Assembly: GCF_000004825.1 (NCBI RefSeq)
Contig: NW_008805103.1
Coordinates: forward strand, 309,941-373,940
From: Heterostelium album PN500
Taxonomy: Eukaryota > Evosea > Eumycetozoa > Acytosteliales > Acytosteliaceae
Direction: 5' to 3'
Length of the DNA: 64,000 nt
Shown in pieces: positions 1-64,000 of the stretch. Positions within the stretch are counted from its first letter, which is position 1. Every line of letters begins with the position of its first letter. The notes below the pieces were generated by a model that was not told the origin of the DNA, ran no database searches, and saw nothing but the letters and a program-made list of their open reading frames with translations. The translations under genes were made by a program, and so were the position numbers.

Positions 1-183
1 ACAACCAAATAAAGTTAGTTCAACCTGTACCTATTTGGTCAGTTGATGATTCATTCTCGTTTACTACTACTTACAATATCCAACTTTGCCAATATCCCAA
101 ACCAGTTTATTGCAAATATAACAAAACGGTGGATTTTTAAAGTGTTTCTTGATCCAATTGTGTTGTTTATCTGTTGTACCCAT
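1..183 (-). CDS. C1-domain protein, first exon only (partial, runs off left edge)
   Basis: Read on the minus strand, an ATG at 183-181 opens a 36-codon exon (75-183) ending at a good GTAAGT donor at 74. It encodes MGTTDKQHNWIKKHFKNPPF followed by C-x2-C and then W-D-I-G-K-V-G-Y. The order His, aromatic, PPFC-x2-C, then W and GY matches the first half of a phorbol-ester/diacylglycerol-type C1 zinc domain (established family pattern: H, then C-x2-C, then W-G and Q-G-Y/F-x-C). The remaining Cys/His ligands must lie in exons left of the window, so the rest of the protein (kinase, RacGEF, RapGAP and so on) is unknown. The C1 call is inference from one half-domain. The start is the only ATG in this frame after a stop. 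The exon was found by direct translation because it is very short. Confidence 0.5.
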
Positions 184-267
184 TTATAAATTGAAACAAA
201 CTATATCCAAATAATTGATCAATTATAGTTTACTACTAATCTAATGTTATTATTATTATTGTTGATG

Positions 268-301
<34 letters not shown>

Positions 302-3300
302 CTTTGCTCAATTGACACTTTTTGATTAATTCTCGTTGATTATGATAATGTTGATATTGTACTTTTAAAAGATTGCTACTGAGATGTCTAGATTACAATA
401 CATATTAATATTTGATATTTCTATGATTTACAACAACAGTATGCTTGATAAATAAGAAATGATTAAGATTGATAAAAAGTGCAAGTTTTCTGTTTCTTTC
501 TAATAATAATAATAGTGTGATTGGCAATCAACATACACTACTACTTCTATTTTGCTACTACTATTACTACTACTAATACTACTACTACTACTACGAATTT
601 TTATAACAATACTAATTATGATGATAATATAAACAAACAACTAACTGACCAACAAAAATAAAAATAAAAAAAATAGTTTTATAAATAAATAAAAATAATA
701 TATGATGTTGTGTAGTGTATCTATGTGTTTTATTTTGTGTTTAGATTCGATGTTATGTGATGCGTTGTTAGTTATCTTGGATCAATTAAAAAGTGTGTGA
801 GTGGTTTGGTTGTGAGGCAAATAGATAGACAGATAATAGATAATAGATAAGATGGTAATGGTTGACTTAATTGATATTGTTTGAATTGAATTGAATTGAA
901 TAAATAAAAAGATAGATAGATAGATTGATTGTTATTATTATTACTTTTTGTTTTGTTTTTTTTTTATTAAATTATTATTATTATTATTTTATATTTGATT
1001 TAATATTGTTGTTTTTATTTTATTTTATTTTATGTTACTTTAATTAATGTTATACTATTCTATTCTATTATTAATTATTGTTCTGTTTTTGCTTAAAAGT
1101 TGTTGAATGTGCTATTGTTATTGTTATTATTATTAATTTATTTATGAAATGAATGTTAATGTGGTTGAGTTACTGGTGTGCTATTTGTGTGTTTTGTGTG
1201 TGTGTGTGAGTGGTGTGTGTGTATTCCTAGGAATAGCAAAGAATATAATTAATATTCTAGAGGTAGGGTTTGAAATGGATCTAACTGGCTGAGTTTTATT
1301 AATGAATAGATCCAACAACAAAAAAAGTAATAATTGCACTGTTTTTTTTTTTTTTTGATTTTTTTGATTTTTGCAAGTGTGTAAAAATAATTTTGGGTTT
1401 GTTTTTTTATTTATTTTATATGTTTAATAAAGGTGAAGGAGAAGAGACACAACCCACACTTATCAAAAAATTAATTTTAGATTTTTTTATTTTTTGATTT
1501 TTTTATAGTGTGTTTTTATATCAATTAAATTAATTTAATTTAAATTTTTATCACTTTAATTTATGTTTTGAGAACTTACTTTTTAAAATAAATAAATAAA
1601 TAATCATTTATGAAAAATAAAATTAAAACGATAACATTATCATTCAATTTTAAATAAATCATTAATTAAAAACAAGTTTTAAAAAATTTAAATTTAATCA
1701 AAACAACATAATTTATCTAAAGATAAAATCAAAAAGATAAGATTGTAAAAAAAAAAATCTGATTTTCAAAAACATCACAAAAAAATATTTCATAATTCAC
1801 TTGAATGACATCATCTTTTTCTCTTTTTAAATTTGTTCTGCAAGATTTCATGCTCAAAAAAATAGATATTTAATTAATTTAAGAATAATATTAAAAGAAC
1901 AAAGAAATGTATATTTTAAAAATAGAATTAGATAAAAATAAATAAATAAATAAAACAATATATGTGTTATTTTTGTTTTTAAAAAGATAAATTTAAATTT
2001 AAAGATTTTGTGTGTTAAATTTACATTTTTTTTAAATATGTGTTATGAGTGTGTTGTGTGTGTGTGAGTAAGTTCACTTCACAATTCATTTCATTTCATC
2101 GATATAATAAGTATGACTGAATCGTCATCAAAATATTTAAAACATCGGTTTTAAATTAGTATCCATTTTAATTTTTTAATTTACTTAGAGGGAAATTCAA
2201 GAAAGTGTGTGAACTGCAGTTTTAGCGCTACTTGATATCGAAAATGGTATTGGAGCAAAGAGAGAACATTTTTCTTTATCAATGATGTTGAATAGTATAT
2301 TGAAAAACTATGCACTATACAGTGAATTTGGAAATATTGCATTGTGAGAGCAACCAAGTTTGGATAACTTTGCTGAATGTGAATTGTCCGTCCATCCTCA
2401 AACAACTCTTTGCATTATGAGTAGCAATAATATTATATGTATGTTATATATATTTAAAATAAGTTAATTAATTTAATTTTTAAAAAAGCGAATATATTGT
2501 TTTTTAATTATTTTATTTTTTAAGAATTATTTAAATTTAAAAGTAGTCGAATTAGTAGTGGAATAGTAGTAGTATTAGTACCTCCTCCTTTGAATTAAAT
2601 TTAAAATAATTCATTTTCGAAAGACACCTTTTACAACTAATTATTAATAGAATAGCTTTATCCAATTTAAAATAATAATAATTCAGGTTCAATTTCAATT
2701 TCAATTTCAATTTATCAAACTACAGTTAGTTGTTATCTTAATTATTAATAATTCGAAAGTCTTTTCAGTTTTACACTTTTACATTTCACCAAAGATTTAA
2801 TTTATCTCTATGCTTTAAAGATAATTATAATATTACATGTAAGTAGTTTAAATATATAATTTATAAATAATAATAATAGTTAATAGTAAGAATAATATTA
2901 CTTTGAAATAATATCTATTATCCATCTTTTATCTATTATCTCTTTTTTTATTAAAAAAAGATATAAAACATTTTTTGTTTTTTTCATTTTATAGATTATC
3001 TTCTATCCTTTTAATATATTTTTAAAGTATTTATCTATATAAAAATTAATTTAAAATCATTTTATTAAATAATTATCATCATTTCTTTATTTTATTTATT
3101 CTAGACACAAATATCTAAAAACAAAACTACATCACCAACATATATCTAAAACCAATGATAGTTTTAGTTTAAAAGAAAACAAAAAAGAGCTATGACGATG
3201 TTATTAAATGGTTTCAATGAATGTTTATTTGCATCCTTATATATAACATTTTGTCTTTTAATATTCTATTTCACCAATCCACCTCCAACTAGCCTCAACC

Positions 3301-3596
3301 AAAAATATCTTACAATTGACACTACACTACTTTCTTTCATTTCAACCAATCATTGTTCCAATATTAATTATCATCCAATAACAACAACTACAACAATCAA
3401 CAACAATAATTCACCTGACAACAACAATAATAATTAAATAACAATAATAATAATATCAATATAAAAAAAAACATAAAAAAATAATATATAACTAACTTTA
3501 TGAAATAGGTATTTCCACTAGCTTTCAATAATTTCAATTTTTTTTCCACTCAACCCAAATTTAATATCACATCGATAATCATCAGATCTTTTTGTA
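184..3596. other. Intergenic A+T-rich DNA, no convincing gene
   Basis: This stretch lies between the divergent starts of the C1-domain exon (minus) and the hnRNP gene (plus) and presumably holds both promoters. It contains an ATTG tetranucleotide run near 268-302, TTATT/TACTAC tracts, a TG-rich patch near 1195-1225 and many homopolymers. A 74-codon minus reading at 2181-2405 has ordinary-looking composition but no recognisable domain and no clear splice partner. An 81-codon plus reading at 3192-3437 ends in an Asn-coding AAC/AAT run. I do not call either as a gene. Confidence 0.6.
268..302. repeat. ATTG tetranucleotide microsatellite
   Basis: About eight uninterrupted copies of ATTG/TGAT follow a TTATT run. 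It is a simple-sequence repeat of the kind common in dictyostelid intergenic DNA, about 85 bp upstream of the C1-domain start codon. Confidence 0.9.
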
Positions 3597-5165
3597 ATGG
3601 ATGCTCTATTTCAAACAGATTCCCCTGTTTCGATTGAAGATGATCTATCAAATGTTCCAGACTCAGATGTAAATATCAAAAAAATTTAAATTTATAATTT
3701 TTAAAATCCATATTGTTAGATCAATTCATTAATTTTTATCTTTATTATTATTATTATTTTTCCAATCTTTTCTTTTATTTTTTTATAGAACAATGTGATT
3801 CCATATCAACAACAACAGCAGCAGCACCAATATACCAAAGAACCCATGGCTGAGAATGAAGTGTTTGTTGGTGGAGTCAGTAAGAACGTTACTGAAGATG
3901 ACCTCCAGAGTGTATTCAATTCAGTTGGGTCTGTACGACAGATCAGATTGATGAAGAATAAACTTAATGGTGAAAGCAAGGGTTATGCTTTCATCACATT
4001 TGAAGACAAGTCCAGTTGTCAGATGGCCGTAGAGAAGATCTCAAACAAGGAGCTTAAAGGTAAATCTCTTCGTGTCAAATACTCTGAGAATCGTAGAAAA
4101 CTGTTTTTGGGTAACCTACCAAAAGAGTTTAACAAAGAGCAACTGCTAGAGATTCTAAACAAACATACCGAGGGTATAACTTCAATGGATTTTTTAATGG
4201 TAAGATTATTAATAATATTTTTTAATAATATAACTAACTTTTCTAATTGTATTTTATTAATTTTATTCACAAATAGGATCCTGATAATCCAACTAGAAAT
4301 AGAGGTTTTGCATTTGTTGAATTTTCAGATTATTATTTAGCTGATAAAGCAAGAAAAGGTAAATATATACTCACTTTTGAAAATTTTAATATTATTTTTA
4401 AAGTTTTAGTTTAGTACTAACTCTTTTGTTTGTTTCTGTAATATTTTCTTAGAATTTGCATCACCATCATTTAGAATTGGTTCAAGTTGTGTCACTGTAA
4501 ATTGGGCAGATCCAGTACAAGAACCAGATGAAGATGTCATGAAGAATGTTAGAGTGCTCTATGTGAGAAACCTACCGGAACAGAGAAACAGTGAGGATCT
4601 CAAGAAGGTATTCGAGGAGTTTGGCACCATTGAAAAAGTTATCATACCGGTGAATATACCTGGACAGCAGAGAAGAGACTTTGGTTTTGTTCACTTTGAG
4701 TCACGAGAAGCCGCTGAGGAAGCGTTGGTTCGCCACAACAATCAACCGATTACCTATCAGGGCCGTGATTTGATCGTCTCATTTGCGAAACCAATGGACA
4801 AGAAGCAACGTGCCGAGCTGAGAGTGCGTAAACTCCAGCGAACCGTCAATCGTCAAAACCAGAATGCCGTGAAACAGTTGCACCAGATCGTTCCCACTCT
4901 GACTGCCGGTGTGCCCCAGAACATTGCAATCCAACCGGGTATCTCGTTCTTCCAGCTGCAGAGCGCGCCAACCGCCGCCACAGCGGCAACAACCATCGCT
5001 GCCGCACCAGCATCGGCACTGCAGTATCCACAGGCCTACAACAGTTTTGGATTCACAGCGGCACCAGCCTCCTATTCATTATATCCCATTCAAACGACCG
5101 ATTCATATCTCAGCTATAATCCATCAGAAGTGGTTGCAGCCAACCACAGATATAAACCATATTAG
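3597..5165 (+). CDS. hnRNP Q/R-like RNA-binding protein with three RRMs
   Basis: Four exons give 425 residues: 3597-3668, 3789-4199, 4277-4358 and 4453-5165. All introns are GT-AG and the frame is kept across them. After an N-terminal leader with a short poly-Q, three tandem RRMs follow. RRM1 (about 50-125) has RNP2 VFVGGV and RNP1 KGYAFITF. RRM2 (about 128-210) has LFLGNL and RGFAFVEF. RRM3 (about 225-300) has LYVRNL and DFGFVHF. The linker VNWADPVQEPDEDVM before RRM3 is the hallmark of the hnRNP Q/R (SYNCRIP) family, which binds mRNA and acts in splicing, stability and translation. The C-terminal third is rich in Ala, Gln, Tyr and Ser, an amyloid-like low-complexity tail. It lacks the RGG box of vertebrate hnRNP Q/R. 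Family assignment is firm; the cellular role here is inference. Confidence 0.9.
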
Positions 5166-8100
5166 TTTTAACAAAATTTGGTCGTCATTCAAATAAACTC
5201 ATCAAAAATCTTCATCTCTCTTTTTCATTAAAAAAAAAAAAATCAAAATATTTTTTAGATTTTTTCATTTTTTAAATGTGTGTGGTTGTTTGATGATGTC
5301 ACTCACCATTAATTTTATACTTTACTTTGCTAACAAATTTATATTCACAGATACTACTTATCTTTCTTTTGTTGTTTATTTGAATCTCTTCTCTTTTAAT
5401 TAAATAACTCTTGTATTCTTAAAAAAAAAATTTCTACTTTTAAAAATATTGATTTACTTTTTTTGTTTTTCGTGGAAAACTTAAGTTATTATTAGTTTTG
5501 ATTGTCATAGAATATGGAAATTGATTAATTCATTTTGGTGAACTTATAGATAGATACTACTGATTATGTTTAAACAAAGTTATCTTTTTAGGTAATTATG
5601 TCAAAAGAAAAATAAAAAAAATTAATTAAATAAAAATAAAAATAAAATTAATTTTTTGAAAAACAGAAATTTTTTTTTTTTTTTTTACTTCGATGGGAAC
5701 TTTGTCAGCTCCAATTGATTGTGATATTTTTTAATAAAAGACTGACTTGTTTTGAACTAAAAACACCCCACAATCTATCAAAACCCCTCCCTCATTAATA
5801 TAATTAGTAAAAAAAAAAAAAAATTAAAAAAAAAAAAAAAAAAGTTGATCTCTATAATTAAAAAAAAAATTTTTTATAACTATTTTTCTTTCTTTTCTTT
5901 ATTATCATTGTTTTTAAAGTTATATGTTTAATCAGTAGTAGTTTAAGTTTTCAAAGAAGTTCATCAAAAAGTTTGACATTTTCGATTATTTCGAATCGAA
6001 TAAAATAATTATATAGATAGCAAGGTAATGATCGATTTCTTGTTTAAAAATCATTTGTGAAACATAGAATTTGTAGTAAACAAAACAATAGAGCAATCTG
6101 GAATATATTGATATTGGAACTACAACATTTACTGTACATTCGAATAACTATGACATGTGTGGCAGTCTCAATCTTGAAAATCATATACATTCTCAATAAT
6201 CTTGACACATGAGTGTATGGAATCAAGAATCAGTGTGTTGTCCAATTTTACAATTGTCATTGTTAAAACCTGGAATTGAAAGTCCTTTTCTACGACTTTT
6301 CTATTTGTTTTTTTGTCTAATGATAATTGTTCGTTTTGATTCGGATTTGGACTTGAGTTCTAATTAGAAGACTTGGATACAGGATTTATTATTATATTAG
6401 TATTGGGATTTGAAGGATATTTTGTAATATTGTTTGTTTTAAGAGATAGGACAGACAGACCACTTGTTGCAAGTCATGGTCTCATGTTCAATAATAAGTC
6501 ACTATTTATAAATTTTTTCGTTTAAACTTTTACCCAACATCAAAAACCCATAACCCCCAAATATTTTACTTGCTCTTCCATCTTACAAGTATTTAATCAA
6601 ATTGCTATAGATTTACCACACTGTGATACCACCCACACACACACAAAACACCATTCAAACAATCAATCTCACACACCTAGTGTACCACACTCTCAAAACT
6701 ACACACACTCCACCTATTCAAACCAAATATATTTATGTTTAAATAACCCAAATCAATCATTTTTTAAAGCTTGATTACACATACCGGGTAGCTCGATACT
6801 ATACCTTTTTCACACAACATACACCCACTCTTATATATATATATATACTAATTAATTGGTATACACTAACAAAAACCAAAACACACCTCCCTTTTACATC
6901 TTTTCCTTTTCTTTCCTTTACTTTCCACTATCCATCAATCTAACTATCTATCCACTATCACCAATAACAACGATAACAATAACAACAATACCCTATATTT
7001 AATATTTTATTGATTAGTATAAAAACAACCTGATATTATTGTTTATGAATTTATTTTTATTAAAATACCTCCCTTATTTTGATCACCCCTAAAAGGAACA
7101 TTCATCATCAATTCTTTATTTTTCTTTTTTTTCATCACTAAATCAAAAACACAATTCTCAGCTCAACTCAGTTCATTCTATTCCAAACTCCTTAACATCA
7201 TCATCAGAATCAAACATAGAGTAAAAACAGGACAACATCAGCAAATATCGATTATTTAGTAAAGATTTGGACTACTTTATAGAATTCATTGGAAGAATAG
7301 TCATCTTTAAATATTAAAAGTTCATATCAAGCAAAAAAATAATAGAAAAACTGTTAATCAATCATCAAATCAATATTATCAAACTTTAAAACTTGAAAAT
7401 TCAAAAAAGAAGTAGTAGTAACCTATAGTTACTTACACTTTAATCTGTTTGTTGGTAATAAAATTTGGAAAATGTACGATTTTGGATTTTTTGGACATCA
7501 TTAAGTTCACCTTTGAATAGCTATTGGTATCACAGGGTATTTCAAAGGTGGTGGAAGTTAGTGGTTGGAAGTTGGATAGGTTAAACATTTCAAAATCTAC
7601 AATAAAGATAGAGATGGATTTAGTTATAAAAAAAACTCCAACAGCAATTCATCTTGCAGTGACGCAGTGGATAACATAAAAAAAACACAAAATTTCACAC
7701 GATGATACATCTAGAGAGAAATCTAAAACTTGGTTTTATTGTTTTTCATTTTAATGTTGTGTTTCTACTCAATCTTTATTAAATTTACAATCTCTACGCG
7801 GATATTTGCGATCTGTTAAATATCAATTCATTACGCCAACAAAGTGTTTAAACAACACTGACCTACTTTCTTTTGTTTTATTATTATCTTTTTTTTTTTC
7901 CAATAAATTATTTATTTATATCAAAATAATATAAACTAAATTAAAAGTAGAAAGAAAAACAACAAAAAAAAATATAGAATGGAATAGAAACAAATAAACA
8001 AAAAAAAAACCACACACTAAACCACTTGAACCAATCCAAACACACACCGAGTCAGTCAGACTTAATTCCTCATCATCTTTAATTTATTTTTATTTTGTTT

Positions 8101-10606
8101 TATTTTATATTTGCTGTGTATTTATTTTTTTGGTTTTTTTATTTTTTATTTATTCATCGTACCCTCCACTATTATCCACTATTATCCTTTAGTTTGTTTC
8201 ATTTCATTTCAATTACCACCAAACACCTTTTTTTTTTTGCTACAATTTCTAGTCTTAGTAAATAGCTTATTAATCTAACTAAAAATCACATGATCACAAC
8301 AACAACAAATAATAATATCCAATTTACCTAGTCCCACTCGATTTACTAACAGTCTTTATATTATGATTCAAGATAGTGTTTAGTAACTAATATTAATTTA
8401 GCATATGATCATAGGATTAGATAATAATCAAGAACATGTATGTATAACTACTTTAACAATCATTTTCAATCATAGTTTTGTTTTAAAAATATCGTCGTGT
8501 CAGTTTCAATGAAAAAAAAAACCAAAAAACCAAAAACCAAAATTCATTAATATCAAACTGGAATTGGAATATTAATCATTTAAACTACTATTTGTTTATT
8601 ATTGTGTATCCATCACTCACTTGGATATTATTCTATCAAATTAAAATTTCAAGAGCCTCCAATCAATCTATAATTTATTATTATTTAAAGATTTTTTTTT
8701 TTTGATAACCAAATCAAATTCATCAAAAATGTAAAACTATAATATAGTTTGACAAGAGTAATAACTATGTTATAAAAAATTATTATAAAAAAAAAAAATC
8801 ATTGAGGTTATCTAATTAATTAACCACACATATATTTTTGTAATGCATATCATACATTCGAGATACAAAAAAAAAAAAAAAACAGTACAAATAGTGTTAA
8901 ACTTTGTTTATAAAAAAATTTCAAGTGTGTGTGATAAAAATGTAATATTAGTCCAGAATATACCAAACATTTTATTTATAGAACAAAATGTCTATCTTCT
9001 CAATCATAAAAATTATAATAGTTTGTTCATATGAAATATTTTTACTTTAATTTGTACCCGCCATAAATTTTATTTTTTTATAAACTCATTCTGTCAAGTC
9101 GTAAATTTATATATGAATGAAATTGAAGTGTCCCCAAATTGCGGACATTCACTTTTTGGAATTCCAAATCAACATTGTGGCAAGTGTTTAAACACATGTC
9201 ATTGTTTTACTTTATTATCACTGTAATATATCAAATCCATTTTGGACTCATTATTTAATCTGAACAATCAGGTGATGTTCAACAACAATGACATTTTGAC
9301 AACTCAAAGAAATATAATTTCATGTATCCAATGATATTTACATATTTTTGCAGATTGATCATTATTTTTGGGCAAAGGTACCAAAAAACTTTTTTTGCTT
9401 TTTTTCAACCAATTAAGATCAACTGGTGCGCGCCATATTTATTCAACTGGTCAATTTTGGAGAGTTAGATCTGGCTGAATTTTTTGCAAATTAATTTTTT
9501 TTTAAAATTTTTTTTTTTTTTTTATTAATTTGCTTTGCAAAATCACCCCACACGGAGCTTTCATAGACCTTCACAATATACTAAAAAGAATTCTCCCAAT
9601 AAAATAAAATCACACCAATTCCATTAATTTTTAGATCGATGTTTGCAAAGTGTCGACATTTTCAAAATTATTACTAGCAAATAAAAGGCGGCAGAGGGGT
9701 GTGTTTGGATCATGATATTCTTTCCATTCCACAAAAAAAACAATTTTGTTGTTAAAGAAAATAAGACTGCTCCTTCTTTTTACTCTTTTTGTCCAACAAA
9801 AAAAGAAATAGTTTTTTTTTTTTTTTTTTTTAATTACAATAAACATAACCTTGTCAGCTTTTTTGGAACCTCTGCTTTATACTTTCAAAAAAAAAAGAAA
9901 ATAATTTAAATTTAAAATAACAATAACAACAAAAAACAAAACACTAACCCTCAACCACACACACATAACACACCTTCATCAATCAAATTAATAAAATAAT
10001 CAAACAGATTATACAAATATATATAATTAGTAGTAGTAATAGTAATAATAATAATAATAGATAAAGTCCATATATTCTATTCTTTGTTTTGTTATTTATT
10101 TTTCATAACTTTTTGTTTTTTAGTTTTTATTTCTTTTAACTTTTATATTAAAGTTAAATTTTTAGTGGAAATAGATAAAAGTTTGAATTTAGATTTGGTT
10201 TATTCACACAATATGCATCAGAATTAATTTCTAATCAATTTCTTTTATTTTTAAAAACCAAAAACAACCAGTTTCCATATTTAGTTTATATATAGATCCC
10301 TTCAACAAGGGTGATAATTCATTAGTTTGTCAACTCTTCCAGCAGCAACAACAGCAACAACAACAACAAGTCATAATATAATCATATAATCTTGTAAATA
10401 GTAAATAGGAGTTAGTTAGTTAGTTAGTTCTTGATCAGATTCAGATTTGGAAGAGTTCTTCATTGACATCAACAAAAAGTAGCAATAACTTCACTCAACT
10501 ACTACTAATCCATTAGTAGCTTATTTATATAAATACATACATATTTATTATATATACAACATCAACAACAACATATAATTTTGAAAGCAAAACAGTTTGA
10601 TTAATA
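5166..10606. other. Long intergenic region, no gene I can support
   Basis: This is 5.4 kb of A+T-rich DNA with T and A homopolymers. It holds the 3' region of the hnRNP gene and the promoter and leader of the CHD gene, with CAA/AAC runs from 10330 on. Two places look less random. One is a 63-codon minus reading at 6168-6359 that starts right after an acceptor-like CTAATTAG. The other is a 37-codon plus reading at 9113-9226 rich in Cys and His. Neither can be tied to a full gene, and both appear in the findings. No tRNA-like cloverleaf or snRNA was seen. Confidence 0.55.
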
Positions 10607-13600
10607 ATGACTGCTTCAAAGGTAAAGTATCAATATCATTTTACATGTCAACAACAACAACAACAACAACAACAACAAATAACAACAAAATTCTTTTATT
10701 TGAAACAAACAAACAAATAATCATTCAATTAGTCAAAGAAAGAAAGAAAGAATGAGATAGAGAGGAGAGAGTGAGTGAGTGAGTGTGTGTGTTTGTTTGT
10801 TTGTGTGTTGTCCTGTGTTTTGTTTGACCCAGAATGAACAAGTTCGAGATGTGTGTTTTTTTTTTTTAATTTAATTTGGTTTTTTTTTTTTTTTTTTTTA
10901 AAATGGAATGATCAAATTAACTAATTAATATTAAACAACAAAATCTAATATATTTTTAATATTATTATTATTATTATTATTATTTCTCTAGAAATCCAAT
11001 ACAAAGAGTAAAAAGAAAGAAGTGGTTGAAGTAGAAATCAGTGACAGTGGTGAAGAGATGAGTGATGATCTTCCACCTGTTACCAGAGGCAAGACTGTAA
11101 AGTCGACGTCTCCACACTCCTCTTCGCCAATTACATCATCGCCGATACAGAATAATGCACCGATCACTCGAACCCGTTCACAAAGACTACAGGAGCAGCA
11201 ACTACAACAACTGCAACAACAGCAATCTTCACCGACACAGTCCACCACCATGACAAGAGCAAAGTCAAAGCTACTGGCACAACAACAACAGCAACAACAA
11301 AAACAACAGCGACAACAACGACAAACGATAATTTCACAACCATTACCAGCTACATCAAAGAAAAAAGCAGCTGCCAATTCAAAGAACAACAACAACAATA
11401 ATAATACTAAATCAAATAACACTGCAAGTACTAGTAGTAGCGGTGGCAATAGTAACAAGAATAGTAAGACTATGGTTGTAGAGGAGTCTGACGACGATGA
11501 GGATATGACAGATGACGACAAGGAGTCAGATTCAGATATGGAAGCTGATATTCCAACTGTAGATGTAAATGTTGTAGTTAGCAATAATACTACTAAAAAT
11601 AAAGATAAAGATGAAGATAGAGATAGAGATGAAGAGGAGGATCAAGATGATTCCGATAAATCAGGATCTGACTTTGATATATCTGACTCTGATTCCGACA
11701 GTTTTGCAAGTAGGAAAACTAAAGGAAAGAAACCAACAGCATCAACAACAAAAGGAAAAGTAACAACAACTAAATCAAATACAAAGAAATCAGTTTCAAA
11801 TGGAAAGAAAGAAGTAGGGTCTGACTTTTCAGATTCCGATACAGATTATATACCGCCAACTTCAAAATCTAAAAAGTCAACAACATCGACGACAACAACA
11901 ACAACCGTTACAAATAACAGCAATAAGAAGCAAACATCATCATCATCATCAGCAGCAAAGAGAAAGAGTACAACTCTGAAACAATCACAACCAAAGCGAA
12001 AGACAAAGAAGTCGAGGAAAGAATATTTGTACTCTTCCGAGGAGGAAAACAGTGACGATGAAGAGATAAGCGATAATTCAGCTAACGATGACGATGATGA
12101 TGAAGTTGCTGTTGCAAAGAAAAAGTCGGTCGTTGGTACTGATGACGAATCGATGAGTGAACTGTCGGCGTCGGATGACAGTGACAGTGACAGTGACAGT
12201 GACGAGCGTAGTGAAAAGAGTGACGACGACGAAGAAGACGAAGACGACGACAAAGCGGACATCGACGACCTGGAAACAGTCAATGGTATTGACAATGTAG
12301 ATAAACTAAAGTACGAGACAGTCGACAAGATTCTGACAACCAAGATGTTCAGAGGAAAGTTTGCTCAGATGCCCTATACACTCTATCAGTATTTGCACGC
12401 CGCCGGCGGAAATCAACAGTCTTCATCGACACCCAATGCCAACTCATCCGCTACCTCTTCACCACTCTTGAAATCATCATCGTCGAGCATCACCACCACC
12501 ACTACAACCACTACAAGCAATACAACAGCAACAGCAGCAGCAGCAGCAGCAGAAGTCAAAGAAGAACAACAAACAGAAGAACAATCAGCAATGAACATCG
12601 ACCAGAAAGTAGAGGATACAAAGGTGGAGGAACAGCAACAGTCATCCGTTACTACCAAACAAAATGGTGCTTCTACACCTGTTTTGACCAGTACAAGCAG
12701 TAATAGTAGTAGTAGTAGTGTATTGGATAGTTCGACCAATGGAAAATCAACAACAGCAACAACAACAACAACAAACTCTGAGAAACCAAATGAAGAAGTT
12801 AGATATTTAGTACTTTTGAAGGATCGATCGTTTAGAGCTGTCAGATGGATGACCATTTCAGAGTTGGAGAGCACTCGTAGTGTTACCAATCGTCTGCAGC
12901 TGATGATAAAGAAAGCCAATGCCACTACACCCGAACCAATCAAAGATGAATCGGAAGCCAATCCACTGCATTACTTTAACCAGGACAATATTCAGGTGGA
13001 AAAGATTCTCACAGAGGTGAAGAAGCAGCTGAGAGGTGGTGGCGGCGCCAACAACAAGAAGGTGGACACTCGCTACTTGGTCAAGTGGAAGGGACTGCCC
13101 TACGAGAAGACCACCTGGGAGACAGAGAGTGCACTCTCGTCGCCAGCCGACAAGCAAGCCATTCAGGCGTACTACGAACTGCAGACCACTGGCGGCGGTA
13201 CAAAGAAACTGGTGAAACGACCGTCCAAGATGCCACCATTCGACAATCAACTGGTACCGAAATTCAATGAATCGCTCAGTCTGAAGCAGTTCCAAGTCGA
13301 GGGATTCCTCTGGTTGTCGTACTGCTGGTATCACGAGAGATCGTCGTTGCTCGCCGATGAGATGGGTCTCGGAAAGACCATTCAAACGATAGCGTTCCTC
13401 CAGTATATCAGTCAGACCGTTGGAATCAAAGGACCGTTCATGGTTGTCGCACCGCTATCGACCCTCGGTAACTGGCACAAGGAAATCATCAAGTGGACAA
13501 ACATGCGTGTTTTAGTGTTCTACGGTACACAGGAAGCGCGTTCCACCCTCAAGAAATACGAATGGAAACGACAGGACAAGAGCTACATGTTTGAGATCAT

Positions 13601-16600
13601 GCTGACCACCTACGAAACTGTGATGACCGAACACTCTGACATTGTTAAAGTTCCATGGAGAATAATGGTATTGGATGAAGGTCATCGTATAAAGAATGTC
13701 AATTCAAAAGTTTTAACAAAATTGAAATCCATTAGAGTATGTATACAATTTATAAAGAAAGAAAGAAAGAAAAACAATATCAATCAATTACTAATATTAA
13801 TATAATTTATATAGTCTGAACATACACTTATTCTTACAGGTACACCATTACAGAATGATATGAAAGAACTTTGGACGATGTTAAACTTTTTAGATTCTAG
13901 AAAATTCAATAGTTGCACAGAGTTTCTTGCAGAGTTTAGTGATTTGAAAGAAGAGTCACAAGTTCAGAGATTGCATCATCTTCTCTCACCTTATCTATTG
14001 CGTAGAATGAAAGAAGATGTCGAACTATCTATTCCAATCAAAGAGGAAACAGTGATTCAAGTCGAACTGTCATCCACTCAAAAGACATATTATCGTGCCA
14101 TTCTCGAAAAGAACAGAGAGTTCCTTGCAAGAGGTGTCAAGAGTAAATCGAATCTACCTAAATTAACAAATATTATGATTCAAGTAAGTTAACAATCAAT
14201 CAATAATAATCAATCAATCAATCAATCAATATACTAATCAACACTTTTATAGATTCGAAAAGTTTGTAATCATCCATTCTTAATTCTTGGTGCAGAAGAT
14301 ACTATTATTAGACAGGAGAAGCTAAAGACTGAGGAACAGATTTCAGAACTTTTGATTAGATCGAGTTCCAAGCTGGTTTTGGTCGATAAGCTGTTGCAGA
14401 GATTGAAGGCAGAAGGTCACAAGGTGTTGATTTTCAGTCAGATGGTCGAGTCTTTGAATATTCTCGAGGATTACTTGCACTACAGAGAGTATCTTTACGA
14501 GCGTCTCGATGGTTCCGTCAAGAGCGAGGTACGTCAAGCCAGTATCGAGCGTTTCATGGATAAGGAATCGGACCGTTTCGTCTTCTTGCTCTCTACGAGA
14601 TCGGGTGGTGTCGGTATCAATCTTACCAGTGCCGACACTGTAATTCTCTTTGACAGCGATTGGAATCCACAGAGCGATCTACAGGCACAGGCAAGATGTC
14701 ATCGTATCGGACAGACCTCCAACGTCAAGGTGTACCGACTCATCACCAGAAACACCTATGAGCAATATCTCTTTGAGGTTGCCACCAAGAAGTTGCTGCT
14801 CGATCACATCGTTCTCAACAACGCCAAGAACAATCCGATGAAAGAGAATCAAGAGAAAGAGGCACGTGAGAAAGAGGCGCGTGAGAAAGAGGAGAGGGAG
14901 AAGGAGAAGGAGAAAGATGGATCGGTCGTCGACGCCAATGTCGAAGGCGGCGAGAGTGCCAGTCCCTCCGACTCGAAAGGCGAGGACGGAGTTTCCACTC
15001 CGACATCGGCGGGCGGCAAGGATATCGACCCGGATGCTCCCTCAGAGATCAGTCAGATGCTGAAATATGGTGCCGCCTATCTCTTTGCAGAGAATGCCAA
15101 TGAAGCTTCGGAACTCGATAACATCATGATCAACGAGGACATCGATAAGATCTTGGAGCGTTCGACAACCATCAGCTTTGACAACAAGAACAAACCGGCC
15201 AATCTCTCTGGTTTCTCAAAGGCAACGTTCTGTTCGACAGAGACCGATATGAATGTTGATATCGACGACGAGAACTTCTGGGAGAAGGTGCTCCCCGACT
15301 ACAAAACTGTGAAGCAACTCGAGGAGAAACTATCGAATGCCAGCGTGTTTGCTAGTGACGAAGCACGTGCCAAATACATTGAGGATATCTGTTCACTGGC
15401 ACAGGCAAAGCGTGACGAACTCAACGATTCCGTCTCCGTGGAATTCATTGGCGATCTTCTCAAGCTGATAATGCGTGTCGAGTTCAACACAAAGTTCACC
15501 ACAGAGGAGCGTGACCGTGTGCAAAACATGAGAATGCTACTCGAGAAACCACGTACCAGAAAGCGTATCGTTCCAGAGGTTTTGCAGTCGATGAATCATC
15601 ACGTCAGCGAGAAGAAGAGCAAGAAGAATCAGACTATCATTGCCATGCCCGACACTGACACATCGAGTGATGACAACCACGGAAGTGACACCGAGTACAT
15701 TGAGAATGAAAACGACATGGATACCGACGACGATGTTGAAACTGTCGACAGCAAACGCAAAGACAAGAATCGTATGAAACAATCGGGCACTGGAATTGGC
15801 ATCGGTAGTAACGGACAACCGTTGATGGGTTCGTCTGCCAGTGGCATTCCTACCGGTGGTGTCGGTGGTGCCAATGGTGCACTCGGTCAATTTAGCGTGA
15901 GCGCAACTGCCAGTGTCCCAGTGTGGAACAAATCCAACAAGGACAAAGTCAAGGCTATTCTTTTCAAGTACGGATTCCACCGTTGGCGTAAAGTACAAAA
16001 GGAACTCGCTGCCTCGGGAATCAACAAGACGCCGTCAGAGATTCAGTCGATCAGTGAATCGTTCTTGGAGGTCGGTCAAAAGTATCAGGCCACCGCAATG
16101 AAAGACTTTTTCGATAGTTTCGTCGATGACACTGCCAACTACAATTGGCACAAAATGGGATTCAACATTGAACACAAGATTACAGCAATTCCAAACAACA
16201 ACACTAACAATAACAATTTGAATTACTACAAGATTAAGGATGTAAACAATAATATTCCATTGATTACAACTCAATCTATTGTTATTGGATGGAGTAAATC
16301 AACACCACCTGCACCAACTCCAACTCCTACTACTGCTGTTCCTGCTGCTGCTCTTGCTGCTTCAACTACAACTCCTGCCGAGTCAGCTCCATCTTCTTCT
16401 GCAACTACAACCACCGAGAATGTTGATAAAAAGGATGGTTCACAAACACCAACTTCAACTTCAACCAGTGTTAAAACAGAAACTTCTACTGAATCTACTG
16501 AATCTAAGGACTCTTTGCCGACAGCTACCTCACCCTCTAACAACAATAACACAACTGTAAATAGTGAATCAACAACATCCACATCAACAACAACAACATC

Positions 16601-16663
16601 CACTATTAATAACACTGAAAGATCAGAATCCAAAGTGTTGGATGAAACCGAAAATAACAAACA

Positions 16664-16715
<52 letters not shown>

Positions 16716-19130
16716 AACAATAACACCTCTGACAAAACTCAAAGTAATAATACTAATGCTACTACTACAACTACCTCACCTACAACATCAACACCAGTAG
16801 TAACTGATAATAATGGTATTGTACAAAACAATTCAACACAAAATTCACATAGCTCTTCACCAATAGCTTCACCAAAGCAGTTACCAGTACCGATTTCAAA
16901 CAAATCACCTGCCAAAGAAGCTGGTTACTACTTGGTGTTGTCCAATGAGGAATTCAAAGAGAATCAAATCATCAGAACCTATCCTATAACAGATGGTATC
17001 AAGTCTTTGGAGATATTCTTCCCTGGATTCAATGGCACCTATGTTGCCAATATCATCTATGCCAATCCACAGAACAATACCTATCAAGTCTGCAGTAACA
17101 ACGTTCGCATACAAACGACACCCAATATCATTTGGCAACAATTGGACTTCCCATCGTTCTCCACACGTGTACAAACTATATTGTCGCGTCTCGTACAGAT
17201 GAGAGCAATCAAACAGCTCGCCATCAAGTATGGCAAACAACTAAAGAATCTAAAGATACCGACACTCGGTCGTGGTCCAACATTCTACTGGAATCAAGAG
17301 AATGACAAATCACTGTTGATCGGTGTCTACAAGCATGGCTACGGAAAATACGTTGAGATCTTTGGTGACCCTGCACTGGACCTACAGAGTGCCACCAAGA
17401 GCAACAAACCTCCGGGACAGTCGGACGACGCTGCTATCAACGACGACGCTGCACAGGACAAGATCCCATCGTCTGAATCACTGAGACGTCGTATCACCAG
17501 AATCACCGAGCTAATCCTTCGTAGTGAACAAAATGATCGTGCATTCAAGAGCTCTGTACTTCTCGCTCCCACAGAACCAGAGTCATCCGACAAGAACATG
17601 TTCTCACCCGAGTCCATTGATATCTCTGACGACGATGATAAATTTAGAAATAGTAATGGTGGTTTAAATATTAATAAACAACAACCAATGCATCAACAAC
17701 AGCTAACACCACAACAAGCACAACTTTATCAACAACAAGCACAACAGCAACAACAACAAGCACAACAGCAACATTTACTTCAACAACAAATTCAACATCA
17801 TCAACAATCGATGCAATATAAATCTAAATTTACAAATCAACCGCCACCTCAAGCACAGAAACCAATTCCACAATCAATGTCACAATCAAAGCAACAGAAA
17901 CCAGCTGCTGAGCAACAGAGATATGCTGGTCTTGAACTAAAGTCATCGAGTAACACTCTTGCTTTGATGTTCCATTGGCAAGAGAAACTCTATCCAATGA
18001 CGATCCCACACTCTATAGCCTTGGACACTATGAAAAAGATATTTATTGTCAAGTACAATCTGTTTGGTGAGGTTGGACATGGCGAGGACAACGACTTTGT
18101 CTTGCGATTCTACAACAAAGACGTTCCCATTCCTCCAAATGTTAGACTCTATGAACTCGGTATCAAAGACAACGATATCATCACTGTCGTTTGGGAGAAC
18201 AAATGGAAGACCATCCAGGTGAAAGGTTTCGAAATGGAGAGTGTTCTCATGAAGGTTCAAGACGATACCATCCTCGAGGATATTGTACGTGCCTATTTCC
18301 ACAGCTCACAGCCACCCTATGAATTCAAGAATCTGCGAATCGACTTTAACGGCAAGATTCTCGATCTCAAGACCGATATCGGTACCAATAAGATCAAGAC
18401 CGACTCGTTCCTTGCGATTGTTTCATCGCCTGACATCATCCACGTTCACGTTGTTCCGTCGTGGGGCGGTGAAAAGGAGATCTATGCACTTCACAAAAAG
18501 TCGACACTTCTTTCCAAGCTGATCGATTCATTCCTCAAGAAACACGGCTTGCAAGTCAAACAGATCTTGTTTAGCAACTCCTCGACCAACCAACAAGTTG
18601 ATCCTGCCAAGTCGCCAATAGAACAAGGCATCGATATGGACACTCAGATTGTCGCGTATCTCTTGTTGGTTCGTCTGGATGTGACCTACAACACAACGAC
18701 AGTGCCATATCTGCTCAGTACCAACACTTCTTTCGATTCGCTGATGCAACGATTCTGTGACCGACTACAACTCCAGAAGGCCAATGCCAACTTTATGCAC
18801 GATGGCAAACGTCTGATCCCCGAGGAGAATCCAGAGTCTATAAAGATGGGTCCGCACGCAAACATCCAAGTGACCTTGGGAACTCCTCCGATCATCGAAG
18901 TTGAAGTCAGACTGGTTGGACAAGACTCTGGTAGCTACATCAAGATGCACACTGCCAACCCATTCCCACTTCAGATTCTCATGGAGAAGTTCTGTCAAGA
19001 ACATCAACTTCAAAAGAAGAATGTTATTTTCAAACACAGAGGCGCTATTGTACATCCACAAGATACTTTAGTCACAATTGGACTTCAAGATAGTGACGTA
19101 ATCGAATGTTTTGCACTCCCAAACAAATAG
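10607..19130 (+). CDS. CHD-type chromodomain helicase with C-terminal ubiquitin-like array
   Basis: Four exons (10607-10621, 10992-13736, 13815-14183, 14253-19130) encode 2,668 residues. The intron-1 start codes MTASK, which joins in frame to a long acidic, Ser/Lys/Gln-rich region (to about 600). Next come a chromodomain pair, with the second clear at about 673-720 (RYLVKWKGLPYEKTTWE). The SNF2 ATPase starts at about 769, with Walker A DEMGLGKT near 794 and motif II DEGH near 898. Exon 3 carries LTGTPLQND, and the C-terminal helicase lobe (about 1085-1235) has motif VI QARCHRIGQT. A SANT-like segment lies near 1600 and another conserved block near 2050-2085, separated by poly-N/T runs. The last 400 residues look like five beta-grasp folds; the final one resembles Rad60/SUMO-like domains. 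The protein is an ATP-dependent nucleosome remodeller in the nucleus. D. discoideum has chdA, chdB and chdC; I cannot say which one this matches. Confidence 0.9.
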
Positions 19131-19423
19131 AGTAATTTATTTATACAAAAAAAAAAAAAAAAAAACAAAAACCGATAAAAACAAATAAACAAAAAATATA
19201 TTAAAATAATAAGATTAATTGATTATGATATAGTGGAATATTACAAAGTTATAAAGATGACAAAAATTTTTTATGAAGATATCTCTCTAAGAAAATTGTT
19301 TTTAGATATCAAAAAAATTAATTAGGTCCTAATTAATGTAAAATTCAAATTCTTAAAAACCCAATAATAACAACTGATTTAATTTTTGATTCAACAATAA
19401 AGAACAAGATTCACATTATTTAT
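19131..19423. other. Convergent intergenic spacer
   Basis: This short A+T-rich spacer lies between the 3' ends of the CHD gene (plus) and the HMG-CoA synthase gene (minus). It contains a poly-A run just after the CHD stop and AATAAA-like sequences on both strands. No coding signal is seen. Confidence 0.7.
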
Positions 19424-20892
19424 TTACTTTTTCAAGAATCTAAGACCAGTTGACAAATGTCTCATGGTAACGTAGGTTCTTTCATAACATCTTCTACCAG
19501 CATCGTCAACATGTTTCAAGTAGAATGATCCCGGGAAGAGAGTAGAGACGGAATCGGATGGGGAATAGTTCTTCAAATTGTGACGTTGTTCACGGAGACT
19601 CAACTTGTTGGTGAATTCCTCTGGGGTGACACGTTGTCTTTGATCCAAACGCTTCTTGAGGTCTACCTTCTTTACCATCTCCTCGATCGATTGATTGACT
19701 TTGAAAGAGAAGGCAGAGGCAGATAGACCGGAACCGTAAGAGAATGTCAAGACACGCTTACCAACGAGATCGTCGGATTTCTCACAAAACAATGAGAGCA
19801 AACCACCGTAGGTACTACCGCAGTATGTATTACCCAATTGCTTGGCCAACAAAGTGGATGGAGCAACCTTTTTGTTGTAATCTTCCTTTGAGAGAGCAAC
19901 CAAAGCCTTTTCAAGATCGGTATTGAAGTAGGTATCTTCAGCCTTCAAGTCTTTGTAGGCAGCCAACGATTTAAATACTTCAGCATTTGGATTTCTCAAG
20001 AAATCATTATACAACTAATATATAGTTATAAATAAACAAAAAAATATTAATAAATATAGTTTTAAAAAAATATTTGTTTTATCAATTGATACTTTACCAT
20101 ACGACCAAATGATTTTTGGACCAACTTGTTGTATGGAGAATGGAAGACGGCATAATCGACCTTGTCCAAACTGAATTGGTCTGGACTGAATTTCTTTTCA
20201 AAGACAGAACGGTAACGAGAATAACAATTGTCAATAGCACGAAGATAACAAGAGATTGAGAGTTTACCATCGACTCTTGGATACTCGGAATCCATGTCTG
20301 GCTTGTAAAAATCGTAGACATTCTCCATGTGTACACCACGTAGTCCACTTTCAAAAGTGATTGGAGCGTTTGGACCAATCAACATAGCAACAACACCAGC
20401 ACCACCAGTGGGACGGGCAGGTCCCTTTTCGTAGACTGCAATGTCTCCGGCAACAACAATAGCGTTTCGTCCATCCCAATAGGAGGATTCCATCCATTGG
20501 AGGGTGTTGTGGAGTGCAGAGGTACCTCCGTAGCATGCATTGATAGTATCGATACCATCGATTGCGGTATTTCCAGACTTGGCAAAGAGATCCATCAATA
20601 CGGTCTTGATTGACTTGGCTTTGTCGATGACTGTTTCAGTTCCAACCTCAAGACGACCAATCGAGTGTGGATCGACATCATACTTTTCCATGAGATTGGT
20701 GACGGCATTCATGGAAAGAGAGTAGATATCCTCGAGGTCACCACAGAAAGCCATGTTGGTTTGACCGAGACCAACGGTATATTTTCCGGCGGCAACTCCA
20801 TCAAACTTTTCCAAGTCCTCTTGGGCGACGTAGGTCTTTGGGAAATAAATTTCCATACCAAGGATACCAATATTTTCAGCTCTCTTTGACAT
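19424..20892 (-). CDS. Hydroxymethylglutaryl-CoA synthase
   Basis: Two exons (20892-20098 and 20014-19424, minus strand) give 461 residues. The 82-bp intron starts GTAAAG and ends ATTAG; the second exon opens with Leu-Tyr-Asn. The enzyme condenses acetyl-CoA with acetoacetyl-CoA to HMG-CoA at the start of the mevalonate pathway. Diagnostic residues are present: Glu in RLEVGTET, the nucleophilic Cys in [10 protein letters not shown], and the catalytic His in [16 protein letters not shown]. The segment [18 protein letters not shown] is also typical. The length fits the cytosolic form (other HMGCS are about 450-520), and there is no presequence, so it is probably cytosolic. D. discoideum has two paralogues, hgsA and hgsB, and the sequence alone does not tell me which one this is. 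It is convergent with the CHD gene. The codons are biased, suggesting good expression. Confidence 0.95.
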
Positions 20893-22445
20893 TTTATTAT
20901 TATTTAGTTTTTTAATATTTAAAGGTTATATGAAATACAATGAAATGATATTATATAATGAATGATTTATAGGATGTTTTTTTTTTTTAAACAAAAATAT
21001 AATTTTTAAAAGATTAAAATTAATTTTTGAATAGACAAGTTTAGTTTAGTTTACAATATTTTTGGAGATGAGTGTGTGTGACAGTTGGAGTCGAGAATGT
21101 GGAAAAGAAATAAAGTGTGTGACACAAGTGTAATTTGCCAAGATAAATTAGTAATAATCAACAGTGTTTTTTAGAATTTAAATATATATCAAAAATAATT
21201 ACAGAGTCGATATAATAGATTTATTATACAATGAACAATGTAATGAATTGAAATTAATATAAAAATTTAGAAAGAGATATTACTAACTAGAGGTAGATAC
21301 ACTTAGTTAAGTTTTTTTTTGTGGTGGTGAGGGGGGGTGGAAGAAAGGTGGCGTGCAAAAGATATAATAGATAATATAATATTTGAAGACTAGCTTTGAA
21401 GGACCAAATGTAAAGAAAAAAAAAAAGTCCAAAGGAGTCTATTATATATTTTTCAAAGATCAACCAAAACCAAAAAAAAATTAATAAATTAAAAATAAAT
21501 TTATAAATAAATATTATTTTTGTACATCAGACTTTGCAAAGTTCATAATAAAACAACCTATTTAAATTGTTTTTTCAATGGGTTTTTTATTAATCTTGTA
21601 GGGTTGGGATCTTAATGGGGTATGTTCATTATATGACTTTTGCAAAATAATTAAATAGATACCCCCCACAATCTTCTTTGCTATTAGAAAGTATCGTCTT
21701 TTGTGTGGGTTTTGTACAATTGCTGTGTTGAAAAAAAAAAATATCTTTGACAATGATAATATTTGAATTTATTCATGGTAAAAGAAAATCATCGACAGTG
21801 CCCCTATTGAAGTCAATAGAATTCCCTCCATTTTATCATTCGTCTGAAAAAAACTAAAAACTACCTGGTCATGGGAATAACACCCCATCTTATCTACCCA
21901 ATAATAAAAAAATAGAAAAAAAAAAGTGAACTGAAAAACTTTTAAGACCCTTTTTGTTGATCATCAAAAGCCTGATTTGGAGGTAAGATAAAGTGGTTTG
22001 GTGTAGGATACCAGTGGTGTGAAGTGTATTTATAATTAAATAATTTATTTTATTTTATTTATGAGCCTAACAATTGTGGTACAATGAAATGATTTGTGGA
22101 TGTTGATGTTTCACTTGTCTAGTGTTTACAACAATTCTATCTCTCTGCTTTTTTGATAATTACTTATTATCTTCAAAGTTGATTAAATATTATTATTATT
22201 TCTTCCTCTTTTTTTTTGTTTTAATTGAGTGCTTTTGAATGAATTGAATTGATTTGACTTGATTATAAGGAAGGATGATTGAATGAAGTCTTTTCTTCTA
22301 CATTATATTAAAATGTATTGTTGTTGTTGTTGATGTGATGATGATGATGATGATGAGATGATGTTGGAGATCAAAGTAAGACTCGTTCGTTAACTTGTTT
22401 TGACTATTTACAATGAAATTAAACTATAATGTAATTGCTGAACCA
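20893..22445. other. Intergenic region between HMGCS and LSM8
   Basis: This holds the upstream region of HMG-CoA synthase and the 3' side of LSM8, both on the minus strand. It is A+T-rich with TG-rich patches near 21070-21130, a G-run near 21330 and GATGATG repeats near 22335-22360. A 63-codon minus reading at 21562-21753 shows no family feature. No gene or structured RNA is supported. Confidence 0.6.
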
Positions 22446-23065
22446 TTAGTGAACTATAGATTTTAGAGGTGCAGCAATGATTTCTTTTAAATTTAGATTT
22501 TCGTCCAATTCTTTATCTAATTCACCTATAACAGCACTTTGTATCATTGTTTAGATAGAATATGTTATGTTAGTTGGTAATAATGCACAACTGTTCATTG
22601 TTAACAATACCTACACATCGTCACCTTTAATAATATGTACACCTAAATTAAATATTTCAACACCTTCGTCAGTGTAGATTCTTTCATGACAGTGCTCTAG
22701 AATAACATTAATCATTTGATCCAATCCTCTTAGTGTACCCTATAAATTATAATAGAAACAACAACAACAACAATAATCATTAATACCAATATCAATATCA
22801 AATATCATTATAATATATACAAAACATTTGAACAGTGGTTTCTTTTGTTTTGTATTGTTTTGTTTTGGTTGTTTAAAATGCTTACAACTATATTTCTACC
22901 ATCTGCAGTCAATACCAACACTCTCTCTAAAAATATATAATTTTATTGTAATAGATGTTTGAATGAATTCATTATTAGTACTTTTAGATTACATTGTATT
23001 GTATTGTATTGACAAACAATAATTCAAAAGATGTTACTTTTTACAAACTGTTCTAGCATAGACAT
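22446..23065 (-). CDS. lsm8: U6 snRNA-associated Sm-like protein LSm8
   Basis: Four very short exons on the minus strand (23065-23038, 22926-22886, 22739-22615, 22536-22446) join in frame to 94 residues. The product begins MSMLEQFVKKRVLVLTADGR, then continues with NIVGTLRGLDQMINVILEHC. It ends with GDDVAVIGELD, and the last residues are PLKSIVH. This follows LSm8 of other eukaryotes residue by residue, including the Sm1 motif (V-G-T-L-x-G-x-D-Q-x-I-N), the Sm2 motif (I-x-G-D-x-V) and the AVIGE(I/L)D tail specific to LSm8. LSm8 replaces LSm1 in the nuclear LSm2-8 ring that binds the 3' end of U6 snRNA for splicing. The exon-1 donor was chosen because only it restores the LEQFVKKRV register. 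The gene is divergent from LIS1, 1.2 kb away. Confidence 0.93.
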
Positions 23066-24265
23066 GATTTGATTACTTTCTTGAATTAAAAGTTATATAG
23101 TTAATTGATCGTTTTTTAAACCAAAACTAAAAGAAAAATGTGCACAACCAAAAAAACTGATCCAATGAACTTCAAAATTTAGCAGTTAACAATTTTTGAA
23201 AAAGTTTGATTTTTTTTTATTCAACGGAATCAAAAAAAAAAAAAAAAAAAAAACAATCATCAAAAATTGAGGAATTTCATTTGCAACATAGTTTGACTTT
23301 TTTTATTTATTTATTTATTTATTTCAAAGATTAATTATTTATATTATATAAAAGCAAATATTATAAAATTAAAAATAAAAGATCGATCTATAAACTTTAA
23401 TTTATTATGTAGGTGGGATTTTAATAAATAATAAAAGAATAGAATAAGGAAAAGAAAAAAAAAAAAAGTGAAGTGTTTGCAAAAATAAAAGGAATCTATA
23501 CTATAAAAACAAAACACATTAATATATATATGTATGTGTTAGTGTGTGTTAGTGTGTGTGTAGAAGATGAAGAGAGTATAAAAAATAAAAAAATGAGGGT
23601 TATTATATCGATATCATATAATGAAGATCATTCATTATAATAAATTAATATTATAGCAAAATAAATAAATAAATAATAATTAATTTTAATGACAATAAAA
23701 ATAATACCATCAATAAGCTAAACAGTACAACAAGACAACAACACCAATAACAAATATTACTACACTTTTTTAATTTAATTTAATTTAATTAATTATTTTG
23801 AAAACACAATCATTCTTTCTTTTTTTGTTTTTATCTTCAAATTTGAATAATTATCACGTTACAATTATTATTCATTAGTTTATTATATTTTATTTAATAA
23901 TAAAGTAAAAAGTAGTACACACACATATATATAGCTTTAATCAATCAAATCAATCATATTATCATTATAACTTTACAATTTGCTTTTATAAACAAATCAT
24001 TTTTATTTATTTGACTTTTTTTTTTTTTTAAAAAAGAAATTTCTTGTTCAAAGTTGTCTTTTTTTTTTTTAAAAATTTTTTTTTTGATAATATCTTGCAT
24101 TGAAGTGATAAAATTGGATTGTAAAACCAACAACGGTCAACAACTTCTTCTTATTAACAATCATATATATATTTCTGTAACATTATAGTAGTAACAGTTT
24201 AGTAACAATATATATATACAGACACATTTGGATAGACAGATTAAAAAAAAGATAAAATCAAAAGA
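23066..24265. other. Divergent promoter region of LSM8 and LIS1
   Basis: This 1.2 kb is very A+T-rich, with long A and T homopolymers near 23230-23255 and 24010-24085 and a TGTGT patch near 23540. It must contain the promoters of both flanking genes. No coding or RNA gene is seen. Confidence 0.65.
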
Positions 24266-25684
24266 ATGGTACTCACCAATAAACAAAAAGAGGAATTGTA
24301 GGTTAATGGATTCAAATTGATTGGATTATTGATGTTTACAAAAAACTAACAAATTAATGATTGATCGATAAATGTTAATAATCAATTAATAGAAATGGTG
24401 CGATTTTAGATTATTTCGATTCTTCAGGATATAAATTGACATCGACAGAGTTTACCAAAGAGACAAATATAGAGTTGGACCCAAAACTGAAAGGATTGCT
24501 CGAGAAGAAATGGACTTCAGTTATTAGACTGCAAAAGAAGGTTATGGATTTAGAGGCAAAGGTATCGCAGCTGGAAGAGGAGCTCAACAATGGTGGACGT
24601 GGACCAGCCCGTCGTGGAAAGGAAGATGCTTTGCCACGTCAGCCCGAGAAGCATGTACTTACAGGTCACAGAAATTGTATTAATGCAGTTAGATTTCACC
24701 CGTTGTTCTCGGTGATTGTGTCGGCGTCGGAAGATGCCACCATGAGAATCTGGGATTTCGATAGTGGCGACTTTGAGCGAACACTCAAGGGACACACCAA
24801 CGCCGTACAGGACATCGACTTTGACAAGAGCGGAAATCTGCTGGCTTCTTGCTCCGCCGACCTGACGATTAAGCTCTGGGACTTCCAGTCATTCGATTGT
24901 ATAAAGACACTTCATGGACACGACCACAATGTCAGTTGCGTAAGATTCCTTCCGTCGGGTGATCAGTTGGTCAGTTCGTCGCGTGACAAATCAATCAAGG
25001 TATGGGAGACTGCCACCGGTTACTGCACAAAGACTCTGACAGGACACGAAGATTGGGTGAGAAAGGTGATCGTCAGTGAGGACGGTACCACTTTGGCGTC
25101 GTGTTCAAACGATCAGACTGCACGTGTTTGGAATCTTGCAAAGGGCGAGTGTCTACTGACCTTTAGAGAGCACAGCCACGTCGTAGAGTGTCTCGCATAC
25201 TCACCTGCCAACATAGTCGAAGTTCCAGGTTCACTTTTATCCACCCCCGAAGGAAAAGCAAAAGCAAAAGCCGGTGCAGGTGGTACTTCATTTGGTCAAG
25301 CAGGTTATCTAGCTACTGGTTCAAGAGATAAAACAATTAAAATATGGGAATTGGCAACTGGTCGTTGTTTACAAACCTATGTAAGTGAGAAAAAAAAAAA
25401 CAAAATCAATCTTACAATCTATATATTAACATTTTCTTCACCACCTTTAGATTGGTCACGATAATTGGGTCAGATCAATTAAATTCCATCCATGTGGAAA
25501 ATATTTAATTAGTGTTGGAGATGACAAATCGATTAGAGTTTGGGATATTGCACAAGGTAGATGCATCAAGACAATCAACGAAGCTCATTCACATTTCATA
25601 TCATGTTTAGATTTTTGTAGCCACAACCCACACATTGCAACAGGAGGTGTCGATGATATTATAAAGATATGGAAACTTGGTTAA
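24266..25684 (+). CDS. lis1: LIS1 (platelet-activating factor acetylhydrolase IB alpha-like, dynein regulator)
   Basis: Three exons (24266-24297, 24393-25380, 25451-25684) encode 417 residues, close to the usual 410. The tiny first exon codes [11 protein letters not shown] and joins to [16 protein letters not shown], which is the LisH dimerisation motif. [20 protein letters not shown] starts the short coiled coil. Seven WD40 repeats follow, with repeated GH...W-D dipeptide ends such as [12 protein letters not shown] and [10 protein letters not shown]. Repeat 6 carries an inserted Lys/Ala/Gly-rich loop (around [10 protein letters not shown]). The last repeat ends [16 protein letters not shown]1 binds cytoplasmic dynein and stabilises its microtubule-bound state, acting in centrosome positioning and nuclear migration. 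In D. discoideum the orthologue is DdLIS1. Confidence 0.96.
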
Positions 25685-26043
25685 ATATTATTACATATAC
25701 ATATAAAACATTCCGAATTTAACTTTTAAAAACAAACAAAGAATGTTGTATTTTATTTTTATTTTTATCCAATCATTTATTTTGAGTAGCTTTTAAAAAG
25801 TGTTTGATGGCACCAATGATCACACATATTTTAACAGGGTATTAAATTAGTCAATTTTTTGGCAAAAAATTTCGTTGAACCAAAAGTTTAACGGTTTTGG
25901 GTTGATCAAAAAATCAATCAACAGCTGATCCTATTTTTTTTTGTTAAAAAAGTTGTATTTTTTTTTTTGGTTCGCAGCAAATCGACCTTTTTATAAAGGG
26001 GTTTTTTTTAAAAATATAGATCGATTACATAGTTAAATTAAAG
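25685..26043. other. Intergenic spacer LIS1 to ComC-like gene
   Basis: This is 360 bp of A+T-rich DNA with two imperfect self-complementary patches near 25845-25935 (TTGATCAA and AGCTGATC-type words) and T-runs just before the next gene. Nothing coding is seen. Confidence 0.6.
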
Positions 26044-29000
26044 ATGAATATAACTTTTATTATATTTGTTATATTTTATATTTTAATATTGGGTTGTTCC
26101 AATGATAGTAGTCTTGTAGGAGCTACCACTCAACTTAATATTGTAAAGATTATTTCATCACCTATGAATACATTTCCCACACAATCAGTAAACAGTATTT
26201 TAGTTTGTCAATTTCAAGCAACCATAATAGTAGAGACTGATTTAGTGATTGATTCGGTGGATGTAAAATCAAATACAACACAAAATACTGCAACACAAGC
26301 CTATCTACCTCTAGAGTTCAAAAATACCAATTATACAGCATGGTCATTCACTTTTAGTTCACAGGCACCTACAGTAAATCCTCTAAATATTACATTTACC
26401 ACAACCACCAATACATTTGTATTTCCGAATGCCATAAATTATGGTTGTTTTTCATGTAAGTAAAAAAAAAATCAACACATAAACATATTTTAAGTTGACT
26501 CAATACCTAATTAAATTTCTCTTTAATAGTTTTCCCAAATACTACAATCATATCCAGTCAACCATATATCGATGAATTCTCAAATATCATTGTTTATGCA
26601 GAGGTAGAGGATTCACTTGTAGACTACTCATGTAGTCTTCAAGTAATGATTACAAGTAAATGTAGAGTAGATGTTTTATCTAAAAGTGGAGTGTATCCAA
26701 AGAGACCTTATAACAGTTTAAAAATAACAATGAGTTTTTCTGCAGCAGATATAACTGCGAATATGCTTTCCAGCACATCAGTGCAAATTGTTGGTTCTAC
26801 AATTTATAGTATTCCAATTAGCTTTCCAACAAATGGTAAAAGAATATTTGAAATTTCCAAAATCAATTATTATCTTTTCTAATAATTATTCAAAAAACTT
26901 TTTTTTTTTTTTTATTAGTTTGTGCTATTAACTCGAGATTAATTAATAAGATGCCAACACAATATTGGGTAGACGGAACCACAGTGTCATTTTATGTTTT
27001 GGTTAGTTTTAGTTTCTCAAATTGTACTGATCCAAACTTTTTTGTTACATCTACTGATGGAGTAGTTGTTCAAATAAAGTCGAATGCCACTGAATATCAA
27101 TATCTATTTTATAAGAATATTACAGCAATTGGATTAGCACAAATTTCAATAAGTATAAATTCCATCCCTTCTACATATACTTATTCATATTCTATAGATC
27201 GTATGTATAAACAAAAATAAGAAATAAGAATTTGATATTTTTTAGTATTTGTTTTTAATTTAATTAATTAAAAATAGAAATCAATTATAGTACATCTTCA
27301 GTTGGAAATTTACCATCAAATTTAGCATATTATAATTCGACAACCAATGCTATCGTCCCTTATTTCATTAATTTTGCAAAAGGATTTACACCATCGGCAT
27401 TCACAACATCATATGTAGGATCAACCATAAGGGAGTTGATGATCACACCAGCTATAGCACATCGATTCCCATTTTCTTTTGGATATGGAAATTACACTTC
27501 GTACAACAGTTCCATTGGTTTTCTAGTTCCACCTTTTATCGCTGGATTTGCAATCAATTTTTATTATAAAGTTGCATCAATGGAATACAGAACGCAAGCA
27601 TTTAACAATGTTCCTTCAGCAAGTATGTAATTTGATAGTCAAGTTTTATTTATTTAGAAAATTTAATTAATTCAATTTATTTCCTATCATCATAACAGAA
27701 CAAGATAATAATGCACCATTATTAAAACAATTCAATTTCACAATGATAACAATCAATACAGTGAATGTAACTATTAAGGTATCTGATGATATATCTGGTA
27801 TAAAGATGGTATCAATTGCTAATTACAATCTAACAACAATGAATATGACAAACTTTAACAACAATCTTACACAAGTCGAATTCAATATTCAAGTGAAATT
27901 GGATCTTTTCAACCCAAATTATGAAATTAAGATTTACGATTGGGCTGGAAATATCAATACACTTGTAATGGGTCAAACTTTAACACCACCGGATTTTGCA
28001 ACTTTACCAAATTTCTATACAAATAGTAAGATAATTATTAATATTTTTTTGGAATCTAAAATTTAGATAATAATATTCTAATTTTTTTTTTTTTTAGTAA
28101 CAATCGATTGTATTAAAAGTATTAGCTTTAATCCAACAAGAATAGATGTTTTGATGGGTACAGATTTAGAGATTACATTCCAATTGGACACGACGTTAGT
28201 TCCCTATGCTTTGGAACTACCACAGTTTTTGTTGTATAGTCCAATCAGTAATTCAACTGCTATCGTTGTTGGAACTGCAAGTGCCGGTGTTTATACAATC
28301 ACAACTAAGGTTACCAACTACATAAAACAAGGAGCTCTACAGTTTCAATTGATTAACCGATACATCGATAGCACTGCCATCAATTTGAGGTTTGGCAAGA
28401 GAGTGGTTGTCATGAACAATTACTATGATCTAGTTCCAACTAGAATTAATTTCAATCCTATCCAAAATCTTGTCAACTCTGATAGTAATCCAGCAACAAT
28501 TCACTGGAACATCAGCAAAGAAGACACGACAAAGAGTATTGGTTTGCTCTATATTGAAATATCATCCACCAGGGATCCTACCTTAAAGACAATGTCCTTT
28601 GACAATACACAACTACCATTGATCATTGATATTCCAATGTCTCCAAACTGTCAATCTCAAGTCTATTCCATCTCCAAAGTAATATTGACAGATACCCTTG
28701 GTAATAACTTTACCTATGACTCTAATGGCACTTCACTACCAATGAGTCCAGTTGCCGGCATGGGTGCTATCGAAGTCGTTTGTACCATTCCAATCAACGA
28801 TATTATTCCACCAATTCTCACAGATTTCACAATCAAAACAATAATTCCAAACAAGAGATATTTCTTTAACATCACTATAGAAGAAAACCTTTCTGGAATA
28901 TCTTATTTTAATGTACCTGTTGTTTATCTTACCAATGTCTATGGTAATAGTCTAGAGATGATAACATTTAGATCTGACTCCAACACAGGTGTAAGTAATT

Positions 29001-30565
29001 CAAATGTTACAATAGACATACCTAATGGATTTGGATATGGTGGATTGCTAGTTTCTGTTTATGGTTTGAAGGATAACTATGGAAATTTCAATGGATACTC
29101 TTCAAATCAACTCCAAGAGGCTGGCTTCCAATCGTTCATAGCAACAACATTTTCAAATATACCAACGATAACAAGTGTATCTAGTATATCTGTTAATGGA
29201 GGTGATCTCTCTGTTACAGGTATGCAATTTGGTAGCTCAAAGTCAAGTGTTTTTGGATATCTAGATTGCCAGAGTGGAACTACTCCTCAACCAACAGCCA
29301 TTCAATCACTATTGAGCGACAGTCAATTGGTATTGACCGTTCAGAAATTTAAGGTTTCATCCTGTCTATTGGCTGTATCAGTTAATGGATACTTTTCAAA
29401 CTGGTTCACAGTAACCCCAACTGGATTCACACCACCCCCACCTCCATGCCCATCGGACTCCTGCAGTTCCCACGGAACATGTTCTGCATATGGTTGTGTC
29501 TGCAATTCCGATTGGACCGGTGCAGATTGTTCGTTGAAACCAACACTGGAAGTACCAAAACCACAATTCAATCAAACCTCACCAACTATTACCATTGATA
29601 CTTCCTCATCCCCATCATCCAATAACAACAATAATAATAATAATAATAATAATAACTTTACAAATATTTTGGATATTGTATCGGTTGATGAATTGAAACC
29701 TGATGGAAGTGTATTCATTTCATATACACTCAAAGGCTGGAATGTTTATAATAATACCGACGATAAATCCAGTGATAATCATACCAGTATTTTATATTCA
29801 ACAGTGCTGAATGGTACTCAAGCAACTGTAAATGTAACTATTGATTGGTATCCCAATGCAATCACCAAGGAGTTTGCCAATCAAACAATTCAACTTTCCA
29901 ATCACACTCTGAAATACACCATCAGTATTACCAAGTACCAATTCAATGACCGTCTCAACTCGATGAGAGTGATATTCTCCAATGGAATCATTTCTAAACC
30001 ATCGGATGATGGATGTGTCAAAACCGATCGACAATATGGAATGCTGGATAGCGATACGAAAGAAATCAGTTGGATACAGCTCATCATCAATGATAATATA
30101 TTATATGCCAGATTCCTCAAACAAGGAATAGTAGATGGTAGAATTACAAGTTTAAATAACTATATATTGGATGAAAATGAAAGTGATAATAGCGAAAACA
30201 AAGTCTTGACTAAAATAGCAACTCTAATTCCATATTTTGAAAATCAAGTATTAATAGATCCTGATTTCCAAGTAAGTAAATTTAATAATAATATTATTAT
30301 TTAATCAATCTTAATTATATAGATTTTAAAACTAACAAATTTTATCTACTTTAAACATTACTATTAGGTTTTGTTGGGAGATGATATTGGTGTGGATAGT
30401 TGTAATGATAATGGAGAATCAAAGATTTCCAAGGGTGTAATAATAGGTGTAGTAGTAGGATGTGTAGTAGCAGCCATATTAATAACTGCCGGTATAGTTT
30501 ATTTCGTAAAATATAAGTGGCTTATTAAATATCAAGTGGAAAAGAGTATAAAACTAAAAAAATAA
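26044..30565 (+). CDS. ComC-like secreted/single-pass membrane protein with IPT and EGF-like domains
   Basis: Seven exons (26044-26455, 26530-26835, 26919-27200, 27278-27622, 27699-28025, 28098-30271, 30368-30565) join in frame to 1,347 residues. A signal peptide (MNITFIIFVIFYILILGCS) leads a long N-glycosylation-rich ectodomain. It contains an IPT/TIG-like domain (about 911-995), one EGF-like module near 1008-1030 (C-x4-C-x5-C-x4-C-x-C-x8-C), a poly-Asn stretch and a conserved C-terminal beta-rich block. A single membrane helix at about 1306-1332 (VIIGVVVGCVVAAILITAG) and a short basic tail follow. This order matches the large dictyostelid family of EGF-like/ComC proteins implicated in cell-cell communication. 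The first five introns are all phase 1; only the last is phase 0. Family membership is likely; the ligand and role are unknown. Confidence 0.85.
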
Positions 30566-32810
30566 TTAAATAAATAAATAAATAGTTAAAAGAATATTTT
30601 AAAATATTGGCGTTCGGAAAAAAAAAAGATTAAAGAGACACAAAGATGTTAAGAGTGAACAGACTTTGAATTCCAAAAGAATGGATTAATCGAAATTGTT
30701 GATCAATTCCCAATCTTTTGGAAACTCACTGGTCACTGGGTGAAAACATTGTTTTGTTTGATTTGAAATGATAAGTCAACAACAAACAAAGATTTGATAT
30801 AAATTTATAGATTTAGATTTCGGTTCGGTTTAAAAAAAAGTAGACTGCTTGATTACTAAAAGATATTCCATCCACATTATAATGTTTTGAAACCAATGAA
30901 CAACACAACAAAAATAATATCGTGGTGTCTTTCTTTAATTTATTTTATTTCAACCTCTGACATAAAGGAACACCAAATAATAATTAAAGTTGAACGAACT
31001 ACAAAAGGTAGAATAAAAAAAAAATAGATATTTTTGTTTTTTATCAAAACAAGATATTTTCTTTTTCTATTGTTTTGTTTTGTTGGATGTTTTTTCAATT
31101 GATTAATTTTTTTGGCACTCACACTGCTGCTAGATAATTTTTAAGGTTTGGTAATTTTTGCAAAAAAAAATCTATCTTTTTGTAAAGGTTGAGCATACCC
31201 AAAAAAACTCAAAAAGTATGTTTTTTTTAAAAAGAAAATATCAAAAAAGAATTTGGCAAAATAATTAATATTTAAAAAATTAAAAAAAAATAGTTTTTTT
31301 TTGACAGGCATCCATCTATCTATCATAACACATTTATTATTGTGGTGGCAGGCATACCAGCACCTCATCAAAAATCACATTAACAAAAACACCATTCATT
31401 TCATTATTCCAATCAATCAGTAAATCAATCAAACCATTTATAAACAACAACAACAGGTGAGAGCAGAAGCAGAGCAGATGGTGTTAATGAGTTGAGTTGT
31501 TTGTGTTTTAGTACTCCTCCTTACTTCCTTTCTTCATAGCCTATAAACAAGACACACTATTAATTATCCAAACCATCAAAAAAAAAACAAAAACAAAACA
31601 AAAAAAATCAAAGCTTTGATCCATCTCGAAATAAAACAACACAACCAACAAGCAAACAAACAGAGGTTTATTCATTTCTCACACACACACGACACATCAC
31701 AACAACCAATAATATATGTATATCTAATAATTCAATTTGATCAAATCTAACAAAGTCGTATATCATCATTACTCTTTGTCAAGATCAATCAAACAGCAAA
31801 TCAATCAAACTACCTTTTTTTTTTTAATTCATCAAAAAAGTAAATTCGTAAATTAGATTGACAAGATAAGATAATAATAGATAAAAAAAATACAATATAT
31901 TGGTATAGTTTTGTTGTTCATCTTTATCCATAAAATAAAAATAAAAATAAAAATAAACAAGGTAAAAACAAAACTAAACTATTTTTACTTTTAACATTTA
32001 AATAAATAATAAGATTTTTAGTAAATCTATCTTGATCTAAAATAACAACAATTAAAATTAATTACCCAAAATGCAATAATAACAATCATATTAGTAATAT
32101 TTTTCGATATAAATATTGCTTACTGTCACACATCAAAAAAATATAAGCAAAAGTTGAAACCCCCAACAACAACAAACACAAAAGAACACACATATATAAA
32201 CATCAACGTAAAATTTTTTTATCAAATTAATTTTATTTTTTTGCAAACAAACCAAAAAATTTTCCCAATACCAACAAAGTATATCTTTTATCAAAAAATC
32301 CATTCAATTGAATCTTCTTTTTTTTTTTTTTTTTTTTTGCTATTTTATTAATATACCATCAAATCAATCAACCAACACAATCAAATTGACTTGTTAGTTC
32401 AAATTAGTCTATTTGAATATTTTATATATATATATATTAGAAATTCTCTAAAACATATATATTTAGCATTAACATTACTATCATTATTACTATTACTACA
32501 AAACAACAACTACAATATTATTTATTTTTATTTATATTTATATTAACTCTTTCTAGTTTTATCAAATACAATATTCTATAGGTGTCAAATAGATAGTTCA
32601 ATTTAGAATAGAATAAAAGATAAAACATTTAGATACATTGTATTATTATTATTTAAAATCAAAACAAAACAAACAGAATAGAATAGAATAGAACAGAATA
32701 GAATAGAATCATATCATATCGATTTAATCAATCACAGATAATTTAGTTTAAAATTGTAGAAACCTATTTATACTTATAGTAATTATATAGTAGTAAAATT
32801 ATAGTACAAT
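30566..32810. other. Intergenic region, no gene seen
   Basis: This is 2.2 kb of A+T-rich DNA between the ComC-like gene and the RasGEF gene. It has a GAATAGAATAGAA pentanucleotide run near 32675-32708, several poly-A/T blocks and CAA-rich leader-like sequence from 31990. Short readings at 30940-31122, 31141-31371 and 32154-32351 are Lys/Phe-rich homopolymer products and are not credible genes. Confidence 0.65.
32675..32708. repeat. AATAG pentanucleotide repeat
   Basis: About six to seven copies of GAATA/AATAG, with one GAACA variant, sit roughly 100 bp upstream of the RasGEF start codon. It is a simple-sequence repeat. Confidence 0.8.
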
Positions 32811-35800
32811 ATGTCAGCTCCACCATCTTATGTAAGTTTTAAATATTTTTGATCTCAATCAACATCCCCAAACAAAAAAAAAAAACAAAAAACAAATTTT
32901 TACTCATACTTTTTCTTTGTTTTTTTTTTTTTTTACTATCTAACAACAGAATATTGGTGGTGGTTCACCTTTAAATGGCGATGCTTTAATGAAACCAAGT
33001 TCATCACCTTCAAGATCAAGTATGTATAAATGTGTGATAGATTTTATTGATTATATATATATCTAATTAATAATGATGAAAATTATTATTATTATTATTA
33101 TTATAGTGTTATTAAATGATTCAGTTAGTAATAATAGATCATCACCGTCTTTGAATTCAGTGAATGGTCAACATGCCAATAATAATAGTAGCAGTAGTAT
33201 GAGTAGTAGCGAGATGGGAAAGAAGACGTTGAAGAGTAATGTCGTAAAGAGTTTGTTAAATAGATCGAGTTCTGGATCGAATCTTATGAGTCGACGTCAG
33301 TTCTCGGGCTCGACGTCGTCGTTCAACTCGGGCAGTCTTGGCAATAGCGGTTATATAGCGGACGATGCTTCAGAGTCATCGCTCGACTCACCAAAGTCAT
33401 CGCGTAGACTCCACGGTGGCTCGATGACAGAGAACGACGTCGATAAATCACTCTGGACCATACGTGCACTCAAGGAGAACCCAGAGATCGCCGACATCTA
33501 CGAGCGTATCAAACCGATCCACCGTTGTATATCACTCGGTCAACACTATGCCTACGAAGAAACACTACTCAAAGACGATCCACTCATCGGTGGCGACACC
33601 ATGTTACAACTGATCCTTCAACATCTACAATACGAAGGTCTTTTAAGCTCTAGGAAATCATTAGAGAGTGAATCAAATGTTAAATGTAAATATCCATCAT
33701 CATCATCATTATTATTATAATATATCATCAAAGTTTAGTTTATCTAACTTATAATTCTTTCTTCTTCTTCTTCTTCTTCTTTTTCTTTTTGTTATTTCCA
33801 ATACTATAGATCCAGACTATGCATTCAATGAAAGTCGTTTAGTAACATTAATTAGAACAGCATTAAAAGATTCTGAAAGAATTTATAGTTTGACTTTGGA
33901 TGAGAGACAAAAGGATTCTCAACAACTCTTGGAAGAACATTTAGCATTGATGGGTCTACTTTATGAAGGTAACTAACCAACTATAACTAATGATGATTAT
34001 TTTGTCTTGTTTACTAACAATTATATATTTTATGTATTTTAGAAATAAATGATTCTTCAGAAGATGTAAATATTTATGATGAACCAGAAGACTCTAATAT
34101 TATTTATTCGGAGGAAAAAGAGACAAAAGGAGATTCAGGTTCGTCAGCAACACAATCCAGTACTTCGACCGGTAGTTTGGCAAACTCGACGGCATCACTC
34201 ACTAGCGGTGCGAATACATCGAGTTCTTCACTGCCTTCGAGTCCCTCGCTTATGAATAACAATAGTAACAACAGTTTGAGTAGTAGCAGTAATATGAGTA
34301 GTGGCGGTGCAGCCGGTATCAATGGAAATAACAGCAGCGGCAACAACAGCGGAAGCGGCAGCAGTAGTAGTAATAGTAGTATGAATTTAAATAGTATAAG
34401 CAGCTCCATGATGAGTCTGCCATCGAAGGACCAGTCGGAGCCAATAAAATCGATCAAGGCGGCGTCGCTCAACAAACTGGTGATCCTCCTCACACCCGAG
34501 AAGAATCACGATCTCGAGTATGCCAAGACATTCATTCTCACCTACCAGTCATTCACAACGCCAGAGAAACTACTACAGAAATTGATACAGCGTTATCAGG
34601 TGCCACAGAAACCAGGTCAGTCCGAAGAGGAGTGGAAAAAGATTGCCATCCCCATTCAGCTGCGTGTAGTCAACGTACTAAAGACATGGATCAACCAATC
34701 ATTTTCGGAATTCAACGACAAACTCATTCAAAACATCAAATCATTTTTGGAGATACTCAAACACGACAATCCATCTTTAGCCAATCGTATTTTACAAACA
34801 TTAAACAGCAAGGTAAGAGAGAGATAAAGATAAAGATAAAGATAAATATATATATAGTTTGTTGAATTGATTCAAACTTAAACTTTATTAATACTAATTA
34901 TTAATGTTCATCTAATATTATTTTTAGATCAAAGGTATTGGTGTCGAAGATGAAGACGACGATAAGAAATCAAAGGTGGTATTTACTACCGCTGCACCAG
35001 AGCCAAAGGTACCAAAGAATATTTGGTCACAGAATCTAGATATTTTCGATGTTGAGGAGGAAGAGGTTGCCAGACAATTGACGCTGATTGATTTTGAGAT
35101 ATTTTCATCGATTAAACCATCGGAACTCTTGAATCAGTCGTGGAACAAACCAAAGCTTCGTCACCGTTCACCAAATGTTTTGACACTGATTACGCGTTTC
35201 AATGAGATCTCATCGTGGACGGCATCGCTGATCCTCAGCAACGACAAGGTCAAGGATCGTGCCAGAAACATGGCAAAGATCATCAAGATCGCAGAGTATC
35301 TCATGCGTCCACTCAACAATTTCAATACATCGATGGCCATTCTCTCTGGTCTGAACGCTGCCTCTGTACACAGACTTCGTTTCACCAAAGAGGAAATGCC
35401 AAAGCACATCCAACAGATCTGGGCAGACCTTCAAGCACAACTAAGCAGCAATCAATCCTACAAAGTCTATCGTGATCTACTCTCCAAAGCCAACCCACCT
35501 TGTTTACCATATCTAGGTGTTTGTTTAACAGATCTTACTTTTGTAAGTATAATTAATAATAATAATAATAATAATAGAAATGAATGTTGTTTATTAATTC
35601 TATTATTTTCTTTTCTTTTTGGATAAATTAGATTGAAGACGGTAATCCCGATCAAATTAAAGGATTTATCAATTTCAGTAAGAGAAAGTTAATTTATAAT
35701 GCCATCTCAACCGTTCAGAGTTTCCAAAATACAAGATACAATTTGCATCCAGTTTATCAGATCTCTAAACTCTTGAGAAATCTGAAACCAAGATTGGATG

Positions 35801-35868
35801 AAGATGATTTGTATCGTAGGTCACTTAAGTTTGAACCAAGAAACAAAGAGAGAAATGAAATTCTTTAG
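32811..35868 (+). CDS. Ras guanine nucleotide exchange factor with LisH motif (RasGEF)
   Basis: Seven exons (32811-32831, 32950-33019, 33107-33685, 33810-33968, 34043-34812, 34928-35542, 35632-35868) encode 816 residues. The N-terminus is Ser/Asn-rich. A LisH-like helix pair lies at about 189-222 (DTMLQLILQHLQYEGLLSS), followed by a Ser/Gly/Asn low-complexity region (about 290-400). The RasGEF-N (REM) domain spans about 412-530 (AKTFILTYQSFTTPEKLLQ). The CDC25 catalytic domain (about 580-816) shows IDFEIFSSIKPSELLNQSW, the NFNTSMAILSGLNAASVHRL helix and PCLPYLGVCLTDLTF. It catalyses GDP-GTP exchange on Ras/Rap GTPases at membranes. Dictyostelids have about 25 RasGEFs, several with LisH; I cannot name the orthologue. 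All catalytic landmarks look intact. Confidence 0.92.
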
Positions 35869-36451
35869 ACAACTAATAATCAATTATAATTAATTAAATT
35901 AACCAATACAATTAATAATAACAAACAACAACAACAACATAATAATAACAAAAGAAAAAAAAAGAAAAAAGAAAAAAGCAAAAAAAAAAAAACATAATAA
36001 TAATAACTAACCAACCAACCAACCAACCAACTAACACAACTTATTCTTTATCAATCAAATCTATACTTATACCTTGCGATCAGTTCAATTCAACAAATCA
36101 ATCATCAAATCAATTGAACAAAATTACAACCTTTAATAATAATCAAATCAATCATCAAACCAATAATAATGTCTATATTAATATCAACACTTTTTTTTTT
36201 AGAGTTTTTTTAAATACCAATTTTCATTACAACAAACAAAATCCAATCATACTCTTTTACGACATTATTATTTTTTACTGTAATAATAATAAATTATTGT
36301 TTAAAAACAAATAACTTTAAAAAAAAACCTTAAACTTATCATCATTTTTTATTTTTTATTTTTGAATCTTAAAAAAATCATGTGAGTCGATTCGTTTACT
36401 TTTTATATTAATCATCATAGTGATCATATGAACAATTTTATTTATTGAAAA
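35869..36451. other. Intergenic spacer
   Basis: A+T-rich DNA with CAA and AACCAACC repeats near 35920-36040 and poly-A runs. It holds the RasGEF 3' end and the SerRS promoter. A 66-codon Asn-rich reading at 36114-36314 has no domain and is not called. Confidence 0.65.
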
Positions 36452-37921
36452 ATGTTATGTTTTAAAAAATTATATCAAAGCAAACAATATTTAAATTCAA
36501 ATCTAATTAGATCGTTATGTACTAAATCAAATCAATCACAACAACAACAACAACAACAACCACATCAATCATCGATATGGCAACAATTAAAACCGACTGT
36601 CAACTTTCAATATATAAAAGATAATCAAGTAGAGTTACAAGAGAATGCTAAAAAGAGAAATACACTTGTAGATATTCAATCGATCGTCGCTAAATACGAT
36701 GAGTATCGTGTGGTGAAGCGTGAGATCGATGCTGTGCGAAAACAAAAGAATGACGTTGCTGCAGCGGTCAAACAAAAGTCATTGTCAAAAGAGGAGAGAC
36801 AAGCGTTGATCGATCAAGGAAAGCAAGTTAAAGATAGGTTGGCGGAGATGGAGATCAGTCACGACACACTCTTCAATGAGTTGACATCTGAGGCGCTAAA
36901 GATTCCAAACAACACACATCCAGACTCACCGATTGGACCTGAGGATAAAGCTGTCACCGTTTTGAACGTCGGTAAGATACCAGAGTTCAACGACGGTTTC
37001 CAACCAAAGGATCACGTGGAACTTGGAGAATCGCTCGGACTTTTGAAACCGGCAAGTCACACCACCGGTCACAAATACTACTATTTCACACGTGATGCCG
37101 CAATGCTCGAGATGGCGCTGAGTTACTGGGCGTTCTCAACGATGCAGCTGAAATATGGATTCACTCCTATCATTACACCGGATGTGGTGCATCCTGCACT
37201 CGCCGAGGCATGCGGATTTCAACCGCGATCCGAAGCCACTCAACTCTACTGGATGCGCGACCACGAGTTGTGTCTGACGGCGACAGCAGAGATTCCAATG
37301 GCCGGAATCCATTCGAATTCCGTGCTCGATCAAGCGGAACTCCCACTAAAGATGGTCGGTTACTCACACTGCTTCCGTGCAGAGACTGGTCGTGGTGTTA
37401 TCAACAAGGGTATCTACAGAGTGCATCAGTTTAGCAAGGTGGAGATGTTTGTCATCTCGACACCAGAGCAATCGGAATCGATATTGAAAGAGTTGCTCGA
37501 TATACAGATAGAGATGTTCAGCTCACTGGAACTTCCATTCCGTGTGCTCGATATGCCAACGGAGGATCTCGGTGCACCGGCCTATCGTAAATACGACATT
37601 GAAGTTTGGATACCAAGCAGAAATGGCTACGGTGAGATATCGAGTGCTTCGTCTTGCACCGACTATCAAAGTAAAAGATTAAACATAAAATACAAACACA
37701 ACAACAACAACAACACTGATAATCAAAGTTTTGCACACACCTTAAATGCCACAGCATGCGCAATCCCTAGAATCATTTTAGCAATTTTGGAAAACAATCA
37801 ACAACCGGATGGATCTGTCATCATACCAAAAATATTAAGACCACTTATGGGTGGTAAAGATAGAATTTTACCTCTTTCAAAAAATAATAATAATAATAAT
37901 AATAATACCAGTTGTAATTAA
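36452..37921 (+). CDS. Seryl-tRNA synthetase, mitochondrial
   Basis: A single exon encodes 489 residues. The N-terminus is rich in Lys, Arg, Ser and Leu without acidic residues (MLCFKKLYQSKQYLNSNLIR) and is followed by poly-Gln, as expected for a mitochondrial presequence. Then comes the long two-helix coiled-coil arm that grips the tRNA-Ser variable arm (about 60-140), and the class II catalytic core. Motif 2 is FRAETGRG...GIYRVHQFSKVEMF. Motif 3 is in HTLNATACAIPRIILAILEN. The substrate loop reads GYGEISSASSCTDYQSKRLN, close to bacterial SerRS. A poly-Asn run interrupts the usual short link between KRLNIKY and the HTLN motif, and another sits at the C-terminus; both are dictyostelid-style expansions in surface loops. 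It charges mitochondrial tRNA-Ser. Confidence 0.93.
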   Translation: MLCFKKLYQSKQYLNSNLIRSLCTKSNQSQQQQQQQPHQSSIWQQLKPTVNFQYIKDNQVELQENAKKRNTLVDIQSIVAKYDEYRVVKREIDAVRKQKNDVAAAVKQKSLSKEERQALIDQGKQVKDRLAEMEISHDTLFNELTSEALKIPNNTHPDSPIGPEDKAVTVLNVGKIPEFNDGFQPKDHVELGESLGLLKPASHTTGHKYYYFTRDAAMLEMALSYWAFSTMQLKYGFTPIITPDVVHPALAEACGFQPRSEATQLYWMRDHELCLTATAEIPMAGIHSNSVLDQAELPLKMVGYSHCFRAETGRGVINKGIYRVHQFSKVEMFVISTPEQSESILKELLDIQIEMFSSLELPFRVLDMPTEDLGAPAYRKYDIEVWIPSRNGYGEISSASSCTDYQSKRLNIKYKHNNNNNTDNQSFAHTLNATACAIPRIILAILENNQQPDGSVIIPKILRPLMGGKDRILPLSKNNNNNNNNTSCN

Positions 37922-38396
37922 TTAATTTAATTAAACAAATTTGTAAAACAACAAAAGAGAGACTTTCTTTTATTTTCTTTTTTTTTTTAATTTTTTTTTT
38001 TTTTGAACCTTCACCTTGTAAAAAAATCTTTTTTGGTTCCATGCGGTGAGATTTTTTTTTTGGATCTCTGGCTTATGATTTTTTTATAACCGCAAAGAAA
38101 AAAAAACAACAGAGACTTTCGACACTCTAAATCATGAATTTATTTTAATTTTTTTTTCAGTGATTAAAAGTCTTTTGGATATTTTTAGGTCAAAACAAAT
38201 CAGTTTTGTATATTTTTTTTTGTAAGATCTTTTTATAATAAAGTTTGTTTTGAAACGGATTGGCAAAGGTCTTACCTATGATTGTTACCAATCAAATTTA
38301 ATCACTTCTCTAAATCATCAAATCAAAATTTATTTTTTATAAATATATATCCTATTTTTTTATTTATTATTTTTATTTATATGTTTTTAAATAATA
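37922..38396. other. Intergenic spacer
   Basis: This is 475 bp of A+T-rich DNA with T-runs near 37975-38005 and several TTTTTTT blocks. No coding signal is seen. Confidence 0.65.
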
Positions 38397-41300
38397 ATGA
38401 TTGTTTTTGAAAATAAAAGCTTATTATTGCTATTTATAATATTATTACTCTCTATAAATAATAATAATTATTTTGTAGCTAGTGAAATAGTTTCATCAGA
38501 ATATTCAATAAAGGATATCAATATTTTAGGAGGTCAACTGAAAATACTTAGTGGTGAGGTTCAGTTTGACCAAGATATATATAAATTACAAAGCTATACT
38601 TGTTCGAATTTCAATTGTTCGGGATACACTCCACCGGCATGTCCACCATGTGACTACACCATTAATAATCCTCTTGGATGTGGTGTCTCGAATTGTGGTT
38701 CTTGTCAACCATCGACAAGAGCGTGTGGTCCTATCGATTGGGTGCCACTCTCGGTCAACCAGTGGCAGTCAGGATATCTAAAGACTCTCTCAACAGAGAC
38801 CAACAATGCATTCTACAATTTCTATGCAGATCCAAACAAGTGCGTTGGCTACAAAGTATCACTTCGTATACACCAGGGATCAGCACTTCTCTATGCTTCG
38901 TTTGAAGCGTTTCATCCCGATTTCGATTCTGCTTCCCGATATATATTTTCAGAGATATCCGAGCAGACCATCACTTTTTGTCCAAACGATATGATTATCA
39001 CAAACCAAGAATATACCAATGTTTTCCCGTATGGAACCATTTTCATTGCAATCCAATCAAGTGTAAATACACAAGTAGATTTAATATTTGATTTAATTAT
39101 TGAAGAGATTGATAGTAAGTAGAAAAGAATATAATAATAGTTATAAATGATAAACTTTTTTATTAATATATATTTTTACTATTTTAGATATTAAACAAGT
39201 TGAAACAATAACAAATCCTTGTAAAGAAGTAGTGAGTGGAGTTGAATGTGTTGAAGATGGTTTGCTATACAATCAGCCCGTAAGTTTCCCTGGTAAAACC
39301 TATTCCTACACTTTTGAAGGTTGTAAAAATATAACTATATCAAGTATGGTGGTAGATGTAGACTTTGATTTATATGTCACTATAAATGATCCAAATATAT
39401 CAACTTCCAATTATTTGTATTCTAGTACAATTGCATGTAAGTATAAATAATAATAATTATCTTTTTAAATTTTAATTATCTAATTTTATTATATCTTTTT
39501 TTTTTTTCTTAAAGTTGACGATATAATTACAATAAATGTTTGTACAGAAAAAGGTAAATCAAACACAACTATATTTGTATTTTTAGCATTTTCAGATGCA
39601 GGTAATCCCTCTGGTTATACCAATTTCTTTGTTAGTTCATATGGAACCTACAGATTACATTCGATCTCTGATAATCCAACACGATCAGGAACATGGTCAT
39701 TGGCAGCTACTTCAAGATTAAAGATTGATGACCATTGGCTTGGTTGTTACAATTATGAAGTTGGTTGCGAACTCTTTTTCCCATCGTTTCCTCGTCAATA
39801 TGGAAATCCACTGAATCCAACACCTGGTATTTTCCTAACGCCAGGTCTCTCGTTGGTACAGTTTAAACATATAGCAGTAAACGAAACAGACAATCCTCCA
39901 AAGCCAAACACCTACCAATTTGCATTGATACTATCAACTTTCTTCAATGGCGCAGAGATTGAGTTTAATCCAATTCCAAAGAACATCACCCTCTTCTTTT
40001 TGGACACACTACTCTATGCCAACGGTGAAAAGATCAGTGAATCATATACCCTTATCACCAATCAAACTCAACCGGCATGCGATTTTAAGCAATTCAATGT
40101 TATCAATATGCAACAAGACAATATTCTAGACACTATTTCCATAACTACAAATCCAAACTCTGTACAATCCTACCGATATCTTTATGATATGTTGGTTTAC
40201 CGTGACAACTATTATGGATGCAGTTCACTAGCACAACAGCTTATTCATTTTAACACGACCTACAAGATGATCAATAGTACTAGATGTCCATTGGAAGATA
40301 AGAAGCAGTTTGGTACCAATCCATGTTGTAGTTTATCAGCAATGTTTGGTAGCGTATGCACACCCACTCTCCAAAACATTTCGTACACCCAATTCATGAA
40401 TATCGATAACCCAATGGTGGAGAGTCAATGCCAATTACCAGACTGCGCAGAGAGTGTGCTAACTGATTTTGCCAACTCTATTGTACAGAATCAATATAAT
40501 CCTTGTGTAGCAGATCCCAGAGATGAACACAATGCCATGGATATACTATACCAAACAATTCAGGATTGCCATCGTCTTCACACCGAAGCATTTTACTGCA
40601 TGGTCGACTCTGATTGTCCAAAAGCCTATGGAAACGGATCGTTTTGTAACCCTCGTAACAACGAATGTCAAATGTCACCAATTGAAATTGACAAACACTT
40701 TATCCAATGTGTTCTCGACAATACACCAAAAGAGATTTCATCGATTCTAACTCTTTCGTTAAACTCCACCGATCCACTCTATATCCGTGAACAATTCATG
40801 ACAGATCAATGTTACTCCCAATTCAATGAAGTAATGTACACAAAGAACAGTGTTACCTACACAACGTTGGATGTCAACTACTCATACAGATGCTATTATC
40901 CACCAGCAGGATTTGACTTTTCTGCGCCTGTCTTGTTCGATACTTGCCTTCAAGGTGTTACCAACTATTTCTGGAGATCACTTGTATTGACGCCTGAGAG
41001 TTGCACAAGTAATGTAAGATGCGATTGGTTGGGAGATCAAGGTACTCTTGCCACCCAAAATACATCTATGGTCGAACAAGTCTGTGCAGAGAATACACCT
41101 ACTCATTTCTGTGGAGACTGTATCGACCCTATGATGAATTGCTACAGTAATCTCACAATTACCAATCCCACTACCTGTAACGACACCTTTGTATGCTATC
41201 AAAACTATCCAGGTGTGCTCGGTGTAAAGACTAGTAGTTATGTAAATATTCCAAATGAATATTTCCATCAAACCACAGATCCTTCCCATTGCTCAAACTA

Positions 41301-43871
41301 TGGATATTGTAATGGAACGTGTGGAACTCAGTGTCTTGGTCAAACGACATGCAATATCGTACACGAAGGTTTATTTTTATGTCCAAACATTTCTGGTGTG
41401 GTGCCTCTTTCTCAATACCTTTCCTATGAGTATGGAAAAACTTATTGTAGTTACAATAGCTCTGTAAGTCAGAGTACATGTTCAGCTCAAGGCGGAACCT
41501 ATATAGTATGTTCATCACTCACTGAACAGGAATGCAATACATGTTTGGTTGGTTCACCCAATTGTGCTTGCTATGTATCAAAGATTGAATGTCAAAATCA
41601 ACAGCAATGTGAAGGTCCAGATCAAGGATACTGTTCAGATGAATTTTACTTTTCCATTTCTCCACTTTATTATCCAAGATACGCACCAAAGTGTGTGTAT
41701 AATTGGACTATCTCTCCAGACTATCAAAACAGTTATCCACAATGTACGTTTGGTTACGAAAATGCATCACCTCTTGGTTGCTTCTCATTCAACTACACAA
41801 TGTTGAGTGATCCCAATGCCTGTGTTCAGTCTGGTGGTAGTGTTTGGACTCGTTCAAAGACTAAATCTGAATGTCTATCGAAATATGGATGTCTTGGATA
41901 TGAAATGACCGACAGTTTTGCACCACCAGGCACCAAGAGATTCAACACCAAGAATCAACAAGATTGTTTGGCAGCCGGTGAGGAATGGACCAATCTATTT
42001 ACTTGGAGTCCTTCGAAATGGTCACCCGCCACACCAGTGCGATTAAAGTGGTTACCTGCATCAAAACAAGTTACCACTTTTACTCACTATGGCTCTACTT
42101 TTAATTTCTTGAAGTTTATGCAAGCTCTCATTCAAGCTACCCAACAAAGACTCTCGGAAATTTACAGATCAGAGTTGCTCTGTCTGATTTCCAATACAAA
42201 ATCGACATTGGAATCTATTTCTTGTACCTGTGCTGGAGGTAGTGGTCAATGTTTCCCAGAGCAAGAGACACCAACTACATCCATTATCAAACCATGTTCA
42301 AACTCTACTTTCCCAGTCAACCAAGATGGTTCAATTAGCTTTACCAATCAAAGTATTACCCAAAACCGTTGTGTATCCATTGGTATTGGTACTATTTTCC
42401 AAAACCAATTCCTCTCCAAGCAGATTCATGCACTTTCCTCAAACTTTATCTCGGTTCTAAGTCCAGCCGATTTTTCAGTGTTCAATGAGAAATCTGCTGT
42501 TATTGGTGTGGTGATCTCTGATGGTGTGACTCTCAATTTCTTTAGTGAAGGTGTTCAATCTTTTGAACTGTGTTTACCAACAACCAAGCACTCATCTTCT
42601 AAATACCCATTGATTGACTTTGCACGTTTGGTCGATGATCAAGATGGTATTGTTGAACCATTTGAATGCGATATTCAAATCAATGGAACCAATTTTTGTT
42701 GCAATATCGCTAATCCTCCAATAGGATCATCTAGTTATCTACTTATAAGTAGAATGGATGATTGGAGATCAGAAAAGCCAAAATTATTTACGAAATATGG
42801 TGAAGGATTGGTTTATACACTTGCAGTTTTCTATTTAATTATATGTGCTTTTTGTTTGATAGAACTTTTCTACTTTGGATACATAAGATTATTCGCAGAT
42901 GAACCATTCAGAATTGTACATGTATTATTTTTATTCTTATTCTTATTTACAGTTAGTAAGTTATATTTTTTTAAATTTGAAATACAATTTATTAATTTAT
43001 TTATTAATTTTTTATTTATTTATAGCGAGATCATTATATTTCTTTATTCTTCCAAGTGGAAGACTAACAAGTGGTACAAATGTTGGAGAATATATTTTAG
43101 TTGTTTTACCAACATTTTTATATTTTACTTCATTCACCATTGTGCTGGTCATCTGGTATATCTTGGCTAATATTAAAGCATCGTTGGCCAATAATTTGAC
43201 AACCTTGATCAATCGAATGGTTATTGTAATCAATATTATTTTATATCTATTGTTTGTTATTATAGTATTGGTGTTTAATTTCAACCATCCTTCACGTCCA
43301 GATACTTGTGGTGGTAGATTGGCTGGAAAATATGAAAATACCAAAGTACAATCAGGTGTTTCTATACTTTATGCTGTAGTTCAATGTGTACTTTCACTTG
43401 CCATCGCAGTTGGATTTATTTACTATGGAAAGAAAGTATATACTGCACTATCAGAAGTTCAATCTAAATCACCAAATAGTGGTAAACAAAAACAAAAAGT
43501 AAGTGAAAAACTAGTTAAAGGGAAAGAATAATAGTTTAAAACTAATATTTTATTTATTTATTTATTTTTAGACATTTTTAATGGCAACTATTTGTTCAAT
43601 AGGATTCCTTATTCATTGTATATTTATTATCATCTTGGTATCAGCCAATCCATCCAATATTATTTTCAGTTTTATTTTATTGTTGGCCACCGAAATTGTA
43701 CCAGTTGTTACACTTATCATAGCATACAACCAAATTTCTATCAACAAATCTGGTACTCGTTCTCCAGTCCACCTAACAAAATCTACATGGTCAAGCTCCA
43801 CCCCAACTCATCGTTCAAATTCAACTGCAACTTCTACAAATACAACATTTACTGCTTCTAATAGTAATTAA
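38397..43871 (+). CDS. Large receptor-like protein: Cys-rich ectodomain plus seven membrane helices
   Basis: Five exons (38397-39114, 39188-39436, 39515-42955, 43026-43498, 43572-43871) join to 1,726 residues. A signal peptide (LLLLFIILLLSI) is followed by about 1,390 extracellular residues with many Cys and N-x-S/T sites. From about 1421 to near the end seven hydrophobic helices can be counted: one beginning GLVYTLAVFYLIICAFC, then FRIVHVLFLFLFLFTV, EYILVVLPTFLYFTSF, VIVINIILYLLFVIIVLVF, VSILYAVVQCVLSLAIAV, ICSIGFLIHCIFIIILV and IIFSFILLLATEIVPVV. A Ser/Thr-rich cytosolic tail ends the protein. The helix block recalls the THH1/TOM1/TOM3 or GPCR-like folds, but I could not make a firm match. 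The first three introns are phase 1 and the last is phase 0. It is probably a surface receptor; the ligand is unknown. Confidence 0.8.
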
Positions 43872-44320
43872 ATTAAAAAAAAAATAACAAATAATTCAAA
43901 AATAATAATAATTATCAAAATAATTTTTGAATAGTAAACATAAAGTGTTTTCCAAAAATATTACAATCAAGATTTAATTATTTATTTTTATATTTCAAAT
44001 TATTTCAAAAAAGATCATATGAAGATCGATCCTTACAAAAAAAAAAAAGAAAATCATTCTCAAAATATTTTTCTCTCGTTTATTAAATTCTTTATTTAGT
44101 CCAAAGAGCTGTTGGAGATAAAATGCATTTATAAATGGATGTCGTACGACAATACATACACAAATTTGTTCAACCTAATTAAATTTTTTGAAATCGATCT
44201 ATTATTTATTTTTTATATTGACAACAATCAAATAACAAATAAGGCAATCTTTAATTATCTCGTTGCATCACATTCGTTATAGATTTAGTATGTTGTTACT
44301 GTATACCAGATATTATTTAA

Positions 44321-44689
44321 ATGTTTTCCAATCTATTTAGAAGGTACAATGTTACAACTATACAGCAGAGCAAATATATCAAATATAGTGTTGTTAGTAG
44401 ATGTTGTCATATGGTGAATGTAATACATATAAAACCAATAATTCCTTTCTACTTTATTAACCATAATCTTATTATTATGATTGCATATGAGTGGTGGTGT
44501 TTAATAAAATTTAAATTACATTCAAAAAAAGACTCACTATCAGCTTTTCACCAACCAAAAATAAAATTGAAACGTCAATACAAGTATGTAGTATTGTTTT
44601 TTTTGATCAGTTTGTGTGTGATACAGTGGAAGTGCACTTTAATATCTAAAAATGATCATGTTCACTACAGTTGTTCCTCTATTCTTTAA
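44321..44689 (+). CDS. Hypothetical 122-codon reading, unrecognised, possibly not a gene
   Basis: An ATG-to-stop reading of 122 codons (MFSNLFRRYNVTTIQQ...) lies in otherwise empty DNA. I do not recognise it. It has two hydrophobic stretches (IIPFYFINHNLIIMIA and YVVLFFLISLCVIQW), several Cys residues and a basic middle (KFKLHSKKDS). Codon usage is A/T-driven like the intergenic DNA and not like the flanking real genes. A preceding open stretch in another frame (44100-44285) hints at a decayed multi-exon gene. It could be chance. Confidence 0.15.
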   Translation: MFSNLFRRYNVTTIQQSKYIKYSVVSRCCHMVNVIHIKPIIPFYFINHNLIIMIAYEWWCLIKFKLHSKKDSLSAFHQPKIKLKRQYKYVVLFFLISLCVIQWKCTLISKNDHVHYSCSSIL

Positions 44690-44854
44690 TAGACACTCAA
44701 AAACACCTTTTTTTTAATCATATGTATTGATCAATACAGTAATCAGTAACTTTACCTGAATCTGGCAAAATAACGTATTTATATAAAAATAGAAATTGTT
44801 AACAATATTTATTGATAGAGATATCATTTTTATATATTAAAATGATTTCGTTAT

Positions 44855-44967
44855 TTATTTGAATTCAATAACAATATTTCCATCAACATCAGGCATATCA
44901 AGTTCTCTATGTTTTTTCAAACATCCAATAAACTGTCTTTGCCCACTCCAATCACAGTGATTGAATG
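44855..44967 (-). pseudogene. Isolated exon-like coding fragment, unknown family
   Basis: Read on the minus strand, an acceptor-like ATAAAG at 44968-44973 is followed by an open stretch coding about 37 residues and a stop at 44857-44855. The reading includes HCDWSGQRQFIGCLKKHREL and ends DVDGNIVIEFK. The amino-acid mix (Trp, Cys, His, Asp, Gly, few Asn/Lys runs) is far from what random A+T-rich DNA would give. No upstream exon could be assembled with confidence, so it is either the last exon of a small gene or a relic. Function unknown. Confidence 0.35.
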
Positions 44968-46844
44968 CTTTATTTCAATTGAATTTGTATATCTATTTTT
45001 GATCAAAAAAAATATTGTTTTGGATTGTTGTTGTTGTTTTGTTTTTAATATTTATTTTTTGAAGCCATGTGATGTAATGATGTTGAAACAAAAGACAACA
45101 TAAATGATTGATAAGAGAGAGAAATATATATTTTCTATTTTTGGAACATTCATTTTTATTTCAAAGGGTGAAATTTTTTGATGATAAAGTAATTTCACAC
45201 TCACTTTTCAATTGATCATTCAACACTGATGATTGTGAGTAACCACACTGATTTGATTGTCTACTCTAAAGTTGCTTCTTATATAACTATAACATTGGAA
45301 TAATACAAAAAATCATAAAACTATATGCTACAGGTACTAATTCAACTACAACACCACCACTCGAATAACCTCAAATATCTATTAATATTAAAATTTAAAA
45401 AAAGAGAGAAGGAAGAAACATATAAATATACGCTTTAAAATAAGAATCATTAAAATCAAATTGTTTCAACAAAAATCTAAAATTTCAATCTCTTTTCCAT
45501 ATTTATTTATTTTATTTATTATTTTATCCTTTTATTTATTTAATTTTATTAACCAACTTCATATAAATATATTTATTTAAAATTCCAGATTAATTATTTA
45601 TTTCAAAAAAAACAACATCCTCCATTATTATCCTTATTTATTTTAATATATTTATTTAATTTATTTATGCATTTTTTTAAATCTTTTATTACCTTGATCT
45701 AAAAAAATAAACCACTAAAAAATATCCACAAATACTATAGTTAAATACACAAGATTTTATTAAAAGAAAGTTTATTGTTGTTTTTAAATTTATTCCAACA
45801 AACCACTTTACCAGTGCATTGGTTTTTTTTATTCATAATATTAAATTATTTATTCTTAATTTATAATCGGACTTTCAACTTACTATTGTCTATCTATTTA
45901 ACTATTTATCATCAATCAATTCAATTTGATTTGTTAATTGACAAGCTTTACTCTACTATTACAAAGGCCAATCCATTTGTAAAAAATACAAAATTTATAA
46001 ATTACCCAACTCTAATCTATCAATCATTTGAAAGGACAAATCAACCACTAATAATACTAATAACATTAAAAACAAGACACACACAATAAAATACATTACC
46101 ACTATTCATCACCACCACCAAAAAACTAATATAAATCAAACTCATCAATATTCATAAATATCTTACTATCTCTTATACTACTACTTTTACTACCACTACC
46201 ACCATTATTTATATACTATTGATATTACCTTTATTTAATAAATCAATAAATTTGATGGTTTTAGTGATATTTCAAATTTTTTTCTTTAAATATTAAAAAG
46301 ACGTAATAATATCTAAAATCAAAAATAACAACCATAACAATCAAACAACAATCATCTGACTAAAGGTACACTTTTTTAATTTGATAACGATAATATAACT
46401 ACTATCGAATTTGTTGGTTGGTGAAATAATCAGTAATTTCCATATAATTTTTTTAATATTTAATTTTTTATTTATTTATTTATTCTATTTATTTATTTAT
46501 TAATTTTATCTAGAGTAATATCATTTGCTGTAGGATTTTATTTATTTATTTATTTATATTTGGTTTATGTTTGTTATCCACCAGAATATTATTATCGACA
46601 TCATCATTCAATCAACCACACCTATTAATCAAATAATATTATACCAAATAACAACCATTTAACAATTAATAATAGTCAGACGATATTTTCCTTTTAAAAT
46701 AATTTTCAATTCTATTTATATTATTTATTTATTTATTTATTAAAAAGAGATTACTTAAAGAGAAAAAAGAAAAAAGAAAAAAAGTTAATATATATAAAAT
46801 AGTTGTAAAAAAACTTTTTAAAAAGTTAAAAAAAAACATAAAAC

Positions 46845-47858
46845 ATGGAAGCCATGATTCAACAAATTCCAGAGATTTCCAAAAATGATTCTTCATGTGG
46901 TTTCAAGGAAACTCAATGGATGAAAATTGATAAATCAGAGGCTCCAAATAAATATATTGAATATGTAGATGAAATAACAAAACAAGATCAGGTAAATAAT
47001 AAATAATAAAGAGAAAAAATATTTATTTATCATTTATTAACATTTTTTTAATACTATTTCTAGATTATCGCTCATACTAGATATTCAACAAGACAACTAA
47101 GATTACAACCAGGTAATAAAGTTATTGACGTTGGATGTGGTGCAGGAAAGGATCTTTCTAGATTGGAATCAATGGTAGAAAGCAATGGACAAGTATGTGG
47201 AATTGATTTATCAAGAGAGATGGTTGAATGTGCAAAAAGTAGAATGAATCATCTTCCAAATGTAACTGTATTTTGTGCTAATGCCAGTATGATTCCAATT
47301 GAATCAAATTATTTCGATGCGTAAGTAAAATAGTTATTAATATAATATTCTATATAAATTTTTAAATTAATAAAATAAATATATAGGAGTAGATGTGAAA
47401 GATTATTACAACATATTCCAGAGCCAGCAGAGGTTGTATCGGAAATGGTTAGAATTACTAGAAGTGGAGGTAGAATTGTTATTACCGATGTTGATTGGTG
47501 GTCTTCAACGATCTCTGTGCCAAGATCAGTTGATAGAATCAACAGTATCATTATAAAGGATGTAGTGTTTAATCAACATCCATCGATTGGACTCAACCTT
47601 CGTGGTCTTATGTCAAAGAATACCAACATTGAAGAGATTGAAATATTCGCTCAGTGTATGTACACTGATAGTCTAACCGTTGCCGATGACTTGTTATGGC
47701 TTGGCGAAAGAGGTAAAATGGCCGTTCAACAGGGTTTGATCACCGAAGAAGAATACAACCAATGGAGAGAGACTATAGAAGAGATGGAAGAGAATGGTTC
47801 ATTTGTTTTTACAATTAATATATTTACCGTTAGTGGTACTATTAATAAGAAACAATAA
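46845..47858 (+). CDS. SAM-dependent class I methyltransferase (type 11/UbiE-like)
   Basis: Three exons (46845-46991, 47064-47320, 47387-47858) give 291 residues. The SAM-binding motif I is VIDVGCGAGKDLSRL (about 70-84). The acidic end of strand beta-2 is VCGIDLSREM, and motif II/III is FCANASMIPIESNYFD. The post-motif GGRIVITDVDWWSS places a catalytic-site Asp-Trp pair as in small-molecule methyltransferases of the UbiE/COQ5 and polyketide O-methyltransferase type. There is no signal peptide or membrane helix, so it is probably cytosolic. The substrate cannot be read from the sequence. D. discoideum uses such enzymes for polyketide signals, but no polyketide synthase lies nearby. Exons fit the usual GT-AG rule. 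Confidence 0.85.
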
Positions 47859-47998
47859 CCTATCTTTTTTAACTGTTTTAACAAACAAACAACAAATATA
47901 TATATTAAATATATTATAATATCTTTTTATAATATATATAGAATCAAATAATTAAACCAAGATTGAAAAAAAAAAACATAATATCTTGGTATATAAAT

Positions 47999-48029
<31 letters not shown>

Positions 48030-48246
48030 CTAGACTTAACTAAAATCTTAAAACATTAAAATGGATCGATTAAAATAAAAAAAAAATTGTAAATATAATT
48101 ATTTTTAATAATAAAACAAAACTTTTAAAGTTTTAATTATTACTTTATAATCATTGAATATTTGTTATAATAGATTTAATACATGCATAATGATTTGATG
48201 ATTACTTTATATATTTTAATGATCTTTTCTTTTATTCGTTTTTAAT
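47859..48246. other. Convergent spacer between methyltransferase and CBP20
   Basis: A+T-rich 3' regions of two convergent genes. It includes a 28-base A-run near 48002-48029 and AATAAA words on both strands. No gene is seen. Confidence 0.7.
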
Positions 48247-49035
48247 TTAATTATCTTCATCTGGTTCATCTCTTTCTCTGTGTCTATTTCTACCATTCTA
48301 TAAATATTGTTATTAATAAAAAATGAATGAATGAATGATTAGAATATATAACTATAATTATTTTTAACTATAAATGATATATACCTTGTATCTCCTTGAT
48401 TCTTCATCATTTTCATCATCATTATCATCGTCACGAGCTCTCTTTCCTACGTGTTGATCCGATGCATATTCACCACCACCAGAGCTACCAGTTTCCATTT
48501 CAATTAACTTTTGTTTACCATAACCACCACGACCTGGATCGTAATCAGTTCTATATTCATCACGTACTTGACCACCGGATACACCTCTACCATATTGTCT
48601 ACCTTCTTTAAAACCATAATCCCAATCGCAACGAATCAATCTTTCATCAAGCTTTGTACCATTGATATATTTTATACAATCTGATGCATCTTCTTTTGAA
48701 TAATATCTAAAAACAACATATATTTATATATAAAAGTAAATGTTTAGTTTAACTATCTTATTAATGATTGATTGATTGATCTATTTAATTTAAACATACT
48801 CTACAAAACAGAAACCACAAGGTGTCTTATGAATTCTATCTAAACCCATGATAATCTTTTTAATCTCACCACATTTTGAGAACAACTCGTACAACTGTTC
48901 CTCTGTTGTATAAAAAGAAAGAAAACCGACATATACTGTTGTAGATCTCTCGATTGCCAACTTGAATTCCTCCAATGTAAATCCTGACTTTTTATCAAAG
49001 TATAATGGTTGTTGAATTGTATATAGATCTGACAT
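48247..49035 (-). CDS. ncbp2: Nuclear cap-binding protein subunit 2 (CBP20)
   Basis: Three exons on the minus strand (49035-48800, 48706-48385, 48297-48247) encode 202 residues. One RRM lies at about 32-105, with RNP2 VYVGFLSF and RNP1 CGFCFVEY. The linker and C-terminal cap-clamp segments are nearly invariant across eukaryotes: [49 protein letters not shown], then KEGRQYGRG and [23 protein letters not shown]20 pairs with CBP80 to bind the m7G cap of nascent RNA in the nucleus, promoting splicing, export and the pioneer round of translation. The C-terminus is longer than the human protein (156 residues): it adds an acidic stretch ([12 protein letters not shown]) and an Arg/Glu/Asp tail in the last exon. 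The exon-1 donor was chosen to give EYYSKEDA. Confidence 0.96.
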
Positions 49036-50631
49036 TTTAATATTAATTAAAATATAAATAAAATTAAATAAAAATCAGCAACAATTAAAAAAGTAATAAC
49101 AATTTTTATAAATAAGTTTTTTTTTTTTTTTTTGTTTTTTTTTTTAAAATTGAAAAAAAAAATTGTTAAAATAAGATGATCAGTTCACTTTCAATACAAT
49201 CATTTTATAGGTTTAAACTTGTTCATTATATATGACGGTATTTAATAGTTTGAATTAAAATTTTATAAAGTTATAAAAAAATTTTAAATGTCAAACATTG
49301 ATTTTGTACCAAAATTTTTTTAGAAAGATAGAATTTTGATAATGGTATTGTTAACTCTTTAATTGTTGTTTATTTGATCAATATACGAAATAAAAATTGA
49401 ATGTCAATTATTTTTTGACTTTTCTACATTTATCAATGCTGTATCTCTCTTTTTTGATTTGATTTGATTTCAGTTTTTACCACCAAAAATGAATTAGAGC
49501 ATGCACAAAGTAAATAAAAACTGTAACACAATAATATAAAATCTTAAATTAAAATGCCAAACAGTTTTTAATTTAAATATCATGATTTTTATTTTATTTT
49601 ATTTCTTTTGATTTGATCCAATTTCCAAAAAAAAAAGTAGATTTATTATTTCGTACCACTAAAAAGATTTATTATTAGTTGTTTCCGAAATGTGTAATTC
49701 TGCAAAAGAAAATCAAGGATTATTTTTTGAATCGGATATTGGAAATTTTGATCAAAAGAATTAAAGTAAAAGTTTTTGTAAAAATCATTAGCCTTTTCTT
49801 TTTCTGTTTTGATTCGATTTCCTATAATTTCTGTCAACTAAAATCATTTATCTAAATTATTTCTAATGATATGCTCGCATTTATCCTTGATTTATAATGA
49901 TATTAGAGATCTTTAACACGTTCAACATTGATACATGGTATCAAATTTAGAAAATGTGTTTAATTTGAGGTTACACTAAACAGATAGGTATGAGTAATAT
50001 TATAAAAACTATTCCAAACATGTTTTTAGAATAAAAGAAAAAGATTAGGATTGTTCCAATGGATGATGTCACTACAAAAAAAACATAAAAAATCTAGATA
50101 TTTTGATTTACAAAATCATTCTGCCATGAATTGTTGTTTTTGAATCATGTCACAAAAAAAACCCATTTTCTCGTTCACATGTATGATTGGGATTTCGGAG
50201 GAATGAGTAAAAAAAAATAATAAAAAAAGAACTGTTTGAAAATCACTTGTTTATGCGGGAAGTGTTTCAATGGTGTTTCTAAATAGTAAAAATCGTACGA
50301 TTTGGATAAAATAAAAAAATGAAACAACAAAATTAATTTTTTTTTTATAAATTTTAATTTTTTTTAATTCTTTTCCTTGTTTTCGAAAATTCAATTGAAG
50401 ATTTTATTTTTGCACCTACTGTCACCAATGAAACAAGTGGCACTTGAAAGGTTGTAGGGTGTGTGTTTTCTAATTTTTTGCCAATTTTCTTTTGAATATA
50501 TTTATTTTTTTATAGATTTTTGCTTTTCGAACATATCCTCTCACCAATATCCAATTGAAATAAATACTGGACCTCAGAGGCAATTGCTAATCATTTTATT
50601 TATTTACAACACATATATACAGCTATTCAAG
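49036..50631. other. Intergenic region, mainly protease promoter
   Basis: This is 1.6 kb of A+T-rich DNA separating the divergent CBP20 and cathepsin genes. A 63-codon minus reading (49646-49837: MTEIIGNRIKTEKEKANDFY...) follows an acceptor-like GATTTTAG. It has plausible composition but no recognised domain or upstream exon. The open frame of the protease continues upstream of its ATG to 50461 but reads Phe/Ile-rich leader DNA. I see no other feature. Confidence 0.55.
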
Positions 50632-51651
50632 ATGAGAATTATTTTTGCCTTGGTCTTATTGATCAGCTTGGCCTCTGCTAGCCAAGTCTTTACCCAGGTC
50701 CAATACCAATCGGCCTTCACCCAATGGATGATCCACCACGATCGTCAATACACCGCCCAAGAATTCGGTACCCGTTTCAACATCTTCAAGAAGAATATGG
50801 ACTTTGTCCACAAGTGGAACGCCAAGGGATCAAGCACCGTCCTCGGATTGAACTCGATGGCCGATATTTCCAACGAAGAGTACCAACGTGTCTACTTGGG
50901 TACCCACATTGATGCCTCCCAATTCAGACAACAAGCTGCCTCCCACAAGCTCGGTCGTACTTTCAAGGTCCAAGCTGCCAACGTCGATTGGCGTGCCAAG
51001 GGTGCCGTCACCCCAATCAAGAACCAAGGTCAATGCGGTTCATGTTGGTCATTCTCTACTACTGGTTCCACTGAAGGTGCTCACTTTATCAAGACTGGTA
51101 ATTTGGTCTCCCTTTCCGAGCAAAACTTGATGGATTGTTCCAAGCCAGAAGGTAACCAAGGTTGCAACGGTGGTCTCATGACTGCTGCTTTCGAGTACAT
51201 CATCAAGAACAATGGTATCGATACTGAATCCTCATACCCATACAAGGCTGAAGACGGTAAGAAGTGTCTCTACAACCCAGCCAACTCTGCTGCTACTCTC
51301 TCCTCATACGTCAACGTCACCACTGGTTCCGAATCCGATTTGGCCGTTAAGTCTGGCCTCGGTCCAGTCTCTGTTGCCATCGATGCCTCCCACAACTCTT
51401 TCCAATTGTACTCCTCTGGTGTCTACTATGAACCAAAGTGCTCCCAAACCCAACTCGACCACGGTGTCTTGGTTGTTGGTTATGGTTCTGATGCTTTGCC
51501 ATCTGCCGGTGTCTCTGCTGGATCTGGTGACTGGTGGATCGTTAAGAATTCCTGGGGTACCACCTGGGGTGTTGAAGGTTACATCTACATGTCAAGAAAC
51601 AGAAATAACAATTGCGGTATTGCAACTATGGCTTCATTGCCCTCTGCCTAA
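50632..51651 (+). CDS. Cathepsin L-like papain-family cysteine protease (C1A)
   Basis: This intronless gene encodes 339 residues. I chose the ATG at 50632 because it starts a textbook signal peptide ([17 protein letters not shown]); the open frame upstream is leader-like. The I29 prodomain follows, with an ERFNIN-type helix ([13 protein letters not shown]...[16 protein letters not shown]) and [13 protein letters not shown] as its GNFD region. Mature enzyme starts near [11 protein letters not shown]. The oxyanion Gln and catalytic Cys are in [10 protein letters not shown]. His is in [11 protein letters not shown] and Asn in [10 protein letters not shown]. The product is a lysosomal or secreted protease. 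C-ending codons are strongly preferred, a sign of very high expression. Unlike some D. discoideum cysteine proteases it lacks a Ser/Gly-rich insert. Confidence 0.95.
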
Positions 51652-51898
51652 ATCAATAATTGATTTATTCAAATCTTTCTTGTAATAAAAAGAAACAAAA
51701 TAAAAAATACATGTATTTTTCTATGTAAAATTAATTTTATATTTTTTTGCTGAGAAAAAATAACTTATACATTTTTGCAAAATTATGAATATCAATATTT
51801 AATTCAATTGTTTTAGATCAATTATTTAATTATTATCAAACTAAATAGTTTGAATAAGTATAACAAAAACAAAATGAACATCTAATCTCTTTGACTTT
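51652..51898. other. 3' region of the cathepsin gene
   Basis: A+T-rich, with an AATAAAA-type signal about 30 bp after the stop (near 51683-51690). It separates the protease gene from the fold-back element. No gene is seen. Confidence 0.6.
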
Positions 51899-52242
51899 TG
51901 GCATGCCACACTACAGGTGGTACATTCAAGTGATATTGCTATGGGACTAATATGGTGATAAATACTATTATTTTGAAACTTGATTCCCTCCTATTATTAC
52001 ACCTAATTCTGTTCATCTTGCACTTTACTAGATATTTCCATATCTTGTAGAATTTGAATCAACTATACTCTGAAACTAATATGATAATCTGGGAAAGTAG
52101 ATTAAAATTCTACAAGCAAATACCTAGGCGAGTGCAGGTGTAATGATAGGAGGGAATCAGAATCAAGTTTCAAACAATAGTATTTATCACCATATAAGTC
52201 TCATTACAACATCACTAGTATGTACAACTGTGTTAGATGCCA
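51899..52242. mobile_element. Fold-back / MITE-like element with long imperfect inverted arms
   Basis: Two long arms are reverse complements over almost their whole length. The best part is 51943-52008 against 52132-52207, including ATATGGTGATAAATACTATT and CTTGATTCCCTCCTATTATT. Similarity continues outward to TGGCAT (51899) paired with ATGCCA (52242). It also continues inward past GCACT and TTGTAGAATTT, leaving a loop of roughly 45 bp near 52060-52105. The left arm carries a short extra piece, and the right arm another. No coding sequence for a transposase is present. This is the structure of a non-autonomous DNA transposon (MITE or fold-back type), inferred from structure only. No clear target-site duplication was found, so the exact ends are approximate. 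Confidence 0.65.
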
Positions 52243-52587
52243 TTATCTAGTTCGAAAAAAAGAAATGCAGATTTGTTGGTCATCCAATTTTCTATAGTAC
52301 CATCTCTGGTGTCTTCTTACCTAAGTAAGATATATGTTTTAGGCTTGAAACCACTCATGGTCTATTATCGATTAGACGATCCCAGCATCATTAAAATTTA
52401 ATAAAGATCAAATAGTAGATTCAAATATCTTTATATATTTTTCATACTATCTATGCATAATGATATCATACTCTGACATCTTTTTATATTGCATTAAGTT
52501 AATAATAACATTAAACATCTATAAAAAGATGTTTAATTAAAAAATCATAATGATTGTTATTAATTATTACTTATTGATTAGAATGAA

Positions 52588-52812
52588 TTAATGGTTTGAA
52601 GTTGAGTCGATTGCACCACCATAGAGATAGACTTGGTTGTTGATGATCGATGCCGATGTCATGTCTCTTAGTTTCGGATCTTCGGAGTTGTCGAGATACT
52701 GTAGTTTGTGTCAACGCATTGCAAAAGGTATCGTGTAAGTTGTGTTGGTTTTGTGACAGCCACTGCCAAGCAACATGAGATAGCGGCCATACATAAACGA
52801 CGAGTAGAAAGT
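52588..52812 (-). pseudogene. Kelch-repeat protein fragment (decayed tail)
   Basis: The minus strand reads YGRYLMLLGSGCHKTNTTY, then after an in-frame stop continues in the same frame: HKLQYLDNSEDPKLRDMTSA, SIINNQVYLYGGAIDSTSNH and a final stop at 52590-52588. The segments GRYLxLLGSG and NNQVYLYGGA are typical beta-strand blocks of kelch repeats, which are abundant in dictyostelid F-box/kelch proteins. The upstream part of the gene is missing; the next DNA on that strand shows no continuation. It lies beside the fold-back element. The kelch assignment is likely but rests on two short blocks. Confidence 0.45.
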
Positions 52813-52849
52813 AGGTACTTTAAAAACATTATTTAATTGAATATGTTCT

Positions 52850-53161
52850 AATCATCGATTTGATAGAGGGTCTCGATATCGAAAGCTTATGAATAAAGGA
52901 CCGACGGAAGCTACTGCGAAATGGTCATCAAAAGATACAAAGTTCGCCAAATCAGTAAAAGATCGAGATAATGCTTTAGATATTTTAACCAAGAAATTTG
53001 GTATAAAACAGATTAAGAACAAGTAAGCATAATTTAAATATTATTAATAGATTCTAATTAAATTTATATTCATAAAATAAAAATAAAAATAAAAATAAAT
53101 ATAGACTTGGGCCTTTACGTAAGAGTCGAAATATTAACCTACGAATGATAAAATCGATCTG
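52850..53161 (+). pseudogene. Spliced-looking Lys/Arg-rich coding fragment, unknown family
   Basis: On the plus strand, exon-like pieces at 52867-53022 and 53105-53161 join at a GTAAGC donor and an ATATAG acceptor, in one frame, to a stop. The reading includes RKLMNKGPTEATAKWSSKDT, DNALDILTKKFGIKQIKNK and LGPLRKSRNINLRMIKSI. A further possible exon upstream (to about 52818) would use a GTACTT donor and the GATAG acceptor at 52866, but it overlaps the kelch fragment on the other strand. I do not recognise the family. It may be the tail of a small basic protein gene or a relic. Confidence 0.3.
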
Positions 53162-54013
53162 ATCTTCTGTACATCGTTTAAGAATCTCGAATTTAAATAA
53201 ATTATTTTAAGCATAAAACATTCATTTCGTCCTCACCAAGTAAATCCATGAATTCTTTGATATTGGATTCAATATTTAGAATCTCAGAAAGGTGAGTATT
53301 ATTTAATTATTTTAATTTAGAAAATATTTTTCAACTTTCGCAGATTGACAAAAAATAAGAATAAACAGTAGTGTAATATGTGATTTAAAAGTTTATTGTA
53401 AAAAAAAAATCATGAAAAATAAAGCCCGGGCTGAAATTTTCATTTTTGCAATTTTGAAGAAGGCTTCACACTCTCATCCAAAAGAAAAAAAAAATAAGGT
53501 ATTTTTAATCTTTTTTGATAAAATGAGTTTTGTTTGAAATAAAAGAAATAATAAAATTGATAATCAAAAGAATGATAATAGAAAGATATAAAGTAGTACT
53601 ACTGTTTTTATCTGATTTTAGTGGTACCAAAAAAAACACGCTCACTTCAAATCAATGATCAATGAAAAACAAATTTTTTGAAAAAATAAAAAAAAAAATT
53701 GAAAAAAAATTACTTTCATCAGAAGTATTATATCTTTTGTTTTGAGTAGTACAATATTGTTGAACAACAACATAATAATTATATTATTATCAGTTCTTGA
53801 AAATCAATAATCAAAAAGTTAGGAGTCGATTCGATCGTTAATTTAGTTTCAAAAACTCTAAAACTAAACAACAACAGACATCAGATCGATTGTACACTAT
53901 AGAGATTGATCAGAAGAAGAAGAAGAAGATTTATTCAGATCAACATTTAAAATAGATAGATCGATTTAAATCAGATAGACATATACATATATATAGAAAG
54001 ATTACAGGAAACA
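53162..54013. other. Intergenic region upstream of the PEPCK-like gene
   Basis: A+T-rich DNA. A minus reading of about 28 codons ending near 53209 (including NIESNIKEFMDLLGEDEMNV) looks protein-like but has no start or splice partner. From 53750 on the sequence resembles a transcribed leader of the next gene. No firm feature is seen. Confidence 0.5.
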
Positions 54014-56118
54014 ATGTTTGTAGTAAAGAGAACATCACCATTGTTCAGCGAACTTATCAACTGTGGTGCTTCTGCATCAAGAAGATTCTACACTCCATCA
54101 TCACCACTCAACTCTGTATACGATTCAATCAGAAGAAAGAGAGAAAGAAAGGGTTTAGTAAGTATAATAAAACATAATCAAACAAATTACAAATGCATAC
54201 ATACATTCAATCATAAAACAAACAAACAAAGAAATAAATAAAGAAATACAAAAAAAAAAAGAAAAAGAACAAAACAAGTAGTTTAATCAAACTAAAAATG
54301 GTCATCTTCATACAAATCGATTCGAATCACTTTTAAAACAACACTTTTAACCACAACAAACAAATTTCTATGAAAAAAAAAAAACAAAAAAAAGAGATAA
54401 TCAATTGTTAACACTTTTTTATTATTATTATTATTATTAATAATAATAATTACATTATTTATTTTTTATAGGTAAATATTGAAAAGGAAAATGAATCAGA
54501 TACTATGGTTTTCCCAAATGAAAGAATTGGATTGGACTATGCTTTGAATTGGACATTGAATTCATATGCAATCACACCGACTCAGAATGCATTCCGTAAT
54601 CCATCGGCAAAGTTGTTGTTCCAATACGCCGAGGGAACCAAGGAGAAGTCTGGTGCTCTCTCGTGTCAGGTCACCGACAACAAACCGGTCAACTACTATC
54701 TCGACCAACAGGTTGCAACTCTGAATCAATCGGCATCGAATGTCATCACGATCGCGCAATACAAGCAGTTGCTCGCAGAGGTCAAGAACCACATTAGCGA
54801 AGCCGACAACATCTACGTGCAGGATGCCGCCGTCGGATCGCACCGTGCCTGCGAGGGAATGGTGCGTGTCATGACCAACTGTCCACAGACCGCACTCTTC
54901 TTGAAACATCTCCTGCCAAACACTCCACTCCCCGAGGTTCGTGAGTTCAAACATCAGATCACCCTCTACGTTGCACCCAACTTTAAGCCAGCGGATGCCG
55001 CCAAGCTAGGATTGAAAGACAGTGCTGCCGCCGCCGGTTCATTCAATGTTATCGATGTCAAGAGAGGTATTGCCGTGATCGCTGGTAAGCAATCGAGTGA
55101 GAGCATCCGTCGTACTCTTACCGCAATCTCCTCGCCATATCTCCACAACGAGCGTCAAGGTGTTGCCATGTCAGCCGCCGACATCTTCCAGACCAAAGAC
55201 GACAAGAACATCTTGGTGTTCTCCGCCGACAACTATCTCCTCAACAAGAGATTCGAATCCGGTAGAGTCATCTCGCAAGGTTCACTCTGGAACAAAGAAG
55301 GTTTATTCCGTCTTTACGATTCCATCTCCTATCCATTGGAATCAGCTGCCAAACAACCACTGTAAAGTATTTGCAAAATCATGATTAGATTTGGTTTTTT
55401 TTACTAACTAAAATATTTTTATAATTATTATTTTAGTGATTTGATTGAGAAATTCACAAATCCAAAGAGAGTACTCTCAACAGTTCCAATCAAGAGCAGT
55501 GCCAACATATATGCTAGTCCATCATCGATTGTATTCTTGGTTAGAGATTCCAAGGGAATCATCCCAGCATTTGCAGAGTTGACTCCAGAGCAAGCAGAGA
55601 AATACTTTACATCTGGTTTCAATGGTGAATCATTCCAACCATACTTTACCCCTGAATCAATAACTGTATCACCACAAGGAAAGGCCGAATTATTTAAGAG
55701 TAAATATAATAATAGATCTATATTCTATTATCATATATCTAAAATATTAATATTAATATTTTCTAAATTATTATAGATTTAATTCAACAAAACAGAACCA
55801 ATGTATATATAATCAATCCTCTTTCATTCCAAAAAGATGCTGATGTTGATAAATTAATTTCCGTTATCTCTAGTGGAAAAGTTGTAAGTATAATGATAAT
55901 GAAATTTAAAATATTAAAGAATAGATTTATTAATTATACATTTTACTGTTTAATAATATTATTAGAACAAATCAACAAAATCTGATATTTATAAGTCATT
56001 ATCACCAATCAATCTCTCAGAGACTAAAGTTAGTGAAGTCGATAAGAATAAGGTCAAGGAGTTTGAAACTCACTTTGAAAACTTCCATTCCAAGCTTTTT
56101 AATAATAATAATCAATAA
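54014..56118 (+). CDS. Mitochondrial ATP-PEPCK-like protein lacking kinase motifs (probable pseudoenzyme)
   Basis: Five exons (54014-54157, 54472-55361, 55437-55699, 55777-55883, 55966-56118) encode 518 residues, near the 540 of ATP-dependent phosphoenolpyruvate carboxykinase. The N-terminus (MFVVKRTSPLFSELINCG...SRRFYTP) looks like a mitochondrial presequence. The PEPCK fold is recognisable from several blocks in the right order: NIYVQDAAVGSHRACEGMVR, FKHQITLYVAPNF, IAVIAGKQSSESIRRTLTAI, SSIVFLVRDSKGIIPAFAEL, and LTPEQAEKYFTSGF (about 391-404). True enzymes have LTPEQAxxxFxSG in the same place. However, the P-loop (GLSGTGKTTLS in the family) is replaced by NILVFSADNYLLN at about 293. The metal-binding DDEH segment is replaced by SQGSLWNKEG, and the TGRSPKDK substrate loop by a different sequence. 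It is therefore probably catalytically dead. Expression looks good (C-ending codons). Confidence 0.75.
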
Positions 56119-56446
56119 TTTACTTTACTTTTAGCTAATAGGAAGTGAGATTGATAATATATATATATGGCTGGAATCGATCAATCAAATCAAATCAATC
56201 AATCAATCAATAATAAGAAAACAAAAAGAAAAACAAAAAAAAACAACTAAAAATACATTCAATAACCCAATGACATCATAATCATCATCATCATCAATAG
56301 TTAAATTAAATAATAATTATTATGAACAAAGAAAAAAAAAAAACAAAAAAAAACAATAATTAAACTTTAACCAATCTACAACATAAATAAAAGATATTAT
56401 TCATGATAAAATCAGTACTGATTTATAAATCGATCTTTATTATTAA
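56119..56446. other. Convergent spacer
   Basis: 3' regions of the PEPCK-like (plus) and GNAT (minus) genes, with ATCAATCAATCA and ATCATC repeats and poly-A runs. No gene is seen. Confidence 0.7.
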
Positions 56447-57779
56447 TTAGAATTTATCTATATCCCAATAGATGGTTGATTCCAATGGGAATAGATTCGC
56501 AAGAGATGTTTGTTCATTACTGATACTTTTATCACTAACAAACCTTGCCATCATTGATTTATCTACTCTATGTTGTATTGTACTATTTAAAGGATTAAAA
56601 ATCACATTGGTTTGCTTGTTATTATTGTTGAAAAGATTAGAAAATAAAGTTGTTGGATATTGAATTGATAGTATTTCTTCTTCTGGTGTTGATTGTTGTT
56701 GTTGCTGTTTAAGACTATCAAAAGCTAGTTGTATTAATTTAATGATTATAGCTTCTCTTTCTACTGTATTATCATCTCTCCATTTCTCGTTGATTGCAAT
56801 ATCTTTTACCACCATCATTATCGTTGGTTTCTTATCATTTGTTTCATAGATCTTAAATATACCAGTAATAATAAATCCGACAATCAAACCATTACAACTT
56901 AGCAACCATCCTTTATTACTATTTAATGATGGTGAAATATTCGATGCAATCCAATCTCTCCAATAACTGATATCTCTAACTACATTTGAATTATATTGTT
57001 TTGTATGTAATAATGATTCTATTATACTGTGATGATGATGATGATCATCTTCTTTTAAAGTATTTGAATATAATTGTTCAAATTTTAAATTATTATTATC
57101 AAAACTATTATTGTAATTATTAATATTATTATTATCTTTATCGTTATTATTATTATTAATGTTGTGAAATGTCTCAATAGTGAATGATCTATCAATATAA
57201 GACCAACCTTTAGAGTGATACATAGGTGCAAACTTTGAACTGAATAGCAATCCTAATTTGATATTATTTTCATTCATATACTCTAGAGCCATATCGAGTA
57301 ACTTTATCGAAAGAGATCTACCTCTATAATTAACATTGGTGCTTACTTCTCCAATACCACCAAAACAAGTGATACTAGAACCAATCAGTAAGATATCTCG
57401 AATAAATAACTTTACAGTAGAGACAATCTTTTCATTATCTAAACAAACAAATATAACTATATTGTACAATCAATGAATCAAATAGACTATATATTAATAT
57501 TACTAATAGTATTAATAATTATTAACTAATCATCTCAAAAAGAGACTTACTGTTCTTTTGTTTGTAAGGGTCAGAATAATGATGTTCCTTAAAGTATTGG
57601 TAAGGTGTATCAACGAAAACAGTAATCAAGTGGTTAAGCCAATCATTGATAAATGACTCTGTTTGTTCGTCATAATTTATTATTTTATAAATTAAATTAT
57701 TGTTGTTGTTGTTATTGTTGTTACTATTATTTTGGTTGTTCAATGTTGACGCACTATCTGATAATATATTCATTTCCAA
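56447..57779 (-). CDS. GNAT-family N-acetyltransferase-like protein
   Basis: Two exons on the minus strand (57779-57551 and 57438-56447) give 406 residues. After an N-terminal poly-Asn run, the acetyl-CoA-binding core is seen at about 105-165: GGIGEVSTNVNYRGRSLSIK followed by LLDMALEYMNENNIKLGLLF and APMYHSKGWSYI. The V-x4-YRGRxL pattern is the GNAT motif A that binds the pyrophosphate of acetyl-CoA, and MYHSKGW fits motif B (xFYxKxGF/W). The C-terminal half has no clear second domain, though WLLSCNGLIVGFIITGIFKI could be a second, degenerate GNAT-like strand set, as in Eis-type proteins. The substrate is unknown. There is no signal peptide. Confidence 0.75.
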
Positions 57780-58121
57780 TAAAATTTAAGATATATTGTC
57801 ATAAATGAATCATATGACTACAAAAATAGTGATTTTTTAATATGTTGTCAAATAAAGTAAAATCCACAAACCACTTGGAATCTCAAAGATTCAATGACAA
57901 CAACACACATCTTTTCAATAGAATTTGGGAAAACTGTTTTACACTGAAAATTCTTTAGTTCCATGGGTTTTTTTTTTGAAATTTAAAATTAATTTTTTTA
58001 ACTTTTATTTAAGATCATTAATTTGGTTTAATTTTTTTAATCAGATCAATAAAAAAAAAAAAATTAAAGTTAACTTCAACTTTTTTAATTTATTACTAAA
58101 AACAAACATATATTTAAGAAA
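57780..58121. other. Divergent promoter spacer
   Basis: A+T-rich spacer between the GNAT (minus) and peroxiredoxin (plus) start codons. Both promoters must lie here. There is a long T-run and A-run near 57965-58065. No gene is seen. Confidence 0.65.
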
Positions 58122-58986
58122 ATGACTATTCAAGTAGGAGGTATGTATTATATTCATTCTTTATAAATTTTTATTTTCAGTATTAGCATCAAAAATCATA
58201 TTCTAATCATTTTCAACAAATATTTTAGATAAAGTACCATTTGATGTTACCTTGTGGAAGGCTGCTGTCATCAAGGAAGATGGTAAGTTCAGTTCAATTA
58301 TTATATTACTTAGAGAGTTTATTCACTTACAATTATAAACAACAATTCACAGGAACATGTCCAATTCCACAAAAGACAACATCTAAAGATTTGTTTGAGA
58401 ATAAGAAAGTAGTCTTGTTCGCTTTGCCAGGTGCTTGTATGTATACTTTATAAATTGTAGTTAATTTCTCTTTATAAAATCACTAAACATTTTCATTTTT
58501 TCATCTTTTATATACTTTTTAAACAATTGGAAATCATTAGTCACTCCAGTAAGTTAATTAATTGTACTATAGAGTTTGTACTTTTTAAATATTTAAACTA
58601 ATTTCTATATTATTATTATTTATTATCATTATTTTTAATAGACTTGCAGTGGAAATCATTTACCAGGATATGTTGAACATGCTGGTGAAATCAAATCAAA
58701 GGGTATCGATAGTATCATCTGTCTTTCAACCAACGACAGTTTTGTCATGAGCTACTGGGCAAAGGACCGTAATGTTGGTGATGCTGTCCAATTGATTGCC
58801 GATGGTAACAGTGAGTTCACACAAAAAGTTGGACTCATCATGGACGGTTCTGCTTTCGGTATGGGTGCTCTCCGTTCAAAGCGTTACGCTGCCATCATTG
58901 ACAACGGTGTCGTCAAATACATTGGAGTCGAAGAGCCAGGTAAATTTGAATTGTCAGCTGCCGATAACATTTTGAAGCAACTTTAA
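58122..58986 (+). CDS. Peroxiredoxin-5 type thiol peroxidase, with an 8-nt microexon
   Basis: Five exons (58122-58140, 58229-58282, 58353-58436, 58541-58548, 58642-58986) give 169 residues. The catalytic motif is assembled across three exons: exon 3 ends in FALPGA plus one base, exon 4 is only 8 nt (TCACTCCA) and supplies F-T-P, and exon 5 begins TCSGNHLPGY. The result, ALPGAFTPTCSGNHLPG, is the exact Prx5 signature with the peroxidatic Cys. Later family blocks are STNDSFVMSYWAKDR and GLIMDGSAFGMGALRSKRYA. No resolving Cys was seen in the usual place, so it may act as a 1-Cys enzyme. It reduces H2O2 and alkyl peroxides. There is no obvious targeting peptide; cytosol or peroxisome is possible. 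Confidence 0.94.
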
Positions 58987-59311
58987 AACAATATCAAATC
59001 TCTAAATTTGATTTGAATAAATAAATTATTGTATACTTAAATTAATTAAAAAAAACAATTATCATTTATTTTTCAACATATAAACTATAACCATTATATT
59101 TTTTTTCAATTTTATAATTATTTTCTGGAAAACTTGATTAATTAAAAAAAAAGAAATTATCTTTAGATTTTGAAATAGGATTTATTTATTTTAATAATAA
59201 AAATAAATAAATAAATTAATAAATAATAAATAAATAAATATTTTTTATGTTTATGTATTTTTTCGTTTTTTTCAATAAATATTAGAAATACACTATGATT
59301 AAAGATTATCA
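58987..59311. other. Convergent spacer
   Basis: 3' regions of the peroxiredoxin (plus) and I29-only (minus) genes; AATAAATAAATA-type repeats near 59190-59240. No gene is seen. Confidence 0.7.
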
Positions 59312-60036
59312 TTATTGTTTATCAATTGGAACTGAACGAGCAGTAATTGATTGATGCTTTGATCTTCTCCACTTGAAGATATCGATACCTCTTGATTGAC
59401 GTTTCATTTGAACTTCTTCCTTTGGTGATGTTTCAACCTCGGCTGATGCAGATCTACGTGATCTGACAACGGCAACGGTTGCACCAGCAACAATAGCAAC
59501 GGCAGCAGCACTACCAACAGCAATACCAACAATTGCTCCAGTTGAAAGTCCAGCAGCGGCGGCAGCTTCAGGTGCCAATGATGCATCAACACCAGTGTAA
59601 ACTGCTGAGAATTGTTCAAATGATAAATCACTGAATTGATTTAATTCCACTAAAAATAGAGAGAGAGAGAGAAAATTAATTATTTATTCTTGTTTTTAAA
59701 AAAAAAAATATTTAATAATTATATTTACTTACTCATTGGGTAACTTTCAGATGGGAATGAAATGATTGGGTCTACAGCAGAAAGAACTCTCATATTGGAA
59801 CTATCTGGAACTTCGATATGGACATTTGATCCTGACCAGTTGTCATTTGCCTTTTGGATCTTAACAAGATTCTCCTTGAATGCATCGAATGCCGCTTGAT
59901 AATCTGAACTTAAATATTGTTTTCCATAGGCTTCCACATAGTTTTTGAAAGCAGTTTCAAAGTCATACTCAGTACCTTGTGAGTTTGCAATTGCCAATAA
60001 AGTTGTTAAACAACAAATAAATAATAAGACTTTCAT
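59312..60036 (-). CDS. Membrane protein consisting of a stand-alone I29 protease-inhibitor prodomain
   Basis: Two exons on the minus strand (60036-59733 and 59649-59312) give 213 residues. A signal peptide (MKVLLFICCLTTLLAIANS) precedes a cathepsin-propeptide (I29) domain. Its ERFNIN-like helix reads FKNYVEAYGKQYLSSDYQAA followed by FDAFKENLVKIQKAND. The second half reads ELNQFSDLSFEQFSAVYTG, which is the usual N-x-F-x-D block. Instead of a protease there is a Pro/Ala region, one membrane helix at about 143-168 (STGAIVGIAVGSAAAVAIVA) and a basic cytosolic tail of about 45 residues. In I29-only proteins such as mouse CTLA-2 the prodomain inhibits cathepsin L-like enzymes in trans. A membrane-anchored version is unusual. 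It lies between two papain-family genes. The role is inferred. Confidence 0.8.
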
Positions 60037-61227
60037 TCTTTAAGTAAATAGTAAATAAAATTATGAATAAAAATAAATTGAATTGATTGGAAAAGTATAT
60101 CTATATATATATGTTGTTTTAGAAAAGTTTATCTGTATATATATGTTGTTTTAGAAAATAAACCCAATAGTTATCTATTATTAGAGTTTCTGTTTAATAT
60201 AATTAAATGCCTGGTTAAAAGTAGTTAAAAAATATGGTTCTGGAAGGGATTTAATCTTTTGTTTTGGTCCTATCACTATTTACTATTTGGTTTTTTTTTG
60301 TTCACTATTTTCATAGATTATTATTTGTAATGGCTCAACGGAGGGTTTTTTAAGTTTGTTTGTTTAATTGTGACCGTTTTAATTCGATTGACGATATCAA
60401 AGCCAATCGAAACGGCAGCCAAATAAAAGAACCAAAATTACAATGGTGGCTTGGTAAAAATTAAACTATCCACACACTCCCCATCTTCCATCACGCACAA
60501 CAAGTTTAAAAGGATATATTATTTAGATATAATTGTAGTCATAGTAGCCCAATAAACTATAAAAAAAAAGTCAAAAAGTTGTTGCTAGCACTTCTATCTT
60601 AAAGATAAAGATAAAAAAAAACAACAAAAATTTCAACAAATAAACTTAAATTTGGTTTTTTTGTTATGATCAACTTTTTTTTACAACCCATTTCCAATTT
60701 TCTTTATGCCATTTTTTTTTTTGCCACACACCCCCTACTTTGACAATTCTGGTGTATTTTAACGATTAACTTATGATCACCACAACTCACACCAAAAAGA
60801 TTTTTTTTTTTTTACGATCCATTTTCAATTAAAGAGAAAAGTTACCATATAAACTAGTATCGTTTTAATTAAAGTGCAATATTTTTCTTTGCAAAGATGA
60901 AGAGAAAAAATTTAATATCCCCCTTTATTTTATTCAAAATGCCATAACAAATGGCTTGCTTGGCTTTTAAAAACACTCCTGAAAGTCAATTATTATTATG
61001 CGATTTTGAGAGTAGAAAGAAAGTTGGATCAATGAATTTAAAACTCTTGTAAAAAATCCATACCCAATTACTATAAAATCTATTTTTAAAACTTTAACAA
61101 ATTAGTTAAATTAATTTTTTCAATAGTATTTAAGTTTTCAATTTTATATTTATTAAGTATTTAAAAAAAAATTAAATTTGTTGTAATATTATTTATTTAT
61201 TTATTTTATTTTATTTTTTGTAAAAAA
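60037..61227. other. Intergenic promoter region of two divergent protease-related genes
   Basis: A+T-rich DNA with the promoters of the I29-only gene (minus) and the CAP-papain gene (plus). It contains a 32-bp tandem duplication (listed separately). Several G-poor patches end in CCCC-type words near 60480 and 60730. No gene is seen. Confidence 0.6.
60091..60154. repeat. 32-bp tandem duplication in the I29 gene promoter
   Basis: Two adjacent 32-bp copies (60091-60122 and 60123-60154) both end in ATATATATGTTGTTTTAG and differ at two positions. The block lies about 55 bp upstream of the I29 gene's start codon on the minus strand, so it could be part of its promoter or leader. Confidence 0.85.
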
Positions 61228-62466
61228 ATGAAATTCCTTATTATATTGGTTGTTTTGTTAACAATAACAGGCAGAACCCAAGCTGCTCTAACAGCTGCAG
61301 AGAAAACCTTAATTCTCAATACTTTTAACGGATGGAGAGATAATGCTTTACCAATTCCAACCACTGATCTTTCTACTTTGACTTGGAATACCGCTTATGA
61401 AACCAATTTGCAGAACTATGTGAACACTTGTGCCACCAGTTTTTCACCATTCTCAAAGAGTGCCAAAGTAGCTGAATTCGTTGTAACTTTCTCTGGAACT
61501 TGGAACCTCCAAGTAATCTTGGACTACATTGGAGGTACTGCCGCCAATTATAATTTCGACACAAAATCATGTGCCTCTGGAAAATCTTGCTTACACGAAT
61601 ACACTGTCGTTGCCAAAGGTAAGACAGCTGCATGTGCTGTCAACAAGTGTGGTACAACCTACCGTTTCTACTGTGACTTTGATCCAGTCGGACCATACAG
61701 GGGAGTAAATCCATACCCAACTCCAACTCCAAACCCATCTCCAACTCCAACTCAAACACAAACCACCAAACCAACTTCAACCCCAACCCAAACTCAAACA
61801 ACAAAACCAACACCAACACCAACACAAACCCAAACCACTTCTCCAACATCAAAGACCATCAATTGGCAATCGAAATCAACACCAGTCAGAGATCAAGGTC
61901 AATGTGGAAGTTGTTACATCTTTGCTGCCATTGCCAACTCTGAAGCTAGATATGTTATCAAGACTGGTGCCAACCCTGCAACAGTCGATTTCTCTGAGCA
62001 AGAAGGTTTGAACTGTATCTCTGGTGGTTGTAACGGTGGTTGGCCAACTACAGTGTACAATACCTTCAAGACCACTGGATATGGACCAGAGTCTGCCAAC
62101 AAATACACTGGTGTTCAAACAACTTGTACTCAGACTGCCACTCCACGTGTATCCTTTACTGGTTTCACTCAAACTGCCAAAACCAAAGATGCTTTAATCG
62201 CTGCCTTACAGACTGGACCAATTGCAATCGCACTCCAAGCTGATGATGGTTTCCAAAGTTACAGCAGTGGTATCTATAATTGTCCAACCAAATATACCTC
62301 TGTCAACCATGCAGTAACATTAACCGGTTATGATGAAGCAACTGATTCCTGGTTAATTAAGAACTCCTGGGATACTTGGTGGGGTATAAGTGGCTATATA
62401 AAATTAACGGCAGCCAACGATAACTGTAACATTTTAGGTTACGCATCTAGTTATATTAATTATTAA
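61228..62466 (+). CDS. CAP/SCP domain fused to a papain-type cysteine protease
   Basis: This intronless gene encodes 412 residues. Signal peptide MKFLIILVVLLTITGRTQA is followed by a CAP (SCP/TAPS, PR-1-like) domain at about 25-160: LNTFNGWRDNALPIP, LTWNTAYETNLQNYV, then ACAVNKCGTTYRFYCDFDPV and the typical end GPYRGVNPYP. A linker of TPTPTQTQTTKP repeats (about 167-210) leads to a C1A protease. Its active-site segment is RDQGQCGSCYIFAAI; the usual Trp after the Cys is Tyr. His is in VNHAVTLTGYD and Asn in LIKNSWDTWWG. There is no I29 prodomain, so the CAP domain sits where the inhibitory prodomain would be. The CAP domain lacks the classical GHYTQ His block, reading CLHEYTVVAKG. The product is probably secreted. 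Confidence 0.88.
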   Translation: MKFLIILVVLLTITGRTQAALTAAEKTLILNTFNGWRDNALPIPTTDLSTLTWNTAYETNLQNYVNTCATSFSPFSKSAKVAEFVVTFSGTWNLQVILDYIGGTAANYNFDTKSCASGKSCLHEYTVVAKGKTAACAVNKCGTTYRFYCDFDPVGPYRGVNPYPTPTPNPSPTPTQTQTTKPTSTPTQTQTTKPTPTPTQTQTTSPTSKTINWQSKSTPVRDQGQCGSCYIFAAIANSEARYVIKTGANPATVDFSEQEGLNCISGGCNGGWPTTVYNTFKTTGYGPESANKYTGVQTTCTQTATPRVSFTGFTQTAKTKDALIAALQTGPIAIALQADDGFQSYSSGIYNCPTKYTSVNHAVTLTGYDEATDSWLIKNSWDTWWGISGYIKLTAANDNCNILGYASSYINY

Positions 62467-62839
62467 AAACACCAAAATTGTATAACTATATTTATTCATA
62501 TCTTTATTGTTATTATTTTAATATAATACAATCACCAAAAATAAAATAAAATTATTTATTTAATTAAAAATCATAAGCGGGGTATATTTATTTGAGAATT
62601 CAATCAAAACAGTAGATTTGTATTTTATAATTACAAATCAATGTTCCAATCAACTACTGTCTTCCGCAACTGTCTTCTCAAACACCAAGCTATTTAAGAT
62701 TAGAAAATCTAATAAACAATCCATTCATTATTTACTGATTGAAAGTATTGAAGGCAAAGAGGGGTTTGACAATCGAACAGTAATTAAAAGTATGAAGTTC
62801 GATTAAAAATTTTTTAAATTTTTTAAATTTTTTTTTTTT
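62467..62839. other. Spacer between CAP-papain gene and virus-like element
   Basis: A+T-rich. A 62-codon plus reading at 62618-62806 has no recognised domain. Base composition changes sharply just after 62840. Confidence 0.5.
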
Positions 62840-64000
62840 ATTATTTAGAGGGGATTAGACTAAGTCGAGTCAGACCAGTCGTAGGACCATACCTCATCGA
62901 TCGTATAGAGGTTGGTTTGAATGGTGATCATACAGAATATGACAGGCGATTGGTTGTACAGTAAGTTACAGTTCTATTCAAATGAACAACTTAGCTCGTT
63001 GGCTGCATTCAACGTTTAATCTAGACATTAACACCTTCATTACTCCACAGATCAGTCTAGCACCTAATCAAGATCCTTACATTATCTCATTTCCATTGAC
63101 ACTGTCACTTCTGCGTCATATCAATCCTCAAACGATAGACAAGGACGTACTGATCAGTGTGTATACAAGAGCCAATCCAATCAAGCCACTCGATGGCACA
63201 GGTAATGATGGAAAGTTGATCTTGAGAGCGATCCGACTAAGACTTACATCAAAGAAGAATGACATTCTAGAAGCAGCACACAGAGAGCTATTAAGGAAGC
63301 ATCCATTGAAGATCCCTTACATGAATGTACAGTCTATCACTTGGTCAGGAAGATTGACACATGGAGTCATGACAGAGATACCTATTCAAGTGGATGCACT
63401 CTGCACGATGATGTGTATCTTTATCAGACATGACAAGTCACCAGCAGGTATGGATGCATTCTCACCGTTGTCAGTGAATGAGAACAAGTGTCTAATCAAT
63501 GTCGTTGACAACAACAAGACAACACTTCTGAGAAGCAATGGATTGAGTGGTGCGTTCCTAAGATGAGTACATCAAGCATTGAATACAGCTGGAGACATGA
63601 CTACGATAGTACCTATCTACTGGCTTTACCTTGCAGAGCATCCATTGCAAGTCGTCAAGGATTGTATCAACAGTGGCTTCTTTGCATTCTCATCTAACCA
63701 GTTCCTTCAGATCACTCCTGGACCTGGTATAGTCTCAGATATGACCTACACAGTAGACGTCATGTTCATCACTTATAACGCGCTGATGCAAGAGAATGGA
63801 TCATATAGAAAGGTAATGTAAACCATTCATCCTTACTTTTAACTATCCACTTAACCCTCCTCATCTTAGGTCTCCAATGACATGGGCATCGATGGATAGT
63901 TTGGATAGTTTGGATAGTTTGGAGGGTTTTGAATGGTAGATCAATATTATGTATTACAATATGTAAAGCAGTCATGGACCCTATATCACTAACGCTGTTG
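62840..64000 (+). mobile_element. Fossil virus-like element with capsid-like coding sequence (runs off right edge)
   Basis: From about 62840 the DNA becomes much less A+T-rich than its surroundings and reads as protein in the plus direction. The product shares the general layout of double jelly-roll major capsid proteins of Polinton/virophage-type elements: beta-rich blocks such as LIDRIEVGLNGDHTEYDRR near the beginning, ITWSGRLTHGVMTEIP in the middle and SGFFAFSSNQFLQITPG near the end. It looks broken, with about two breaks in the visible part, and continues past the window. Family assignment is inference, because no integrase, polymerase or terminal repeat is visible. Age: old enough to be broken but with the foreign base composition still plain. 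Confidence 0.4.
63894..63923. repeat. GGATAGTTT nonanucleotide tandem repeat
   Basis: Three direct copies of GGATAGTTT followed by a partial fourth, inside the virus-like segment. Just upstream, near 63842-63860, is an imperfect reverse-complement counterpart (ACTATCC...ACCCTCC). Confidence 0.8.

What the first reader, a model, noticed from the sequence alone, without database searches (positions are those of the whole stretch)
54014..56118. Mitochondrial PEPCK-like pseudoenzyme
The protein follows ATP-PEPCK block by block, including the C-terminal LTPEQAxxxFxSG signature. Yet the P-loop, the DDEH metal site and the substrate Arg loop are all replaced, while the frame is open over five exons and codon usage looks selected. 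A maintained, inactive PEPCK with a mitochondrial-like N-terminus suggests a structural or regulatory job.
Basis: partly seen in the sequence, partly recalled or inferred. Interest (0 to 1): 0.7.

Follow-up and report, generated by a model that had tools for sequence, protein, structure and literature searches.

The report
Dead PEPCK, likely complex I subunit
A social-amoeba gene encodes a burnt-out copy of the enzyme PEPCK that most resembles a structural subunit of mitochondrial complex I known mainly from Euglena and its relatives, hinting that this extra part of complex I is older than thought.

Summary
Window 54014-56118 (+) carries a five-exon gene (518 aa, GT-AG introns, no stops) related to ATP-PEPCK (Pfam PF01293, 81.4 bits). 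P-loop, DDEH metal site and substrate arginines are lost; an intact PEPCK lies elsewhere in the genome.

The likely identity is new. At E<=0.001 the PDB matches are three PEPCKs and NDUEG2, the inactive PEPCK-like subunit of Euglena complex I (28.5 bits). The genome's intact PEPCK does not match NDUEG2 at E<=10. An NDUEG2 fragment searched against the whole genome finds this gene only (E 1.4e-5). It scores 28.4 bits against at most 22.3 in 385 alphaproteobacterial genomes.

Best explanation: an amoebozoan relative of NDUEG2/NDUTB12, kept as a non-catalytic cap on complex I. Shared ancestry is fairly well supported; complex I membership is inferred. Against it: no MDR partners found, NDUFS4 test inconclusive, the C-terminal part resembles PEPCK and not NDUEG2, the fold model leaned on PEPCK rows. 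The subunit is called Euglena- or euglenozoan-specific in two papers.

The parts
54014..54157 (+). exon 1, aa 1-48, with a mitochondrial-targeting-like N-terminus (aa 1-26, 54014-54091)
54472..55361 (+). exon 2, aa 49-344 and two bases of codon 345: PEPCK N-terminal domain and start of the C-terminal domain; most of the NDUEG2-like region (aa 158-365)
55222..55254 (+). aa 299-309 (SADNYLLNKRF), where PEPCK has its P-loop; motif absent
55273..55284 (+). aa 316-319 (SQGS), where PEPCK has the DDEH metal site
55345..55347 (+). aa 340 (Ala), where the genome's own PEPCK has Arg318; alignment loose here
55437..55699 (+). exon 3, PEPCK C-terminal domain core with LTPEQAEKYFTSG (55579-55617); matches PEPCKs, not NDUEG2
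55777..55883 (+). exon 4, remnant of the PEPCK C-terminal domain
55966..56118 (+). exon 5, C-terminal tail to the stop codon

Best explanation
The gene encodes an imported mitochondrial matrix protein that descends from ATP-PEPCK, has lost catalysis, and shares its later history with NDUEG2/NDUTB12. [quoted passage not shown] Shown here: the gene, the PEPCK descent, the loss of the catalytic residues, and a closer sequence match to NDUEG2 than any PEPCK examined. Inferred: import, complex I binding, the NDUFS4 contact and the stabilising role.
For: PDB search at E<=0.001 gives 5 sequences: three PEPCKs and the two NDUEG2 chains (28.5 bits, E 7e-6, aa 158-365). The genome's intact PEPCK, searched the same way, does not list NDUEG2 at E<=10. 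The NDUEG2 fragment 162-367 lists no PEPCK in the PDB at E<=10, reaches Pfam PEPCK_ATP with only 13.3 bits, E 0.034, and in the whole own genome finds only this gene (28.4 bits, E 1.4e-5). Best PEPCK against the fragment: 14.7 bits among 79 sequences, 14 bits in 8 bacterial genomes, 22.3 bits in 385 alphaproteobacterial genomes. Smith-Waterman: window-NDUEG2 123 (0 of 2000 shuffles, maximum 59), best of 79 PEPCKs 83, own PEPCK 60, best PEPCK picked from the 385 genomes 107. Two independent descents from PEPCK should make this pair the least alike, not the most; crude simulations of that gave at most 85 and 0 of 3600 reached 123. NDUEG2 is published as PEPCK-like, lacking ATP sites and bound through NDUFS4 (section 7 of PMC10884005). 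N-terminus and codon use fit.
Against: The identity to NDUEG2 is 50 of 198 aligned residues. The margin over the best alphaproteobacterial PEPCK is 6 bits. In the dead-site segment alone the pair is not clearly closer than PEPCKs are to NDUEG2 (58 against 56; 48 against 44). The part after aa 344 matches PEPCKs but not NDUEG2, and it keeps more of the C-terminal domain than NDUEG2 is said to. No second MECR-like MDR protein, the partner pair in Euglena, was found. NDUFS4 here is only about 6 residues longer at its C-terminus than the mammalian-length chains. The tree joins the two at 100/100, but both branches are saturated, so it counts for nothing. No proteomic or structural evidence in this organism.
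Confidence: 0.55

Rival explanations
1. An independent dictyostelid PEPCK pseudoenzyme: PEPCK was duplicated or acquired, decayed and was kept for a structural or regulatory job outside complex I, for example holding a metabolic enzyme. The likeness to NDUEG2 is chance plus shared retention of the fold.
For: Exons 3-4 match PEPCK and not NDUEG2. No euglenid-type MDR partners found. The best alphaproteobacterial PEPCK is only 6 bits behind, and the dead-site segment is not decisive.
Against: The pair is more alike than any of the PEPCKs examined is to NDUEG2, the reverse of what independent descent predicts (crude).
Confidence: 0.27
2. A still active enzyme or ligand binder with rewired chemistry: the PEPCK fold binds an oxyanion, nucleotide or dicarboxylate and acts as a sensor or as a different enzyme.
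For: The fold core seems kept and basic residues remain where Lys196/Lys197 lie (Arg261, Arg262).
Against: P-loop, metal ligands, substrate arginines, lid and nucleotide segment are gone together.
Confidence: 0.1
3. A decaying gene on its way to a pseudogene.
For: Strong divergence from PEPCK: 46.4 bits against a cut-off of 590.05 for the pckA equivalog.
Against: 518 codons open over five exons with four proper introns; codon use like other genes here.
Confidence: 0.05

Closest known systems
NDUEG2 (Euglena gracilis complex I; NDUTB12/NDTB12 in trypanosomes, DIPPA_18104 in Diplonema)
   Different: Other eukaryotic supergroup; the window protein keeps the LTPEQA C-terminal block, which finds PEPCKs and not NDUEG2; complex I binding unproven; MDR partners NDUEG3/5 not found.
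ATP-dependent phosphoenolpyruvate carboxykinase (PckA, PF01293, TIGR00224)
   Same: Domain order, fold of the N-terminal domain, LTPEQA block.
   Different: No catalytic residues; 81.4 bits to PF01293 against 736.9 for the genome's own PEPCK; far below the pckA equivalog cut-off.

Membership tests
NDUEG2/NDUTB12 complex I subunit | derived from ATP-PEPCK | tested here: met
NDUEG2/NDUTB12 complex I subunit | closer in sequence to NDUEG2 than PEPCKs are | tested here: met
   28.4 bits against at most 14.7 (79 PEPCKs) and 22.3 (385 genomes); not met for the C-terminal part
NDUEG2/NDUTB12 complex I subunit | ATP-binding sites lost | tested here: met
   NDUEG2 state from PMC10884005
NDUEG2/NDUTB12 complex I subunit | takes up the C-terminal strand of NDUFS4 | tested here: inconclusive
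   NDUFS4 of this genome is about 6 residues longer at the C-terminus than 175-residue chains; no contact can be modelled
NDUEG2/NDUTB12 complex I subunit | present in purified complex I | not testable with these tools
   needs proteomics or structure
Euglena-type five-subunit FAS domain | MDR pair NDUEG3/NDUEG5 beside the PEPCK-like subunit | tested here: not met
   one MECR-like gene, 292 bits to MECR against 163 to NDUEG3; next MDR hit of the MECR query 63 bits. Divergent copies could be missed
Euglena-type five-subunit FAS domain | NDUEG1/NDUTT2/NDTB17 adenylate-forming-like subunit | tested here: inconclusive
   17 AMP-binding matches in the genome, but no NDUEG1 sequence at hand to tell which, if any
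active ATP-PEPCK | P-loop, DDEH metal site, substrate arginines | tested here: not met
active ATP-PEPCK | pckA equivalog score (TIGR00224, cut-off 590.05) | tested here: not met
   46.4 bits; own PEPCK 796.6

The most novel reading that the evidence does not exclude
A PEPCK, perhaps of alphaproteobacterial type, was disarmed and built into complex I before Amoebozoa and Euglenozoa parted, so that the cap on the peripheral arm now called Euglena-specific was part of an ancestral eukaryotic complex I and was lost in animals, fungi and plants.
Probability: 0.3. Interest if true: 0.78.

Novelty: new member of a known kind. Interest (0 to 1): 0.6.

Why it matters
Two papers count the PEPCK-like subunit among Euglena- or euglenozoan-specific additions to complex I; a third names a Tetrahymena homologue, NDUTT2, but the Euglena structure paper equates NDUTT2 with NDUEG1. 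A member in a dictyostelid would push its origin back and make the make-up of the ancestral complex I testable in an easily handled amoeba (the usual relative, D. discoideum, is a laboratory model). It would also give a clean case of an enzyme that turned into a building block.

Tried and rejected

Search for Euglena partners: 28 ADH_N matches, one MECR-like protein and otherwise weak MDR hits, and that protein is a true MECR. 10 LYR matches and 17 AMP-binding matches could not be tied to NDUFA6 or NDUEG1. In the simulations the protected sites were in practice also often changed, so they are only a rough guide. The Dictyostelium mitochondrial 'PCK2' XP_645396.1, reported with 30 and 32 peptides (passages of PMC8145953), may be the true PEPCK or this protein; I could not tell.

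Print: searches for NDUEG2, NDUTB12, NDUTT2, NDTB12, 'PEPCK-like' with 'complex I', and PEPCK with complex I in Dictyostelium, Acanthamoeba or Amoebozoa listed nothing that, from titles, abstract starts and the passages I opened, describes an amoebozoan NDUEG2; whole texts and subscription journals were not read.

Full report
What is there. The finding's coordinates hold a complete gene: five exons, four GT-AG introns, 518 aa. The genome (32.9 Mb, 39 contigs) is that of a dictyostelid but not D. discoideum by its myosin II: 775 bits to a myosin-2 that I recall as that of D. discoideum, with visible differences, against 418 for the next kind. No related genome is held, so orthologues could not be compared.

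PEPCK descent and loss of function. Pfam gives PEPCK_ATP at 81.4 bits; the genome's intact PEPCK scores 736.9 and lies on another contig. The protein keeps 28 of 110 columns that are invariant in 19 PEPCKs; the P-loop, DDEH, the aligned substrate arginines, the lid and most of the nucleotide segment are gone. It reaches 46.4 bits where the pckA model asks for 590.05. Exon 2, modelled with 40 bacterial PEPCK rows, gives a PEPCK-like structure (mean pLDDT 70.8); without those rows the prediction fails, so the structure is support for the alignment rather than independent proof.

The link to complex I. The PDB search lists, at E<=0.001, three PEPCKs and the two chains of NDUEG2. [quoted passage not shown]). 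Trypanosome NDUTB12 and Diplonema DIPPA_18104 are listed as its counterparts (passage of PMC12699882), and NDUTB12 was found in complex I of trypanosomatids (passage of PMC8312217).

Is the link more than shared PEPCK descent? Several controls say yes. The true PEPCK of this genome does not list NDUEG2 at E<=10. The NDUEG2 fragment lists no PEPCK in the PDB at E<=10, has 13.3 bits to the Pfam PEPCK profile, 14.7 bits at best to 79 PEPCKs, 14 bits in 8 bacterial genomes of which 3 had any match at E<=10, and 22.3 bits at best in 385 alphaproteobacterial genomes, of which 77 had a match at E<=1. In the window's own genome it finds one place only, this gene, at 28.4 bits. Raw local scores order the same way: 123 for the window protein, 83 for the best of 79 PEPCKs, 107 for the best one picked from the 385 genomes. 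If both pseudoenzymes had come from PEPCK separately, the pair should be less alike than PEPCK and NDUEG2 are; rough simulations of that case gave at most 85 (0 of 3600 at 123).

What speaks against. The margin over the best PEPCK is small; the segment that covers the dead catalytic sites is not on its own decisive (58 against 56; 48 against 44); the C-terminal 175 residues match PEPCKs and not NDUEG2. The tree is saturated. The MDR partners of the Euglena module were not found and the NDUFS4 tail is only slightly long. So if the protein sits on complex I, the module differs from that of Euglena.

Origin. Among the 79 PEPCKs, the window protein scores best by phmmer with alphaproteobacterial (Mesorhizobium) sequences (47.7 bits), and the most NDUEG2-like PEPCK seen also comes from an alphaproteobacterial genome. 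This hints at an alphaproteobacterial source, but Mesorhizobium is overrepresented in the sample, plain alignment ranks a gammaproteobacterial sequence first (L079, 175 against 171), and only alphaproteobacteria were searched in number.

Reading. I take the protein as a dictyostelid member of the NDUEG2 line, most likely a structural cap of complex I (0.55). It makes a set of clear tests possible in D. discoideum, where mitochondrial proteomics already reports a 'PCK2' (XP_645396.1; passages of PMC8145953) whose identity should be looked at again.

Noticed in passing
L001 (G000:C9:1121594-1122994): The genome's only full-length PEPCK match is intact; its N-terminus (spliced by eye) has no evident mitochondrial signal, so PEPCK activity is probably cytosolic here.
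   Followed up: partly
L041/L028 (G000:C12:774290-775297): One MECR-like enoyl reductase gene, 292 bits to solved mitochondrial MECR and 163 to Euglena NDUEG3; no second MECR-like copy found.
   Followed up: yes
L004 (G000:C12:1169650-1169874): NDUFS4 gene with a C-terminus about 6 residues longer than mammalian-length chains.
   Followed up: partly
PDB entry 9a4u (fold search listing): An integrative model titled PCKA-QOX2 lists PEPCK together with a quinol oxidase subunit by cross-linking; only the title was seen.
   Followed up: no
window 56447-57469 (-): Neighbouring 340-aa frame that looks like a GNAT acetyltransferase by eye, with strongly AT-ending codons.
   Followed up: no
PMC12854811 against PMC10884005: Two papers disagree on whether Tetrahymena NDUTT2 corresponds to NDUEG2 or to NDUEG1.
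   Followed up: partly
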